In this document: piece after piece, positions 1-64,000 of the stretch | Numbering within the stretch: position 1 is the stretch's first letter | Layout of the letters: each line of letters begins with the position of its first letter | Notes under the pieces: generated by a model | What the model saw: only the letters and a program-made list of their open reading frames with translations | Told to the model about the DNA's origin: nothing | The model's database searches: none | Translations under genes and position numbers: made by a program | Source: an uncultured Croceitalea sp. | Lineage (GTDB): Bacteria > Bacteroidota > Bacteroidia > Flavobacteriales > Flavobacteriaceae | DNA length: 64,000 nt | NCBI GenBank assembly: GCA_947503285.1 | Contig: CANNDD010000004.1 | Span: 1-64,000, forward strand | Direction of reading: 5' to 3'

Positions 1-77
1 TAAACCATAAACCATAAACCATAAACCATAAACCATAAACCATAAACCATAAACCATAAACCATAAACCATAAACCA
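1..77. repeat. heptamer tandem repeat, 11 perfect copies
   Basis: The unit TAAACCA is repeated 11 times without a mismatch and runs up to the left edge of the window, so the real array may be longer. It ends three bases before the ATG of the KdnA-like gene at 80. TAA occurs in every frame of the array, so it is not translated on the plus strand. Its position makes it the 5' leader or promoter spacer of that gene. Perfect short arrays expand and contract by slipped-strand mispairing, so copy number may tune expression; that is inference. Confidence 0.97.
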
Positions 78-79
78 GT

Positions 80-1279
80 ATGCCAGGATTTGAATTATTT
101 GGAAGTCAAGAAAAAGCGCAAGTGCAAGATGTGTTGGATAATGGGGTATTAATGCGCTATGGTTTTGACGGTATGCGCAACGGACATTGGAAAGCCAAAG
201 AACTAGAAAAGGCTTTGGCCGCTCGTATGCAGACCAAATATGCGCAATTGGTCAGCAGCGGAACCTCGGCATTGACCGTAGCATTGGTCAGTGCCGGAGT
301 AGGGGCAGGAGATGAGGTCATCATGCCTACCTTCACTTTTGTAGCTACTTTTGAGTCTATTTTAGCGGTTGGTGCGATTCCTATTCTCGTCGATATTGAT
401 GACACCCTAACCTTGGATCCCGATGCGGTCAAAAAAGCAATTACTTCAAAGACCAAGGTCGTTATGCCGGTCCATATGTGTGGTTCTATGGCAAACATGG
501 GGGCTTTAAAGACAATTTGTGAAGAAAATCAATTGCTATTGTTAGAAGATGCCTGTCAGGCAATAGGGGGCAGCTACAACGGAAAGCCTTTGGGTAGTAT
601 CGGGGACATGGGGTGTTTTTCTTTCGATTATGTAAAAACCATTACCTGTGGTGAGGGTGGCGCAATTATAACCAATACCGAAACCTATTATAAGAATGCA
701 GACCATTATTCAGATCATGGTCATGACCATGTTGGAAATGATAGGGGTGCGGAGACCCATCCCTTTTTGGGGTACAATTTTCGCATTTCAGAGTTGAATG
801 CGGCCGTAGGTTGTGCTCAAATAAATCGATTGGATGAGTTCATTGCCCTGCAAGAGAAACATTATACCATTTTACGTAAGGCACTTTCCGATATTCCTGA
901 AATTACCTTTAGGCGCGTACCCGATGGAGGCGTTGAGAATTATTCTTTTTTAAACTTCTTTCTTCCTACCGAAGAGCTCACTCAAAAAGTCCACAAGGCT
1001 TTAGGGGAATCGCAAATTGATGCTTGTTTTTATTGGTTTGATAACAACTGGCACTATTACCGAAAATGGGGGCACCTCTTTCAACAAAAATCCCTTGGTC
1101 GGTTACCGAAAGATGTTTTGGAAGGAATTCCTGATTATACCCAGGAAGATTTTTCTAAGTCTGACCATTGGATGGGTCGAAGCATTTCATGCTTGGTGAA
1201 ACTTGGTTGGACGGAAAAGGAAGTTCATGAGAGGGCAGCAAAAATGGCGGGGATTATCCGTCAAATAGTAAATCCATAG
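80..1279 (+). CDS. kdnA: DegT/DnrJ/EryC1-family aminotransferase, KdnA-like (8-amino-Kdo synthesis)
   Basis: This is a PLP-dependent sugar aminotransferase of 399 aa, normal for the family. K186 in FDYVKTITCGEGG is the expected PLP Schiff-base lysine and D157 in LEDACQAIGG the residue facing the PLP ring nitrogen. The opening MPGFELFG, the block SDHGHDHVGNDRGAE and the late CFYWFDNNWHY closely match, from memory, Shewanella KdnA. That enzyme aminates the 8-oxo form of Kdo to give 8-amino-3,8-dideoxy-manno-octulosonate for lipopolysaccharide. The partner KdnB dehydrogenase is not in view and would be expected upstream. The ATG at 80 follows the heptamer array directly. Another DegT sugar aminotransferase of similar fold cannot be excluded. 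Confidence 0.8.
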   Translation: MPGFELFGSQEKAQVQDVLDNGVLMRYGFDGMRNGHWKAKELEKALAARMQTKYAQLVSSGTSALTVALVSAGVGAGDEVIMPTFTFVATFESILAVGAIPILVDIDDTLTLDPDAVKKAITSKTKVVMPVHMCGSMANMGALKTICEENQLLLLEDACQAIGGSYNGKPLGSIGDMGCFSFDYVKTITCGEGGAIITNTETYYKNADHYSDHGHDHVGNDRGAETHPFLGYNFRISELNAAVGCAQINRLDEFIALQEKHYTILRKALSDIPEITFRRVPDGGVENYSFLNFFLPTEELTQKVHKALGESQIDACFYWFDNNWHYYRKWGHLFQQKSLGRLPKDVLEGIPDYTQEDFSKSDHWMGRSISCLVKLGWTEKEVHERAAKMAGIIRQIVNP

Positions 1280-1354
1280 TTCCCCAAAAAAACCAAAGAT
1301 TTTTGTCATAATTTATAACTGTCGGTAACTAAATAAGTAAAGACGGTAATCTTT

Positions 1355-1861
1355 ATGGACAAAGATTTAAAAAGTACTTTTTTGGATGCTCTGGAAACTT
1401 CACAAGATAAGCTACTTCGTATCTGTTCTTCTTATGCGAAAGATCCTGATGATGCCAAAGACCTTTTTCAAGAGGTTTTGGTAAATGTTTGGAGGGCTTT
1501 GCCCAATTTCAAGGCAAATTCAAGCCTAGCGACGTGGATGTATCGAATCACCCTTAATGTGTGTCTGAGACATCGTGCCAACTTACAACGCGAAAGAAAG
1601 CGGTTTTCACGATTGAAAAGTGTTGAGATTGAACAAATTGATACTGAAAACCCGAATAGACCAGACGAAGTAAGATTGCTGTTGCTACGAAACTGCGTAC
1701 GGAACCTGAATAATGCCGATAAGGCTGTAATTACCCTATATCTCGAAAGCTTACCCTACCGGGAAATTGCCAACATAACGGGACTAAAAGAAAATACCAT
1801 TGCAGTGAAGGTGAAAAGGATAAAAACGAAGTTGTTGAATTGTATAAATGCTAAGCTATGA
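1355..1861 (+). CDS. ECF-type RNA polymerase sigma factor
   Basis: This 168-aa protein has the two-domain layout of group 4 sigma-70 factors. Region 2 (about residues 25-72) contains DAKDLFQEVLVNVWRALPNF and the SLATWMYRITLNVC stretch that contacts the -10 element. Region 4 (about 115-165) ends in the helix-turn-helix YREIANITGLKENTIAVKVK. It overlaps the next gene by ATGA, so the two are translationally coupled, as with a sigma factor and its regulator. The target regulon is not evident; no TonB receptor or FecR gene lies next to it. Confidence 0.93.
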   Translation: MDKDLKSTFLDALETSQDKLLRICSSYAKDPDDAKDLFQEVLVNVWRALPNFKANSSLATWMYRITLNVCLRHRANLQRERKRFSRLKSVEIEQIDTENPNRPDEVRLLLLRNCVRNLNNADKAVITLYLESLPYREIANITGLKENTIAVKVKRIKTKLLNCINAKL

Positions 1862-2472
1862 TTGAAAATGAATTGATTCAAATTTGGCAATCCTCACCGA
1901 GGCATGAGCAAATAAAATTTGAGAAATCCAAGTTGCTGTTAGAGGTACAGTCTAGTCTGGGTAGGTTTGACAAGATTTCGAGAAATTGGGATTTTGGAAC
2001 AATAGGTACAGCGATAGGTATGCTTTTTATTTTGCTCTATGTTGCTTTCAGGCTACCTAGTGTCTTGGCTAAAGTAGGCGTGATTTTGCTTATGGTTTGG
2101 TGCGTGTTTTTGATTTACATCGTTATTAGGCTTAAAAGGACAAAACCTAATGAAGCGAGCTCATATCTTGACTATCTGAAACAACATAAGCAATACCTCA
2201 AAAATCATATACGCTTGTCCAACAGATTTATGGTATTGACCATTTTTCCTTGCTTTAGCGCAGTGACCCTGGTTATGATTGGCAAGCTGAACCTATGGAA
2301 CAAATCTTGGTCTGAAATAGCAAGTACTAAGATGGTTTGGGTTCAGTTTTCCATTTTTATCCTCGTCGGAATAGTTGCTTATGTAATGAACAAATGGGTC
2401 ACAAAAAGGGAATTTCTGCCCAGATTACAAAAAGTAAACAAACTATTGGCATGGCTTAAAGAAGACCAGTGA
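1858..2472 (+). CDS. four-TM membrane protein coupled to the sigma factor (putative anti-sigma)
   Basis: I recognise no named family. The 204-aa product has a cytoplasmic-looking N-terminal arm of about 45 residues followed by four hydrophobic segments near residues 46-64, 70-91, 123-141 and 159-181, with a basic C-terminus. Its start overlaps the sigma factor stop by ATGA. Short cytosolic head plus membrane helices directly behind an ECF sigma gene is the usual arrangement for a membrane anti-sigma factor, but no ZAS-type zinc motif (HxxxCxxC) is visible, so that role is inferred from context only. It faces ribB convergently across about 50 bp. Confidence 0.85.
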   Translation: MIENELIQIWQSSPRHEQIKFEKSKLLLEVQSSLGRFDKISRNWDFGTIGTAIGMLFILLYVAFRLPSVLAKVGVILLMVWCVFLIYIVIRLKRTKPNEASSYLDYLKQHKQYLKNHIRLSNRFMVLTIFPCFSAVTLVMIGKLNLWNKSWSEIASTKMVWVQFSIFILVGIVAYVMNKWVTKREFLPRLQKVNKLLAWLKEDQ

Positions 2473-2524
2473 TGGAAACAATTTAGTTGGGCTAGGAGCC
2501 TTGAAAAATATACTTATAAAGCGT

Positions 2525-3667
2525 TTAATAGGTCACGTACTCCACGATTTCCAATCCATAGCCAACAATACCGACGCGCTTGGTTTGTTCTGAATTTGTC
2601 AGCAGACGAATTTTAGAAATATTGAGGTCATGTAAAATTTGGGCACCTACACCAAAATCCTTCGCATCCATATCTATTTTCGGCGCTTTTAGAATACCGT
2701 CACGTTGAAGGCCTTTGAGCTCTTTTAGCCTTCCCAAAAGGTTCATGGTCTCTGGTTCTTGATTGATAAATACGAAAGCTCCTTTATCGGCGGCATTGAT
2801 AGCCTTGAACATTTCGTTCAATTTACTGTCAGGATTATTGGTTAGCGTACCGAGAATATCATTGTTTACCAAGGTGGAGTTAATTCGGGTAAGTACGAGC
2901 TCATCTTTTTTCCAATCCCCCTTGGTCAGGGCGATGTGCACCTGGTCGTTAGTGGTTTGCTTATAGGCACGCAATCGAAACTCGCCAAACCGGGTTTGAA
3001 TCGTAAAATCCTCCTTTTTCTCAATCAGGCTGTCATGCTCCATACGATACGCAATAAGATCTTCGATGGAAACAATCTTTAGGTCAAACTTTTTAGCGAC
3101 TTCCACTAATTGTGGTAATCGCGCCATGCTACCATCTTCATTCATGATCTCGACGATTACCCCAGCCGGTTTAAGTCCGGCCAACCGCGCAAAATCAATG
3201 GCAGCTTCTGTATGCCCTGTTCTTCTAAGCACACCACCTTCTTTTGCGATCAAAGGAAAAATGTGTCCGGGTCTGGCCAATTCGTGGGGTTTAGTAGCAT
3301 CATCGGTAAGCGCCACAACCGTTTTTGCCCTATCGGAGGCCGATATGCCCGTGGTCACCCCATTGCCCCTCAAATCGACCGAAACGGTAAAGGCGGTTTC
3401 TAAAGGGTCCGTATTATGTGATACCATTTTATGCAACCCTAGCCCTTCACAACGTCCCTCAGTGAGTGGTGCGCAAATTAATCCGCGACCGTGGGTAGCC
3501 ATAAAATTGATGGTTTCAGGTGTAACTAATTCAGCTGCGGCCAAAAAATCACCTTCATTCTCCCGATTCTCATCATCTACGACAATAATAACCTTTCCGT
3601 TACGAATATCAGCTATAGCTTCTGCAATGGTGTTAAGCTTAAATTCAAGCGTGGTGTTCTCAGCCAT
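2525..3667 (-). CDS. ribB: 3,4-dihydroxy-2-butanone-4-phosphate synthase with degenerate GTP cyclohydrolase II-like domain
   Basis: The 380-aa protein makes the four-carbon riboflavin precursor from ribulose 5-phosphate. The N-terminal DHBP synthase domain (about 1-210) has the acidic loop DDENRENEGDF, RGNGVTTGISASDRAKT and GHIFPLIAKEGGVLRRTGHT. The C-terminal half aligns with GTP cyclohydrolase II (RTRFGEF-like start, LLTNS near the end), but the zinc-cysteine segment is replaced by RINSTLVNNDILGTLTNNPD and the RQEGRGIGL block by NQEPETMNLLGRL. It should therefore not open GTP, and a separate RibA must exist. I chose the ATG at 3667: it overlaps the lptG-like stop in ATGGCTGA. The longer reading frame lies wholly within the preceding gene. 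Confidence 0.93.
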   Translation of the reverse strand: MAENTTLEFKLNTIAEAIADIRNGKVIIVVDDENRENEGDFLAAAELVTPETINFMATHGRGLICAPLTEGRCEGLGLHKMVSHNTDPLETAFTVSVDLRGNGVTTGISASDRAKTVVALTDDATKPHELARPGHIFPLIAKEGGVLRRTGHTEAAIDFARLAGLKPAGVIVEIMNEDGSMARLPQLVEVAKKFDLKIVSIEDLIAYRMEHDSLIEKKEDFTIQTRFGEFRLRAYKQTTNDQVHIALTKGDWKKDELVLTRINSTLVNNDILGTLTNNPDSKLNEMFKAINAADKGAFVFINQEPETMNLLGRLKELKGLQRDGILKAPKIDMDAKDFGVGAQILHDLNISKIRLLTNSEQTKRVGIVGYGLEIVEYVTY

Positions 3668-5141
3668 TGGATGTTTTTTCTTTTTTCTTTTTGAATACCT
3701 TGGTAATCTTATCAAAAACGTTGGCGAAACTCATTAATCCCCTATCCGCCGTAGCTCTTTTTGTCAATGAGACGCCCAAGGGTAGCATGATCAGCGTAGA
3801 TAGCCAAGCTCCAAAAATTGGATGAATGGCGCCTTTTTTTGCTGAGTTATCCGCAAAGACGCCAATAAAATAATAGGTCAAAAATAAAACAATGGCGATA
3901 ACCATTGGTAGCCCTAAACCACCTTTTCGAATGATGGCACCCAATGGGGCACCCACGAAAAACAAAATAATACAAGAGAAGGCCAATGCGAACTTTTTAT
4001 GTAAAGAAAGAATATGCCGATTGTAGACCTCGTAGCGTTTGTTCAGTTCAAGCTTTTTACCAGTAACGGTATTTAAGATATTGCTTACATTGTTTTTTGC
4101 ATTTTCAAAGAGTTGCGCCCTTTGCCATTTTGGAAGCAACGTTACGATGTCACTTTTATCGAATGTAGAGTCTATCTTGGCCGTTGTCGTCTGTTTTAAC
4201 TTTTGAATTTGTGCAGCTTTGGTAGTATCTTTAAAAGGGAACGCGCCCATACGCGCTGAAATGTTTTTTGAGAATGCCCGAACCTGTTTTAGGTTATTCA
4301 ATTTCAAGGAGTCGATATCATTATTCAATCGAACGACATTCTTCATTTTATCGGTGGTAATATCCGATTCTTTTTCAATGTCTTGGTCGTTTAAGGATGA
4401 GATATCGATATTTTTAATGTACACCTCAAACTGTGCTTTACTGAACGGATGCTTTTTTTTATCCGTGGCAGATTTTGGTTGCATTTCTTGATAGTAATTG
4501 CCATCGTTCAATACAAGTTGAATAATATCTGACGATTCTTCACTTACAAGCTCCCCCTTCTTGGCCTTGATTACCGTGGTGTTCGTTTTTGTCCTTGATT
4601 TTTGATGAATGATGACATCATCAAGAAAACGATCTTTTTCCCCTGATTTTTTCGACACCTTAATATTCATATCGGTACCTTCGATGTCACTGAAAACCCC
4701 TTCGACAATTACTGCAGCTGGTTTCACCTTAGCAATATTTCTGCGCATGTTGAAGATTTTCTGCTCAGAACGTGGAATGACATTATTGGCAAAAAAGAAG
4801 GTTACCCCACCCAATAGTATGACAAAAATGATTAAACTACGCATCGCCCTTTGTAAGGAAACCCCAGAAGCCTTCATAGCCGCGAACTCATAGTTTTCAG
4901 CAAATGAGCCAAAGGTCAAGATAGACGAGAGCAATACGGTCAGCGGGAGTACCTTTTCGGTAAGATTGGGCATGAGGTAAAATAAAAACTTACCGATGAT
5001 AATAATATCAAGGTCGCGACCGGCCAAATCATCGATAAACAGCCAAACCGTTTGAAAAATAAAGATAACCATCAATATTACAAACGAACTGAAAAAATTA
5101 TAAAGAAAACGCGTTAAAATATAGCGGTCAAGTAATTTCAA
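3660..5141 (-). CDS. lptG: LptF/LptG-family permease (YjgP/YjgQ), lipopolysaccharide export
   Basis: This 493-aa inner-membrane permease belongs to the family that, with LptB, extracts lipopolysaccharide from the inner membrane. The N-terminus MKLLDRYILTRFLYNFF is typical. Hydrophobic segments cluster at about residues 12-40, 60-80 and 100-120, and again in the last third (about 385-460), with a large periplasmic beta-jellyroll region between. The periplasmic part carries a lysine-rich insertion. It follows the lolA-like gene and overlaps ribB. LptF and LptG cannot be separated safely by sequence reading, so the symbol is the more common label in this context. Confidence 0.85.
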   Translation of the reverse strand: MKLLDRYILTRFLYNFFSSFVILMVIFIFQTVWLFIDDLAGRDLDIIIIGKFLFYLMPNLTEKVLPLTVLLSSILTFGSFAENYEFAAMKASGVSLQRAMRSLIIFVILLGGVTFFFANNVIPRSEQKIFNMRRNIAKVKPAAVIVEGVFSDIEGTDMNIKVSKKSGEKDRFLDDVIIHQKSRTKTNTTVIKAKKGELVSEESSDIIQLVLNDGNYYQEMQPKSATDKKKHPFSKAQFEVYIKNIDISSLNDQDIEKESDITTDKMKNVVRLNNDIDSLKLNNLKQVRAFSKNISARMGAFPFKDTTKAAQIQKLKQTTTAKIDSTFDKSDIVTLLPKWQRAQLFENAKNNVSNILNTVTGKKLELNKRYEVYNRHILSLHKKFALAFSCIILFFVGAPLGAIIRKGGLGLPMVIAIVLFLTYYFIGVFADNSAKKGAIHPIFGAWLSTLIMLPLGVSLTKRATADRGLMSFANVFDKITKVFKKKKEKTSNG

Positions 5142-5145
5142 GACA

Positions 5146-5793
5146 TTAATTTCTTATGATATAGTAGCCGTCATTTTTATATTTGGCCTCATCAAAAGTA
5201 AACAAGCTTTTTGATAGGGGCTGATTGGTTTTGAAAGAATTAACGGTAATCGTCGTCTTGGTGCCGTTCATACCTGTCTCAATCAATCGCTGTATATGTT
5301 TGGTTTCGGCATCAATACCTAATAAAATCTCCTTGATTTCAGAATTGGTATCGATGGGTGTCAATTTGACAAACTGTATTTTTCTGCCCTGAACATTTTG
5401 AAGAATATCCCAAGCATAGATATGGCCTTCTCGATAAAATGTCAACATTTTTGAAGGCGTGACCGTATTTTCACCTTCGGTGGGTTCTTCAATAGTTACT
5501 TCTTCGTTATCAGGAACGATGGTATAGACCTTAGAACCATCAAACAACTGTTTCGCCCCGAACAAATCAACTAAATACTTATCACCGGACAGGTTGGCTT
5601 TGCCTTGTGTTTCACTTTTGGTGTTGGCCTCGGTATTTTCAAGTGTATATCGAAATTCGATTTGGATATTGTCATAACCAACAACCTTATTGTATACCTC
5701 ATCAAGTAAGGCCTTCGCTTTTTGCGAATTTTGAGCGGTAACGGTGAAACCAAAAGCAATTAGTGCAATTAAGAATAGTGTTTTTTTAAACAT
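5146..5793 (-). CDS. lolA: LolA-like outer-membrane lipoprotein carrier protein
   Basis: The 215-aa product begins with a Sec signal peptide (MFKKTLFLIALIAFGFTVTA, then Q). The mature part has the LolA-like beta pattern: FRYTLENTEANTKSETQGKA, GDKYLVDLFGAKQLFDGSKVYT and a C-terminal FDEAKYKNDGYYIIRN. LolA carries lipoproteins across the periplasm from LolCDE to the outer membrane. It sits between ftsK and the lptG-like gene, a common flavobacterial order, with 10 bp to ftsK and 4 bp to the permease gene, so it is co-transcribed with both. Confidence 0.85.
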   Translation of the reverse strand: MFKKTLFLIALIAFGFTVTAQNSQKAKALLDEVYNKVVGYDNIQIEFRYTLENTEANTKSETQGKANLSGDKYLVDLFGAKQLFDGSKVYTIVPDNEEVTIEEPTEGENTVTPSKMLTFYREGHIYAWDILQNVQGRKIQFVKLTPIDTNSEIKEILLGIDAETKHIQRLIETGMNGTKTTITVNSFKTNQPLSKSLFTFDEAKYKNDGYYIIRN

Positions 5794-5803
5794 GATTTCG
5801 TTT

Positions 5804-8167
5804 TTATTTTGTCTCGTTTTGTAATAATTGTTCTAGGGCAAATATATCAGGAACCAGTACCTGTCTTGCTTTGCTTCCTTCAAAGGGACCGACAATACCG
5901 GCAGCTTCCAATTGATCTATGATGCGTCCGGCCCTATTGTACCCCAATTTTAGCTTTCGCTGAATCAGCGATGCGGAACCCTGCTGTGCAATAACAATGA
6001 CTTCTGCAGCTTCCCTAAACATTTTATCCCTATCGGCGATATCATAATCAAGACTCGTGCCAGAATCTTCCCCTACGTACTCGGGTAGTTCATGGGCACT
6101 GGGGTAGGCCCTTTGAGAACCAATATACTCAGTGATCTTGGCTACTTCAGGAGTATCGACAAAGGCACACTGTATACGTGTCACATCGTTGCCCTGGGTG
6201 TACAACATATCACCCCTACCGATAAGTTGATCCGCACCTTGGGCATCTAAAATGGTACGGGAATCGATTTTTGAGGTAACCCTAAAGGCGATACGTGCAG
6301 GAAAGTTTGCCTTGATAATACCGGTAATTACATTTACCGACGGTCTTTGCGTTGCAATGATCAAATGAATGCCAATGGCCCTTGCCAACTGGGCCAATCG
6401 AGCAATGGGAGCTTCCACCTCTTTGCCAGCGGTCATGATCAAATCGGCAAATTCGTCAACCACCAAAATGATGTAAGGCAAAAACTTATGCCCATCATTG
6501 GGGTTCAATTTGCGGGCCTTGAATTTGGTGTTGTATTCTTTGATATTTCGCACCAATGCCAATTTCAACAGTTCATAACGATTATCCATTTCGATACATA
6601 GGGAATTCAGCGTGTTGATAACCTTGGTGTTGTCTGTAATGATAGCTTCTTCAGAATCAGGAAGTTTGGCCAAATAATGACGCTCAATTTTATTGAAAAG
6701 TGTCAATTCCACCTTTTTTGGGTCAACCAATACAAATTTAATCTCCGCAGGATGTTTTTTGTAGAGTAGTGAAGTAATGACGGCATTGAGGCCAACGGAT
6801 TTTCCCTGCCCTGTGGCACCTGCCATTAAAAGGTGTGGCATTTTGGCGAGGTCAACGACAAAAGTCTCATTGCTAATGGTCTTGCCAAAGGCTATAGGCA
6901 GTTGCATTTCGGCATTTTGAAACTTTTTCGAGGCAATGACCGAACGCATTGATACGATGGTCGCATTTTTGTTCGGCACTTCAATACCAATGGTTCCCTT
7001 GCCCGGTATGGGGGCAATGATTCGAATACCCAATGCCGCTAGAGAGAGCGCAATGTCGTCTTCTAAGTTCTTGATTTTTGAGATTCGTATTCCCGCTTCC
7101 GGAACTATTTCATATAAGGTCACGGTGGGTCCAATAGTCGCCTTTATCTGGGCAATACCTATTTTATAGTTCTTTAGGGTATTTACGATCCTATTCTTGT
7201 TTTCCTCAAGTTCCTCTTGGTTAATGGTGATTCCGCCGGTGACACCATGTTGGTCTAATAAATCCAAGGTTGGAAAGCGATAATTCCCCAGTTCTAATTT
7301 AGGGTCGAATTCCCCAAAATCCTTTACCAGTTCTTCAGCTTTGATATCTTTTTCCTCTTTTTCTTCTGTAACCTTACTAACTTCTAAATCAATTGCCGGC
7401 TCTTCTTCAGGGAGGTTCACATCAAGTCCGGCCTCATTTTGTAAGGGGGGGATATCCTTTTTGTGGGTATAGGTGTCAATTTTAACTTCAGGTTCCGGTT
7501 GTAGGATCACTTCGGTATCCATATCCGGTTCAATCTCTTTGTTTGAGGTAGCAGCCGGCTGAAATTCTTTAGAGAGGGCACCCTTTTTTTCCCTAAAATA
7601 GTTTCCTATGGCTTCAGGTGAAAAATTGAAAAGGCGGACTAAAATGACGATTAGCGCAAATAGTAATATCAAAAATATTCCGATAGCCCCAACATAGTCA
7701 CGTAAAAAATCATTCACCTCGTAGCCAATCAAACCTCCCAACAATGGTTGTTCTATAGCAAGGAAGCCCAAAGTGGTAGAGATCCAAATAATAGCCACCA
7801 TACCCCAGATCCATTTGCCCCATAGCTGTTTTCCATCCAAGCCGAGAAAAAGGTAAAGTCCGGTAATCGCCAATAGCACGGGAAACACAAAAGAGGCCAA
7901 ACCAAATCCCTGGTACATGAAAAAATGACTTACTGCGGCCCCAAACTTGTTCAATAAATTGGACGCTTCCGCATTTCTATCCCTGAATTCAGTTAGAAGG
8001 CTTTGATCTTCCTGCCAAGTGAAATAGTATGAAATGAACGAAAAGAAAAGGGCAATACTAATAACGATCAATAAGCTACCGAGAATCACCTGGTTTTTCT
8101 TCGATAACTGAAAAGACTTAAGCTTTTTAGTGGTTGTAGGTTTTGACTTTCTTCGTTTCTTCGCCAT
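5804..8167 (-). CDS. ftsK: DNA translocase FtsK/SpoIIIE
   Basis: This 787-aa septal DNA pump moves chromosome ends and activates dimer resolution. A lysine-rich start precedes about four to five membrane segments (about residues 28-185). An acidic linker rich in E and K (about 200-290) follows, then the alpha/beta motor with the Walker A loop GATGQGKSVGLN and Walker B LVVDEFADL, and a C-terminal gamma winged-helix (SLIQRKLKLGYNRAGRIIDQLE) that reads KOPS. The linker is short compared with enterobacterial FtsK, as is usual in Bacteroidota. It lies downstream of tpx and dgkA. Confidence 0.97.
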   Translation of the reverse strand: MAKKRRKSKPTTTKKLKSFQLSKKNQVILGSLLIVISIALFFSFISYYFTWQEDQSLLTEFRDRNAEASNLLNKFGAAVSHFFMYQGFGLASFVFPVLLAITGLYLFLGLDGKQLWGKWIWGMVAIIWISTTLGFLAIEQPLLGGLIGYEVNDFLRDYVGAIGIFLILLFALIVILVRLFNFSPEAIGNYFREKKGALSKEFQPAATSNKEIEPDMDTEVILQPEPEVKIDTYTHKKDIPPLQNEAGLDVNLPEEEPAIDLEVSKVTEEKEEKDIKAEELVKDFGEFDPKLELGNYRFPTLDLLDQHGVTGGITINQEELEENKNRIVNTLKNYKIGIAQIKATIGPTVTLYEIVPEAGIRISKIKNLEDDIALSLAALGIRIIAPIPGKGTIGIEVPNKNATIVSMRSVIASKKFQNAEMQLPIAFGKTISNETFVVDLAKMPHLLMAGATGQGKSVGLNAVITSLLYKKHPAEIKFVLVDPKKVELTLFNKIERHYLAKLPDSEEAIITDNTKVINTLNSLCIEMDNRYELLKLALVRNIKEYNTKFKARKLNPNDGHKFLPYIILVVDEFADLIMTAGKEVEAPIARLAQLARAIGIHLIIATQRPSVNVITGIIKANFPARIAFRVTSKIDSRTILDAQGADQLIGRGDMLYTQGNDVTRIQCAFVDTPEVAKITEYIGSQRAYPSAHELPEYVGEDSGTSLDYDIADRDKMFREAAEVIVIAQQGSASLIQRKLKLGYNRAGRIIDQLEAAGIVGPFEGSKARQVLVPDIFALEQLLQNETK

Positions 8168-8228
8168 GTAACGATGGGATAAGGGGCTAATTTACAAATT
8201 TACAATGCTAATGTACGGTTGTGCCTTG

Positions 8229-8594
8229 CTAAATGATTTTGGGAATATAGATCAAGAGCCCTGCGATAGTTGCCATGATGGATACGATCATTACGGCACC
8301 GGCGGAAATGTCTTTTATGAAGCCTATTTTTTCATCAAATTCAGGATGCACGAAATCAGCGGTCTTTTCAACCGCGGTATTGAGACCTTCAATACCCATG
8401 ACCAGGCCAATCGCCAAACATTGCAAGATCCACTCCGTGGTCGATAAGCCAAAGTAACACCCTAAGGCGGTCATCACTACTGCAATCACAAATTGGATTT
8501 TAATACTGGCCTCTGTACGAATAAGAAGAAAAAGACCCTTAAAAGCAAAGCCTATACTTTTGATCCTGTTTACGAGAAAAGATTCCTTAGGCAT
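8229..8594 (-). CDS. dgkA: diacylglycerol kinase family protein (DgkA-type)
   Basis: This small (121 aa) three-helix membrane kinase phosphorylates diacylglycerol or undecaprenol. The family signature is seen as EGLNTAVEKTADFV followed by DEKIGFIKDISAGAV, with the conserved Glu and Asp of the active site. Hydrophobic helices lie at about 33-48, 52-68 and 95-118. The start codon overlaps the tpx stop in ATGCCTAA, so translation is coupled to tpx. In Bacteroidota such enzymes may act on undecaprenol; substrate cannot be read here. Confidence 0.92.
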   Translation of the reverse strand: MPKESFLVNRIKSIGFAFKGLFLLIRTEASIKIQFVIAVVMTALGCYFGLSTTEWILQCLAIGLVMGIEGLNTAVEKTADFVHPEFDEKIGFIKDISAGAVMIVSIMATIAGLLIYIPKII

Positions 8595-9093
8595 TCATCA
8601 ACGCTTCAAGTGCGGCCTTGTAATTGGGTTCATCAGCAGTTTCCTTAACCTGTTCCGTATAACATACCTTACCTTCGCCATCTAAGACCACAATGCATCG
8701 AGAGTGAAGACCGGCAAAACCCCCGCTAGCGAATTCAAGACCATAGGCCTTACCAAATTCCCCGGTTTTGAAGTCAGACAACATTTCAACGTTCTCAATG
8801 CCCTCGGCACCACAAAAGCGTTGTTGTGCAAAAGGTAAATCCCTAGAAATGCAAAGTACTTTTGCATCTTCTAACTTAGCCGCTTCTTCATTGAACTGGC
8901 GTACTGATTTCGCGCAAGTGCCCGTATCAACACTCGGAAAAATATTCATGACCACTTTATGTCCGCTATAATCTGACAGACCGACCTCGGAAAGGTCTAC
9001 TTTGGTCAATTTGAAATTTGGTGCTTTTGTTGCTATTTCCGGTAATTCCCCTACAGTTGTAACAGGGGTTCCACCCAAGGTTATTGATGCCAT
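8587..9093 (-). CDS. tpx: thiol peroxidase (atypical 2-Cys peroxiredoxin)
   Basis: The 168-aa Tpx reduces hydroperoxides using thioredoxin. The peroxidatic cysteine is C60 in PSVDTGTCAKSVR and the resolving cysteine is C94 in QQRFCGAEG, the spacing typical of Tpx. The N-terminus (ITLGGTPVTTVGELPEIATKAP) and length also fit. It is the first gene of the minus-strand run tpx-dgkA-ftsK. A candidate promoter lies just upstream (9117-9147). Confidence 0.96.
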   Translation of the reverse strand: MASITLGGTPVTTVGELPEIATKAPNFKLTKVDLSEVGLSDYSGHKVVMNIFPSVDTGTCAKSVRQFNEEAAKLEDAKVLCISRDLPFAQQRFCGAEGIENVEMLSDFKTGEFGKAYGLEFASGGFAGLHSRCIVVLDGEGKVCYTEQVKETADEPNYKAALEALMNA

Positions 9094-9116
9094 GTCCGTT
9101 GTTTTTTAATTTGCCG

Positions 9117-9147
9117 TGAAGTTATGAAACCCAACTTCGAAAACCAA
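9117..9147 (-). promoter_or_regulatory. candidate Bacteroidota promoter for tpx
   Basis: Read on the minus strand, TTG (9147-9145) is followed after 20 bases by TAACTTCA (9124-9117). This fits the -33 element and partly fits TAnnTTTG at -7. It lies about 25 bases before the tpx start. The -7 match is imperfect, so it is only a candidate. Confidence 0.3.
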
Positions 9148-9164
9148 TAGGTTATCTTAAAATT

Positions 9165-10655
9165 TCAAGCTTTTACAGTTGTTGCCAATCGCTTGATCTT
9201 GATTTTAAAAGCAGCGAACAGCATCGTCATTATTGGACTTAACCAGCTGAAAATGGCATAGATGAAGTATTCGCCTACGGCAACCCCAAGTACACTACTG
9301 TGATAGGCCCCACAGGTGTTCCATGGTACAAGTACGGAAGTGACCGTACCGGTATCTTCCAATGTCCTACTCAGGTTTTCTGGCGCCAAACCCCGTTCTT
9401 CATAAGCTTTTGAAAACATTTTTCCGGGTACTACTAAAGCGAGATATTGGTCTGAGGCGGTTCCATTCAACACAATACAGCTCAATCCGGTACTTGCAAA
9501 AAGGCCAGTGTCGGAAGTGACCATATTTAGCAGTGATTTTGTAATACGGGCCAAAGCACCGATACCATCCATGATACCACCAAAGACCATGGCACAGACA
9601 ATTAGCCAGATAGTGCCCAACATTCCTTTCATCCCTCCAGATGAAAATAAATCGTTCAGGGCAGGGTTACTGGTTTCAATGGCCGTATCCACAGTAATCG
9701 CATTGAGTATGCCTTTATAGCTCGACTCAAAATCCAGCGTGTTTCCCCCTCCTAGATTGGTGACGATATCCGGTTGAAAAATCAATGCAAATAGGCTACC
9801 TAACAACGTACCGATCAATAAAGCAAGTAATGGTGGGGCCTTTTTCACAATCATAAAAATTACCGCTGCCGGCACCAAAAAGAGCCATCCATTGATGTTA
9901 AAAGTAGCGTCTATCGTACTCAAGATCGCGTCAGTATCCGCAACCCCCGAGGTATCAATCGTAAAACCAAGAATGATAAAGACTACCAAGGTTATACTTA
10001 TAGTGGGCACCGTGGTCAACGTCATGTATTTGATATGGGAGAAAAGCTCACCACCGGCCATTGCGGGAGCTAAATTGGTGGTATCGCTCAGTGGCGAAAG
10101 TTTATCACCAAAATACGCTCCAGAAAGAACCGCGCCCGCAGTCATTCCCAAAGAAATACCCAAAGCCTCACCAATTCCAACAAGTGCAATGCCAACTGTG
10201 GCCGCCGTAGTCCAACTACTGCCGGTAGCTATGGATATGATGGCACAGATGATGACACAGGCCGCTAAAAATATGGTGGGATTTAAAATTTGCAGCCCAT
10301 AGTAAATCATTGCAGGAATGATACCACTGACCAGCCAACTACCCGATAATGCCCCGACCATAAGTAAAATCAATAAAGCGCCGGTTGTTGAGCGTACATT
10401 CTCACTGACCTCGGCAATCATTTGTTTGTACGAAACCTTATTGAAGAAACCTACAATGGCCGCAACGGCACCCCCCATCAAAAGAATGAACTGATTGGAC
10501 CCGCTTAAGGCGTCGTCACCAAAAACGTAGACATTGTAAGCCAGCATGGCTACTAAAACGAACACGGGAATCAGGGCTTCCCAAATATTCAATTCTTTGT
10601 TGTCTATAATTTGCTCGTTTTCGCGGTATTTTGCTTTATTTGGTTTGTCAGACAT
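9165..10655 (-). CDS. nhaC: NhaC-family Na+/H+ antiporter
   Basis: This 496-aa polytopic inner-membrane protein has about 11-12 hydrophobic segments. The stretch ATGSSWTTAATVGIALVGIG and the acidic-loop signature SGAYFGDKLSPLSDTTNLAP are hallmarks of NhaC antiporters, as is the late block DTGTVTSVLVPWNTCGAYHS. It would export Na+ in exchange for protons, useful in a marine habitat. It is a single-gene unit between tpx and the PLP lyase gene. Malate/lactate-Na+ antiporters share this fold, so the exact substrate is not certain. Confidence 0.9.
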   Translation of the reverse strand: MSDKPNKAKYRENEQIIDNKELNIWEALIPVFVLVAMLAYNVYVFGDDALSGSNQFILLMGGAVAAIVGFFNKVSYKQMIAEVSENVRSTTGALLILLMVGALSGSWLVSGIIPAMIYYGLQILNPTIFLAACVIICAIISIATGSSWTTAATVGIALVGIGEALGISLGMTAGAVLSGAYFGDKLSPLSDTTNLAPAMAGGELFSHIKYMTLTTVPTISITLVVFIILGFTIDTSGVADTDAILSTIDATFNINGWLFLVPAAVIFMIVKKAPPLLALLIGTLLGSLFALIFQPDIVTNLGGGNTLDFESSYKGILNAITVDTAIETSNPALNDLFSSGGMKGMLGTIWLIVCAMVFGGIMDGIGALARITKSLLNMVTSDTGLFASTGLSCIVLNGTASDQYLALVVPGKMFSKAYEERGLAPENLSRTLEDTGTVTSVLVPWNTCGAYHSSVLGVAVGEYFIYAIFSWLSPIMTMLFAAFKIKIKRLATTVKA

Positions 10656-10721
10656 CCATCTTGGGTTTGGTTCAGGTAATATTACGATTTTGACCTTTGT
10701 TCTCCAAACCTGATGTTTTGA

Positions 10722-11945
10722 CTACGATACGAAAACAGCATCATTTTTGAGGATACCCAGTTTTTCCATACATCTTTTCATGGTCAAATAGGTCTTATGG
10801 ATGTCATTGTCCAAACCTATTGAAAAGCGTATCAACCCATCGGAAAGCCCCATTTCTTTTTGTTCCCCTTCCGGAATTTCAGAAGAAGTCGAAGTGCCAG
10901 GGGCACTAAATAGGGTTTTGTAAAAGCCAAGGCTTACTGCCAGATACCCAAGATTTTCTTTTTGCATCATTTCCATAAGGGCATTTGCTTTGTCCAAACT
11001 GCCAACATCCAAGGTCATGAGGCCCCCAAAGCCATATTCTGAGGTCATCTGCTTTTTAAAGCACTCGTGTCCGGAATGTGATTTAAGACCCGGATAGACG
11101 GTCTTCAAACCATTTTTTTCAAATTGGGTGGCAAGATACAGGGTGTTTTCACTATGTTTTTTTATTCTAATATGAAGTGTCCTCAGGTTTTTTAAAATGG
11201 AGGCGGCCCGAAGGCTATCCAAAGTACTGCCAAAAAGCATTGCAGCACCATCATTGACATCTTTTAGGGATAGGCAAAAGTCAGAAGAAGCACATACTGC
11301 GCCCGCCACACAATCACTGGTACCGTTAATAAACTTGGTAAGGCTATGGATGACAATATCAGCTCCTAATTTGGCGGCACTGATGCTTAATGGGGAAAAC
11401 GTATTATCGACCACTAACGGAATGTTGTGTTTTTTGGCAATTTTTGAGAGCGATGGTAGATCGGCAACTTCTAGTAAAGGATTGCTAACGGCCTCGCAAT
11501 AAATCATTTTGGTTTTTGGGGTAATACTTTTCTCAATCAATTCAAGATTCGTAATATCTAAAAACGACGTTTTGATGTTGAATTTCTTTATAAAGTTTTT
11601 CATAAAAGCATAAGTGCCGCCATATATTGTTCGACTGCTAATGATATGATCGCCCGTATCACAAAGTTGCATGACCACAGAACTTATAGCCCCCATACCA
11701 CTAGCATAGACATTGGCACTCTCAGTACCTTCTAGGGCGGCCATGGCCTCACCTAAATACAGGTTCGAAGGTGACGAATGCCGGCTATAAAGATAACAGC
11801 CCTCGGTATTGCCTTCAAAAGTGTCAAACATGGTTTTGGCCGATAAGAAGGTGTAGGTAGAAGAATCGGAAATAGAGGGATTGACCCCCCCAAATTCACC
11901 AAAATATTGCAGGTCTTGAATTTTATCAGCGGATTTATGCTCCAT
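10722..11945 (-). CDS. Cys/Met-metabolism PLP enzyme, methionine gamma-lyase-like
   Basis: The 407-aa trans-sulfuration fold enzyme has K204 in HSLTKFINGTSD as the PLP lysine, D180 in VVDNTFSP and the YASGMGAISSV phosphate-binding loop. The gene is divergent from an Lrp/AsnC regulator, an arrangement known for methionine gamma-lyase (mdeA-mdeR), so degradation of methionine to 2-oxobutanoate, methanethiol and ammonia is the best guess. Cystathionine gamma-lyase or gamma-synthase remain possible. I chose the ATG at 11945; a longer frame with 16 extra hydrophobic residues would run into the shared regulatory region. Confidence 0.8.
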   Translation of the reverse strand: MEHKSADKIQDLQYFGEFGGVNPSISDSSTYTFLSAKTMFDTFEGNTEGCYLYSRHSSPSNLYLGEAMAALEGTESANVYASGMGAISSVVMQLCDTGDHIISSRTIYGGTYAFMKNFIKKFNIKTSFLDITNLELIEKSITPKTKMIYCEAVSNPLLEVADLPSLSKIAKKHNIPLVVDNTFSPLSISAAKLGADIVIHSLTKFINGTSDCVAGAVCASSDFCLSLKDVNDGAAMLFGSTLDSLRAASILKNLRTLHIRIKKHSENTLYLATQFEKNGLKTVYPGLKSHSGHECFKKQMTSEYGFGGLMTLDVGSLDKANALMEMMQKENLGYLAVSLGFYKTLFSAPGTSTSSEIPEGEQKEMGLSDGLIRFSIGLDNDIHKTYLTMKRCMEKLGILKNDAVFVS

Positions 11946-12013
11946 CAGTTTGAAATTTATGGTAAAAATAGCATGGTATAGAGCTAAAATCAATACAAAT
12001 CGATAGATATAGT

Positions 12014-12038
12014 ATTTAAAACCATAAATAGTTTAAAT
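12014..12038. promoter_or_regulatory. AT-rich inverted repeat, candidate Lrp-type operator
   Basis: ATTTAAA and TTTAAAT arms, separated by 11 bases, lie in the 151-bp gap between the divergent PLP-lyase and Lrp/AsnC genes. Lrp-family proteins bind degenerate AT-rich dyads, so this is a plausible site for autoregulation and control of the lyase. The dyad is short and the region AT-rich, so chance is possible. Confidence 0.3.
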
Positions 12039-12096
12039 AGATGAATTTAATTCTAATATCTTCTTATTTTTACAGAAATCCTGAATTTGTTTCGCC

Positions 12097-12555
12097 ATGG
12101 TACTTGATAAAATCGATAAGGCCTTACTTTCCCTTTTACAAGCGGATTGTAAAAAAACTACAAAGGAGTACGCCACTTCGTTAAACCTTTCAACCACGGC
12201 TATTTACGAACGAATCAAACGATTGGAAAGAGAGGGAGTCATTACGAAATATGTAGCCTTGGTCGATAAAAAGAAAATAGATCGTGATTTCACCGTTCTA
12301 TGCCAAGTAAAGTTGTTACAGCACACCAAAGAGAACATCTTGCGCTTTGAACGCCAAATATTACAATTGGAAGAGATTTCGGAATGTCATCATATCAGCG
12401 GTGATTACGACTATATACTCACCTTGAATGTGTCCGATATGGAAGCCTATCGTGAATTCATGGTGAACAAATTGACCGCAATAGATCAAATAGGCAGTAC
12501 CCAAAGTTCATTTATAATCAATTCCGTTAAGAAATCCACAGCCGTTTTTATTTAA
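12097..12555 (+). CDS. Lrp/AsnC-family transcriptional regulator
   Basis: The 152-aa protein has an N-terminal winged helix-turn-helix (residues 1-60; DKALLSLLQADCKKTTKEYA, LSTTAIYERIKRLEREGVI) and a C-terminal RAM/AsnC ligand domain (about 65-150). That domain includes SECHHISGDYDYILTLNVSD, where the glycine-rich turn contacts amino-acid ligands. It is transcribed away from the methionine gamma-lyase-like gene and probably senses an amino acid, likely methionine or its catabolites, to control that gene. Confidence 0.93.
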   Translation: MVLDKIDKALLSLLQADCKKTTKEYATSLNLSTTAIYERIKRLEREGVITKYVALVDKKKIDRDFTVLCQVKLLQHTKENILRFERQILQLEEISECHHISGDYDYILTLNVSDMEAYREFMVNKLTAIDQIGSTQSSFIINSVKKSTAVFI

Positions 12556-12641
12556 ATTTTAACCTAACGTCAAGTTAAACGACATGAGGTTATCGTGAAA
12601 TGTCTTTACATTCATGGTAATCAAAAAACGTTTCTAAAATC

Positions 12642-13031
12642 ATGACCTCACACAATCGATTGCTGCTGACCAGCGCGGCCACGATAATAGGTGGTTTTTC
12701 ATTATTTATTTTCACGACGATCACGAAAGACATTTTGTTCAAAGGTTCAAGCATATGTTCTTCTACTATAATGGAACATCTGTTACTTACATTGACTTTA
12801 TTTACTTCAGCACTTGTAGCGGGATTTATGGCTTCCATCATTGTGCTACGAAGGCACCATATGCCCCATTTGATATTATCGATTTTTGTTTTAGGTAAGA
12901 TTTCATTTGTGATGACCTGTGGTTATGGCTACCAAGAAATGGTCATGGATTCCGCAATGAATGCGGCGCTCATTTTAGGGTTATGGGCGGGGAATTATAC
13001 CGCTTCAAAATTTCCCTTGGCACCATTTTGA
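12642..13031 (+). CDS. small four-TM membrane protein, unknown function
   Basis: I do not recognise this 129-aa product. It has four hydrophobic stretches (about residues 8-27, 45-68, 76-95, 103-122) separated by short loops, one with RRHHMPH. Cysteine residues lie in a loop (SSICSSTIM) and in TM3 (MTCGYGY). It sits between the Lrp regulator and lpd, 93 bp before lpd. Frame length and hydrophobic periodicity make it likely real. Confidence 0.6.
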   Translation: MTSHNRLLLTSAATIIGGFSLFIFTTITKDILFKGSSICSSTIMEHLLLTLTLFTSALVAGFMASIIVLRRHHMPHLILSIFVLGKISFVMTCGYGYQEMVMDSAMNAALILGLWAGNYTASKFPLAPF

Positions 13032-13058
13032 GCAAAACCATTTTATGGAAAACATTCG

Positions 13059-13066
13059 TACTTTTG
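13059..13066 (+). promoter_or_regulatory. candidate -7 element for lpd
   Basis: TACTTTTG is an exact match to the Bacteroidota -7 consensus TAnnTTTG, about 60 bases before the lpd ATG. No TTG lies at the usual 17-23 base spacing, so confidence is limited. Confidence 0.35.
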
Positions 13067-13124
13067 TAGTCATTTTTATAGCCTTGCGACAAACGCAAGT
13101 ACAATCACTTTTTAAACCACGAAT

Positions 13125-14531
13125 ATGAGTCAATATGATGTAGCTGTTATCGGGTCTGGACCTGGTGGATATGTTGCTGCGATACGATGTGCACAATTGG
13201 GAATGAAAACGGCAATAATTGAAAAATACGATACCCTTGGAGGTACTTGTTTGAATGTCGGCTGCATTCCCTCAAAAGCATTGTTGGATTCCTCACACCA
13301 TTATGAGGATGCCGTTAAACATTTTGAAGAGCATGGTATTGAGATTCCCGGAGAGGTGAAGGTCAATCTTGAAAAAATGATTGGACGCAAGCAGGCCGTT
13401 GTCGATCAAACCACCAAGGGGATTGATTTTTTAATGAATAAGAACGACATAGACGTCTTTCATGGCTTAGGTAGCTTTAAAGATGCCACACATATCAATA
13501 TCGCGAAGGAAGACGGGAAAACGGAGACCATAGAAGCTAAGCATACCATTATAGCTACAGGCTCAAAACCTTCTTCTTTACCCTTTATCACCTTAGATAA
13601 AGAACGGGTGATAACCTCTACAGAGGCACTCGAACTCAAAGAAATCCCCAAACATATGATTATCATCGGTGGAGGGGTTATCGGATTGGAACTGGGGCAG
13701 GTCTACAAACGTTTAGGGGCAGACGTCACGGTTGTGGAGTATATGGACCGTATAATTCCCGGTATGGATGGAGCACTTTCAAAAGAGCTGATGAAGGTGT
13801 TGAAAAAACAAAAAGTGAAGTTTCAGCTTTCCCACAAGGTAAAATCAGTCGAACGAAAGGATGACCAAGTCATTGTAAAAGCGGATAACAAAAAAGGCGA
13901 AGAAGTTGAGTTTGTAGGGGACTATTGTTTAGTTTCTGTAGGTCGAAGGCCATATACTGACGGTCTAAACGTCGAAGCAGCAGGGGTAAAAATGGATGAA
14001 CGCGGCAGGATAGCCGTCAATGATCATCTTCAAACCAATGTTTCTAATATTTATGCCATAGGCGACGTGGTCAAAGGTGCCATGTTGGCCCATAAAGCGG
14101 AAGAGGAGGGAACAATGGTTGCCGAAATCTTGGCGGGCCAAAAACCGCATATCGACTACAATCTCATCCCTGGCGTGGTGTATACTTGGCCCGAAGTAGC
14201 GGCCGTCGGTAAAACGGAAGAAGAACTGAAAGAAGCAGGTGTTGAATATAAAGTTGGACAATTTCCAATGCGGGCTTTGGGTAGGGCCCGTGCCAGTATG
14301 GATATTGATGGATTCGTAAAAATATTGGCTGATAAAAATACCGATGAGGTTTTGGGGGTACATATGATCGGTGCACGTTGTGCCGACTTGATAACAGAAG
14401 CGGTGACGGCTATGGAATTTAGGGCCTCAGCTGAGGATATGGCGCGTATGAGCCATGCACATCCGACATATGCCGAAGCGGTCAAAGAGGCGGCGTTGGC
14501 GGCTACTGGAGATAGGGCACTGCATATTTAA
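13125..14531 (+). CDS. lpd: dihydrolipoyl dehydrogenase
   Basis: This 468-aa FAD/NAD flavoprotein reoxidises dihydrolipoamide as the E3 component of the pyruvate, 2-oxoglutarate and branched-chain 2-oxoacid dehydrogenase complexes. The FAD-binding GSGPGGY lies at 10-16 and the redox disulfide C42-C47 in GGTCLNVGCIPSK. The NAD-binding IIGGGVIGLELGQVYKRLG is near 184-202, the second FAD site is AIGDVV, and the catalytic His-Glu dyad is in HAHPTYAEAVKEA. Length is normal. It stands apart from E1/E2 genes, consistent with a shared E3. Confidence 0.97.
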   Translation: MSQYDVAVIGSGPGGYVAAIRCAQLGMKTAIIEKYDTLGGTCLNVGCIPSKALLDSSHHYEDAVKHFEEHGIEIPGEVKVNLEKMIGRKQAVVDQTTKGIDFLMNKNDIDVFHGLGSFKDATHINIAKEDGKTETIEAKHTIIATGSKPSSLPFITLDKERVITSTEALELKEIPKHMIIIGGGVIGLELGQVYKRLGADVTVVEYMDRIIPGMDGALSKELMKVLKKQKVKFQLSHKVKSVERKDDQVIVKADNKKGEEVEFVGDYCLVSVGRRPYTDGLNVEAAGVKMDERGRIAVNDHLQTNVSNIYAIGDVVKGAMLAHKAEEEGTMVAEILAGQKPHIDYNLIPGVVYTWPEVAAVGKTEEELKEAGVEYKVGQFPMRALGRARASMDIDGFVKILADKNTDEVLGVHMIGARCADLITEAVTAMEFRASAEDMARMSHAHPTYAEAVKEAALAATGDRALHI

Positions 14532-14543
14532 CTAAGTAATATC

Positions 14544-15281
14544 ATGTTCAGAAAGGTCGTTTTTTTTGTTTTGGTTGTTTTCCTCTCTTGTTCAACGGGT
14601 TCAAATTCCCCTGAAGAACCTGAAGGTATCAGCGAAACTGAATTGACGCCCTTACAGCTTGAATTTTTAGATGAGTTTGAACATGTTGCCTTTAGACTAG
14701 CGGTGAATAGCGTCGGTATCACATTTAGTAGAAAGTGGAAAAGTGAAGTCAAGATCTTTTTAGATGGTAGTATCGATCAAGCCTATCGTAGTCTGGTAGA
14801 GCGGTCAATTGATGAATTCAATTTGCTCATAACCGACGGAACCTCAATTCAGGTGGTACCTGAACTTGAAAGTGCCAACGTACATTTGTTCTTGGGCAGT
14901 AGTGAAGCGGTCAAGACGATATGGCCAGATATCAATACCGAGGGTAAAAGCGGGTTGGCTTTTCATTTCGCAGAAGAAGATGGTGAAATTACCTCAGGAC
15001 GTATCTGGGTAGAAAATGATGGTGGTGGTTTATTCAAACATGAATTGGGGCACGTACTTGGCTTTCACCATGCTACGGACAATACCTGTGGTATCAACGA
15101 TGGAATGATACGTAGCTTTATGTGTTCTGGTTCTCCCAATAATATACTCTCCGATTTTGATCGGGCCATTGTACAAACTTGGTACCATCCTAAAATCAAT
15201 TCAGGACAAACCTTTTTCTCGATGAGACCTATTGTCGAGCAATTATTACTTGATGGTGAGATTTCTGTGGAAGGGCAATAA
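14544..15281 (+). CDS. secreted zincin-type metalloprotease lipoprotein
   Basis: The 245-aa product starts with a lipoprotein signal ending at C16 (VVFLSC, then STGSN), so it is membrane-anchored outside the cytoplasm. Residues 166-176 read HELGHVLGFHH, the HExxHxxGxxH zinc site of metzincin-like peptidases, followed by a cysteine-containing loop (DNTCGIND, SFMCSG). The preceding segment GRIWVENDGGGLFKHELGHV resembles bacterial DUF2927-type and matrixin-like proteins. It begins 13 bp after lpd and may be co-transcribed, though no functional link is evident. Substrate unknown. Confidence 0.8.
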   Translation: MFRKVVFFVLVVFLSCSTGSNSPEEPEGISETELTPLQLEFLDEFEHVAFRLAVNSVGITFSRKWKSEVKIFLDGSIDQAYRSLVERSIDEFNLLITDGTSIQVVPELESANVHLFLGSSEAVKTIWPDINTEGKSGLAFHFAEEDGEITSGRIWVENDGGGLFKHELGHVLGFHHATDNTCGINDGMIRSFMCSGSPNNILSDFDRAIVQTWYHPKINSGQTFFSMRPIVEQLLLDGEISVEGQ

Positions 15282-15311
15282 GCAATCCATCTTTAAAGTC
15301 AAAGAACCCCT

Positions 15312-16721
15312 TTATTTTATTAGCGTAACATCTGGAAATGCGGCCTGATAACCGAACCAGAATGCATTGAAGGTTTCAAGACGTTCAAACACCTCACCGG
15401 TAGTGGAGACCATTTTAGATTCTTCGATCGTCCAAGTGACACCATTGTCATCAACTGTCGTACTTTGGCCATCATAGGTTTTAAAGGCATTTTCTTTTGT
15501 TTTAAAAACGCGATGTGCCCCAGAGTCATCCGTAAAAACGGTAAAGTGGATGTCTCCGAGTTGGTTTTTATAAACAGGGTTCTTTCGTAAAAAATCACTG
15601 CTTATGGCTAAGTTCTTTTCAGGGAATTTGGGTGATCTAATGGCAAGCACCTCATCTTTATTGTTCAGTCTTTTGTCAATAATGGGTACGGTAAACATGA
15701 GGTCGTCGGTCGCAAAATATTCTTGGTAGGCTACCCCTTCACGATAGTCCCTTCGGTGCCCTGTTTGCATCGATAGTACTTTTGTATCAGGGTGTCTTTT
15801 TTTCCATTCCCCCCAGGTTGTGGTGACTACGCTTAAATACTCCAATTTTATGCCCTTTCCGACCAGCGGCCCTATAACGGGTTCTCCCTCGAGAGTGCTC
15901 CAAAGTGATTGTGTTGCTCGATCGTACATGAGTTTGTTTGAGCGGTATAAAAAACCACTCGTACCCAATTGGTGCTTTACGCCCTTGAAATCCGATTTGT
16001 ATAAAATTACGGTTCCGCATAAAGTGCAGTATACCCCGGCTACGTTTTCACCTCCAACGGTATCCGTGAAGAGCTCATGCCACGCCAATATTTGTTTCGG
16101 ATAGGCTCGGGCCTCTCCATTCACTTCGATACCGAATACCGTAGCACCATCCCTCAAATAATTCGCTTTATCAGAAGATAACATTCTCGGGTTGCGCAAG
16201 GGAGGTATACCATCTTGTAGCACGCCGCCCCACCGTACCTCGTCCAATCTGATTTTCGATTGTTCTGAGCGATTCAAGAAATATTTCTCAAACCGCGAAT
16301 CAATCCGTTTGTGCAATTTTGCCTTAAAATTATAGTAGTCCTCATCATAATCAAAGGATTTGTTCCAATACCATTGAAACCACTTGTCAAAATCAAGACC
16401 AAAGTTTTGATCGGTCTTCTTTTCCAACAGGTCGACCAACTTAAGCGCATTTTTGGAATTTTGTGAAAAATAGGCCGTCTCGATCAGCAAAATTTGATAA
16501 GTGTCCTTCCAGTTTTGGTCAATATAGCTGTAGGCCTTGTCTGCTTTATTCGAATCTGGTTGCTCAAAGAGGGTCAGAAAATAGTCTGTAGGGGAAACCA
16601 TGTCATAGTTAAGTTCCTCGCCCTCGCTGTCCGTCGTTTTTCCGCTAAAATAGTACGATGTTGCTACGGCCACATAGGCCAATAAAAACATGAAACTTTT
16701 GGTCTTAAAATGAAATAACAT
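15312..16721 (-). CDS. DUF3179 domain-containing exported protein
   Basis: The 469-aa protein has an N-terminal hydrophobic segment (about 8-24) serving as signal or anchor. The DUF3179 region spans most of the C-terminal two thirds, with ARAYPKQILAWHELFTDTVG, the cysteine motif VYCTLCGTVILY and RSNKLMYDRATQSLWSTLEG. The TLCGT cysteines and later His/Asp residues are the conserved family features. Function is not established. It converges on the zincin gene with only 30 bp between stops. Confidence 0.85.
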   Translation of the reverse strand: MLFHFKTKSFMFLLAYVAVATSYYFSGKTTDSEGEELNYDMVSPTDYFLTLFEQPDSNKADKAYSYIDQNWKDTYQILLIETAYFSQNSKNALKLVDLLEKKTDQNFGLDFDKWFQWYWNKSFDYDEDYYNFKAKLHKRIDSRFEKYFLNRSEQSKIRLDEVRWGGVLQDGIPPLRNPRMLSSDKANYLRDGATVFGIEVNGEARAYPKQILAWHELFTDTVGGENVAGVYCTLCGTVILYKSDFKGVKHQLGTSGFLYRSNKLMYDRATQSLWSTLEGEPVIGPLVGKGIKLEYLSVVTTTWGEWKKRHPDTKVLSMQTGHRRDYREGVAYQEYFATDDLMFTVPIIDKRLNNKDEVLAIRSPKFPEKNLAISSDFLRKNPVYKNQLGDIHFTVFTDDSGAHRVFKTKENAFKTYDGQSTTVDDNGVTWTIEESKMVSTTGEVFERLETFNAFWFGYQAAFPDVTLIK

Positions 16722-16953
16722 AACCCGATTTTAAGCCTTGGTCGTAAAATTTGTACGTCACTAATCGCTTTAACTAACATTTAAGATAGCGGCTGATATC
16801 GTCGTTCGAAAATCATATCTGTTTAACCATCTTGATTCTGATTGATGGCAGGATTGCTTTCAAAAAAGCGTAAGGGAAGACTACATTTTTGGGGAAGGAC
16901 CTGTCAATGGTATTTTGGCATATACACGCCCGAAAATGGTGTTCAATAATAAA

Positions 16954-18147
16954 TTACTTGCTTAGGGCAAATAATCGGACGAGTATCATTTTAATACGAA
17001 AGCCTAGGGCTTTTAAAACTGGATTTAGTGTCTTCAGTATGAGATGTCCCCTGATTCTAAGATAACGAAAGCCGAATCGAATAGCACCTTTAATCGATTC
17101 TTCCTTCTTATCGTATTGCAAGGCAAGAAAAGTGCACAGTATCATAAAGGCCAAGGCACCGAATACCACGGTCATGGGATTCAATTGGTGGTGAAGAAAC
17201 CCATAAAGCCCTAAACCCGTAAAACTTCCATAAAGCACTATAAAATGGATAACATAAATAGACAAGGTATTTGAGCCTATTTTCAATATGATGTTATTGG
17301 TAAGGAACTTTCTAAATACCATGAACATCGAGAAGACCAAGAGCACGTCCCCCAAACGAATAAAAAGGTAATTGTTTTGTTCAATCATGCGGAACATTTC
17401 GATGCCCGTGGCCTCATAAGTTGCAATAAAAAAATCCGATGAAAAGAAAACCAAGCAGATACCGCCCAGTAAAGAAATGCCAATGGCATACTTGTACAAA
17501 TTCTTATGTGCCTGATATTTCGTGAACAGCAGTGAAAAGAATGCTCCTATGGTCGCATAGCCTAACCATGGTATTATGGTGAATACAGAACCATTCGCTT
17601 TTGTAAAATAGTTGGCCAGACTGGTCGGTAGAAAATCAAAAGACCATTGTTTGTACAAAGGTTCGAACAAGAACAGCAATAACGTAATACTTAAAAATAT
17701 TACGGGTAATAATGAACTTTTATATTTTGAGGCCAATACATAAATCGAGATAATGGTCAATATCGAAAGTCCGATACAGTGCAACACATCGACCAAATAA
17801 AAGCTATCGTATATTTCACCTGAGAACAGACCAAATAGGTTCAGACGAAGTAAATAGCCTATCAGTAGCAACTGCAATCCCCGTTGTATGCCTTTTTTGA
17901 CCCTAGGGTTGTCAAAACCTTTTTCTTTCGATCGTACCAGTAGATAAGTGAAAATGAAACCGGAGACCGTAAAAAATACAGGTGCTGTTATTCCCCTAAA
18001 ATAACGCCACACCAGAAAAACTGAATTTTCAACGTCCCTAAAAATCGGATCAAGCAGGCCGTCGATAAAATGGCCTTGCAACATCATCAATATTGCCCAC
18101 GCACGCATGGTATCAATAAAAAATAGTCTGGTCGAACCTGGTTTCAT
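16954..18147 (-). CDS. DUF1624/HGSNAT-like membrane acyltransferase
   Basis: The 397-aa polytopic membrane protein has about ten hydrophobic segments. The N-terminal signature FFIDTMRAWAILMMLQGHF, with a conserved His, and the next segment APVFFTVSGFIFTYLLVR match the heparan-alpha-glucosaminide N-acetyltransferase-like (DUF1624) and related acyltransferase-3 families, which transfer acyl groups across membranes to sugars. I chose the ATG at 18147; a TTG two codons earlier is less likely. A perfect 16-bp palindrome lies 22 bp upstream and probably controls it. Acceptor substrate unknown. Confidence 0.75.
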   Translation of the reverse strand: MKPGSTRLFFIDTMRAWAILMMLQGHFIDGLLDPIFRDVENSVFLVWRYFRGITAPVFFTVSGFIFTYLLVRSKEKGFDNPRVKKGIQRGLQLLLIGYLLRLNLFGLFSGEIYDSFYLVDVLHCIGLSILTIISIYVLASKYKSSLLPVIFLSITLLLFLFEPLYKQWSFDFLPTSLANYFTKANGSVFTIIPWLGYATIGAFFSLLFTKYQAHKNLYKYAIGISLLGGICLVFFSSDFFIATYEATGIEMFRMIEQNNYLFIRLGDVLLVFSMFMVFRKFLTNNIILKIGSNTLSIYVIHFIVLYGSFTGLGLYGFLHHQLNPMTVVFGALAFMILCTFLALQYDKKEESIKGAIRFGFRYLRIRGHLILKTLNPVLKALGFRIKMILVRLFALSK

Positions 18148-18169
18148 GCTCAAATTTATTTAAGCTATA

Positions 18170-18185
18170 TACTTGTATACAAGTA
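18170..18185. promoter_or_regulatory. perfect 16-bp palindrome, candidate operator
   Basis: TACTTGTATACAAGTA is a perfect dyad. The core CTTGTATACAAG resembles operators of GntR-superfamily regulators (TTGTATACAA type). It sits 22 bp before the start of the DUF1624 acyltransferase gene, where a bound protein would block transcription. No GntR gene is present in this window, so the cognate regulator would be elsewhere. Confidence 0.5.
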
Positions 18186-18278
18186 CTTTCAGATGTTTTG
18201 CTGGGCAAAATTAGACAAAATTCAGGCTGATTTTTACTTTTTACGGTATTTTAGTGGAATAATTAAAGATTTTAGTCC

Positions 18279-18440
18279 ATGGCTAAGATATTGGCATTTG
18301 CCGATGGTAATCCTTTCATATCCATTAACCATGAATCGTTGTATCCAACGGTTTTGTTAGCGGTAAGATACGATGTTCAACCCGGTGGAACCGATTATGA
18401 CCTATCCAATCCATATCAAAATTCCAAAAAAAAATTCTAA
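18279..18440 (+). CDS. possible 53-aa small ORF, unknown
   Basis: A 53-codon frame with ATG start lies in the gap before pabB. The product would open MAKILAFADGNPFISINHES and end with a lysine-rich tail. It has no recognisable family, no signal peptide and no clear promoter. Codon choice is not obviously abnormal. It may be a small gene, a remnant of a larger one, or chance; the rest of this 314-bp gap holds only the palindrome at 18170-18185. Confidence 0.25.
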   Translation: MAKILAFADGNPFISINHESLYPTVLLAVRYDVQPGGTDYDLSNPYQNSKKKF

Positions 18441-18461
18441 CCCAACCGTAAACTGCCCTAC

Positions 18462-19757
18462 TTGCGAGTAAAGACCACTTTTGCCATTGAGGATTTTGTC
18501 CTTTTTAAAGATGCGTTGTTGTATTGGGCACAGCGGTTTGACACCGTTCTTTTTTTGGATAGTAATGGTCATAAAGACAAACATTCGTCATTTGAAGTGC
18601 TTTTGGCATTAGGTGCAGCGCAGCATCTTAGTATAGCTGCAGCCGATGGGTTTCAAAAACTTTCAGATTTCAATCAAAAACTTAACGATTGGCTTTTTGG
18701 TTATTTGTCTTACGATTTGAAAAATGAACTGGAGGCATTATCCTCAAACAATTTTGACGGAATCGGTTTTGGGCAGCTTCATTTTTTTCAACCTAAAAAG
18801 TTGATCCGGCTTACCAACGAAACTGTGGAATTCCTCTATCTAGAAAAATATGCGGACGAAGTGGCTGGCGATTTTAAGGAAATAAGCGCTTGCAGGGAAG
18901 GGAAGACCGCTTCTGTTGGTAATAAGCCTAAAATAAAGCTTCGAATCCATAAAGAGGCATACTTGGACAAAGTAAGGGCGGTTCTTGAAGAAATCAAAAA
19001 GGGTACTATTTATGAAGTCAATATCTGTCAAGAGTTTTATGCAGAGCATTCGTATATAGATGTTGTCAAGAGTTTTTTACACTTGAACCGGATTTCAAAA
19101 GCGCCTTTTGCTGCTTTCTTGCGGCTCGATAATCATTATTTACTTTGTGCCTCTCCCGAGCGATACTTAAAAAAAAATGGAGATACCGTAATTTCACAGC
19201 CTATCAAGGGCACCGCTGGCCGTTCAACAAACGCATTTAAAGATGAACAATTTAAAATACGACTTGAAAATGATACCAAAGAGCGCACCGAGAATATCAT
19301 GATCGTAGATTTGGTCAGGAATGATTTGTCGAAAAGCGCGGTTAAGGGTTCCGTCACCGTCGAGGAACTTTGCAAGGTTTATACCTTTGAACAAGTACAT
19401 CAGATGATATCAACGGTTTCCTCTAAAATCAAAGAAGACCTGGATGCGGTTCAATTGCTGAAAGACACCTTTCCTATGGGTAGCATGACCGGTACCCCGA
19501 AAGTCTCGGCCATGAAGGTGATTGAAAGGGTCGAAGAAACTAAAAGGGGGCTCTATAGCGGGGCGGTCGGGTATTTTGACCCTAATAAGAACTTTGACTT
19601 TAATGTCGTCATTCGAAGTATTCTATATAATGCTGAAAAACGGTATTTGTCCTTTTCCGTTGGAAGCGCCATTACCGCCAAATCAGAACCTTTAAAAGAA
19701 TATGAAGAATGCCTCTTAAAAGCCAAAGCAATGCGCGATGTGCTAGAAAGCAATTGA
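18462..19757 (+). CDS. pabB: aminodeoxychorismate synthase component I / chorismate-binding enzyme
   Basis: The 431-aa chorismate-utilising enzyme has the C-terminal catalytic block with KGTIYEVNICQEFY, ISQPIKGTAGR, DLVRNDLSKSA and GSMTGTPKVSAMKVIERVE. PabB with a glutaminase turns chorismate into 4-amino-4-deoxychorismate for folate; the short N-terminal domain and lack of adjoining trp genes favour PabB over TrpE. The frame starts with TTG at 18462 (MRVKTTFAIEDF); no ATG is available in a better place and the residues fit flavobacterial homologs. It is followed by tilS after 18 bp. Confidence 0.85.
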   Translation: MRVKTTFAIEDFVLFKDALLYWAQRFDTVLFLDSNGHKDKHSSFEVLLALGAAQHLSIAAADGFQKLSDFNQKLNDWLFGYLSYDLKNELEALSSNNFDGIGFGQLHFFQPKKLIRLTNETVEFLYLEKYADEVAGDFKEISACREGKTASVGNKPKIKLRIHKEAYLDKVRAVLEEIKKGTIYEVNICQEFYAEHSYIDVVKSFLHLNRISKAPFAAFLRLDNHYLLCASPERYLKKNGDTVISQPIKGTAGRSTNAFKDEQFKIRLENDTKERTENIMIVDLVRNDLSKSAVKGSVTVEELCKVYTFEQVHQMISTVSSKIKEDLDAVQLLKDTFPMGSMTGTPKVSAMKVIERVEETKRGLYSGAVGYFDPNKNFDFNVVIRSILYNAEKRYLSFSVGSAITAKSEPLKEYEECLLKAKAMRDVLESN

Positions 19758-19775
19758 TATCGTTAATTTTACAAG

Positions 19776-21083
19776 ATGCGAGCGAAGTTTGAAAACCAGC
19801 TTAAAGAACAATTTCCGTTTCTATGGGATGCTACTTTATTGGTAGCTTGCAGCGGGGGTGTTGATAGCATGGTATTGGCACATCTTTGTGCGGGGTACAA
19901 ACTCAATATGGCATTGGCACATTGTAATTTCAACCTTCGGGGCAGTGACAGTGACGAAGATTCAGCGTTTGTCGCCAAAAAAGCGAAACATTATGGGGTG
20001 CCATTTTATGGAATATCCTTCGATACCAAATCTATGGTTGAGAAAACCGGTGATTCCGTACAAATGGTTGCCCGTGATCTGAGGTATAGCTGGTTTAATG
20101 AACTGGCCAACAAAGAGGGGTTTGATTTCGTACTCACTGCACATCACGCAGATGACGACCTAGAAACTTTTATCATCAATCTTGCGAGGGGTACGGGTAT
20201 TGAGGGATTAAAAGGTATACCTGCCATAAACGATAAGGTCGTGCGACCCTTACTTGCCTTTTCAAGGGATGAGATCGTGACCTATGCAAAGAAAAGGAAA
20301 CTCTCATGGCGAGAAGATAGCAGTAATCAAGAAACCAAATACTTGCGGAATAAAATTCGTCATAAGGTCATTCCAGAATTAAAAAACTTGAATGCCAATT
20401 TTTTGACCAATTTTCTAAAGACCCAAAATCATTTAAGGGCTACCTCCTTACTGCTGGAAAGTACGCGATTGCAATTACAGACTTCTTTATTTGAAACGAG
20501 TGATGATACCATTAAAATGTCTGTAGACAAGCTTTTACGTTTAGTTCCGTTAAAACCCTATATGCATTTGTTGTTCCACGAATTTGGATTTACGGAATGG
20601 GATAATGTTGCTGATTTGTTGACCGCAATGAGCGGAAAGGAAGTGCGTTCCGCGACCCATAGGTTGCTAAAGGATCGGCAGCATTTAATACTATCCCCAC
20701 TAAGACCAAAAGAACAGGCGATCTTTTATATTCAAGAAGGACAAAAGGCCATAACACATCCTATTACGCTTAGAATACAGAACGTTCATGAACTTGGCAA
20801 AAGCACAACGAATGCACTCTATGTGGATAAAGAAAAGTTAAAGTATCCGTTGCTGTTAAGAAAATGGAAAAATGGCGACTATTTTTACCCTTTTGGAATG
20901 GGGGGCAAGAAAAAAGTTTCCAAATTTTTCAAAGATGAAAAAATGGATGTTTTCACTAAAGAATCGCAGTGGCTACTATGTTCTGGGGATGCGATAGTTT
21001 GGATCGTTGGAAAAAGGGCGGATAATCGGTTTAAGGTAACGGATAAGACCAAGCACATACAAAAAATTGAATGGAAAGAATGA
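19776..21083 (+). CDS. tilS: tRNA(Ile)-lysidine synthase
   Basis: The 435-aa enzyme attaches lysine to C34 of tRNA-Ile(CAU), changing AUG to AUA decoding. The PP-loop SGGVDS is at residues 26-31. The catalytic domain includes ALAHCNFNLRG, TAHHADDDLETFIINLARGTG and RKLSWREDSSNQ, followed by the C-terminal TilS domains (WKNGDYFYPFGMGGKKKVSKFF). Length is standard. It overlaps dsbD by ATGA, giving an operon pabB-tilS-dsbD with unrelated roles. Confidence 0.96.
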   Translation: MRAKFENQLKEQFPFLWDATLLVACSGGVDSMVLAHLCAGYKLNMALAHCNFNLRGSDSDEDSAFVAKKAKHYGVPFYGISFDTKSMVEKTGDSVQMVARDLRYSWFNELANKEGFDFVLTAHHADDDLETFIINLARGTGIEGLKGIPAINDKVVRPLLAFSRDEIVTYAKKRKLSWREDSSNQETKYLRNKIRHKVIPELKNLNANFLTNFLKTQNHLRATSLLLESTRLQLQTSLFETSDDTIKMSVDKLLRLVPLKPYMHLLFHEFGFTEWDNVADLLTAMSGKEVRSATHRLLKDRQHLILSPLRPKEQAIFYIQEGQKAITHPITLRIQNVHELGKSTTNALYVDKEKLKYPLLLRKWKNGDYFYPFGMGGKKKVSKFFKDEKMDVFTKESQWLLCSGDAIVWIVGKRADNRFKVTDKTKHIQKIEWKE

Positions 21084-23053
21084 ATAAAATACTGGTAAGT
21101 ATAGGTCTAATACTAAGCTTCTTTTTGACGTATGGTCAATCTGACCACGAACCTGCGGTTTGGAGCAATGAAGTCGTTAAAATCAGCGACACGGAATTTG
21201 AACTTGTTTTTGAGGCGGCTATTTTCAAAGAATGGTATATCTATTCCCTATATACCGCGGAAGGGGGAAGCATGCCGAGTGACTTTGAGTTCAAAGGGGC
21301 AGGTACCGATTACGAACTGATAGGAAAAACGGTAGAGGGCAAAACCTACAAGAAATATACTGAGGTATTTGATCTTGAAGAGACCTTCTTTAAAGGGCAG
21401 GCCCTTTTCAAACAAAAAATAAAGTTGTTGAAACCAGATGTGCGACAAATCTCGGTGATTTTAAATTATCAAATCTGTAAAGAGGTTTGTGTTTTAGAAC
21501 AGAAGGCTTTTGACATCTCTTTAGATGGAACCAGCTTCATCGCAACTGAGAAAACGTTGGACGAACGAAGTTTGGCCATGACGGAAGCCCTCAAGTTGAA
21601 TTTGAAAAATGAAGCACTTTTGAATCAAGACAAACTCGAAAGCTCTGGCAAATCACAGTTGTGGATGGTTTTTGGCCTTGGCTTTATTGGTGGCTTGATT
21701 GCCTTGTTCACCCCTTGTGTTTTTCCAATGATTCCTTTGACCGTTTCCTTTTTCACCAAACAATCGACGAATAAGACCAAGGGTATTGCGAATGCCGTAC
21801 TGTATGGTTTTTTTATTGTTCTTATCTATTTTTTATTGAGTCTTCCGTTTCATGTGTTCGATTCCGTAGATCCCCAAATTCTGAACACCGTTGCCACCAA
21901 TATTTGGCTAAACCTATTATTTTTTGCCATTTTCGTCTTCTTTGCATTTTCGTTCTTCGGATATTATGAATTGACCCTGCCTAGTTCTTGGGGAAACAAA
22001 ATGGATAGTGCGTCAACAAAGGTGGGCGGCGGCCTGGGTATCTTTTTTATGGCATTGACCCTTGCCATAGTCTCATTCTCTTGCACTGGGCCTATTCTGG
22101 GGGTGTTATTGGGTAGTACCACCTTGGCCGAAGGTGAGGTAGCGCTTAACCTGTCAGCAGGTATGATCGGTTTCGGTTTGGCCTTGGCCTTACCATTTAT
22201 GTTGTTTGCCTTGTTTCCTGCGTGGTTGGGCTCGTTGCCCAAGTCAGGTGGTTGGATGACCACCTTAAAAGTGGTTTTGGGTTTTTTGGAGCTGGCCCTT
22301 GCATTCAAGTTTCTTTCCAATGCAGACCTGGTCGGCAATTGGGGAATTTTTAAAAGGGAACTCTTTTTAGGGATTTGGGCGGTACTTTTCGTCGTGTTGG
22401 CCCTGTACCTTTTTGGGCTCTTCAAGTTTCCGCATGATGCCCCTAGCCAACGTCTTGCCAAGGGTAGAAAACTTACGGGTATTGTGAGTTCGGCAATTGC
22501 GCTTTATTTGGTTTTAGGCCTTTTCAATATCGTTAATTTGAAAGCTCTAAGTGGTTTTCCCCCACCTGATTTTTATAGCTACCAAAAGAGCGGGACCGAC
22601 TGTCCTTTAGGCTTGAACTGTTTTAAGGACTTTGACGAAGGGGTGGCCTTTGCAAAAAAAGCGAACAAACCCATATTATTGGACTTCACCGGTTGGGCCT
22701 GTGTCAATTGTCGAAGAATGGAAGAAAACGTTTGGAGCGATTCAAAAATATATCCGATGTTACGCGATGATTACGTCTTGATATCACTCTATGTAGATGA
22801 CAGAAAGGAATTGCCCTCAGACCTTCAATTTGATTTTGAATATGATTCCGGCCGAATCAAGACCATAGAGACCATAGGTCAAAAATGGGGTACTTTTCAA
22901 ACCATAAATTTCGGATCGGCATCGCAACCCTATTATGTGCTACTCTCACCAGATTTGGAAATCTTGAATTCAGCAGTTCAATATGTTGATATCGAAACGT
23001 ATCGGGCCTGGTTGCAATCTGGTTTAAAACAATATGCGATTTTGATGGATTGA
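21080..23053 (+). CDS. dsbD: DsbD-type thiol:disulfide interchange protein
   Basis: The 657-aa protein passes electrons from cytoplasmic thioredoxin to periplasmic thiol proteins. After a signal peptide (ending near TYGQ) come an N-terminal alpha domain (about 25-150, with CKEVCVL), a membrane domain of about eight helices containing LFTPCVFPMIPLTVSF and FSCTGPILGVLLG, and a C-terminal thioredoxin domain with the CVNC pair at about 541-544 (FTGWACVNCRRME). I prefer the ATG at 21080, which overlaps the tilS stop as ATGA, over the one three codons earlier. Confidence 0.94.
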   Translation: MNKILVSIGLILSFFLTYGQSDHEPAVWSNEVVKISDTEFELVFEAAIFKEWYIYSLYTAEGGSMPSDFEFKGAGTDYELIGKTVEGKTYKKYTEVFDLEETFFKGQALFKQKIKLLKPDVRQISVILNYQICKEVCVLEQKAFDISLDGTSFIATEKTLDERSLAMTEALKLNLKNEALLNQDKLESSGKSQLWMVFGLGFIGGLIALFTPCVFPMIPLTVSFFTKQSTNKTKGIANAVLYGFFIVLIYFLLSLPFHVFDSVDPQILNTVATNIWLNLLFFAIFVFFAFSFFGYYELTLPSSWGNKMDSASTKVGGGLGIFFMALTLAIVSFSCTGPILGVLLGSTTLAEGEVALNLSAGMIGFGLALALPFMLFALFPAWLGSLPKSGGWMTTLKVVLGFLELALAFKFLSNADLVGNWGIFKRELFLGIWAVLFVVLALYLFGLFKFPHDAPSQRLAKGRKLTGIVSSAIALYLVLGLFNIVNLKALSGFPPPDFYSYQKSGTDCPLGLNCFKDFDEGVAFAKKANKPILLDFTGWACVNCRRMEENVWSDSKIYPMLRDDYVLISLYVDDRKELPSDLQFDFEYDSGRIKTIETIGQKWGTFQTINFGSASQPYYVLLSPDLEILNSAVQYVDIETYRAWLQSGLKQYAILMD

Positions 23054-23062
23054 CCGGTCTTT

Positions 23063-23091
23063 TTGCGTTCCAATAAATAAGGCTAACTTTA
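23063..23091 (+). promoter_or_regulatory. candidate promoter for the penicillin acylase gene
   Basis: TTG at 23063-23065 is followed after 18 bases by TAACTTTA (23084-23091), one base from the Bacteroidota -7 consensus TAnnTTTG. It lies 24 bases before the acylase ATG and just after the dsbD stop. Confidence 0.45.
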
Positions 23092-23115
23092 GTTTTCCAA
23101 CACATTACTACCGAC

Positions 23116-25511
23116 ATGAAAAAAGTAAAAAGGTTCTTACTGTGGTTTGTTGTAATTCTAGCCTTATTGGTATTTGCCGTCTTTATTTTCATTAATACGT
23201 TAACACCGACCTATAGTGGGGAAAAAGAACTTGATATCTTACGGGATGAAGTAACGGTTTATTTTGATGCTTATGGTATTCCGCATATCTATTCCTCTAA
23301 TAAAATCGATGCTTTTAAAACCCTTGGTTATGTACATGCCCAAGATAGGTTATGGCAAATGGAACTTTTAAGGCGGGTTGCCAAAGGTAGGTTGTCAGAG
23401 GTGTTCGGAAAGGATTTGGTTGAAACGGATAAGTTCTTTCTTGCCTTAGGTATTGATGAACATACCAAGAAAACAGTGGCAGGCCTTGATCGAAATAGTG
23501 AAATGGTCAAGCTTTCGGAAGCCTATTTGGCAGGCATCAATAAATTTATCGAGAAAGGTCCGACCCCGGTAGAGTTTTACTTGACTGGACTCGATAAAGA
23601 GCCATTTATCTTAGCGGATATCTATGATGCCGTGGGCTATATGGCCTTTAGTTTCGCAATGGCCCATAAGACCGATCCATTATTGTCTACCATTAAAAAT
23701 AAATTGGGCGAGTCGTATTTGGCAGACTTGGCCATAGTTTCGGATACCACTTCGACATGGATCAAAAATTATGGATGGCAAACCACCGACTCCATAGCGA
23801 CATCAGTTCAAGTGAACTGGAACAAGGCCCTAAGTAAATTACCTATTCCTCAATTTGTCGGTAGTAATAGTTGGGTGCTTTCCCCTGAAAAGACCAAGAA
23901 TGGTAAAGTGATATTGGCAAACGACCCCCATATCGGCTTTGCCCAACCTTCGGTTTGGTACGAAGCGCATATCAGTACCCCCACCTATGAAAAGTATGGG
24001 TATCATTTGGCCGGGGTGCCATTTCCACTGCTTGGTCATGATAAGAATTTGGCCTATGGGCTGACGATGTTCGAAAATGATGACATCGATTTTTATTACG
24101 AAAAAACAAATCCTGATGACAACGATACTTATATGACCGAGAACGGTTGGCAACCCTATGAGACCGTTTCAAAGACCATTAAGGTAAAGGATGCCTCCCC
24201 GATTAGTTTCGATTACAAAAAAACAAGGCACGGACCCGTACTGAATGATTTTGCGAACCAAATACAAGAAGAGGCTCCCGTAACCATGTCTTGGATCTAT
24301 ACCAAGCTTGAAAATGAGGTGTTGGATGCTTTATATGGGATATCTCATGCAACCAATATTGATGAATTTCAAAAAGCCTTGCCTAAAATACACGCCCCTG
24401 GCCTCAACGTGATGTATGGTGATAAAGATGGAAATGTAGCTTGGTGGGCGTCTGCTAAGCTGTATCAAATGCCCGATAGCGTATCAACAAAATTTATTCT
24501 TGACGGTACGTTGGGCAAGGCTGAACCCATCCGCTATTTGGATTTTGAGGAAAACCCCAAGCCATTAACCCACCCTGGAAGTATGTGTATTCCGCCAATA
24601 ATCAACCTGATTCCATTGCTGGCATGCTATATCCTGGTTACTATCTGCCTGAGAATAGGGGAAAACGAATCGTTCAACTATTGGAAGAAAAGAATGATTG
24701 GGACAAGGAGTCGGTGGCCAAAATGATCTTAGACGATACGTCCTCCGTAAACCCGGACCTTGTTACCGAGATGATCAAGTTAATCGATATTACGTACTTG
24801 AATGAAGAGCAACTGGTACAATTGGATGCCTTAAAAAATTGGAAGGGTGATTATCCTTTAGAAAGTATCAGTGCCACACTGTATCATAGATGCGTGTATT
24901 ATGTTTTAAAGAACACTTTTGAAGACGAATTGGGGAAAGACCTTTTTAAACAATTTTTAGGCACACATTTGTCAAAACGTCAGATAGTACACGGTACGAA
25001 AAGGGAAGTAGGTGTATGGTGGGACAATGTTTTGACACCTGAAAAAAAAGAAACCCGTGCCGATATTGCCATGAAGTCTTTTGCCGATGCTTGGGCCTCT
25101 TTAATCAGTGATTTCGGTGAGGACACGTCACTGTGGCAATGGGGCAACTTGCATACCTTAGAACATGGTCATCCCATCGGGCAAGTACCTTCGCTTCGAA
25201 AATATTTCAATGTGGGCCCTTTTTCGGTTAATGGAAGTAGGGAGGTTATCAATAACATGTCGTTTCCATATGATAGTACCGGTCTTTACAAGGTAAGTTC
25301 AGGTCCCTCTACACGGCGTATTGTTGATTTTTCAGATATTGAGAATAGTATGAGTATATTGCCCACAGGGCAATCAGGCAATCCGTTGAGTCCCTATTAC
25401 AAAGATCAAGCTGAACTTTATATCAATGGGGAATTTCGCAAAATGATGATGAACAAAGAAGAAATCATCAAAAAATCGGCATCTATTTTAAATTTTGTGC
25501 CAAAAGGATAA
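23116..25511 (+). pseudogene. penicillin acylase family protein, disrupted by a single-base frameshift
   Basis: The gene encodes an Ntn-hydrolase of the penicillin/acyl-homoserine-lactone acylase family, about 798 aa when read through. An N-terminal membrane segment (about 8-28) leads to the alpha chain. G249-S250 in QFVGSNSWVLS is the self-cleavage site and nucleophile, followed by LANDPHIGF. The frame continues to about residue 486, then similarity jumps to the -1 frame (WKYVYSANNQPDSIAG onward) and runs to 25511. Adding one C in the CCC run at 24573-24575 joins the two frames. The lesion removes most of the beta chain, so the product as written is inactive. A consensus error is equally possible. 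Confidence 0.88.
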
Positions 25512-25535
25512 ATGGGACCGGTTTTTTTAGTTTTT

Positions 25536-25555
25536 AAATACTATGTTTAGTATTT
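25536..25555. terminator. hairpin between the acylase gene and the TonB receptor gene
   Basis: AAATACTA and TAGTATTT form a perfect 8-bp stem around a TGTT loop, 25 bp after the acylase stop and 22 bp before the receptor ATG. The stem is AT-rich with only a short T run, so it is a weak terminator candidate. It could equally be a 5' leader structure of the receptor operon. Confidence 0.35.
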
Positions 25556-25577
25556 TACAAAAGCTAATTCGACCAAC

Positions 25578-28379
25578 ATGCATGCTTTGAACAAAAACGT
25601 CTCAAATCTTCGCGACGTACTCCTCTTATTTTTATGCTTTTTAACCACTGCCATATTGGTTTCCCAAGAAGGCCAAACGACGGTAAACACCGATGACAAT
25701 ACCTTGAGGTCAACATTGCTGCGATTGGAAGGGGATACTGGATATCGATTCTTCTTTTTAGAGGATTGGATAACGGATATTGAGGGAAAGACTTTTGATG
25801 GCAATGAAAATTTGAATGATATCCTTACGGAATTGCTTGAAGGTACGGACTTGAATTTTTATATTTTAGAATCTGAGAAAAGGGTATTCCTACTTAAAAA
25901 CGCGGTTGTTTATGACCAACTGCCAAATAGGTTTTTTGGCAATACCCAAGATAGTGTAAGCACGGCAAATGAAAATACTTCGGTCACCAATTTACCTCCC
26001 CCGATATTTTTAACCGAAGAACAGCAAAATAAAGAAAGAAAAAGACCCATTGTTAGGGTAGGCAAGAGCGGTTCACAACAAAAATCAAGATATACCTTAC
26101 AAGGTAGGGCAATCAACTTAAGCTCTGGTGAGGTGGTCCCGGATCTGGCCATTCGGGTCAAAGAAGCAAACGTATTTACGGCAACCGACGCCCAGGGCCG
26201 TTACTCCATAGAACTTCCCGCTGGCTATAATGTCTTGTCGGTTTCGGCCATGGGTATACAGAATATGGAACAAGAAGTCATTATGTATAGCGATGGCTCA
26301 TTTGACCTTTTTCTTGATGAAAGCTTAGAACGTCTTGACGAGGTGGTAGTTGAGGCCGATGCTGCGAAAAACGTAGAAGAAGCCATTACCGGTAGTGAGC
26401 AAATCGATTCTGAAGAGTCGAAAAATATACCTTTAGTATTAGGTGAACGCAATATATTAGAAATAGCGAAGGCCCTACCTGGTATTTCGTCTGCAGGTGA
26501 AGGGGCCACCGGTCTAAACGTACGTGGTGGTAAAACGGATCAAAACCTAGTATTGTTGGATGATGCCGTAATTTACAATCCGCAACATTTTTTCGGAATC
26601 TTTCAGGCCCTAAACCCTTTTACAACTGCAGGTGTTGACATTTATAAAGGAGCTCCACCGGTCGAATTTGGTGGGAGACTTTCCTCTGTGTTGGATATTC
26701 ATACGAAAAACGGCAATGTCGAAAAATTGGCTGGTGAAGGTTCTATCGGCCCTGTTACGGGTAACCTAGCATTGGAAATTCCGATAAAGAAAGACACGTC
26801 ATCCCTTGTCATAGGTGCCCGTGGTGCCTATGCCGATTGGATCCTTCGTTCTTTGGATGAGGAATCCTTGAACAACAGTGAGGCATCATTTTTTGACGGA
26901 ATCTTAAAGTACCACCATCGGTTCAGTGAAAATAGTGAGATCAAGGGTACGGCATATTACAGTAGGGATGCCTTTAGTATTACATCAGATTCGCTTTATA
27001 ACTATAGTAACAGGTTATTTTCGGCAAGATGGGACCACAAACTCACCGAAACCACCAATGGGGCACTTTTACTTGCAAATAGTGATTACCGCTTTGGGAT
27101 AGACTTTGATGGTGAGGCGAACAACGATTTTGATTTGAATTATAATGTTAATGAAACAGAACTTAAATATAAACTTAGAACCAGGTTAAATGACAAGCAT
27201 GCCCTTGATTATGGTATATCGGGTAAATATTACTCGGTAAACCCAGGGAGTATTGAGCCCTTAAATAACGAGTCGGATGTTCAAAGCACTTTTATTGATG
27301 AGGAGCAGGCTTTTGAGGGGGCACTGTTTATAGGGGATGAATACAAGATTTCAGACCGTTTGCTGGTGAATTTAGGTGTGCGCTATGCCTTTTTTGCGGC
27401 CCTTGGGCCAGGAACACAACGGACTTATGCCGAAGGACAGCCGCGAAACGAATCTACGGTAGTGGATACCTTGTCGTTCAGTAGTGGTGAAATCATTGAA
27501 ACATATGGCGGACCTGAAGCACGGGTATCGGCCCGTTATCTATTCACCCCAGATTTTTCCATCAAAGCCAGTTTTAACAACGCCTATCAGTTTATCCATA
27601 CCTTATCGAATAATACTACCGTTTCCCCAATTGATACTTGGAAATTGTCTGATGCCAATATTAGACCCCAAACCGGTTACCAAGCTAGTCTCGGGTTATA
27701 CAAAAATTTCAAGGATAATGAATATGAACTAAGCCTTGAAGGATATTACAAAAGCCTTGACGATGTCCTTGACTTTAGAACAGGGGCCAATCTTTTTCTA
27801 AATGAGAACGTGGAGACCGAGGTACTTCAAGGGGATGGCAAGGCATATGGCATAGAGTTTTTGGCAAAAAAGAACAAAGGCGATTTTAATGGTTGGCTAT
27901 CTTACACGTATTCAAGGTCTTTATATCGTTTTGATAGTGAATTTAGTGAAGAGCGCATTAACAACGGGGATTTTTTCCCCTCGAACTTCGATCGCCCTCA
28001 CGACGTCAGCTTAATTGCCAATTATAGACTTACCAAACGATACAGTTTTTCGGCAAATTTCGTATACCAAACAGGGCGCCCCGTTACATTTCCAATAGGG
28101 ACCTTTCGATTTAATAATGCTGATTTCGTTGCCTTCAGTAACCGCAATGAGTTTAGGATTCCTGATTTTTATCGTTTGGATTTGGGTGTCAATATCGAGG
28201 GAAATCATAAAAAACAGAAACTCGCCCATAGTTTTGTCACGATTTCTGTGTATAATGTTTTAGGTAGAAACAATCCATACTCCGTTTTTTTTGTAACGGA
28301 AGATGGCGAAGTGAGGGCATTGCAAAGTTCGATTTTTGCCATACCGATACCTTCGATCACCTATAATTTTAAATTTTGA
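25578..28379 (+). CDS. TonB-dependent receptor with STN and carboxypeptidase-regulatory-like domains
   Basis: This 933-aa outer-membrane protein starts with a signal peptide (about 1-30) and an STN-like domain (about 35-108, TGYRFFFLEDW to KRVFLLKN). Then come a proline/glutamine-rich linker, a carboxypeptidase-regulatory-like beta-sandwich (about 170-260), a plug (about 285-395, GLNVRGGKTDQNLVLLDDA, PPVEFGGRLSSVLDI) and a beta-barrel ending in aromatic F (ITYNFKF). It is the first gene of an operon with four DUF4249 lipoproteins. STN domains often take part in signalling to FecR/sigma pairs, but none is adjacent. The ligand is unknown. Confidence 0.93.
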   Translation: MHALNKNVSNLRDVLLLFLCFLTTAILVSQEGQTTVNTDDNTLRSTLLRLEGDTGYRFFFLEDWITDIEGKTFDGNENLNDILTELLEGTDLNFYILESEKRVFLLKNAVVYDQLPNRFFGNTQDSVSTANENTSVTNLPPPIFLTEEQQNKERKRPIVRVGKSGSQQKSRYTLQGRAINLSSGEVVPDLAIRVKEANVFTATDAQGRYSIELPAGYNVLSVSAMGIQNMEQEVIMYSDGSFDLFLDESLERLDEVVVEADAAKNVEEAITGSEQIDSEESKNIPLVLGERNILEIAKALPGISSAGEGATGLNVRGGKTDQNLVLLDDAVIYNPQHFFGIFQALNPFTTAGVDIYKGAPPVEFGGRLSSVLDIHTKNGNVEKLAGEGSIGPVTGNLALEIPIKKDTSSLVIGARGAYADWILRSLDEESLNNSEASFFDGILKYHHRFSENSEIKGTAYYSRDAFSITSDSLYNYSNRLFSARWDHKLTETTNGALLLANSDYRFGIDFDGEANNDFDLNYNVNETELKYKLRTRLNDKHALDYGISGKYYSVNPGSIEPLNNESDVQSTFIDEEQAFEGALFIGDEYKISDRLLVNLGVRYAFFAALGPGTQRTYAEGQPRNESTVVDTLSFSSGEIIETYGGPEARVSARYLFTPDFSIKASFNNAYQFIHTLSNNTTVSPIDTWKLSDANIRPQTGYQASLGLYKNFKDNEYELSLEGYYKSLDDVLDFRTGANLFLNENVETEVLQGDGKAYGIEFLAKKNKGDFNGWLSYTYSRSLYRFDSEFSEERINNGDFFPSNFDRPHDVSLIANYRLTKRYSFSANFVYQTGRPVTFPIGTFRFNNADFVAFSNRNEFRIPDFYRLDLGVNIEGNHKKQKLAHSFVTISVYNVLGRNNPYSVFFVTEDGEVRALQSSIFAIPIPSITYNFKF

Positions 28380-28399
28380 AAATTGCTAAAATAATAGAT

Positions 28400-29689
28400 A
28401 TGAAAAGGAAGATGATATGGCTCGGCCTACTTTGCTTAATGCATGGTCTTATCGGATGCGTTGAGGAATTCGATGCGCAAATCAATAATTTGGAAACGGC
28501 ACTGGTGGTAGATGCACGTTTAACCAACGAATTGAGACCACAATCGATTCTTTTGTCCAACACGTTTGATTTCGATGCTATCGACCCAAACCCAGAAACC
28601 GGTGCTGAAGTGGTTTTAGTGGACGATTTGAATAATACTATTGATTTTATAGAGGATTCCCCCGGGGTCTATACTTCCGCAAATGCAATGCAATTGACAC
28701 AAGGTCGAACGTATACCTTGGAAATTACGCGGACCGATGGTAGTAGGTTTTTGTCAACACCTCAAGAATTGCCAAGCGAAACCGCTATCGCAGCCATCAC
28801 GCCTACACGAGTTATAAACAATTCAGGTTTGGAAGGGGTCGCCATTGTTTTGGATGTTGAAGGCAACAGTGCCGATACAGGACCTGATTATTATAGATAT
28901 GAATACCTAGAGACCACAAAAATCGTAGCGCCGGATTTCAATCCCTTTGCATGGGATGAAGTCGACTATGATTTTTTCTGTGAAGACGATGATCCCTGGG
29001 ATGTCACCATTGCGGTAAGACAAGATCCCGCAAAGGTCTGTTTTGCTTCCGCTAATTCAAATGATCTGATTCTGGCGTCTACCGAAGAACTTGTCACGAA
29101 TAGTTTGGAAGGTTTTGAAGTACGTTTTTTATCAAAAGAAAATTATTATATCGCACATCGCTATAGCATTTTGGTGAAACAATACCATTTGGATGCCGAG
29201 GCGGCTTCTTTTTATCAGACCCTGAGTGATTTTTCGAACAATGAAAGTGTGTTCAGTAATGTACAAACGGGCTTAATCGAAGGAAACATTAATGCCGAAA
29301 ATACGGATGATTTGGTTTTAGGGTATTTCGAATTAAGCTCATACAGCGAAAAACGAATGTTTTTTAATTATACTGACCTTTTTCCTGATGAGGAATTACC
29401 GCCTTATGTAATCAACTGTGAGTTTGCAAGTGAGCCCCCGTTATACCCCGAAGGCTTTCACGCCACTGAGATTGACGGTAAGATTGTAATTGATGGCACC
29501 TCGAATTCCCCGCTCATCGATGGAATACTGGCAGGGCTAATCGGTTATCACGACACGAATGAAAATTATCAGGTCTTGGATGCCGATGGGGAACCTGATA
29601 GGGCACCTTTTGTAGTAAAACCATTGGGTTGTGTAGACTGTAGGGAGTTCGGCAGTAATGTGGCCCCTGAATTCTGGATCGAAGAGTGA
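28400..29689 (+). CDS. DUF4249 lipoprotein, paralog 1
   Basis: The 429-aa protein has a lipoprotein signal (MKRKMIWLGLLCLMHGLIGC), so it is probably anchored in the outer membrane next to the receptor encoded upstream. It shows the DUF4249 pattern: an N-terminal beta-sandwich starting with TALVVDARLTNELRPQSILL, a central part, and the C-terminal CVDCREFGSNVAPEFWIEE. I prefer the ATG at 28400, 20 bp after the receptor stop; a TTG overlapping that stop would add eight residues before the signal. It carries an acidic stretch (DYDFFCEDDDPWD) absent from the other copies. Family function is unknown. Confidence 0.88.
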   Translation: MKRKMIWLGLLCLMHGLIGCVEEFDAQINNLETALVVDARLTNELRPQSILLSNTFDFDAIDPNPETGAEVVLVDDLNNTIDFIEDSPGVYTSANAMQLTQGRTYTLEITRTDGSRFLSTPQELPSETAIAAITPTRVINNSGLEGVAIVLDVEGNSADTGPDYYRYEYLETTKIVAPDFNPFAWDEVDYDFFCEDDDPWDVTIAVRQDPAKVCFASANSNDLILASTEELVTNSLEGFEVRFLSKENYYIAHRYSILVKQYHLDAEAASFYQTLSDFSNNESVFSNVQTGLIEGNINAENTDDLVLGYFELSSYSEKRMFFNYTDLFPDEELPPYVINCEFASEPPLYPEGFHATEIDGKIVIDGTSNSPLIDGILAGLIGYHDTNENYQVLDADGEPDRAPFVVKPLGCVDCREFGSNVAPEFWIEE

Positions 29690-30990
29690 AAAAATGGATA
29701 TACATAGTAGCACTTTCTTCTCTTGCTGTTGGTTGCCTTGATGAATTGGATATCGGGATAGGTTCTGCAAATAGAACCCAAGGTATCTTGATTGTTGAAG
29801 GTGGCATAACCAATGAGCTTAAGAACCACAGTGTTGTATTGAGCCGAATAGACACTTTGGTCGATTTGGGTATTGATTCCATTTTCAACCCTTTCACACC
29901 GGTTCGTGATATCAATAGGGATTTGGTACCCTATGAGGAAAATGCAACGGTTACCGTAACCGACGCCAATGGAACGGTTTTTGAATTTGAAGAAGGGAGC
30001 CCGGGTATTTATGAATCACGAACACCATTTGCTGCCGAAATGGATAATTCCTATCAATTAAATATCGTTACCGATGATGGTCGCGGGTTTTCTTCAGAAC
30101 CCATGTCGGTTGAAGGTGTTTCTGAAATTGCTGATATTTATGCTGAAAAAACAATAAGGGGCACAGGCGCCGAAGGGGTCGGGATCTTCATTGATAATAA
30201 TTCGATATCGGGTAATGTACAAAATTTGAGGTTTACCTATGACGAGACTTTTAAGATCATTGCCCCTTTTTGGGCTGAAAAAGACTTTCTACTTACCAAT
30301 TATGATCCCTGTGCATTACCGGTGCCAACATATGATCTGGAAATCGTTGTTAGGGAGCAAGAAGAACAGGTCTGCTATGGTAATGAATCTTCGAACACCA
30401 TCATACAGGCAGAGCAGAACAACCCAGAAAGTGCGGGTATAGAACAATTTATGGTACGATTTATAGGCCGGGAAAATTATATCCTCTCCCACAGATACAG
30501 TATAGAAGTCACCCAAATGGTATCGGGCGCGGCTTCCTATGGTTTCTATGACCAACTGAACAGTTTTAGTGAGACGGGTAATGTGTTCTCTCAGGTGCAA
30601 CCAGGTTTTTTAGAAGGTAACTTATCCGCAGATAGTGGGGAGCAGGGTATCGTAATCGGTTTTTTTGATGTGGTATCGGTATCTAAAAGACGTCTATTTT
30701 TTAATTACACCGATTTCTACCCAAATGAACCATTGCCACCCTATGTTTTTAATTGCAATGAAATTTCTTCACCTGAGACACACAGATCTTTTTGTGCCAC
30801 TGGGGAAGGAGTAAATAACTGTCCACAATCGGTGATTGAACGGGTGAACTTGGACTTAATATCATACGTAAGGCCAAACGATGGCAATATTGGGGTTTGC
30901 CCGGGGCCACATGTGTTTGTTTTTAGGCCTTGTGGTGACTGTACTACCTTGGGAAGTAATGAAATACCTGAATTTTGGATTGAGGAATGA
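29686..30990 (+). CDS. DUF4249 lipoprotein, paralog 2
   Basis: This 434-aa lipoprotein (signal MKKWIYIVALSSLAVGC) starts with GTG overlapping the previous stop as GTGA. It is clearly a paralog of the next gene: both carry an insertion around FTPxRDIxRDLV, the block YDPCALPVPTYDLEIV, QPGFLEGN and a cysteine-containing tail before the C-terminal CGDCTTLGSNEIPEFWIEE. The paired cysteines suggest disulfides in the exported protein. Coupled translation with its neighbours implies equimolar production and possibly a shared complex with the receptor. Confidence 0.88.
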   Translation: MKKWIYIVALSSLAVGCLDELDIGIGSANRTQGILIVEGGITNELKNHSVVLSRIDTLVDLGIDSIFNPFTPVRDINRDLVPYEENATVTVTDANGTVFEFEEGSPGIYESRTPFAAEMDNSYQLNIVTDDGRGFSSEPMSVEGVSEIADIYAEKTIRGTGAEGVGIFIDNNSISGNVQNLRFTYDETFKIIAPFWAEKDFLLTNYDPCALPVPTYDLEIVVREQEEQVCYGNESSNTIIQAEQNNPESAGIEQFMVRFIGRENYILSHRYSIEVTQMVSGAASYGFYDQLNSFSETGNVFSQVQPGFLEGNLSADSGEQGIVIGFFDVVSVSKRRLFFNYTDFYPNEPLPPYVFNCNEISSPETHRSFCATGEGVNNCPQSVIERVNLDLISYVRPNDGNIGVCPGPHVFVFRPCGDCTTLGSNEIPEFWIEE

Positions 30991-32294
30991 GAAGAATTGT
31001 TTTATATATCGTGGTTGGTATACTTTTTTACAATTGTATTGACGAAGTGGACCTCGCCATTACAACTTCGGGCAATGACCCAGAGGATATTTTGATTGTT
31101 GAGGGTACATTGACAAATGAGCTCAAAAGGCATACGATAACACTTAGCACGATTGATACCATATTAGACCTACAAATTGATTCTGTATATACCCCTTTTA
31201 CACCACCAAGGGATATCGAAAGGGACTTGGTCAACTATGAGGAAAATGCCCAAGTAGTCGTCGTTGATGGTAATGGGGTGGAGTACGGTTTTGATGAAGT
31301 GAGTCCGGGTATTTATGAATCGTCTATCGCATTCGCGGCACAGCTAGCGACGACATACCAATTATTGATAACGACATCCAATGGCGGAAGCTTTTCTTCA
31401 AAACCAATGCAAATTCAGGGAGTCTCTGAAATCAATGGTATTCATGCCGCGAAAACAACCAGTGATACCGGTGCGGAGGGCATAGGTATTTTTATAACCA
31501 ACAATTCGATAGATGGTAATAGTCAAAATTTAAGGTTCACCTACAGTGAAACGTATAAGATTATTGCTCCTTTGTGGCGACCACGGGAGTTTAGATTGAC
31601 CAACTACGACCCGTGTGCCTTACCAGTACCGACCTATGACCTCGAAATCGTGGATCGTACTGAAGAACAGCGCGTATGCTATGCCACAGAAGAATCAAAT
31701 ACAATCGTGCAAGCACAACTGTCAAGCTTGAGTGGTAGTGGACTTGAAGATTTTATGGTACGGTTTTTAGGGCGTTCCAATTTTGCTATATCGCACCGGT
31801 ATAGTATTGAGGTAGCCCAATTGGTCTCGAGTCCTGAGGCATTCGGTTTTTATGAACAACTCGATAATTTCAGTCAATCAGACAATGTTTTTTCCCAAGT
31901 CCAACCTGGTTTTTTAGAAGGCAATATAACCGCGGATAATGGTAGGGAAGGGGCGGCAATCGGTTTTTTTGATGTGGCCTCCGTTTCTAAGACAAGGTTG
32001 TTTTTTAATTACCGTGATTTTTACCCAGATGAACCATTACCCCCGTTTCCATTCGATTGTGGGGTACATTCATCCCCTGAGTCACATGTCAGCTATTGTT
32101 TTATGGGTGAGTTTGTAAATGATTGTCCGCAGTCCATCATTGAAAGGATTGATTTAGGGGTAATTAGTTATGTTGACGTTAATAGTTTAAACCTTGGTAC
32201 CTGTCCTGGGCCTTATCTTTACGTAGCAAGCGCATGTGGTGATTGCACACGAATAGGAACAAACGTGGTACCTGAATTTTGGATAGAAGAATGA
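30987..32294 (+). CDS. DUF4249 lipoprotein, paralog 3
   Basis: The 435-aa protein overlaps paralog 2 by ATGA. The N-terminus MRRIVLYIVVGILFYNC is a short lipoprotein signal with C17. It is closest to paralog 2, sharing TNYDPCALPVPTYDLEIV, SQVQPGFLEGN and the C-terminal CGDCTRIGTNVVPEFWIEE, but many surface-type positions differ. This pattern fits an older tandem duplication followed by divergence. Function unknown, as for the family. Confidence 0.88.
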   Translation: MRRIVLYIVVGILFYNCIDEVDLAITTSGNDPEDILIVEGTLTNELKRHTITLSTIDTILDLQIDSVYTPFTPPRDIERDLVNYEENAQVVVVDGNGVEYGFDEVSPGIYESSIAFAAQLATTYQLLITTSNGGSFSSKPMQIQGVSEINGIHAAKTTSDTGAEGIGIFITNNSIDGNSQNLRFTYSETYKIIAPLWRPREFRLTNYDPCALPVPTYDLEIVDRTEEQRVCYATEESNTIVQAQLSSLSGSGLEDFMVRFLGRSNFAISHRYSIEVAQLVSSPEAFGFYEQLDNFSQSDNVFSQVQPGFLEGNITADNGREGAAIGFFDVASVSKTRLFFNYRDFYPDEPLPPFPFDCGVHSSPESHVSYCFMGEFVNDCPQSIIERIDLGVISYVDVNSLNLGTCPGPYLYVASACGDCTRIGTNVVPEFWIEE

Positions 32295-33583
32295 GAAATT
32301 GTGTTTATATACTACTTGTACTATCCTTTTTTATTACGGGATGTGTTGAAGAAATCGCTATTGCTACTGATTTACAGGCAGATATAGACATAACGGAAGT
32401 TTTGATAGTCGAGGCAACACTAACGGATGAATTGAAAAATCAAAAGGTTACCTTAAGTAGGGGGCAACAGTTTGGCAACGATAGTACCGCGGTTTTTGAG
32501 GTTGGGGCCACTGTTCAGATTGATGATGATTTAGGAAACACCTTTAATTTTATAAGTGATGCGGTGGGCAACTATTTTTCTGAAGTGCCTTTTGCCGCTC
32601 AAACCGGAAGGTTATATCAATTGCGGATTTCTACGCCGGATGGTACCAATTATCAATCTGAATTGGTTTCCAGTGCTGGGGTCTCGATAATCGATAATAT
32701 CTATGCAGAAAGGGTAATTAGCGATAGTGGGGTTGATGGAATGGCGATTTTCGTAGACAGTTCAAACCCCGATAATGATTTCAATAATTATAGGTACGTC
32801 TATGAGGAAACCTATAAAATAATTGCACCGAATTGGACATCGACCGAATTTGAGATAATCAGGGAAGAAGTGGAATTTACCTTTGATGAGGTCAATCAAG
32901 AGTTTACCGAAATTCTATACCCCGATGTGAGATTGGTGCCTAGGCAACAAGAAGAACGGGTATGTTTTAATACAGTTGCGTCAAATGATATCATATTGTC
33001 AGATGGCCTTGTTTTGAACGAGGGTCGAACGGATGGGAATTTGGTGCGTTTTATCAATAGGAATGATCCCATTTTGTCGCATCGATACAGTATTTTGGTA
33101 AATCAGTTCGTACAATCCCCAGATGCCGCTAAATTTTACAATACCTTGCTCCAATTTTCCGAAAGCGAGAGTGTTTTCAGTGCTATTCAACCTGGTTTTA
33201 TTGAAGGGAACATCGCAGCTGTGAACAATCCTGAAGCTTTGGTCATTGGTTATTTTGAAGTGGCCAGTATTGCAAGTAGAAGGCTGTTCTTTAATTATGA
33301 GGATTTTTTCCCAAATGAGGATTTACCGCCTTATTTTGATGGTTTGAACTGCGAAAGGGTATTTGCCCCTCCGTTGGGTAATCCTGAACGAGATGGGGTA
33401 TTCACTATGGACGACTGTGGTGTTCCAAGGCCTTTGATCGATTATATAAAGGCCGAGGAGATAGAATTTTTCTTGTCTTCAGGGCAAGGGCTCTGTGAAG
33501 GACCTTTTTTTGTAACACAAAGGCCTTGCGGTGATTGTACCGCATTAGGCAGTAATCGTATACCGGAATTTTGGACGGAATAA
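32291..33583 (+). CDS. DUF4249 lipoprotein, paralog 4
   Basis: The 430-aa lipoprotein (signal to ITGC at residue 18) starts at the ATG overlapping the previous stop as ATGA; an upstream TTG is less likely. It lacks the FTPxRDI insertion of paralogs 2 and 3 and instead has a longer segment EVEFTFDEVNQEFTEILYPD in the middle, but keeps LVEATLTDELKNQKVTLSR-type start, IQPGFIEGN and the C-terminal CGDCTALGSNRIPEFWTE. It is followed after 10 bp by the MG2-like gene. Confidence 0.88.
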   Translation: MRNCVYILLVLSFFITGCVEEIAIATDLQADIDITEVLIVEATLTDELKNQKVTLSRGQQFGNDSTAVFEVGATVQIDDDLGNTFNFISDAVGNYFSEVPFAAQTGRLYQLRISTPDGTNYQSELVSSAGVSIIDNIYAERVISDSGVDGMAIFVDSSNPDNDFNNYRYVYEETYKIIAPNWTSTEFEIIREEVEFTFDEVNQEFTEILYPDVRLVPRQQEERVCFNTVASNDIILSDGLVLNEGRTDGNLVRFINRNDPILSHRYSILVNQFVQSPDAAKFYNTLLQFSESESVFSAIQPGFIEGNIAAVNNPEALVIGYFEVASIASRRLFFNYEDFFPNEDLPPYFDGLNCERVFAPPLGNPERDGVFTMDDCGVPRPLIDYIKAEEIEFFLSSGQGLCEGPFFVTQRPCGDCTALGSNRIPEFWTE

Positions 33584-33593
33584 AATAACACAT

Positions 33594-35363
33594 ATGAAAA
33601 AAATAGCAGCAGTACTGTTTCTCTTATCGGCCCTTTATGGAAATTCACAATATGTAATTTCAGATGGTTCAGAACTCTTGGCATTACAACGTACCCCTTT
33701 AGAACGCATTTTTATGCACCATACGGGAGCGGTATTGTTTCCGGGGGAATATTTAAATTATTCCGTACATGTGATGAACGCGCAAAGTGGAAGAACCAGT
33801 ACGATTAGTAAGATCGCGTATGTGTTATTGGTGGATAAAGATGGCGACATCATGTTTGAACATAAGTTAAAACTTGAAAAGGGCATGGCTGAAGGTGACT
33901 TTTTTATTCCTTCAGAACTGAGATCTGGTAATTATAAATTGATTGCCTATACGAATTGGATACGTAATGCCGGGATCGATCAATTTTTTCAAGATGATGT
34001 GGTCATCATTAATCCGTATCTGGCGAACCAATCCGAATTTTTGGGCCAAAATGGGGAACCCTCCAATATGGATGCCGATTTACGAACAATCGTATCAGAT
34101 TCCGCAACTTTAGAACTACAGACCGATAAAGTGAATTATGGTACAAGGGCATTGGTCAAATTAAGTTTAAAAAATTACAAATCGTATTTAGGGAATGGTA
34201 CGTACCACATATCGGTAGCCCAGAAAAACAACTTTACCAAGAAAGGGGCAAAACGTGCTGTTGTAGATGCGAGAAATGCACCAAAATTAAAGAAGGCGAT
34301 TGACCAAAAAGTGGGCGATAGCATCTTCTTACCTGAGCAACGTGGCGAATTAATATTTGGTAGGGTGTTTGACAAGGAAAATGGAAAACCCGTACCTAAT
34401 ATTACGACGGTCATAACCATGCCAGGTCAGGAGTTCTTATTGAAATTTGCAAATACCAATGAATCCGGTACGTTTTATAGCTATTTACGCAAAGATTATA
34501 AGGTTCCAACGCCGATCGTGCAACCATTGAACGATAGCTTATCCGTCAATCTGGTAATGGGTGCCAAAAACCCTCCTGAGCTAGGGGCATTGACGTTCAG
34601 GGCCTATAATTTTTCATCTGATTATAAAGATTTGATTTTAGAACGCAGTATTCAAAATCAAGTCGAGAATCAGTTTTTCAAGGCGAAACCAGACTCTATC
34701 CTTCTTAAAGACCCTATAGATTCTTTTGATGGTGGAATACCTGAAATAGTGCTTTTGGATGAGTATACACGTTTTCCGACTCTAGAGGAAACCTTGGTTG
34801 AAATTGTTGAAAACGTCGGTTTTAGAAGAAATTCCAAATATGGTCATTTTATAAGGGTAGCCCAAGACTTTGAGCGCTATGACGAAGATTTCAATTCTTT
34901 TCCATCCATAGTTTTGATTGACGGGGTATTTATTCCGAATCCAAAAACCATCAGGGATTTTGATGCCACTTTGATTGAGCGTATTCGTGTCGTTCGCGAT
35001 CAGTTTCAAATGGGCGGAGGAATGTATCAAGGTATTGTTTCGATTGAAACTTTTGATAATGATTTTTATGAGACCTATGAAGGAAAGAATATGTCAAGGT
35101 CAGATCTTAAACCTTTATTTCCCGTTAAGAATTATTTTAAGCAAAAGTATGACGAGCCAAATAATGTGGAGCTAGATCGAATTCCAGATTATCGAAGGGT
35201 CTTATTCTGGCAGCCTAATATTGTGGTTGATGGTAACAATTATGAATATGAGTTCTTTACTTCCGACCTATCAGGTGATTTTGAGATTGTTTTAGAAGGG
35301 TATACGACGTATGGTAAGCCAATTTCCTTGAAAAAGACAATTTCAGTCGGGTTGGAACCCTGA
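33594..35363 (+). CDS. secreted MG2/carboxypeptidase-regulatory-like protein of the DUF4249 operon
   Basis: The 589-aa protein has a signal peptide (about 1-18, then QYVISD). Residues about 30-135 resemble a macroglobulin MG2 beta-sandwich (VLFPGEYLNYSVHV, GNYKLIAYTNWIRN), a domain seen in large Bacteroidota surface proteins near TonB receptors. Residues about 245-310 look like a second, carboxypeptidase-regulatory-like sandwich (LIFGRVFDKENGKPVPNITT). Later, IRDFDATLIERIRVVRDQF with GGGMYQGIVSIETFD recalls a TonB plug-like fold without a barrel. Last gene of the operon. A role in envelope assembly or binding with the receptor is inferred from position only. Confidence 0.75.
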   Translation: MKKIAAVLFLLSALYGNSQYVISDGSELLALQRTPLERIFMHHTGAVLFPGEYLNYSVHVMNAQSGRTSTISKIAYVLLVDKDGDIMFEHKLKLEKGMAEGDFFIPSELRSGNYKLIAYTNWIRNAGIDQFFQDDVVIINPYLANQSEFLGQNGEPSNMDADLRTIVSDSATLELQTDKVNYGTRALVKLSLKNYKSYLGNGTYHISVAQKNNFTKKGAKRAVVDARNAPKLKKAIDQKVGDSIFLPEQRGELIFGRVFDKENGKPVPNITTVITMPGQEFLLKFANTNESGTFYSYLRKDYKVPTPIVQPLNDSLSVNLVMGAKNPPELGALTFRAYNFSSDYKDLILERSIQNQVENQFFKAKPDSILLKDPIDSFDGGIPEIVLLDEYTRFPTLEETLVEIVENVGFRRNSKYGHFIRVAQDFERYDEDFNSFPSIVLIDGVFIPNPKTIRDFDATLIERIRVVRDQFQMGGGMYQGIVSIETFDNDFYETYEGKNMSRSDLKPLFPVKNYFKQKYDEPNNVELDRIPDYRRVLFWQPNIVVDGNNYEYEFFTSDLSGDFEIVLEGYTTYGKPISLKKTISVGLEP

Positions 35364-35404
35364 TTTAACCTTATAGATAATGGTTTAGAATACAATCACG
35401 AACT

Positions 35405-36940
35405 ATGCTCATTAAAGTCTTTGGTAGTGCCGTTTTCGGGGTGGAGGCGACTACTGTTACCGTTGAGGTCAATATTGATAAGGGAATTGGATACCATTTG
35501 GTAGGCCTGCCCGATAACGCCATTAAAGAAAGTAATTATCGTATTGCCGCAGCACTTCAGAATAATGGTTATAAAATTCCCGGGAAGAAGATAACGATCA
35601 ATATGGCACCGGCCGATCTTCGTAAAGAAGGTTCCGCCTATGATTTGACTTTAGCTTTGGGCATTTTGGCGGCCTCCAATCAAATCAAATCCGAAGACAT
35701 TGAGAAGTACTTGATTATGGGGGAGCTTTCATTGGATGGCACGGTACAACCCATTAAAGGGGCCTTACCCATCGCCATAAAGGCCAAAGAAGAAGGTTTT
35801 AAAGGGTTCATCTTACCAAAAGAAAATGCCAAAGAGGCCGCCATAGTCAATGATCTACAAGTCTATGGTGTTGATACCATAAAAGAGGTTATTGAGTTTT
35901 TTGATAAAGAAAAACCTTTAGAGCAAACCATCATTGATACCAGGGCCGAGTTTTACAAGAGTTTGGATTTCCCAGAATTTGATTTTTCTGATGTAAAGGG
36001 CCAAGAAAGTATCAAACGCTGTATGGAAATAGCCGCCGCCGGGGGACACAACATTATTCTGATAGGCCCTCCTGGCGCGGGTAAGACGATGTTGGCAAAA
36101 CGGTTGCCATCAATTTTGCCGCCAATGACCTTGCATGAGGCTTTAGAGACCACCAAGATTCATAGTGTGGTTGGTAAAGTAAAAAATATGGGCTTAATGA
36201 GCCAACGCCCTTTTCGTTCTCCCCATCACACCATTTCAGATGTTGCCCTGGTCGGGGGTGGTGCCTATCCACAACCAGGTGAGATATCGCTTTCGCATAA
36301 TGGGGTGTTGTTTTTAGATGAACTACCAGAATTTAAACGAGGGGTATTAGAAGTGATGCGACAGCCTTTAGAGGATCGGGAAGTGACCATCTCAAGAGCT
36401 CGATTTACAGTGACCTACCCTAGTAGTTTTATGTTGGTGGCCAGTATGAACCCAAGCCCTGGAGGGTATTTTAACGATCCAGACGCCCCTGTTACTTCCT
36501 CGCCAGCCGAAATGCAACGATATTTGAGTAAAATATCAGGGCCGTTATTAGATCGTATAGATATTCATATCGAGGTAACCCCAGTACCTTTTGAAAAGCT
36601 TTCTGATGATAGAAAAGGCGAGGGGAGTGTTGAAATTCGTAAAAGGGTCACAGCTGCACGGGAAATACAAACTGATCGATTTGCAGCTTTTGAAAATGTA
36701 CACTACAATGCCCAAATGAGCACCAAACAGATAAGGACGTTCTGTGTTTTGGATGTGGACTCCAAAGAATTACTGAAGAACGCAATGGAACGTTTAAATC
36801 TCTCTGCACGTGCTTACGATAGAATTTTAAAGGTAGCCAGAACAATTTGTGATTTAGCAGGAGAAAAAGAATTAAATGGGAATCATATTTCCGAAGCTAT
36901 ACAATATCGTAGTTTGGATAGGGAAGGATGGTTGGGGTAA
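35405..36940 (+). CDS. yifB: YifB/ComM-family Mg-chelatase-like AAA+ ATPase
   Basis: The 511-aa protein has an N-terminal ChlI/Lon-like domain (about 1-185, VTVEVNIDKGIGYHLVGLPD), an AAA+ Mg-chelatase core with Walker A GPPGAGKTMLAK and Walker B GVLFLDELPEF, and the C-terminal Mg_chelatase_C region ending [19 protein letters not shown]. ComM homologs promote branch migration during natural transformation. The last 60 bases counted (36841-36900) are 30% GC, clearly lower than the relic copy of the same end at 38.6 kb (50% for 38581-38640). The present 3' end may therefore be of foreign origin. Confidence 0.96.
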   Translation: MLIKVFGSAVFGVEATTVTVEVNIDKGIGYHLVGLPDNAIKESNYRIAAALQNNGYKIPGKKITINMAPADLRKEGSAYDLTLALGILAASNQIKSEDIEKYLIMGELSLDGTVQPIKGALPIAIKAKEEGFKGFILPKENAKEAAIVNDLQVYGVDTIKEVIEFFDKEKPLEQTIIDTRAEFYKSLDFPEFDFSDVKGQESIKRCMEIAAAGGHNIILIGPPGAGKTMLAKRLPSILPPMTLHEALETTKIHSVVGKVKNMGLMSQRPFRSPHHTISDVALVGGGAYPQPGEISLSHNGVLFLDELPEFKRGVLEVMRQPLEDREVTISRARFTVTYPSSFMLVASMNPSPGGYFNDPDAPVTSSPAEMQRYLSKISGPLLDRIDIHIEVTPVPFEKLSDDRKGEGSVEIRKRVTAAREIQTDRFAAFENVHYNAQMSTKQIRTFCVLDVDSKELLKNAMERLNLSARAYDRILKVARTICDLAGEKELNGNHISEAIQYRSLDREGWLG

Positions 36941-37092
36941 TATTCATGATGCAGCCACCTGCTACAAACGAGATGCCATATTTGGAAACCAGAAGATTTA
37001 GGATACCCTATTGCGCAAAGGAAAAGTAAAAAGAAAGAAAGTTAGCATTACTTAGTTATTTTGTATTCATCGAATTGAATTTCACCAATATT

Positions 37093-38385
37093 ATGATTAC
37101 CGGTCAAAGTTTAAAAAAATATTTATCTGTCAGTTATGAAGACCTAAATGAAGTTGAGTATGGATTTTTGGTTGAAAATTATTTTAAAACTCATAGCAAA
37201 GAATGGCATGAAGAAAATGAAGATGAGCCGCTTTTAAATCCTAATCAAAAAGAAAGGATTTTCTGGGAGCTGATAAGACGTCATACTATGCCTCATGGTA
37301 AAGCCAAAGAGTATTATGATTTCAGTGGCTTTATATTCCCAGATTTCACACCTTTAAGCATATTACATAGAGAAATTAGAGTTTTAAATTTTGATTTTGA
37401 CTTTTGGTATACAGGTGAAAAGATGGAGTTTTTACACGACATCAGTTTTTCATCCGCAAAATTTTTGGGAATAAGTAAATTTAAAGGCGTTAAATTCTAT
37501 GGAAACGTAGATTTTTATGCAACAGAATTTTTAAGAGATGTTCATTTTACAGACGCCTACTTTTTTAAAGAAGCCAGATTTATAGGTACAGAATTTGATG
37601 CGAAAGCATTATTTATACAGACCCATTTTTCAAGAGAACAGCGTACTATATTTCATCGTTGTTTAAAAAATAAAAATAAAGAAGAAAAATTCGAATATTC
37701 ACCTCCAAACTATCAAATAGAATTTAATTTTAGTGATGTCGAATTTAATAGTTTGATTAGTTTTAAAGGGATTCATTTCCACAAAACTGATTTTACTAGA
37801 GCAAATATTGTCAAAGATCTTCGATTTGAAGAATGCAAATGGAATGGCAGTCGTAGATTAGTAATCTTTAAAGAAAATAAAACTTTTAGGATTCGAAATA
37901 GGAGTAATTATGATTTTGAAAACTACCTTGAGCGCTATCGACAAATAAAATTGAACTATGCTTCTTTTCAAGAATGGGAACTTTCTGGAAAGGCATACAG
38001 AAGTGAAATGTACATACGACAATGGTTGGCATTCTTTGAGATATTTAATTATAAAAAGCCACTCATGATACCTATTCGGGTTATTGAGTTTCTAATGTCT
38101 TCATTTTATGGAATCTTTTCAGGGTATACCCAAAGCATTACTAAGCCTTTTATATGGGTAACAGTATCTACACTTTTCATATTTCCAATTTTCTATAATG
38201 AATGTTCATTTATTGAATTATTTAGTTGTAATTATTCAAAGACATTAGAAATAAGTGCAAAGAATACTTTTCCATTCTATAAGCTCGGGAATACGTACTT
38301 CTGGATAGCACTTGTCCAAAAAATATTCAGCAGCACACTTCTTACCTTTTTTATTCTTGCGCTGAGAAAAAGATATAAGCAGTAG
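37093..38385 (+). CDS. pentapeptide-repeat protein with C-terminal transmembrane segments
   Basis: This 430-aa protein has three parts. Residues about 100-180 and 210-250 carry A(D/N)F-type pentapeptide repeats with F every five residues (FSSAKFLGISKFKGVKFYGN, VDFYATEFLRDVHFTDAYFF). A helical motif follows near 279-310 (YRQIKLNYASFQEWELSGKA). Two hydrophobic segments lie at about 352-368 and 404-424 with a basic tail (LRKRYKQ). Such repeat-plus-channel-like membrane proteins occur widely in accessory regions; function is unknown. I chose the ATG at 37093 over an upstream TTG. The gene is AT-rich (25% GC in 37081-37140) and lies between yifB and a relic of the yifB 3' end. Confidence 0.8.
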   Translation: MITGQSLKKYLSVSYEDLNEVEYGFLVENYFKTHSKEWHEENEDEPLLNPNQKERIFWELIRRHTMPHGKAKEYYDFSGFIFPDFTPLSILHREIRVLNFDFDFWYTGEKMEFLHDISFSSAKFLGISKFKGVKFYGNVDFYATEFLRDVHFTDAYFFKEARFIGTEFDAKALFIQTHFSREQRTIFHRCLKNKNKEEKFEYSPPNYQIEFNFSDVEFNSLISFKGIHFHKTDFTRANIVKDLRFEECKWNGSRRLVIFKENKTFRIRNRSNYDFENYLERYRQIKLNYASFQEWELSGKAYRSEMYIRQWLAFFEIFNYKKPLMIPIRVIEFLMSSFYGIFSGYTQSITKPFIWVTVSTLFIFPIFYNECSFIELFSCNYSKTLEISAKNTFPFYKLGNTYFWIALVQKIFSSTLLTFFILALRKRYKQ

Positions 38386-38563
38386 CGTTTAAAAAGGAGT
38401 ACAAGAACTCGATTTTGAAGGGATTAAGATATTGATGTTTTTATGAGCTATTCAAATATAAATATGAAATATAAGTTGAACTTAATTACTTTCATTGACT
38501 ATATCTATTAAGTTTATAGACTGAATGTAGTGAGAACGAATCGACTTATAATTAAATTTTATG

Positions 38564-38677
38564 ATTAAAGTAGCCCGTACCATGGCCGATTTGGAAGGTG
38601 CCGTGTCAATTACGGGGAATCATATCAGTGAGGCCATTCAATATCGCTCTTTGGATCGAGAGGGTTGGTTGGGGTAG
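38564..38677 (+). pseudogene. relic of a second yifB 3' end
   Basis: Thirty-seven codons plus stop match the C-terminus of YifB encoded upstream: [12 protein letters not shown], then a stretch of 20 residues ending REGWLG that is identical in protein. In those 20 codons, 10 differ synonymously between the copies, so this is not a recent duplication but a diverged homolog. Nothing of the rest of yifB is present; homology begins abruptly after AT-rich sequence. An ATG one codon before gives a 38-aa frame, but it is best read as a displaced gene end. The rest of the 38386-38713 gap is AT-rich and shows nothing else. Confidence 0.88.
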
Positions 38678-38713
38678 AAGCACTTCCATATAAATCTTGA
38701 CTTGACCTATAGT

Positions 38714-39319
38714 TTATTCTTTATACTGGCAGTACTCGTTAAAATTCCATACCAAGTCCTCTATCTCGTAGTCCTTTATGTTTTCACTTGAAATAATATC
38801 CATAAGTTCTTTACAGTCTATAAAACACTTCCCTAACTTCTTCTTCCATGCTTTTTTATTTTTTACGACTGGACAAGGAAAATCCATGTCTTTTCTTTTG
38901 ACATAATAGACAGTTGTTAAAACTTTTTGACTTCCACCCATCTGCCCAAGAGTTGACTGATTTACACTCCAATAACTATCGTCATAGGCATACAATGTCA
39001 TAAAACCTGATTCTATTACGCGATATAGTCGAGCACTATATTTATCCATTTTTACATATTCATAAGCTACTATTTCAAAACCATTATCAAACTCTAATCT
39101 TTTAACCTGGTCACTTTTCCAAACATCTGGCTTATCTTCCAGATCCATTCTAAAAAGTATTTTTTTGTTTTTTGTAAACCTATTCATTTTGATTTCTCCA
39201 AACCCTTTAAACTCAGTTCCATCTTTGAGGATTAGTGTAGCTTCTTTAGTTTGTCCATTGACAATTTTAAATGCTAACAAAGCAAAACTTACAATAATTG
39301 TTTTCAAGTAATACTTCAT
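38714..39319 (-). CDS. exported protein of unknown function
   Basis: I recognise no named family. From the ATG at 39319 the 201-aa product has a signal peptide (MKYYLKTIIVSFALLAFKIV, then NGQ) and a beta-rich mature part opening with ATLILKDGTEFKGFGEIKMN, a pattern common in small Bacteroidota exported proteins. Two cysteines (CPVV, CFIDCKEL) lie near the C-terminus. A-rich sequence (AAAGAAAAACAA) precedes this ATG; the frame extends 27 residues further upstream, but those are not signal-like. The gene is AT-rich and lies just beyond the yifB relic, so it may belong to the same accessory patch. Confidence 0.7.
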   Translation of the reverse strand: MKYYLKTIIVSFALLAFKIVNGQTKEATLILKDGTEFKGFGEIKMNRFTKNKKILFRMDLEDKPDVWKSDQVKRLEFDNGFEIVAYEYVKMDKYSARLYRVIESGFMTLYAYDDSYWSVNQSTLGQMGGSQKVLTTVYYVKRKDMDFPCPVVKNKKAWKKKLGKCFIDCKELMDIISSENIKDYEIEDLVWNFNEYCQYKE

Positions 39320-39442
39320 TTGTTTTTCTTTAAAACTAGCCAATTCGATTACCATTCGTTTGTACATTGCGAACTCTAGATCAGGTTGGTATGTGAACAT
39401 ATTTTTCAGGATAAGCCGTATAAACTGTTATAAGTCAAAATT

Positions 39443-40444
39443 TTAGTTACCCTTAATTCGCTCCCATAAAGCGAAAATCAACTTTTTGCCATCCTCACGA
39501 AATTTGGGTACTTCATTTACTTCAAGTCCGTTTTCGGTCTCTTTAAGTTCGTACGAAAAGGCATATTGTTCCTCATTGGGGTCAAAACTTAATAGCCCAA
39601 ACCGTAAATCGTTAAAAAAGATATTATAGTCTTTTTTAGTTATAGCGTACCAGCCTTCGGTAATCGTGATAAGTCGCTGTACCTTATCCTCATATTTGAG
39701 AACTCCCAATACATCATGGTTCTTTGGAATTTGTTGATATGATATCGGTTTCGAATCAAAAAAAGAATACGTTCCTATTAAATAAGACTCTTCCAGTTCA
39801 ACATTTGCCATCCAAAGCATGGTATTGAAAGGGGAGGGCCTGGTATCGATTTCACGATAGGCAATACCTTGTTCCTCTAGGGCGGTTACGAATTCTTGAT
39901 AGGCAAGGCCTTTTAAAAGTAGTCCTAGAACCAGATATGCGGTACTGAGTAATAGTCCCCATCTATTGAACCATTTTCTTTTTTTACTGCCCTTGGCGTG
40001 CCGCATGGCCAATATCAAAAACACTAAAAAGGGTAAGGTGTACAATGGGTCTATTACAAAAATGGATTGAAAGGCCAATCGTATTTTAAGTGGCCAAAAC
40101 AATTGCGTGCCCCAAGTAGTAAAGGCATCTAAAAGGGGATGTGTGAAGAGTCCCCAAAAGAATAGCCATGACCAATCTTTCCAAGTGGCTTTTTGTTTTT
40201 TATAAAGTAGCCAAACCAGCCAACCAAAGATGGGTGCACCTAGTATCGCAAAGAAGATGGAATGGCTAAATCCACGGTGAATCTCAATAGCCGATACGGT
40301 ATCAGTGAAAAAATTGGCCATGACGTCCAAATCAGGAATGGTACCCGCTACGGCACCCCAAAACATGGCTTTGTTCCCTACTTTTTTACCTAAAACGGCC
40401 TCACCAGCGGCAGCACCTAGTACTATTTGGGTCAACGAGTCCAA
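39443..40444 (-). CDS. membrane-bound metal-dependent hydrolase (DUF457/YdjM-type)
   Basis: The 333-aa protein shows the family pattern: MDSLTQIVLGAAAGEAVLGK, AGTIPDLDVM, EIHRGFSHSIFF and FWGLFTHPLLDAFTTWGTQL. The conserved Asp and His residues form the presumed metal site within four to five membrane segments of the N-terminal half. The C-terminal third is soluble. The start is TTG at 40444, as no in-frame ATG exists nearby and the MDSLTQ opening is conserved. It begins 5 bp after the amidohydrolase stop and should be co-transcribed with it. Confidence 0.85.
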   Translation of the reverse strand: MDSLTQIVLGAAAGEAVLGKKVGNKAMFWGAVAGTIPDLDVMANFFTDTVSAIEIHRGFSHSIFFAILGAPIFGWLVWLLYKKQKATWKDWSWLFFWGLFTHPLLDAFTTWGTQLFWPLKIRLAFQSIFVIDPLYTLPFLVFLILAMRHAKGSKKRKWFNRWGLLLSTAYLVLGLLLKGLAYQEFVTALEEQGIAYREIDTRPSPFNTMLWMANVELEESYLIGTYSFFDSKPISYQQIPKNHDVLGVLKYEDKVQRLITITEGWYAITKKDYNIFFNDLRFGLLSFDPNEEQYAFSYELKETENGLEVNEVPKFREDGKKLIFALWERIKGN

Positions 40445-40449
40445 TCCTT

Positions 40450-42180
40450 CTAATCGGCGGTTTTGTTATAAACGATCTTACCATCGTAGATGGTCATCAT
40501 CACTTCGGTTTCTAAAAACTTATCTTCAGAAACGGTCATTAAATCTTGATTATAAATCGTGAAATCCGCTAATTTTCCGGGTGTAATGGAACCCTTTATG
40601 TTTTCTTCGAATGCCCCATATGCCGCATATAGGGTGTAAGACCTCAAAGCCTGTTCCCGTGTCATCCGCTCTTCGGGTTCATAACCTTCATCAGGCAGGC
40701 CCTTCAATGTTTTTCTGGTAAAACTGGCATATAAACTAGCGATCGGATTCAAGGGTTCAACGGGCACGTCAGTACCATTTACAATGGGAACACCACTTTT
40801 TAGTAAGGTTTGCCACATGTAGGCGCCTTCTTTTATTCGTTTTTCACCCAAGCGGTCTATAGCCCATGGTCTGTCTGAGGACAAATGGACCGCTTGCATC
40901 GCTGGTATGACCCCTAAAGCGGCAAATCTGGGGATATCGTCGGGGTGCAAATGTTGTGCATGTTCTATTCGAAAACGATGGTCGTCAACCATATCGGGCA
41001 ATTCATTGAATGCATACTCGTAGCGGTCCAATATTTCTTTATTGGCACGATCACCAATTGCATGGGCACAAACTTGAAACCCATTTCGTAGACCGTTTAA
41101 AGCGGTTTCTTTGACAAAGGGCATGGGTAGGGTCTCATGACCAAAGTGACCAGGTCGATCTGAATATTCATCTAATAACCAAGCCCCCCTTGAACCTAAG
41201 GCTCCATCACAGTTTAGTTTCACTGAACGTATGGTAAATGTATTGTCGGAATCTACCATAGGGCCTCTCTTGTACCATTCGGTCAGTAAATCCTTATCCC
41301 ATCCGGTCAGCATGCAGTACAAACGTAAGTTCATTTTATTGGATGTTTTCATTTGTTCATAGAGCGCAATGGTCTCTCTACCAATACCGGCATCATGAAA
41401 ACCTGTTATACCGTTTCTATGGCATGCCGCTACTGCCAATTCGAATGCTTGATTGTTTCTTTCTGCGGTCGTTTCAGGAATGTGTTTGGTAATCAGTGTT
41501 TGGGCACGTTCATTAAAAATCCCTGTGGGCCTACCCAACCCGTCACGCATTACCTCACCACCTTCAATGGTGAATTTATCGATGCCCTCTTTTGAAAGTA
41601 CTTGAAGCCCGGCAATTTCCATGGCTTTGGCATTTGCAAATCCGGCATGGCCGCTTGCATGGCCCAAATAGACGGGATTATCAGGAGATACTTCACTTAA
41701 CCTGTCATGGGTTTGAAAACCATTGACCAAATTTTCTGGCATTTCGACCCATTTACTTTGGTGCCAACCCCTGCCTAATATCCATTCCCCCGGTTTTACG
41801 GTCTTTACTTTTTCAGCAACGGCATCAATGATTTCTTGATAGCTTGTAGTATTGATCAAATCAAGGTTCAGTTCATTGTACCCCAAACCCATAAAATGAC
41901 CATGACCCTCAATTAATCCTGGAGTCATGGTTTTTCCTTTTAAATCGAGCACTTCGGTATCTTCTACTTGATAAGCTTCGGCTTCCTCCATGCTTCCTGC
42001 GAATAGTATGATATTGTCCTTTATCGCAACGGCTTCGACCTTAGACTTTGTAGTATCAACCGTATAAATCGGTCCGCCATGAATGAGTAGTGTGGCCGCT
42101 TCTTTTTTGTTTTCTGAACATGAGAAAAATACAATTAAGATGAATGCAAGTAGGCATCGCGTTAGACTTCTAAATTTCAT
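40450..42180 (-). CDS. amidohydrolase family lipoprotein (YtcJ-like)
   Basis: The 576-aa metal-dependent hydrolase of the amidohydrolase superfamily has a lipoprotein signal (ending VFFSC at about residue 21). Metal-site motifs are GLIEGHGHFMGLG, HRNGITGFHDAG, VCAHAIGDRANKE, RIEHAQHLHPDDI and NGTDVPVEPLNP. Length and motif order match YtcJ-type exo-amidohydrolases, whose substrates are mostly undefined. The lipid anchor places it in the envelope. It is the first gene before the membrane hydrolase gene. Confidence 0.9.
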   Translation of the reverse strand: MKFRSLTRCLLAFILIVFFSCSENKKEAATLLIHGGPIYTVDTTKSKVEAVAIKDNIILFAGSMEEAEAYQVEDTEVLDLKGKTMTPGLIEGHGHFMGLGYNELNLDLINTTSYQEIIDAVAEKVKTVKPGEWILGRGWHQSKWVEMPENLVNGFQTHDRLSEVSPDNPVYLGHASGHAGFANAKAMEIAGLQVLSKEGIDKFTIEGGEVMRDGLGRPTGIFNERAQTLITKHIPETTAERNNQAFELAVAACHRNGITGFHDAGIGRETIALYEQMKTSNKMNLRLYCMLTGWDKDLLTEWYKRGPMVDSDNTFTIRSVKLNCDGALGSRGAWLLDEYSDRPGHFGHETLPMPFVKETALNGLRNGFQVCAHAIGDRANKEILDRYEYAFNELPDMVDDHRFRIEHAQHLHPDDIPRFAALGVIPAMQAVHLSSDRPWAIDRLGEKRIKEGAYMWQTLLKSGVPIVNGTDVPVEPLNPIASLYASFTRKTLKGLPDEGYEPEERMTREQALRSYTLYAAYGAFEENIKGSITPGKLADFTIYNQDLMTVSEDKFLETEVMMTIYDGKIVYNKTAD

Positions 42181-42325
42181 GAATGTTGGTTTTAATCGGT
42201 TTAATTTACAATTAAATAATCATCAAAATAGAAGGATTTATATAATTTGATAGCGATTGGTAGATAAATCATATTACGACAAAACCGTATATCATTATTG
42301 ACCAGTGTTTTAAAAATAATTTCGT

Positions 42326-42392
42326 GTCCGTTCGAGCGCATTCGAAAACTTTCTAATAATATCGAAGCAGTCTTGACTGCGCTTGACTAGAC
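42326..42392. repeat. degraded palindromic (REP-like) element
   Basis: Two 22-base arms (42326-42347 and 42371-42392) are inverted copies with 15 of 22 positions matching around the core AGCGCA/TGCGCT. The core resembles the longer palindrome at 57325-57413. It lies in the 305-bp gap between the amidohydrolase and transglycosylase genes; I see nothing else in that gap. Confidence 0.55.
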
Positions 42393-42485
42393 GTTTACAG
42401 CGTAATCATATATGGGAATTAGGGGACTATTTACTGACGGCGGTAGTTTAAAGATAGCAGTGTGAATCAATAGGGACATCAAGAC

Positions 42486-43913
42486 TTACTCTTTGATAAA
42501 CTTGATATAGTGGTTATAACGTTCAAAAATGTCATTGACATAATTAAACGGTTCCAATCCATTTACATAACCATATTTGATTTCTTTTCGAACATAGTTT
42601 TTGGGATAGGTAAGGGCCAAAATCATTTCAGCAACATGGTTGTCCCAAACCTGTGGGTTCAATCCATTTAATTCTGCCAATTTCTGCGCATCTTTTACAT
42701 GAAAATAACCACAATTATAAGCAGCAAGTGTAAACTTGATACGTTCGATGCTGTCATTGATATCAGCGTGACCGTCATGCAACTGTTTGAGGTAGGTCAC
42801 ACCACCACGGATATTTTCATTCGGATTTAAGCGATCGGTAACCCTTAGGTCTTCAGCCGTACCTGGCATCATTTGCATTAATCCCTCAGCACCTGACCAT
42901 GCGCTGGCCTCATTTTCAAAACGGGACTCTTGATAGATAAGGGCAGCGATCAACCGCCAATCCCAACCGATGGTTTCTGAATTCTTTTTGATGATATCGT
43001 CATACGGACTGATTTCGTTGGTATTTATGCTGTAAAACTCGCTTTTCACCCGTTTTTTGAACCGACGTTTATTTTTAAAGTATTTGTTGTATAGCACATT
43101 GTATTCCGCTTTTCTCTTGAAGTCCCTTATCCAAGAATTTGTTGCATCCAATAATTCGGTAGCATTTGGTCGTACGGCCCAAGCAATGCGTTGTGAAAAA
43201 CTGACGGGAACTCCGGTATCCAATATGGGAAAATATGAGGCATTGATTGTTGCCAGGTTTTTATCTGCAATGGTATATTTGATTTTACCATCGACGACCA
43301 TTTTAATAATCTCGGCGGTTGAAAGATTGCCTTGTAAAGTGTCTATAATGATTTCACCTCCCATTTCGGTCGAGAGATTCCTTAACCTCTTGTAATAAGA
43401 AGTATTTTTTCTTACCGATACGGTATCCCCAATCAGCTCCAAGGGATTTTGAACGATACTTTTTTTGATATCGTCAAGAGTCATTTTACGCCAGTTTACC
43501 GGCTTTTTTTGTACCAAAACCTGTTCTGTCACATAGAGGTAATCGGTAAAGGCGGCCAATTTTTTTCTATCATTGGTAATGGCCAGTCCGTAGGCCACAA
43601 GATCCGCATCACCAGCTTTCAAACTGGTCAGTAATTCGTCTAGATCATTGGAAATGATGATTTCCAATTCCAAATCCAAATGCTCGGCAAGGTGCTCTAG
43701 TAGTTCGTATTCATACCCCATGGGGCGCCCCCGATATAGAAAATAACTTGTTCCACTGTAAGCAATCAAAACCTTTAATTTGCCATCTTTCTTTATTTCA
43801 GAAAGGTCTCTCGTAATAGGTGTTTCAGTAGTTTGCTTTACTGAGGTCTTATCTTTTTTACAACTTAGAAAAGCAACAAGACAAATCCCGAAAAAAAAAT
43901 AGCGTAATTTCAT
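42486..43913 (-). CDS. mltF: MltF-like membrane-bound lytic murein transglycosylase
   Basis: The 475-aa lipoprotein (MKLRYFFFGICLVAFLSC, then KKDK) has a solute-binding-protein family 3 domain (about 40-285; LKVLIAYSGTSYFLYRGRPM) and a C-terminal SLT domain. In the latter, E in ALIYQESRFENEASAWSGA is the catalytic acid, followed by GLMQMMPGTAEDL and AAYNCGYFHVKDA. MltF cleaves peptidoglycan glycan strands at the outer membrane. The ATG at 43913 places the signal correctly; an extension of 12 residues upstream is unlikely. Confidence 0.92.
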   Translation of the reverse strand: MKLRYFFFGICLVAFLSCKKDKTSVKQTTETPITRDLSEIKKDGKLKVLIAYSGTSYFLYRGRPMGYEYELLEHLAEHLDLELEIIISNDLDELLTSLKAGDADLVAYGLAITNDRKKLAAFTDYLYVTEQVLVQKKPVNWRKMTLDDIKKSIVQNPLELIGDTVSVRKNTSYYKRLRNLSTEMGGEIIIDTLQGNLSTAEIIKMVVDGKIKYTIADKNLATINASYFPILDTGVPVSFSQRIAWAVRPNATELLDATNSWIRDFKRKAEYNVLYNKYFKNKRRFKKRVKSEFYSINTNEISPYDDIIKKNSETIGWDWRLIAALIYQESRFENEASAWSGAEGLMQMMPGTAEDLRVTDRLNPNENIRGGVTYLKQLHDGHADINDSIERIKFTLAAYNCGYFHVKDAQKLAELNGLNPQVWDNHVAEMILALTYPKNYVRKEIKYGYVNGLEPFNYVNDIFERYNHYIKFIKE

Positions 43914-44083
43914 TTTGCTATTTATCAAGGGTATTAAAAACTGATACACAAAGACTATAATTTGAAATTGAATTTACGGTTTCAGGGGTTAAAACTCCAG
44001 ATTGTACCGTTGTAGGGTAATTCAACCCCTTCAATATCCCTGATTTGTTGCTAAGCCCTATAGTGTTTGACCATTTTCGCCAA

Positions 44084-45979
44084 TTAATGCCCTTCATAAG
44101 TATCCTTTTTGGCTTTGTAGTACTCTTGAAGTGTATAGAAGGCTTGTTTGTATTTACCTTCTTGGCTGACCAGGCCTTTTCGATTCCATCCATCTTGAAT
44201 ATTAGGTAGCTGCCTTCGGGGGCTTCTGAAATCGGCCAATATCCAGGGGGAAAAACCGACCAAATTTGGAATCCTATCCAAAAACCCCAAGGTTTCTTGG
44301 TATAGATAGTTCTGATAATCTTCAGACCACCTCGTTAAGTTATCTGCCCGAAACCCATATTTGGCGCCAGCTCCAAACTCACTAACGATTACAGGTTTTT
44401 CTTGAGAAAATCTAAAAGAGGCTTTAGCGAGTATTTCCGGGGTACCCTCGTACCAACCCAAGTATTGGTTAAAACTGACGATATCGGAGTATTGTGCAAA
44501 AGGATCTGAGATGGTGTAGACGCCATCTCCTAAATTTTGCTTGAAAAGCGCTGCTGAAAGTAGCCTTGTACTATCCAAAGATTTCGTTTTTACCGCTAAT
44601 TTTTTTAAAAAAACCAATCTTTCGTCCGTATTGGGCGTTTCGTTTGCCAATGACCAAACAATTACGCTAGAGCGATTTCGATCTCGTGCTATCATATCGG
44701 TCAGCTGTTTTTCCGCATTTTGATACGTAGTCTCATTGGCCCAATCTATGGTCCAATACACCGGAATCTCTTCCCACAATAATATGCCCAATGAGTCTGC
44801 AATTCTGGGCATGTATTCATTATGAGGGTAGTGCGCCAAACGCATATAATTGGCATTCAAGTCTTTCGCCCATTTGAACAATTGCAAGGCATCTCCCTTT
44901 GAGGTATTTCGGCCACCCCTGATAGGGTTTTCTTCATGGGCACATATTCCCCTCAAAAAAAGGGGTTTACCATTGAGCAACAATTGATTGCCTTTGGTTG
45001 TGATTGTTCGAAGCCCGATTTTATCAGATACCTTATCTTCAGAAACACTTAGCTCAAAATCATATAGCTTTGGCTGCTGTGGACTCCATCGGATAAAACT
45101 TCTCGTTAGTTTTTTATTGAAAAAGACTTTCTTTTGATTCTTAAAGTCGAGTGTTATCGTGACCTTTAAATCTTTCGAACGTATATAAACGGGACCTGAG
45201 TAAGATTCCGATAACTCCACATATCCATATAGTTCATCTGATTTTTCAGGGTTAAGCTGAACATGGTAGTCTTGTATGAATACTTTAGGGAATTCAAGTA
45301 ATGAAACATCCCTTGTGATTCCACCATAATTCCACCAATCGGTAACATCGGTTGGCACGGCTTCTTTGGCTCTTTTGTTATCAACTCTGACCACTAACGA
45401 ATTTTCACCTGCTTTCACCAATGTTGAAATGTCAAATGCAAACGGGGTAAAACCACCAACATGTACACCGGCCTTTTCACCATTCACATAAACATCGGCA
45501 CGATAATTAGCGGCACCAAAATGCAATAGCAACTTTTGGTTTTGCGGTATTTCCTTTAAATCAAAACCTTTTCTATACCATATGGAGCCTTCGTAATAGA
45601 GCAATTCTTTTGCCTGACTGTTCCAATCACCGGGAACCTTGATTTTTTTACTCCCTTCAAAGCTATATTCATAGCGTTCCGTCTTGTTCTTCGCTTTACC
45701 ATCAAGGGCTGCAAAATCCCTTTTGCCTAATGCAGAAGAATCGAAAGGTACCCGTACGAAGTCGTAATAAAACGCTTCATAGCGGTCTACGAAATAATTC
45801 CAATCGCCATTTAGCGAAGTTTTTTTTCGGTTGAATACATTTTGTGGAACGGCAACCTCATACTGGGCAGCGGTCGGTAAATAGGCCATGGCCATCACAA
45901 CGAACGTTATACTGAGATTACGTTTGTATACCTTGCATAAGTGTGCCGGAAAATGCCTGTAGATGCTATATAATTTCAT
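44084..45979 (-). CDS. glycoside hydrolase family 2 enzyme (beta-glucuronidase/galactosidase type)
   Basis: The 631-aa exported enzyme has a signal segment at about 21-38 (ending PTAAQ). It has the GH2 order: sugar-binding jelly roll (about 50-230, GSIWYRKGFDL, VYVNGEKAGVHVGGFTPF), immunoglobulin-like domain (about 235-325) and TIM barrel. In the barrel E447 (VWSLANETPN) is the acid/base and E534 (PVIVSEFGAGA) the nucleophile. The sequence is nearer to beta-glucuronidase-like GH2 than to LacZ, but specificity cannot be read. It stands alone, outside any polysaccharide locus. Confidence 0.9.
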   Translation of the reverse strand: MKLYSIYRHFPAHLCKVYKRNLSITFVVMAMAYLPTAAQYEVAVPQNVFNRKKTSLNGDWNYFVDRYEAFYYDFVRVPFDSSALGKRDFAALDGKAKNKTERYEYSFEGSKKIKVPGDWNSQAKELLYYEGSIWYRKGFDLKEIPQNQKLLLHFGAANYRADVYVNGEKAGVHVGGFTPFAFDISTLVKAGENSLVVRVDNKRAKEAVPTDVTDWWNYGGITRDVSLLEFPKVFIQDYHVQLNPEKSDELYGYVELSESYSGPVYIRSKDLKVTITLDFKNQKKVFFNKKLTRSFIRWSPQQPKLYDFELSVSEDKVSDKIGLRTITTKGNQLLLNGKPLFLRGICAHEENPIRGGRNTSKGDALQLFKWAKDLNANYMRLAHYPHNEYMPRIADSLGILLWEEIPVYWTIDWANETTYQNAEKQLTDMIARDRNRSSVIVWSLANETPNTDERLVFLKKLAVKTKSLDSTRLLSAALFKQNLGDGVYTISDPFAQYSDIVSFNQYLGWYEGTPEILAKASFRFSQEKPVIVSEFGAGAKYGFRADNLTRWSEDYQNYLYQETLGFLDRIPNLVGFSPWILADFRSPRRQLPNIQDGWNRKGLVSQEGKYKQAFYTLQEYYKAKKDTYEGH

Positions 45980-46041
45980 TTAGTCAGTATGATTGGTCTT
46001 GGTCAAGTTACCAAAATCTCACTAAATGTAGGTCCTCAGAA

Positions 46042-46485
46042 TTAAATAACCTTGATATTCGCCCGTAACCCCTGTATGATGCCCAAAACGTTGTTTACGG
46101 TATCTTTAAGATAGTATTTGATGACTACGTGTGGAATACGAATCGTGGTAAACCCATTCTTAAAAGAATGCATGGCCTCTTCAAGATCGTTGATGGCCTG
46201 TTCATGGGTAATCATCTGATAATCGGTGTCGATTTCAATGTTGAGCTTTACCCTTGAGATTGCAATATCTATGGATTTCTGGCCATCCCACCATTCTAAC
46301 ATAGGGTTGGCCCCGGCCTCTTTTAATGCGTAAAAGAGTTGAATGGCTTCAACGGGGGTATTGTTTTCCGCGATTACTTTTTCAATAAGTCGGGTATGAC
46401 GCTCACATAATTCAACCCCTAAGGTTTCGGTTGAATTTTTAAACGTATCATAGCCAATATTTTTGTTACAATCTATACATGCCAT
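46042..46485 (-). CDS. small DUF559/PD-(D/E)xK-like protein with N-terminal cysteines
   Basis: The 147-aa protein opens with CIDCNKNIGYDTFKN and a later CERH, a possible zinc site. The C-terminal half (about 85-147) resembles the Vsr-like DUF559 nuclease fold: KSIDIAISRVKLNIEIDTDY, then HEQAINDLEEA, and TTIRIPHVVIKYYL. The D...ExD spacing fits a PD-(D/E)xK active site, although the usual lysine is not clear. It is divergent from the Nramp-fold transporter gene. Function unknown; family placement is tentative. Confidence 0.7.
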   Translation of the reverse strand: MACIDCNKNIGYDTFKNSTETLGVELCERHTRLIEKVIAENNTPVEAIQLFYALKEAGANPMLEWWDGQKSIDIAISRVKLNIEIDTDYQMITHEQAINDLEEAMHSFKNGFTTIRIPHVVIKYYLKDTVNNVLGIIQGLRANIKVI

Positions 46486-46493
46486 GTAAGTAG

Positions 46494-46519
46494 GTCAGTT
46501 TGGTCAATTTGTCAATTTG
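46494..46519. repeat. three tandem 9-bp direct repeats
   Basis: GTCAGTTTG, GTCAATTTG and TCAATTTG follow one another between two divergent genes and overlap the candidate -33 element of the transporter promoter. Regular 9-bp spacing could present a protein-binding array. Confidence 0.4.
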
Positions 46520-46536
46520 GGACTATTATAACTTTG
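46509..46536 (+). promoter_or_regulatory. promoter of the Nramp-pxpABC operon
   Basis: TTG at 46509-46511 is followed after 17 bases by TAACTTTG (46529-46536), an exact match to the Bacteroidota -7 consensus TAnnTTTG. It implies a leader of about 120 nt before the ATG at 46664, and that leader contains the direct repeats at 46579-46614. Confidence 0.6.
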
Positions 46537-46578
46537 ACATTTTTTAATTCGTATATCGGTTCGATGTATGACACCCAC

Positions 46579-46614
46579 TTTTTAGATGAAATGCATTTTT
46601 TTAGATAAAATGCA
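46579..46614. repeat. 17-bp direct repeats in the transporter leader
   Basis: TTTTTAGATGAAATGCA (46579-46595) and TTTTTAGATAAAATGCA (46598-46614) differ at one position and are spaced 19 bases start to start. They lie downstream of the promoter and 50 bp before the transporter start. This suggests a regulator site or a leader RNA feature. Confidence 0.6.
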
Positions 46615-46663
46615 AGGTAGCCTGTTGGGAAACTGCTATTTTGTGTGGTGAAAATTTTCAGCG

Positions 46664-47857
46664 ATGTTTAAAAAAATAGGGCCTGGGGTTTTGGTGGCGG
46701 CTGCATTTATCGGTCCGGGTACGATCACCGCCTGTACTTTGGCAGGGGTGGGTTTCGGATATGCGCTATTATGGGCCATGTTACTTTCCATTGTGGCTAC
46801 CATGGTGCTGCAGGAAATGTCGTCTCGGTTGGGAATCATTACCCAAAAAGGACTTGCAACGAGCATTAAGGAACAATTGACGGTAAGATGGGTCAGGATT
46901 TTGGTCATCGCAATTGTACTCGGGGCTATTTTGGTGGGCAATGCCGCTTACGAAGGGGGTAATATCGGTGGGGCCGTTTTAGGATTGGAAGCACTTTTCG
47001 GTACGGACCATAATACCCTGTATCCTTTTATCATAGGGTTTTGTGCTTTTATACCCCTATGGATGGGGAATTATAAATTGATTGAAAAGGTCTTTTTAGG
47101 ATTGATTTTTTTGATGAGCCTGTCGTTTATCATAACGGCTATCTTGACCAAGCCCCAACTGGGTTTGTTGCTCAAGGGATTGTTCGTGCCAAGTTTACCT
47201 AATGAAAGTCTGCTGACCGTGATTGCCTTGATAGGCACAACGGTCGTGCCTTATAACCTTTTTCTACATGCTTCATTGGTCAATGAGAAGTGGAAATCGA
47301 AAAACGACCTAAAAACCGCAAGATGGGATACCGTATTGTCAATTGGACTTGGCGGGCTCGTTTCCTCTTGTATTATCATCGCAGCGGCGGCCATGGAGAC
47401 CAAAGAGGTTGCCGGCGTCATGGATTTGGCCAAGGGATTGGAGCCTTTATATGGTGAAGCCGCACAATATTGTATGGGTTTAGGACTATTTGCTGCGGGG
47501 ATTACTTCTTCCATTACGGCACCATTGGCCGCAGCTTACGTTACCAATAACTGTTTTGGTTGGAACGCGGAATTGAAAGATTGGCGTTTTAGAATCGTTT
47601 GGTCGCTGATTTTGGTGATAGGGGTGTTGTTCCTTTCTTTTGACATCAAACCAATTGAAATTATCAAGTTCGCACAAATCGCCAATGGAATCTTATTACC
47701 GGTAATCGCCATACTATTGATTTGGATGGTCAATAACACCAAGGTCATGGGGCCTTATAAAAATACACTGTTTCAAAACATCATGGGATTTGCGATCGTT
47801 GGCGTTGCATTTTTTTTGGGCCTGAAAAGCGTGTTGAAGGTATTTGGATTATTTTAA
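46664..47857 (+). CDS. Nramp-fold transporter of the 5-oxoprolinase operon (YcsG-like), lacking metal ligands
   Basis: The 397-aa membrane protein has about 11 helices and clear Nramp similarity (LAGVGFGYALLWAMLLS, EGGNIGGAVLGLE, YNLFLHASLV). In true Nramp metal carriers TM1 has DPGN and TM6 has MPH; here these read G17-P-G-T20 and V195-P-Y197. The Asp, Asn and Met that hold Mn2+/Fe2+ are therefore absent. The gene ends exactly where pxpA begins. Bacillus subtilis has the related ycsG next to its pxp genes. I infer transport of 5-oxoproline or a related compound rather than a metal; the automatic label divalent metal transporter would mislead. Confidence 0.85.
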   Translation: MFKKIGPGVLVAAAFIGPGTITACTLAGVGFGYALLWAMLLSIVATMVLQEMSSRLGIITQKGLATSIKEQLTVRWVRILVIAIVLGAILVGNAAYEGGNIGGAVLGLEALFGTDHNTLYPFIIGFCAFIPLWMGNYKLIEKVFLGLIFLMSLSFIITAILTKPQLGLLLKGLFVPSLPNESLLTVIALIGTTVVPYNLFLHASLVNEKWKSKNDLKTARWDTVLSIGLGGLVSSCIIIAAAAMETKEVAGVMDLAKGLEPLYGEAAQYCMGLGLFAAGITSSITAPLAAAYVTNNCFGWNAELKDWRFRIVWSLILVIGVLFLSFDIKPIEIIKFAQIANGILLPVIAILLIWMVNNTKVMGPYKNTLFQNIMGFAIVGVAFFLGLKSVLKVFGLF

Positions 47858-48598
47858 ATGGAAAGGATAGCTATAGATATCAACTGTGATGTAGGTGAGG
47901 GAATAGGTAACGAGGCAAAATTACTTCCCTTGATCAGCTCTTGTAATATTGCTTGTGGCGGGCATGCAGGTGATGAAGCGACCATAAAGGAAGTGATACA
48001 GTTGGCGAAAATGCATCAGGTTAAAATTGGGGCGCACCCAAGTTATCCTGATAAAGAAAACTTTGGAAGGGTAGTATTAAATATCTCTTCAGAACGTCTA
48101 ATTGAGAGTATTCAACAACAGTTGACCGTATTTACGAAGGTGCTGGATAAAGAAGATGCCCATTTGCACCATATCAAATCCCATGGGGCATTATACAATA
48201 AGATAGCTCAAGACGAAGCGTTGGCCCATGTTTTTTTAGATGCCATTGAACCTTATAAAACAATTCCCCTATATCTTCCGTACCTATCTAAAATACATGG
48301 CGTTGCTATCAAAAGGGGCTTTTCTTTTTTTCTTGAGGCCTTTGCCGATAGAAATTACAATGACGATTTGAATTTACTCCCCAGAAGCTCAGCGAAGGCA
48401 CTCATTACAAAGCCAGAAGCGGTTTTAAAACACATCTTACGCATGGTTAAAGAAAGTAGTATACAGACACCTTCTGGTAAACGAATGGAAATTAAGGCAG
48501 ATACCTTCTGTATACATGGTGATACCAGTTCGGCTTTCGAAATATTGATGTATCTTTCAACTGAATTACCCAAACACCAAGTCAATATCAGCAAGTGA
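47858..48598 (+). CDS. pxpA: 5-oxoprolinase subunit A (LamB/YcsF family)
   Basis: The 246-aa subunit belongs to the LamB/YcsF family, with the signature AIDINCDVGEGIGNE, SSCNIACGGHAGDE and GAHPSYPDKENFGR, then HIKSHGALYN. With PxpB and PxpC it forms the ATP-dependent prokaryotic 5-oxoprolinase, which opens pyroglutamate to glutamate. It starts on the base after the transporter stop and overlaps pxpB by GTGA. Confidence 0.95.
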   Translation: MERIAIDINCDVGEGIGNEAKLLPLISSCNIACGGHAGDEATIKEVIQLAKMHQVKIGAHPSYPDKENFGRVVLNISSERLIESIQQQLTVFTKVLDKEDAHLHHIKSHGALYNKIAQDEALAHVFLDAIEPYKTIPLYLPYLSKIHGVAIKRGFSFFLEAFADRNYNDDLNLLPRSSAKALITKPEAVLKHILRMVKESSIQTPSGKRMEIKADTFCIHGDTSSAFEILMYLSTELPKHQVNISK

Positions 48599-49326
48599 AA
48601 AGTTACCCCATTACCATACGGCCATTTGGCGAAAGCGCCATATTAATGGAGTGGCCCGCTGCAGTAAACGAAAAGATTCTAGAAGACATCTTGCAGTTCA
48701 ACCGACTTTTGCAAATGGAGTTTGATGCTTCTTGGGAGGTGGTACCTGCCTACAACTCGTTGACTTTGATAAATAATGTAGATAGCATTGAATTTCAAAA
48801 GGTCGAAAATACATTGGCCCGATTATATGCTGAATTGGATTATGGGGCCAAAGCGGATCGCTTTCTTTGGACATTACCCGTTTGTTATGATTTGGAGTTT
48901 GGCATTGATGCCGAAGACGTAGCGGCGAAACTCAATATTAGTCTTAATGAACTGGTCGAGAGACATTCCTCATATGAATACACGGTCTTTGGCATAGGGT
49001 TTTTACCTGGTTTTATGTATTTGGGAGGTTTGCCTAAAAATCTTGAAATCAATAGAAAGGCGACCCCACGACTAAAAGTCGGTAAAGGTGCTGTGGGTTT
49101 GGCAGGAAAACAAACAGGTATTTATCCGCAAGATTCTCCCGGAGGGTGGAATATTATCGGAAACTGTCCAATTCCAATGTTCAATGTGAAAGCCAAAAAA
49201 CCTTGTTTTGTCAGTGTTGGTGATAAAATAAAATTCAAACCTATCTCAAAAGCGGAACATCAACTTTATAAGATTGAGGGTGAAGTGGGTATTTATGAAC
49301 CTGAGAAAATCCCCTTGAATGGTTAA
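48595..49326 (+). CDS. pxpB: 5-oxoprolinase subunit B (KipI-like)
   Basis: The 243-aa KipI-like protein begins with GTG overlapping the pxpA stop. It has the characteristic N-terminal SYPITIRPFGESAILMEWP and the catalytic-domain block FGIGFLPGFMYLGGLPKNLE, then GKGAVGLAGKQTGIYPQDSPGG. In Bacillus the homolog KipI was first described as a sporulation kinase inhibitor; here the operon shows the 5-oxoprolinase role. It overlaps pxpC by eight bases (ATGGTTAA). Confidence 0.95.
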   Translation: MKSYPITIRPFGESAILMEWPAAVNEKILEDILQFNRLLQMEFDASWEVVPAYNSLTLINNVDSIEFQKVENTLARLYAELDYGAKADRFLWTLPVCYDLEFGIDAEDVAAKLNISLNELVERHSSYEYTVFGIGFLPGFMYLGGLPKNLEINRKATPRLKVGKGAVGLAGKQTGIYPQDSPGGWNIIGNCPIPMFNVKAKKPCFVSVGDKIKFKPISKAEHQLYKIEGEVGIYEPEKIPLNG

Positions 49327-50158
49327 AGTGTTGAAATCCGGTTTTTTTACGTCCATTCAAGACAACGGTCGTTTTGGCTACCGCAATAAGGGCGTTCCGA
49401 TCTCTGGTGCAATGGATAAAAAGGCCCTTGACAAAGCCAATCTATTATTGGAAAATCCACATAATGCCGCTGTTTTAGAGATTACGATGACAGGGCCTAC
49501 ATTACTTTTTGAGAATAGGACTTTTATCTGCTTGACCGGTGCCGAACTATCGGCTACTCTAAACAATGAACCGATTACCAATTATATGGTGCATGAGGTT
49601 AAAAAAGGTGATATTCTTTCATACGGGAGATTGGAATCCGGATTTCGTGGGTACTTGGCCGTAAAAGGCGGCTTTAAAACCGAGGTGGTATTGGGCAGTT
49701 CTTCACAGTACCTGCCGCTTACCCCCGCTAAATGTATAGCAGAATTTGAAGAGCTCGTATTTGAAGAAGCGGCTAATTTCAAACCTAAGATCACTGCCTT
49801 GAAAATAGACTCTTATTTTCATGAGCGGGAACTAAAAGTGAGAAAAGGACCAGAATATGGGATGTTAAGTGACGAACAGTTAAAACTACTTTTCTCAAAA
49901 GAATTTACCGTCGCCAAAGAAAATAATCGAATGGCCTATCAGCTTAATGAATTCCTTCCGAAACATACCCATAATATACTGACTTCGGCAACCTTGGCGG
50001 GTACGGTACAAGTAACCCCGGCAGGTAAGTTGATTATTTTGATGAAAGATGGTCAAACAACGGGGGGCTATCCTAGAGTATTACAATTGAACGAAGAGGC
50101 TATTTGTGTTTTGGCACAAAAACGTGAGGGAGATGGCGTTAGCTTTAAATTGATTTAA
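49319..50158 (+). CDS. pxpC: 5-oxoprolinase subunit C (KipA-like)
   Basis: The 279-aa KipA-like carboxylase-related protein begins VKVLKSGFFTSIQDNGRFGY and carries GVPISGAMDKKALDKAN, GYLAVKGGFKTEVVLGSSSQ and MKDGQTTGGYPRVLQ, all typical of PxpC. It closes the transporter-pxpABC operon; its stop overlaps the convergent nitroreductase stop by four bases, so there is no room for a classical intergenic terminator. Confidence 0.95.
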   Translation: MVKVLKSGFFTSIQDNGRFGYRNKGVPISGAMDKKALDKANLLLENPHNAAVLEITMTGPTLLFENRTFICLTGAELSATLNNEPITNYMVHEVKKGDILSYGRLESGFRGYLAVKGGFKTEVVLGSSSQYLPLTPAKCIAEFEELVFEEAANFKPKITALKIDSYFHERELKVRKGPEYGMLSDEQLKLLFSKEFTVAKENNRMAYQLNEFLPKHTHNILTSATLAGTVQVTPAGKLIILMKDGQTTGGYPRVLQLNEEAICVLAQKREGDGVSFKLI

Positions 50159-50883
50159 ATCTTATGATAGACCGTTTCGAACGGAACACGGAATCGGTCG
50201 CCATAGATACCATTTTCAGACCTAATACCACAGCTAATGACCATGTTTATCTCTGCTCCAAACGGTAGTCCCAGCAATTTTTTGATCCGTAGGGTATCAC
50301 TTCCTTCCATAGGGCAGGTATCATAACCAATGGCTGCCATACTGATCATGAAGTTCTGTGCTGCCAATCCAGCACTTTTATGGGCTACAACGCGCATGTC
50401 AGCTTTACGTACTTGCCTGTAAATAGGTTTGAATAAACCGATGACTTGAAAAAAGGAATACTTTATCCATCCCATTATCCCAAGAACATCAAAATATACG
50501 GTCGGAATCAACTTTTGGTAATAGGCAAGGGCAAACTTTTCACGCCCACTATAGGCTGAAGGGCTTTTATCACCAATATTGGATTTTATGAAATCTATAT
50601 TGGCCTTCGCGCGTTCTCGCCACAGATCTTTTCGTGTGACCACCACTACCATTTGCTTAGCGTATTTTGCGGCATTCTGCCCGAGACATGCTTTGGTCAT
50701 TTTATGTAATAGTTCCCCATCCAAGATATGATAGAATTCCCAGAGCTGAAGATTACTGCTCGTGGCAGCTAAGGTGGCATTCTTAATACATGCTTTAACC
50801 TTGTCCGCGCTTATTTCCCTTTCTTGATCATAGACCCTAACGGAACGTCTATATGCGATTGCTTCGGTCACTGTTTTTTCCAT
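50155..50883 (-). CDS. nitroreductase family protein
   Basis: The 242-aa FMN-dependent oxidoreductase of the nitroreductase fold has AIAYRRSVRVYD at the start (FMN phosphate-binding Arg pair), ATLAATSSNLQLWEFY, LAAQNFMISMAAIGYDTCPMEGSD and the C-terminal GAEINMVISCGIRSENG. It would reduce quinones, nitro compounds or similar with NAD(P)H. A single-gene unit on the minus strand, convergent with pxpC. Confidence 0.9.
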   Translation of the reverse strand: MEKTVTEAIAYRRSVRVYDQEREISADKVKACIKNATLAATSSNLQLWEFYHILDGELLHKMTKACLGQNAAKYAKQMVVVVTRKDLWRERAKANIDFIKSNIGDKSPSAYSGREKFALAYYQKLIPTVYFDVLGIMGWIKYSFFQVIGLFKPIYRQVRKADMRVVAHKSAGLAAQNFMISMAAIGYDTCPMEGSDTLRIKKLLGLPFGAEINMVISCGIRSENGIYGDRFRVPFETVYHKI

Positions 50884-51119
50884 GGCATCAAAAATAGTAA
50901 ATGTTGAAGTCTAGATTAGGGCGTACAAAATAGTAATGGTTTTATTGAAAAAGAACGGTTACGGTAGGCATATCAATAAAAACAATGCTTTGGCCCAAGG
51001 AGTGGATATGGTATTTTAAATAAGGTTATTATATTGATATACTGATAGATACATAAATAAAAATTTAAATGAGTTTAGCAACTGCATATTTGTTAAAAAA
51101 AAACGCTTATCGAAACAAT

Positions 51120-51127
51120 TATTTTTG
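51120..51127 (+). promoter_or_regulatory. candidate -7 element of the ilv operon
   Basis: TATTTTTG matches TAnnTTTG exactly, 49 bases before the ilvD ATG. The nearest upstream TTG is 27 bases away, longer than the usual 17-23, so this is tentative. The 293-bp gap 50884-51176 shows no clear attenuator hairpin or riboswitch. Confidence 0.35.
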
Positions 51128-51176
51128 ATTATCCTAGAAGATTTATGGATTTCACGATTTTGAAAGCAACTATTGA

Positions 51177-52853
51177 ATGGAACTGAATAAATACAGTAAA
51201 AACGTTACCCAAGACCCGACGCAACCAGCCGCCCAGGCCATGTTATATGCCATAGGACTGACTGAAGACGATTTAAAGAAACCTTTTATAGGTATTGGTA
51301 GTACGGGTTATGAGGGCAATCCATGTAACATGCACCTAAATGAACTTTCAACCTATGTAAAGCAGGGTGTTCAAGAAGCTGACTTGGTAGGCTTGATTTT
51401 CAATACGATTGGGGTTAGCGACGGCATATCAATGGGTACCTATGGAATGCGTTATTCGTTGCCATCACGTGATGTCATCGCTGATTCTATGGAAACCGTG
51501 GTGCAAGCTATGAACTACGATGGATTGGTTACGGTCGTGGGATGCGATAAAAACATGCCTGGAGCCTTGATGGCCATGATTCGTTTGAATAGACCTTCCG
51601 TATTGGTATATGGGGGTACCATTGCCTCAGGATGCCTAAAAGATAAAAAGTTGGATGTAGTATCCGCTTTCGAAGCTTGGGGAGAAAAAGTGGCGGGCAC
51701 CCTAAATGAAGAAGATTACAAAGCCGTGATACAGAATGCATGTCCGGGTGCCGGTGCATGTGGCGGTATGTATACCGCAAACACAATGGCTTCGGCGATA
51801 GAGGCCTTGGGCATGGCGATGCCCTATAACTCCTCAAACCCTGCGACGGGAAAAGAAAAGAAGTCTGATTGTATCGCTTCAGGGCGCGCCTTACGTCACT
51901 TAATCGAACACGATATCAAACCTTTGGATATCATTACCAAAAAATCTTTGGAAAACGCGGTGCGGTTGATTACCGTGCTTGGCGGGTCTACGAATGCCGT
52001 ACTCCATTTTTTAGCTATTGCCAAAGCCGCTGAAATTGAATTCGGATTGGATGATTTTCAACGTATCAGTGATACCACACCCTTTTTAGCCGATTTAAAG
52101 CCCAGTGGCAAATACCTTATGGAAGATGTACACCGTGTAGGTGGAATTCCGGCTGTGCTAAAGTTTATGTTGGAAAAAGGAATGTTGCATGGGGATTGTT
52201 TGACCGTGACCGGAAAAACCATTGCTGAAAACTTGGCTGATGTGCCCAGTCTGAATAATGGACAACAGGTGGTAAAAGATGTAAATAATCCTATCAAAGA
52301 AACAGGACATATCAGGATATTGTTCGGAAACATCGCCACCGAGGGTTCCGTAGCCAAAATCACTGGTAAGGAAGGGTTACATTTCTCTGGTCCTGCAAAG
52401 GTTTTTGAGGGAGAATTCGCTGCGAACGATGGCATTCGAGAAGGTAAGGTTAAAAAGGGGGAAGTAGTGGTCATTCGATATGAAGGGCCGAAAGGAGGAC
52501 CTGGAATGCCTGAAATGTTGAAACCAACAGCGGCTATTATGGGCGCAGGCTTGGGCAAAGATGTTGCCTTGATTACCGACGGGCGTTTTTCTGGTGGAAC
52601 CCACGGGTTTGTGGTCGGTCATATAGCCCCAGAAGCACAAGAAGGGGGTAACATCGCATTGATTGAAGACGGTGACATCATTACCATTGATGCCGAGAAA
52701 AATACCATATCGGTAAATCTATCTGAAGAAGAGCTTAGCAATCGAAAAGCAAATTGGAAACAACCTGGACTAAAGGTTAGCAAAGGAAGCTTATACAAGT
52801 ATGCAAAAATGGTCTCATCTGCCTCAAAAGGCTGTGTAACCGATATGTTTTAG
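51177..52853 (+). CDS. ilvD: dihydroxy-acid dehydratase
   Basis: The 558-aa Fe-S dehydratase makes 2-oxo acids in valine/isoleucine synthesis. Conserved cysteines lie in [24 protein letters not shown] and [19 protein letters not shown], and the C-terminal block is [21 protein letters not shown]. It is the first gene of ilvD-ilvB-methyltransferase-ilvN-ilvC and follows a candidate -7 element. Confidence 0.97.
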
Positions 52854-52898
52854 CAACGATATTGAGCAGGTTTTAAACTTAATAGTTGAGTTTTAATT

Positions 52899-54632
52899 AT
52901 GGAAACTTTAAATGCACAAAAGCCAACAAAAAATAATAATATCGCTATGAAAATTACTGGTGCTGAAGCGATCATACACTGTCTTTTGGCAGAAGGGGTT
53001 GATTTGATATACGGTTACCCAGGTGGGGCCATAATGCCGGTATATGATGAATTGTATAAATTTCAAGATAAGCTTACCCACATCTTAACGCGTCACGAGC
53101 AGGGCGCTACCCATGCCGCCCAAGGCTATGCCCGTGTTAGTGGAAGGGTAGGGGTGGCTATGGCCACCTCAGGTCCTGGGGCCACGAATTTGGTTACTGG
53201 TTTGGCCGACGCGCAAATAGACTCTACGCCAATGGTATGCATAACAGGTCAAGTTCCGAGACATTTGTTAGGTTCTGACGCTTTTCAAGAGACCGATATT
53301 GTTGGAATTTCAACACCGGTAACAAAATGGAATTATCAAATCACCAAAGCCTCTGAAATACCGGAAATCATGGCAAAGGCCTTTTATATTGCTAAATCGG
53401 GTAGACCCGGACCGGTATTGGTGGATATTACCAAGAATGCCCAATTTGATGAATTGGATTTTACTTACGAAAAATGTACTAAGGTCCGCAGTTACAATCC
53501 CGTTCCAAAACCGGATTTGGAATCTATAAAAGCTGCAGCAGAATTAATAAACAATGCCAAAAAGCCTTACATCGTTTGGGGGCAAGGAGTGATTTTAGGA
53601 AAAGCCGAAGAAGAATTGAAAGCCCTGATAGAAAAGGCGGGCATACCAGCCGCTTGGACGATTATGGGAGAATCGGCAATCCCCACGAGTCATCCCCTAA
53701 ATGTGGGTATGGTGGGGATGCATGGTAATTATGGCCCTAATGTATTGACCAATGAATGTGATTTGTTACTCGCTATAGGCATGCGTTTTGATGACCGTGT
53801 TACGGGCAGCTTAGACACCTATGCCAAACAGGCCAATGTGGTACATTTTGAAATAGACCCAGCCGAAATCAATAAAAATGTCAAGGCTGATGTAGCGGTT
53901 TTGGGCAATGCCAAAGACACTTTAGCTGCTTTGTTACCTTTTGTCAAAGAAAATAGTCATGATGCTTGGCATAAAGAATTTGATAAGAAATATGAGGAAG
54001 AGTTTAAAACGGTCATAGAAAACGATATCCACCCTACCAAACCAGGGCTTACCATGGGTGAAGTCATTGAAGAAATAAATATTGCAGCCAAAAACAAAGC
54101 GGTTATCGTAACCGACGTGGGGCAACACCAGATGATTGCCTGTCGCTATGCGAAATTCGAACAGTCAAAAAGCAATATTACCTCTGGCGGATTGGGTACT
54201 ATGGGTTTTGCCTTACCTGCTGCAATTGGTGCCAAGCAAGGTGCACCAGAACGGGAAGTAGTGGCAATCATTGGCGATGGTGGCTATCAAATGACGATCC
54301 AAGAGTTAGGCGTAATTTTCCAACATCAGATTCCAGTCAAAATCGTAGTGCTCAACAACGATCATTTAGGTATGGTACGTCAATGGCAAGAATTGTTTTT
54401 TGATAAAAGATACGCTTCCACCGTAATGGTGAATCCTGATTTTGTGAAGATAGCAGAAGGCTATCACATTGAGGCCAAGAGTGTCAGTAAAAGGGAAGAC
54501 CTGAAAAGTGCCGTTGAAGAAATGATTTCTTCCGATAAGCCCTATTTCTTAGAGGTAAAAGTCGAAAAAGAAGACAATGTGTTTCCGATGATTCCCTCTG
54601 GAGCGTCTGTTTCTGATATTCGATTGAAATAA
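52899..54632 (+). CDS. ilvB: acetolactate synthase large subunit
   Basis: The 577-aa ThDP- and FAD-dependent enzyme condenses pyruvate with pyruvate or 2-oxobutanoate. E in LTRHEQGATHAAQGYARVSG is the catalytic glutamate. The FAD-binding middle domain reads IPAAWTIMGESAIPTSHPLN, and the ThDP-Mg site is IIGDGGYQMTIQELGVIFQH with the NNDHLGMVRQWQELF loop. An internal ATG at codon 17 (MKITGAEAIIHCL) could also be the start. ilvN follows only after an intervening methyltransferase gene. Confidence 0.96.
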   Translation: METLNAQKPTKNNNIAMKITGAEAIIHCLLAEGVDLIYGYPGGAIMPVYDELYKFQDKLTHILTRHEQGATHAAQGYARVSGRVGVAMATSGPGATNLVTGLADAQIDSTPMVCITGQVPRHLLGSDAFQETDIVGISTPVTKWNYQITKASEIPEIMAKAFYIAKSGRPGPVLVDITKNAQFDELDFTYEKCTKVRSYNPVPKPDLESIKAAAELINNAKKPYIVWGQGVILGKAEEELKALIEKAGIPAAWTIMGESAIPTSHPLNVGMVGMHGNYGPNVLTNECDLLLAIGMRFDDRVTGSLDTYAKQANVVHFEIDPAEINKNVKADVAVLGNAKDTLAALLPFVKENSHDAWHKEFDKKYEEEFKTVIENDIHPTKPGLTMGEVIEEINIAAKNKAVIVTDVGQHQMIACRYAKFEQSKSNITSGGLGTMGFALPAAIGAKQGAPEREVVAIIGDGGYQMTIQELGVIFQHQIPVKIVVLNNDHLGMVRQWQELFFDKRYASTVMVNPDFVKIAEGYHIEAKSVSKREDLKSAVEEMISSDKPYFLEVKVEKEDNVFPMIPSGASVSDIRLK

Positions 54633-54638
54633 AACGCC

Positions 54639-55217
54639 ATGAATCAAACCAATATATTGGATGTGCCAAGGGTTTATCCCAATTTACTTCAAAAATGTAA
54701 GGATATAGGCTTTTCAATGCCCTCCGATGTTTATATCGGTACGCTTTTGAAGACCTTAATAGCATCAAAACCCGGCGGTGATTTTTTAGAGCTGGGCACG
54801 GGCATTGGTTTGTCATTGTCTTGGATGGTAGATGGTATGGACGAAACGTCTACATTGATTACCATAGACAATGACGCCGAACTCATCGAAATTGTAAAAA
54901 AAAATTTTAAAGATAATGAACGGGTAGTGGCGCGATGTGAAGATGGCAGCCAATGGATCACGAATTATTATGGAGCCCCTTTTGATTTGATTTTCGCAGA
55001 TGCCTGGCCCGGAAAATATAGTGAGATAGATGAAACATTGAACTTGGTAAAGCCAGGTGGTTTCTACGTCATAGATGATATGACGGCCCAGCCCAACTGG
55101 CCTGATGGCCACCAAGAAAATGTAGATAGGCTGGTCGATTATTTAGAGAAACGGAAAGATTTTACATTGACGAAAATGGATTGGTCTACCGGAGTATTGA
55201 TTGCCGTTAAAAAGTAG
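54639..55217 (+). CDS. class I SAM-dependent O-methyltransferase-like protein within the ilv operon
   Basis: The 192-aa Rossmann methyltransferase has motif I FLELGTGIGLSLSWMV (SAM glycine loop), motif II LITIDNDAELIEIV, an acidic LIFADAWPGKYSEIDETLNL and GGFYVIDDM. It is closest in layout to small O-methyltransferases of the caffeoyl-CoA type. It begins 6 bp after ilvB and is followed 57 bp later by ilvN, so it is co-transcribed with branched-chain amino-acid genes. A substrate connected with that pathway is possible but not shown. Confidence 0.85.
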   Translation: MNQTNILDVPRVYPNLLQKCKDIGFSMPSDVYIGTLLKTLIASKPGGDFLELGTGIGLSLSWMVDGMDETSTLITIDNDAELIEIVKKNFKDNERVVARCEDGSQWITNYYGAPFDLIFADAWPGKYSEIDETLNLVKPGGFYVIDDMTAQPNWPDGHQENVDRLVDYLEKRKDFTLTKMDWSTGVLIAVKK

Positions 55218-55274
55218 TAATTAAATAGATAGTGCACCTCAAGGTTTTACGAATTGGTGCTAAGAGAATAAATT

Positions 55275-55799
55275 ATGGAAAATCAATGGTTTACGATTTC
55301 GGTATATTCCGAGAACAATGTTGGTTTGTTAAATAGAATATCTGGGATATTCTTGAAGCGTCACATCAATATTGAAAGCTTAAATGTCTCAAAATCAGAA
55401 ATTGAACAAGTTTCGAAATTTACAATCGTAGTATTTACGACTGAAGATTGGACACGGAAAATAGTGGGTCAGATTGAAAAGCAGATAGAAGTGATCAAAG
55501 CTTTTTATCATACCGACGATGAAACCATCTATCAAGAATCCGCATTGTTTAAAATTGCATCAGCATTGCTATTTGATGAGCGGCAAATCCAGAACATCAT
55601 CAAAGAAAGCAACTCGCAAATAGTTACTGTAAGCCGAGACTTTTTTGTATTGGCAAAAACAGGTAGGCGCCATGAAATTGATGAAATGCATGATGCTTTA
55701 GAGCCTTTCGGAATTTTGCAATTTGTACGGTCTGGTAGAATCACCGTTACCAAAGAAGCAATGCCGATAACCCAATTGTTGGAAGAATCAATCAAATAA
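55275..55799 (+). CDS. ilvN: acetolactate synthase small (regulatory) subunit
   Basis: The 174-aa subunit has an N-terminal ACT domain (about 4-78, TISVYSENNVGLLNRISGIF, then LKRHINIESLNVSKSE) and the C-terminal ALS small-subunit domain (VSRDFFVLAKTGRRHEIDEM). It binds valine to inhibit and stabilise IlvB. Spacing of 57 bp after the methyltransferase and 29 bp before ilvC keeps it in the same operon. Confidence 0.95.
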   Translation: MENQWFTISVYSENNVGLLNRISGIFLKRHINIESLNVSKSEIEQVSKFTIVVFTTEDWTRKIVGQIEKQIEVIKAFYHTDDETIYQESALFKIASALLFDERQIQNIIKESNSQIVTVSRDFFVLAKTGRRHEIDEMHDALEPFGILQFVRSGRITVTKEAMPITQLLEESIK

Positions 55800-55828
55800 C
55801 TTACATATTCAAATAGAACCTTTAGAAA

Positions 55829-57301
55829 ATGACAAATTATTTTAATACCCTATCATTAAGAGAAAAACTGGACCAATTAGGTAAATGCCGTTTTATGGAA
55901 CCTTTTGAATTTTCTGATGGGGTCAGTGCCCTTAAAGGGAAAAAAATCGTTATCGTTGGTTGTGGTGCACAGGGATTGAACCAGGGGCTTAACATGCGTG
56001 ATTCTGGTTTGGATATTTCATATGCGCTAAGAGAGGCAGCGATCAAAGAACAACGACAGTCTTATAAAAATGCAACCGAGAACAATTTCAATGTGGGTAC
56101 CTATGAAGCGTTGATTCCGTCTGCGGATGTTGTAATCAATTTGACACCTGATAAACAGCATACCAATGTTGTTGGTGCAGTGATGCCTTTGATGAAAGAA
56201 GGAGCAACACTATCATATTCCCATGGTTTCAATATCGTGGAGGAAGGGATGCAGATCCGCAAAGATCTTACGGTAATCATGGTAGCCCCTAAAAGCCCTG
56301 GTTCGGAAGTTCGCGAAGAATACAAAAGAGGTTTTGGTGTACCCACTTTAATTGCGGTTCATCCAGAAAATGACCCAGAAGGTAAAGGTTTGGCCCAAGC
56401 AAAAGCATATGCTGCCGGTACCGGAGGGCATAAAGCTGGCGTTCTGGAATCTTCGTTCGTGGCTGAAGTAAAATCAGATTTGATGGGTGAGCAGACCATA
56501 CTTTGTGGTTTATTGCAAACAGGATCCATCCTATGTTTTGATAAAATGATTGAAAAAGGAATTGATGCCGGATACGCTTCCAAATTGATACAGTACGGAT
56601 GGGAAACCATTACGGAGGGCATGAAATATGGCGGAATCACCAATATGATGGACCGTTTATCAAATCCAGCTAAAATAAAGGCCTTTGAATTGTCAGAAGA
56701 ACTGAAAGACATCATGCGGCCCCTGTTCAGAAAGCATATGGACGATATCATGACCGGTCATTTTTCAAAGACCATGATGGAAGATTGGGCAAATGATGAT
56801 AAGAACTTATTGACATGGCGGGCAGAAACTGGCGAGACCGCTTTTGAAAAAACACCAGCTGGTGCCATGGAAATTAACGAACAAGAGTTTTATGACAATG
56901 GCGTTTTGATGATTGCCTTAGTTAGAGCTGGCGTTGAGTTGGCCTTCGAATCGATGACGGAATCGGGAATTATTGCCGAATCGGCATATTACGAGTCGCT
57001 TCATGAGACTCCCCTCATTGCCAATACCATTGCGAGGAAAAAGCTTTTTGAAATGAACAGGGTCATTTCTGATACCGCCGAGTACGGATGCTATCTTTTT
57101 GACCATGCTTGCAAGCCCTTATTGACTGATTTCATGAAGAAAATCGATACGGATGTTATCGGCAAAGCCTTTGGTACAGATGATAATGGGGTTGACAATG
57201 CAAAATTGATTCATGTGAATAAGGAACTAAGGGAGCATCCGGTAGAAATCGTTGGTACACGTTTAAGGGAGTCGATGACCGCAATGAAACCGATTGTTTG
57301 A
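55829..57301 (+). CDS. ilvC: ketol-acid reductoisomerase, class II (long form)
   Basis: The 490-aa NADPH enzyme reduces and rearranges acetolactate. It is the long, class II form with a duplicated C-terminal knotted domain, as in E. coli, rather than the ~330-aa class I. The NADPH loop is [20 protein letters not shown]; metal and substrate residues lie in [17 protein letters not shown] and the later [13 protein letters not shown]. It ends the ilv operon, with a palindromic repeat beginning 24 bp downstream. Confidence 0.96.
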
Positions 57302-57324
57302 TAGTTGGGCTAAAAATAAATAAA

Positions 57325-57413
57325 ATGTCATATCAAGCGCCTGCCGGATGAGAAGGCTCGATATGCGATAAAAATCGAGAAGTAGCTATTCTCAACAGCA
57401 CTTGAAATGACAT
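57325..57413. repeat. long imperfect palindrome, REP-like element after ilvC
   Basis: The outer arms ATGTCATATCAAGCGC and its inverted partner GCACTTGAAATGACAT match at 14 of 16 positions. Further in, TGAGAA pairs with TTCTCA and CTCGAT with ATCGAG, giving a nested hairpin almost 90 nt long. It resembles the smaller element at 42326-42392. It may serve as terminator for ilvC. It contains the first in-frame ATG of the downstream aldehyde dehydrogenase frame, which is why I place that gene's start at 57449. Confidence 0.7.
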
Positions 57414-57448
57414 GGCTATCGCCTTTCCAGTCCTATAAAACCAACACT

Positions 57449-59032
57449 ATGAAAAACAATATTCCAGAAAAATTTCAAATAACGGAAACTATAGATCAGA
57501 CCGAATATCTGGTCAATGGAGACTTGAAATCTTGGGGAGGAAAGACTTCAAAAGTGTATTCCACGATTTCTTCAACATCGGATTATAAGCCAACGTTACT
57601 TGGTAGCATTCCAGATATGGGAGAAGCAGAGGCCCTTGATGCATTGGATGCTGCTTTAAAGGCGTATGACCAAGGTCAAGGGGTATGGCCAACAATGAAG
57701 GTCAAAGACCGTATCGAATGCATGGAAAACTTCGTCAAGAAGATGGAAGTGCAACGTGAGGCGGTGGTTAAATTGCTGATGTGGGAAATCGGCAAATCAA
57801 AACCTGATTCGTATAAAGAATTCGACCGTACCGTAGAGTACATTTACGATACCATTGAAGAATATAAGCAATTAGACCGCAATAGTGCCAAGTTTCATAA
57901 ACACCAAGGTGTCTATGCCCATATTCGTCGCGGACCATTGGGTGTCGTGTTATATTTGGGGCCATACAATTATCCGCTGAACGAGACTTTTGCATTGTTG
58001 ATTCCTGCAATAATTATGGGGAATACGACCGTATTCAAACCTGCAAAGCATGGGGTATTATTGATTACCCCGTTGTTGGAAGCTTTTCAAACCAGTTTTC
58101 CGAAAGGGGTGGTCAATATATTGTTTGGTAGGGGTAGGGCAGTGGCCGCACCGATAATGAAAACTGGAAAAGTAGATGTCTTGGCCTTGATTGGAAATAG
58201 CAAATCCGCTAACGCATTGCAAGAACAACACCCCAAAAGTAACCGACTTCGTTTGGTATTGGGCTTAGAGGCCAAGAATCCTGCAATTGTCTTACCCGAT
58301 GCAGATTTAGATTTGACGATTGATGAAGTCATTGCTGGTACCACCTCATTTAATGGCCAGCGCTGTACGGCGTTGAAGGTAGTCTATGTACATGAAGCTA
58401 TTAAACCAGAATTTTTAAAGCGTTTTTCGAAACGCATCGATGCCTTGAAATTTGGCAATCCTTGGGAAGATGGGGTACAACTGACCCCCTTGCCAGAACC
58501 TGGAAAACCAGCTTATATTCAAGAATTATTGGATGATGCCGTTGCCAAAGGGGCTGATATACAAAATGAAAAAGGAGGGCAACATTCGGACAATTATATC
58601 TGGCCTGCAGTATTATATCCAGTCTCAAAAGATATGAGGGTCTATCAAGAAGAACAATTCGGACCTATTATTCCGGTACTGTCTTTTCAAGATATTTCAT
58701 AACCCTTGGATGATATGGCGGAATCCAACTATGGACAACAGGTTAGTCTGTTCGGAAAAGATGTGTACAGCCTGTCGCCACTCATCGATACCTTGGCAAA
58801 CTTGGTTTGTAGGGTCAATTTGAATAGCTCATGCCAACGCGGACCGGATGTATATCCGTTTACGGGTCGAAAAGACTCGGCCCAAGCGACCTTAAGCGTA
58901 CACGATGCGCTGCGTTCCTTTTCGATTCGAACGTTTGTGGCGTTTAAGGACAATGAGTTGAACAACGAGACCATTGAACAGCTTTTAGGGGCAAAGGTGA
59001 GTAACTTTCTAAGTACGGATTATATTTTGTAA
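57449..59032 (+). pseudogene. gapN: GapN-like NADP-dependent aldehyde dehydrogenase gene with an in-frame stop
   Basis: The reading frame encodes an aldehyde dehydrogenase of 527 residues if read through, similar to non-phosphorylating glyceraldehyde-3-phosphate dehydrogenase. E274 in [12 protein letters not shown] and C306 in [10 protein letters not shown] are the catalytic residues. Codon 418 is TAA at 58700-58702 (SFQDIS, stop), and the same frame continues [20 protein letters not shown] to the natural end. Homologs have Glu at this place, so one G-to-T change (GAA to TAA) explains the stop. The truncated form would lack the last 109 residues needed for folding and oligomerisation. A sequencing error or stop readthrough are alternatives. 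Confidence 0.88.
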
Positions 59033-59238
59033 TGGTCTATTATAGCGGTGTATCTCGGTTACGCATCTCAGGTAAGCTTTGGTGCTTATTCCCAGGTATA
59101 AGTATAAATAAATTCGATATCCCTTTATTTAATTCACTTTCCGACACTAACCAATATTTTTCTGTAACCTCACCCGTTTTGTAGCCTTCGGTTCTGGGTT
59201 AAGTTGCTATTTTTCAGTTATACATTTTTTGCTATAGA

Positions 59239-59781
59239 TTATTTATTTAGGAGATTTTTGCCAGTTCCACTGAGGTTAATATATCTTGACAAGTTGATTG
59301 ACTCTTCTTGTCCTTTTACTTTTACTTCCGCACCTATATTAGATTCTCCCCAAGCGAGTTCTTTTAACTCAAAATTATTAGCTCTATTTGTTTTAGTTTG
59401 TAAATTATTAGGATATGAAGGATGTAGATGATATTTAACATACTCGATTCTATCTAAGACATCAGAATTTGCTTGAATTATTACCTGAATAACATACATT
59501 GGTTCTCCAAATTCTTTGTCTTTTTTTGGATACCTCCAACTACTATGCAGTATAGCTAAGTGATTATGTGTAACTTTTTCAGTCTTCGTCGGTGATGGCA
59601 GTGAGACAGGTATTTCACCTACTTTAATTGAACTTATCTGGATTTCAGCACCACTTTCAATTCGCGAAACTAGGGCTGTGAAGATTTTTTTAAAACTTTT
59701 TCGATTTAGCCAATAGAATATAATTAAAAACAGCGGCCAAATTATTTTTTCCGTCAAGGATATATATTGTTCTGGTGTCAT
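59239..59781 (-). CDS. membrane-anchored pYEATS-domain protein
   Basis: The 180-aa protein has a single N-terminal membrane segment (about 12-26, IIWPLFLIIFYWL), a basic/amphipathic linker, and a C-terminal domain (about 95-172) with the pYEATS pattern: VIQVIIQANSDVLDRIEYVK, YHLHPSYPNN, then FELKELAWGESNIGAEVKV. Prokaryotic YEATS domains occur as predicted sensory or adaptor modules in conflict systems, usually fused to TIR, caspase or effector-associated domains; none is present here. It is AT-rich and lies between the broken gapN-like gene and a GH39 gene. The flanking 59033-59238 and 59782-59937 show no further gene. Confidence 0.7.
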   Translation of the reverse strand: MTPEQYISLTEKIIWPLFLIIFYWLNRKSFKKIFTALVSRIESGAEIQISSIKVGEIPVSLPSPTKTEKVTHNHLAILHSSWRYPKKDKEFGEPMYVIQVIIQANSDVLDRIEYVKYHLHPSYPNNLQTKTNRANNFELKELAWGESNIGAEVKVKGQEESINLSRYINLSGTGKNLLNK

Positions 59782-59937
59782 ATTTTCTATTTGCCGCTAA
59801 CACCTAAATATACGTACATTTTTTAAGCTCAAGCCAGCCCAAGAAATTCCTTCTAAAGCCTAGTAAATATTAAGTTTTCATATTATTTGAAATAATCCGC
59901 TGTCATTTTTTTATCAATCGCATAAAATTTTTCTTAT

Positions 59938-61545
59938 TTAGTCTCGCTCCAATACCAAAAAGCTTACTGCTGGGGATGGCAAATCCACTTCAATAGCATA
60001 GGAACCATTTTCCGTTTTAAAGGATGTCAATTCACGTATTTTTTCTGGCTCACCTTTTTTTAGAAGGGCCTCGTACTGCGCTTCAGATGGATATTCCAGA
60101 CTCCCCATAGCAACCCATGTTTCGTATGGGTTCGTATTTTCTTGATCAATCTGATATTGGGTCAAAGAGAATTCTTTAAACGGAATATTTCTTAGTTCTA
60201 ATTTTAAGTTTACTGCCTGCCTTTTCATCAATTCCTTTTGTGCTGTGGTGGGCTCAGGCATGTCCACTTCCGGGTCATGCGTATTCGGATCAAAATCCGT
60301 TTTGTTGTACACCATTAGCACAAGGGAATCTTTTCCCTTTAATGTGGCCATCACACCAAAATAGCGTTGCATATCTTTAGGAATGTCCACATCGATGTAG
60401 GTATCCCCTAATTCAGCAATCTTATCCATTACCGTCAATACCGGTTTAGGTACCAACCGATACTGTGTGCTGTCCTTAGGGTTATAGAATAAAGCGTGCG
60501 TTGTACGCGCGTGCCATCCTCCCATAAAGGCATGGTCGTTACTTTGAAAAGTATAGTTAACTTTCGCCGAATCAATCAACTTTTTTTGGTGTACATCGAT
60601 ATTTTGGGCAACAAAAGCCGCATACCAAGCACCGCGGCGCCACCAAAAATCTCTTGACCAGCCTGCCATGGGATCCGCTTCATCATTGATAAAAGGAAGT
60701 TTGGCAAACTTAGGATGGTTTTTTTTAATATAATCCACGGTAGTCAATTCCCGTTTCATCATATCATACGGATCATCTTTCATATGCACCGAAATGAAAT
60801 CTAATCGAACCCCTTGTTTCCCGGTAAAAAAATTGATGCCTGAATCACAATGTGCCAATAATTCTTTGAAGACGGGTTGTAAATCGTTGGCAGTACCAGG
60901 TCCACCAAAGCGTAAATTCGCATCGGCTTCCCGCAATCCCTCAGAACACGCATCATAATAATTCAAAAATGTGTCGACATCATATTTCCAGAAAAAATCG
61001 AGATCGGGCTCATTAGTGGTTTCAAAATACCACGAGCGTATGGTTTCCTTTCCATAACGACTTTCTAAGTGTATGGCCAAATCGGTTACAAATTTTTTCC
61101 AAAGGTGAATTTGCTCAGGATTTTCAAGGTTATCAAAATCGGTACTGTAATCATTAATGTCTGCAGTATTTGAAGGTGTTCCCATAAGCTCAAAAATCAT
61201 TTTGAGTTTATTGTTCACGATTTCATCCAATACGGTATCCAATCTTGACCAGTCATACCGAGGTGTTTCAGAAGCTAACTGCTGCACGGTAATAAGATTC
61301 AAAAGATAGTGCGGTCGAATATAACCCAGACCTTTATCGGGTAACGCACCAATATCCCTTAAAACATCCTTCATTTCATTTTGCCCTACCATTTGGGCAG
61401 GAGAAAAACCCGTAGCTGTCCAAAAAGGAACCAGTTGCTTTTGGGGTTGGGAAAAATCAATGGTTATGGCCCTTTGAGTTGATTTTTCTGAAGGTGCGCA
61501 TGAAAGTATGAGCAAACTGAAAATCAGATAGAAACTATTCTTCAT
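59938..61545 (-). CDS. glycoside hydrolase family 39-like lipoprotein
   Basis: The 535-aa protein has a lipoprotein signal to C16 (SLLILSC). It shows the GH39 barrel pattern, with E179 in YFETTNEPDLDFFW as probable acid/base and E289 in LPFINDEADPMAGW as probable nucleophile, plus RFGGPGTAND and FISVHMKDDP between. A C-terminal beta-sandwich follows. GH39 enzymes act as beta-xylosidases or alpha-L-iduronidases; the substrate here is unknown and no polysaccharide-utilisation genes adjoin. Minus strand, downstream of the leu genes but separated from them by a strong terminator. Confidence 0.85.
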   Translation of the reverse strand: MKNSFYLIFSLLILSCAPSEKSTQRAITIDFSQPQKQLVPFWTATGFSPAQMVGQNEMKDVLRDIGALPDKGLGYIRPHYLLNLITVQQLASETPRYDWSRLDTVLDEIVNNKLKMIFELMGTPSNTADINDYSTDFDNLENPEQIHLWKKFVTDLAIHLESRYGKETIRSWYFETTNEPDLDFFWKYDVDTFLNYYDACSEGLREADANLRFGGPGTANDLQPVFKELLAHCDSGINFFTGKQGVRLDFISVHMKDDPYDMMKRELTTVDYIKKNHPKFAKLPFINDEADPMAGWSRDFWWRRGAWYAAFVAQNIDVHQKKLIDSAKVNYTFQSNDHAFMGGWHARTTHALFYNPKDSTQYRLVPKPVLTVMDKIAELGDTYIDVDIPKDMQRYFGVMATLKGKDSLVLMVYNKTDFDPNTHDPEVDMPEPTTAQKELMKRQAVNLKLELRNIPFKEFSLTQYQIDQENTNPYETWVAMGSLEYPSEAQYEALLKKGEPEKIRELTSFKTENGSYAIEVDLPSPAVSFLVLERD

Positions 61546-61607
61546 TCTTTATACTGGATTTTTAGTAGCCTTAAGATAGCTTTAATTTTAAAACCAAATC
61601 CTATAAA

Positions 61608-61638
61608 AAAGCAGAAGTTGGAATACAACTTCTGCTTT
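61608..61638 (-). terminator. intrinsic terminator after leuB
   Basis: A perfect 13-bp stem (AAAGCAGAAGTTG with CAACTTCTGCTTT) around a GAATA loop is followed, on the minus strand, by a run of T. It lies 61 bp after the leuB stop and ends the leu operon. The stem is symmetrical enough to work in both directions, but no plus-strand operon enters it. Confidence 0.85.
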
Positions 61639-61698
61639 AACCCATAAACCAACTTTTTTCTGATGCACTACGAAACCCTTAGGGAACCGTAGTAATAC

Positions 61699-62757
61699 CT
61701 AAATATTCTCAGCGAGCCAATTACCTACCTCACTGGTTTTATACGCTTTTCCTCCTTCTGCCAAGTCTTCAGTAACAATGCCGTCCGCCAGCGACTTGTT
61801 TACCACCTCACGAATGGCCTGGGCTTCATCGCTTAAGCCGAAAGCGGTTTCAAACATCATGGCCGCTGAAAGCACAGTTGCAAGTGGGTTTGCAATGTCT
61901 TTGCCCGCTGCTTGTGGATATGATCCATGAATGGGTTCAAACAGGGCGGTTTTCTCACCTAAAGATGCTGAAGGCATCAAGCCCATAGAACCTGATATTA
62001 CAGAAGCTTCATCGGTTAAAATGTCTCCAAACAAATTTTCGGTAATCAAGACATCATAATCGCTTGGCCATTGTACCAATCGCATTGCCACGGCATCTAC
62101 GAACTCATACGAAACCTCAACCTCTGGATATTCTTTCTCCATGGCCTGAACAGTTTCGCGCCATAAACGGGAAGATTCCAAAACATTGGCTTTATCGACA
62201 CAACATAGTTTTTTGCCTCGGGCCATGGCTGCTTCAAATCCTTTTTTGGCCAATCGCTGTATTTCAAAGCGTTGATAACTCATGGTATCGAAAGCCGTAT
62301 TTCCATCATCTTTTCTTCCGCGCTCCCCAAAATACACACCACTGGTCAGTTCACGGAAAAAAACCAAATCAGTTCCTTCTATACGCTCTCTTTTTAAGGG
62401 CGACTTATCAATTAATGATGGAAAAGTAAATGTCGGGCGTACGTTGGCAAAAAGCCCCAATTTTTGCCTCATTTTTAACAATCCCTGTTCTGGACGCACT
62501 TTGGCTGAAGGGTCATTGTCAAAACGAGGATGCCCAATGGCACCGAACAAAACAGCATCCGCAGCTTCACAGACGGCATGGGTCTCATCAGGATAGGGCT
62601 CACCCACGGCATCAATGGCCGCAGCCCCAGTGAGTGCTGGTGTCCATGTGATTTCATGTCCGAATTTGTTGGCAACGGCGTCTGTAACTTTTACGGCTTG
62701 GTCTATCACTTCAGGTCCAATTCCGTCTCCTGCCAATAAGGCGATATTCATTTTCAT
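61699..62757 (-). CDS. leuB: 3-isopropylmalate dehydrogenase
   Basis: The 352-aa NAD-dependent decarboxylating dehydrogenase of leucine synthesis starts MKMNIALLAGDGIGPEVIDQ; the second ATG, two codons on, would serve equally. Substrate and cofactor residues lie in FFRELTSGVYFGERGR, VDKANVLESSRLWRE, DYDVLITENLFGDILTDEAS and EPIHGSYPQAAGKDIANPLA. It is the last gene of the leu operon entering from the right edge and is followed by a strong terminator. Confidence 0.96.
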   Translation of the reverse strand: MKMNIALLAGDGIGPEVIDQAVKVTDAVANKFGHEITWTPALTGAAAIDAVGEPYPDETHAVCEAADAVLFGAIGHPRFDNDPSAKVRPEQGLLKMRQKLGLFANVRPTFTFPSLIDKSPLKRERIEGTDLVFFRELTSGVYFGERGRKDDGNTAFDTMSYQRFEIQRLAKKGFEAAMARGKKLCCVDKANVLESSRLWRETVQAMEKEYPEVEVSYEFVDAVAMRLVQWPSDYDVLITENLFGDILTDEASVISGSMGLMPSASLGEKTALFEPIHGSYPQAAGKDIANPLATVLSAAMMFETAFGLSDEAQAIREVVNKSLADGIVTEDLAEGGKAYKTSEVGNWLAENI

Positions 62758-62818
62758 ATTTTACTTGCTTTACGCTTAAAACGCCTTACGCAATGCGCTT
62801 TTCGTCTTTTGCTTTTTG

Positions 62819-63167
62819 TTAAATCTTGTTTATTAAATTATTTATACTTCGTCTTACTTTATTGACCTTATCTAAAATAGTTTTAAACGAGTCGTTGTCA
62901 ACATACCCTAGAATCCTTTGTTAAAATCGTAAAATACTCTAATTCGCTAGCAGAACCTTGAGAAATAATTAGAAAACGTCGGAACTCCGCATCAGATTCT
63001 CGACCACATCCTTCAACAATATTAGAAGGAATAGAATAAGCTGCTCTTCTCATCTGCGAAGTCATTCCATATAACTCTTCTTTTGGAAAATCTTTGGTAA
63101 TGCGATAGATTTCTAAAGTAATTTTATGTCCTAATTCCCAAACCTTATATTTTTTAAAATCTCTCAT
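62819..63167 (-). pseudogene. four-helix-bundle protein gene (23S rRNA IVP-like), frameshifted
   Basis: The gene encodes the small four-helix-bundle family first known from 23S rRNA intervening sequences: YKVWELGHKITLEIYRITKD, RRAAYSIPSNIVEGCGR, FRRFLIISQGSASELEY. The intact frame ends after 89 residues (TKDSRVC). Deleting one T on the minus strand (A at 62912-62913 on the plus strand) restores LTKDLGYVDNDSFKTIL and a natural end at 62819, total about 115 aa, which is normal for the family. It is inserted between the leuA-type gene and leuB, where it has no known role. Either a true frameshift or a consensus error. Confidence 0.82.
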
Positions 63168-63218
63168 TTAAACTAAGACAAAACGCGAATAGCGTTAAGC
63201 CGATTTGCGAATGGCGAA

Positions 63219-64000
63219 TTATATTATGTTGAGCATCTTTTCAGTAGCTTTTATGGCAGACACCGTTTGGTCTGAATCTAAACCTGTTGTCATAAAATCT
63301 TGTTTTTTACCCTTCCATGTTATCATAGTTTCACAGAGGGCGTCAGAATTACTTCCTGGGGGAATACGAACTGCATAATCGATTAAGGTTGGAAGTTTAA
63401 TTTCAATCCTATTGTATACTTTGTGCAAGGCATTCATAAAAGCATCAAACTGGCCATCGCCTTGGGCGTTTTCTTCAAAGATCTTTCCGTCAACTTCTAT
63501 CGAAAGCGTAGTTGAGGGTTGTAGGCCTTTTGCATGGGTCAATACATAAGATTTGATAAAAACTTTTTGTTGAAAAGCCGAACTGTCAAGTACGTCAGAA
63601 ATAATATAAGGCAAGTCTTCTTTGGTAACCTTTTCTTTTTTATCACCAAGTTCTATGATTCGCGCCGTAACTGTTTTAAGCTCATCATCATTTAAGGTTA
63701 GGCCCAACTCTTGTAAATTCTTTTGAATATTTGCTTTACCGGACATTTTACCCAAGGCATATTTACGTTTTCTACCGAAACGTTCCGGCATTAAGTCACT
63801 AAAGTAAAGATTGTTCTTACTGTCTCCATCTGCATGAATGCCAGCAGTTTGTGTGAAAACATTATCACCTACAATTGGTTTGTTCGCAGGAATTCCAAAG
63901 CCTGTAAATGCCGATACCAACTTGCTGACCTTATACAGTGAAGATTCATTTACCGCCGTTTTTGCTTGAGGTAAAAAATCATTTATGACGGCAATGGTGC
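63219..64000 (-). CDS. leuA: 2-isopropylmalate synthase-type enzyme, cut by the window edge
   Basis: The C-terminal 260 residues are visible; the 5' part lies beyond the right edge. The catalytic-domain end reads KPIVGDNVFTQTAGIHADGD with the metal-binding His pair, then FGRKRKYALGKMSGKANIQK, followed by the LeuA allosteric dimerisation domain (DYAVRIPPGSNSDALCETMI). It condenses acetyl-CoA with 2-oxoisovalerate in leucine synthesis; a citramalate synthase role is possible since the families overlap. It is upstream of the frameshifted four-helix gene and leuB. Confidence 0.9.
   Translation of the reverse strand, partial: TIAVINDFLPQAKTAVNESSLYKVSKLVSAFTGFGIPANKPIVGDNVFTQTAGIHADGDSKNNLYFSDLMPERFGRKRKYALGKMSGKANIQKNLQELGLTLNDDELKTVTARIIELGDKKEKVTKEDLPYIISDVLDSSAFQQKVFIKSYVLTHAKGLQPSTTLSIEVDGKIFEENAQGDGQFDAFMNALHKVYNRIEIKLPTLIDYAVRIPPGSNSDALCETMITWKGKKQDFMTTGLDSDQTVSAIKATEKMLNII

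Follow-up and report, generated by a model that had tools for sequence, protein, structure and literature searches.

A low-GC insert between two yifB 3' ends in Croceitalea, probably the remnant of an integrative element at a recurrent site in Flavobacteriales

The yifB locus

The DNA analysed here (the window) is a 64,000-nucleotide stretch from an uncultured Croceitalea sp. of the family Flavobacteriaceae (assembly GCA_947503285.1, contig CANNDD010000004.1, forward strand; genome G000 below). It contains an open yifB (comM) gene of 511 aa (35405..36940, + strand) with ChlI, Mg_chelatase and Mg_chelatase_C domains, the last scoring over its cut-off in a profile search; the product is 89-93% identical in amino acids to those of the five congeners matched over all or almost all of its length. 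The 3' end now on the gene, codons 476-511 and the stop, occupies 36830..36940 (+ strand). A second yifB tail lies about 1.6 kb downstream of the gene. This orphan 3' end is a still-open 38-codon frame ending WLG (38561..38677, + strand), whose homology to yifB begins at codon 476 (position 38567), and the repeat amounts to about 111 bp of the yifB 3' end. The Mg_chelatase_C profile (E 2.2e-7) and a YifB protein query (E 6.2e-12) picked it up independently, confirming the second yifB end that a preliminary description of this DNA had placed at 38677.

Between the two ends lies an insert of 1620 bases (36941..38560) with a GC content of 29.9%, against 40.7% across the window. Its sole ORF of at least 60 aa (37075..38385, + strand) encodes a pentapeptide-repeat protein (Pentapeptide_3, E 8e-11); the ORF starts at a TTG as listed, with an in-frame ATG at 37093, and the C-terminal region of the protein appears hydrophobic by eye. 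Single-sequence structure prediction gave a mean pLDDT of 35, which is unusable for fold assignment, and PADLOC returned nothing for this cargo gene nor for the 228-aa ORF that follows the orphan. A search of 299 family genomes gave matches to the protein in 4, its own genome counted; the 15-16 kb surroundings of the homologues in G097 and G111 contain no yifB match. The G111 homologue sits behind ORFs that, in the reader's judgement, resemble type I restriction-modification genes. Since Pentapeptide_3 was the only profile matched by the only ORF of this size, no recombinase was found in the insert, as already described. PF00239 has no match in the whole genomes of G000 and the congeners G006 and G007; PF00589 has 13, 13 and 16 matches, respectively, none tied to the yifB site.

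Recomputation gave the values first reported for the two ends: their final 20 residues are identical with different codons at 10 of 20 positions, and the quoted 60-base stretches have 30.0% GC in the attached tail and 50.0% in the orphan. Over 38 aligned codons, 13 are identical, 15 differ synonymously and 10 non-synonymously. Third-position GC is 24% in codons 475-511 versus 41% in codons 1-474, a borderline difference (Fisher p about 0.05); along the window yifB it is 4/25 after codon 475 versus 9/25, codons 376-425 being also low (6/25 twice). Both ends are equally distant from those of five congeners (69-77% identity for the gene tail, 68-75% for the orphan). Insertion at the 3' end of yifB, with the older end now behind the insert, is supported. 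The proposal of a visibly foreign attached end and a native orphan is not, because the congener identities are alike and third-position GC is borderline.

Beside the orphan end lies a presumed attachment arm of 26 bp (38541..38566), identical at 21/26 positions to G006 and 20/26 to G007; none of 200000 random pairs reaches 21. Despite this common codon-476 arm, the cargo of both congeners is unrelated to that of the window, which provides the different cargo at the same place that had been proposed as a check.

For 434 ORFs of at least 150 aa in 574 kb of fetched loci, copies of the C-terminal 45 residues were sought nearby. Copies outside a host ORF belonged to yifB, apart from three genes found singly in G195, G089 and G057, and all other matches were paralogues lying in ORFs. 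This DNA was picked around yifB and is enriched for yifB relics, so the comparison is valid between genes of the same loci only; orphan tails are no general habit of genes in these yifB-centred loci.

Re-completed loci and recurrent boundaries in relatives

At least 12 of the 221 family genomes in which a yifB C-terminus is present, the window genome counted, combine on one contig an open yifB and a downstream orphan 3' end; G053 is a 13th, but its yifB carries one in-frame stop. Besides the window genome, 18 family genomes had at least two matches listed, and 11 of these have such an orphan, plus G053; G006 and G007 stand outside the count. The 12 (13) are among the matches listed, whereas cut genes (below) were sought in 17 genomes only, so the two are not comparable as rates. 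Orphans in G089 (other contig) and G233 (447 kb away from yifB) were excluded. Second matches in G042, G101, G169 and G216 proved to be contig ends, a distant paralogue and a 99.8% identical copy on a small contig rather than relics, and that in G470 is a full-length ORF.

The relics range from about 17 to 240 codons, and several bear stops or frameshifts. Their starts cluster: 23 orphan starts give 26 pairs at most 2 codons apart, against 4.5 expected and a maximum of 21 in 20000 random draws. Starts were placed by eye, with two each from G136 and G244 and G006/G007 counted once; the count omits eight decayed, short or interior pieces (G039, G237, G133, G053, G466, G026, the third G244 piece and the second G338 piece). 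A boundary first taken to be common to G020 and G482 was discarded because inspection put the two starts about 9 codons apart. Orphans of G201 and G254 start at codons 274-275, which may coincide with the AbaR insertion site. Codon 476 is also, by eye, the point at which yifB is cut in G089, beside a small serine recombinase, and in the viral record L111. A profile search of L111, which may be a fragment, found no serine or tyrosine recombinase.

Neither result that would have counted against the preliminary reading was seen: in G001 and G003, the stretches inspected (8.6 and 7.5 kb) contain no relic. An empty site, also proposed as a check, was found in a sister pair other than the window species, in which the flank behind the G020 orphan matches the yifB flank of G250. 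In most of 17 loci, the likeness between gene and orphan ends, by eye, at the stop codon or within a very short distance of it. Between the flanks of 16 loci, blastn found no match in 13; G136 and G244 match on nested yifB pieces, and G254 alone reads as a kept flank. The G315 repeat continues 34 bp beyond the stop codon, and a duplicated flank is retained in G315 and G254. Within their own genomes, gene tail and orphan match at 97-98.5% in G006, G007, G195 (codons 334-511) and G201.

Elements that cut yifB in relatives

A renewed search of 17 genomes revealed five in which elements with a large serine recombinase (LSR) interrupt yifB, at codon ~280 in four and ~295 in G025. These elements span 10-33 kb, and one is a prophage. 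All five have Resolvase, Recombinase and Zn_ribbon_recom matches, the G025 zinc ribbon being below the cut-off, and four (G162, G056, G070 and G025) combine the large recombinase with a small one. In four of the five cut genes, the LSR is found towards the yifB 5' part, and in three it directly adjoins that part. A separate scan, counted by hand, found yifB cut near codon 280 in 27 of 40 LSR loci (4 of the 27 being genomes already met), 26 of those within about 1 kb of the LSR. Relatives of the 243-aa cargo of G201, of the 718-aa gene of G001 and of the small serine recombinases of G159, G223 and G244 are found in LSR-bearing loci. None of the 40 LSR loci has a full-length yifB within the DNA examined, and tblastn with serine recombinase queries (two LSRs and six small serine recombinases) detected no LSR in the re-completed loci; the step from a cut to a re-completed gene was therefore not observed.

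Junctions at the LSR crossover (codon ~280, GATGT core) occur in G136, G195 and G244, whose orphan arms align better with LSR attR arms than with native attB (best scores 21 v 9 and 13 v 9 in G136, 21 v 4 in G195 and 14 v 4 in G244). In re-completed genes of the codon-280 class, native yifB reads through the crossover by eye, and the P' arm is absent. The window junction lies at codon 476 rather than at this crossover and the insert lacks an LSR, so it is not assigned to the LSR elements.

Origin of the insert

The insert is probably the remnant of a site-specific integrative element that has lost its recombinase and kept one cargo gene, with yifB complete again. Flavobacteriales yifB would be a landing site for integrative elements at several fixed codons; here the element would have entered at codon ~476 (KVAR motif), and the codon-476 arm is a candidate recombinase attachment site. 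The recombinase would since have gone, leaving a single cargo gene with a full 3' end before it and another end behind. The attached end would either have come with the element, as e14 does for icd, or have been restored by recombination with another yifB, and later exchange between gene and orphan would keep the copies alike in G006, G007, G201 and G195, not in the window genome. The outcome would be foreign DNA persisting at a competence gene whose reading frame is complete. The analysis turned up no complete codon-476 element that carries both a recombinase and a yifB end of its own, and the distant G233 orphan is unexplained by the remnant model.

Site-specific insertion is more likely than primary entry by transformation through the homologous end, an option in the preliminary description, since particular start codons recur among the orphans and attachment arms are present at some of them. 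Two accounts may explain how the gene came to be complete. Mobile DNA may have brought its own yifB codons 476-stop, so that the gene was never broken; this is a tentative but credible account, in keeping with likeness that ends at the stop codon, with an arm common to loci of different cargo, with two tails that appear independently evolved and with e14, which in the available account leaves a 163-bp pseudo-icd in the same layout (PMC6379469). Yet no intact carrier was seen, the G315 repeat past the stop codon runs contrary to the prediction of an old element-borne end, and the 97-98.5% matches within G006, G007, G195 and G201 would require later exchange; the codon-280 genes, moreover, read as native yifB over the crossover, whereas an LSR attP that brought its own yifB end should differ there. 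It is also possible, though doubtful, that an element split yifB and that recombination with the yifB of another cell, through natural transformation, restored it. Restoration would delete the integrase end and leave cargo and the old yifB end, which fits the separation of LSRs from full-length yifB, the usual position of the LSR on the side that would be lost, yifB tails that are often conspecific-like and the duplicated flanks of G315 and G254. Among 386 Acinetobacter baumannii genomes whose comM is complete, 35 have recent recombination tracts over this gene, according to the accessible text of PMC11472951. A random junction, however, should leave native flank after the restored stop, and the blastn comparison found this in G254 alone.

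That no mobile element was involved, the repeat being a segmental duplication or an illegitimate transformation event ending by chance in yifB, is improbable. Homology-facilitated illegitimate recombination gives one-sided insertions, and the variable relic lengths would suit it, but orphan boundaries cluster, LSR arms lie at the orphan ends of G136, G195 and G244, and G000 shares an arm with G006/G007. Very improbable is a functional 38-aa product in place of debris: the frame is open with an ATG in all three codon-476 loci of the genus (G000, G006 and G007), but the ATG sits in their shared arm and is therefore not independent evidence, and several other relics are disrupted.

Relation to known systems

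In layout, the insert resembles prophage e14 in Escherichia coli icd, which, in the available text of PMC6379469, integrates in the 3' part of a conserved gene with a replacement end before it and the old end as a pseudogene behind; the window likewise has the full gene before the insert and a further 3' end behind. The duplicated old end is 163 bp in e14/icd versus about 111 bp here, and e14 is a prophage (PMC6379469), whereas the insert, with one cargo gene and no recombinase, is a candidate element only. In the portion of PMC10083194 consulted (Durrant et al. 2022), genes for Mg-chelatase/ATP-dependent protease are the target of 12.4% of predicted site-specific large serine integrases. These share the target gene family, and the yifB-cutting elements of relatives carry the same recombinase class; however, they disrupt the gene (PMC10083194), whereas the window yifB is complete, with another codon used and no recombinase. 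In other phyla, comM is a known insertion target (available text of PMC11472951 and PMC4774983), and AbaR/Tn7-like islands in A. baumannii comM interrupt its MgCh domain (PMC11472951, PMC7508600), whereas the window insert offers no other ORF of at least 60 aa as a candidate tni gene. The ssrA islands of Dehalococcoides and SCCmec, as the available text of PMC3146451 presents them, pair a large serine recombinase with one of ~200 aa, insert serially and repeat the 3' end of the target directly; comparable pairs occur in the four LSR elements of relatives noted above and not in the window insert, and the Dehalococcoides islands target the tmRNA gene rather than yifB.

The window insert, consisting of one pentapeptide ORF, has no ccrAB-type recombinase pair and is thus not SCC-like; nor is it AbaR/Tn7-like, its repeat being ~111 bp of yifB, not 5 bp. 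The AbaR/Tn7-like comM islands carry tni/tns transposition genes and a 5-bp target duplication, and the SCC target is the rlmH end.

Implications for Flavobacteriales

The preliminary description held that a yifB hotspot in Bacteroidota would be notable. A recurrent site in Flavobacteriales is borne out, but yifB/comM as a hotspot is already published (PMC10083194, in the text available); what is new is that the re-completed form recurs in Flavobacteriales, and a literature search found no published description of such islands. In Riemerella anatipestifer, of the same order, three yifB transposon mutants drop in transformation from 5.5e-5 to 1.3e-7-3.6e-7 (available text of PMC8459023).

A wider proposal, at present rather unlikely, is that comM/yifB of Flavobacteriales is home to a lasting class of cargo islands, re-completed and lacking a recombinase, with a host that stays transformable and cargo that can spread by homologous transformation. 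Such elements would keep or acquire a working comM end and carry cargo, sometimes defence genes; ComM would promote their transfer, and recombination would keep both yifB ends alike. If true, this would be a route from a gene-breaking phage to a harmless, transformation-borne island. Breakage of competence genes by mobile elements is read as a victory over transformation, and a complete gene with retained cargo is the other half of that picture. Orphan yifB ends also provide a sequence-only marker of old integration sites and of candidate cargo genes.

The duplicated yifB end and its insert

The competence gene yifB (comM) occupies 35405-36940 (+) as an open frame, and profile and protein searches together with the open frame show that its last 36-37 codons are present again at 38561-38677 (+), hereafter the orphan end. 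Recounting agrees with the preliminary description that 10 of the 20 final codons differ without changing the amino acid, and recomputation reproduces its GC contrast between the two ends (30% versus 50%). The insert between them has a GC content of 29.9% and a single ORF of at least 60 aa, which encodes a pentapeptide-repeat protein with no defence match in PADLOC. This protein has matches in just 4 of 299 family genomes, including the window's own (G000); thus, the insert is accessory DNA.

An AT-rich 228-aa ORF at 38714-39400 (-), which has no Pfam or PADLOC match, lies between the orphan end and a YdjM-family gene shared with the congener G001, and may be what is left of an earlier insert. 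A tandem paralogue family of four adjacent genes (434-437 aa; approximately 41-68% mutual identity over the final 45 residues) is located at 28376-33583 (+).

The genus search covered eight genomes, three of which (G002, G004 and G005) were left out of the relic comparison because their contigs or examined DNA end too near yifB. G006 and G007 also carry an orphan end, approximately 2.3 kb behind the gene; their cargo, a 723-aa protein on the opposite strand with no Pfam match at 0.01, is unrelated to that of the window. G001 and G003 have other genes behind yifB, and no relic was found there. Despite the differing cargo, the 26 bp preceding the window orphan are identical to those of G006 at 21 positions and to those of G007 at 20, and 0 of 200,000 random pairs attain 21. 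G006 and G007 share their cargo (87.6% over 2.5 kb), and gene tail and orphan are 98.1 and 97.2% alike within the respective genomes, yet tails and orphans differ between the two. Exchange between the two yifB ends is the simplest reading.

Recurrence in the family and order

The yifB C-terminus was found in at least 221 of 249 family genomes; two nearly complete genomes (G037 and G149) have no yifB match at all. At least 19 of the 249, G000 included, have two or more matches. In 11 of the 18 others (G020, G108, G121, G129, G133, G136, G151, G195, G201, G244 and G254), the contig that bears an open yifB also has an orphan behind the gene. G053 is arranged likewise, but its yifB has one in-frame stop. 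A local scan of 20 loci identified 17-codon orphans in G039 and G237 and a weak interior piece in G026, while a further 19 loci yielded no orphan ends, G056 among these proving to be a cut gene. At the order level, yifB matched in 200 of 296 genomes, and seven of eight re-searched genomes with extra matches have orphan pieces behind the gene (G315, G338, G356, G380, G466, G482 and G528).

In G201 (L025, L062 and L026), 39 kb separate yifB from a 98.5% identical orphan end, and many ORFs in this interval resemble sulfatase, TonB/SusD and lipoprotein genes as read from ORF lists. A second, older orphan end stands beyond the first: serial insertion. In G233 (L032), approximately 447 kb separate yifB from an orphan end that adjoins four related ORFs (104-273 aa); similar genes sit between yifB and its orphan end in G039.

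Elements that cut yifB

Of 17 re-searched genomes, five have a yifB split by an element of 10-33 kb. The cut lies near codon 280 in G162, G056, G070 and G046 and near codon 295 in G025, and each element contains a large serine recombinase (LSR). The G046 element is a prophage, since three of four proteins tested match terminase, tape measure and endolysin in PHROGs. Read by eye from the junctions, the LSR attB is ...CCGCATCACACAATCAGTGATGT/GGC... and the attR arm is ACCACCACATTATA...GATGT, mirrored by the attL arm. An alignment of four LSRs, used to scan the GTDB r220 species genomes, hit 40 loci. Counted by hand, yifB is cut near codon 280 in 27 of these, represented by 5' pieces only in 3 and not seen in 10, and no full-length yifB occurs within the sequence examined around each. 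Several LSR elements (L082, L084, L086, L087 and L182) have a second serine recombinase of approximately 200 aa, resembling SCC (ccrA) and Dehalococcoides (DsiA) modules described in PMC3146451. Further recurrent boundaries occur in viral contigs (L097, L099 and L117-L137): yifB-like genes there begin or end at approximately codon 215 (Walker A) or 350, and a serine recombinase is close to several of them.

Orphan starts, assigned by eye and excluding eight decayed, short or interior pieces, are more clustered than every one of 20,000 random draws. Six lie at codons 275-280 approximately, of which G338 alone lacks an evident LSR arm. Others lie at codons 274-275 with another arm (G201 and G254), 396 (G315 and G528), 475-476 (the window, G006/G007, G201 and G233) and 480 (G108, G121 and G356); single starts include codon 350 (G380), which is likewise an end point for several viral contigs. 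An attR-like arm, closer to the LSR attR than to native attB, opens the orphan end in G136 (twice), G195 and G244, and from this resemblance these orphans may be read as old LSR attachment sites with yifB made whole in front. The recombinase behind the codon-476 group, to which the window belongs, was not found, and PF00239 had no match in the whole genomes of G000, G006 and G007. By eye, yifB is also cut at codon 476 in G089, with a small serine recombinase alongside at the contig end, and in viral record L111, possibly a fragment, which matches neither serine nor tyrosine recombinases.

Possible routes to a complete yifB

Two routes remain. Mobile DNA may have brought its own yifB 3' end: in most loci, gene and orphan cease to be similar at the stop codon or close to it, and the layout equals that of the E. 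coli prophage e14, which replaces the 3' end of icd, as described in PMC6379469. Alternatively, yifB may have been cut by an element and then restored by recombination with another yifB. This second route is supported by the lack of whole yifB in the sequence examined at LSR-bearing loci and of LSR matches (tblastn) in whole loci, by native sequence across the crossover at codon 280 in whole genes, and by duplicated flank kept in G315 (34 bp) and, to some extent, G254. In the sister pair G020/G250, the orphan is accompanied by native flank. In the window, attached tail and orphan are equally far from congeners, which is compatible with either route; they diverge from each other (65.8%) about as much as the congeners' tails do (64.8-81.5%), and synonymous codon differences exceed non-synonymous ones. 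Both ends therefore probably evolved within functional genes.

Between yifB and orphan, PADLOC identifies an OLD/GajA-like ATPase in G315 and a type II methyltransferase in G380. Three genera (G136, G195 and G190; L023, L022 and L071) have large TIR-domain proteins, classed by PADLOC as ThsB-like, no more than a few kb from yifB and outside any yifB-orphan interval. That yifB islands are defence islands is a lead only.

Our literature search did not find the re-completed, recombinase-less form of yifB. The gene itself is already a published target of mobile DNA, according to PMC10083194, PMC11472951 and PMC4774983, and transformation in the same order, Flavobacteriales, involves YifB, according to PMC8459023.
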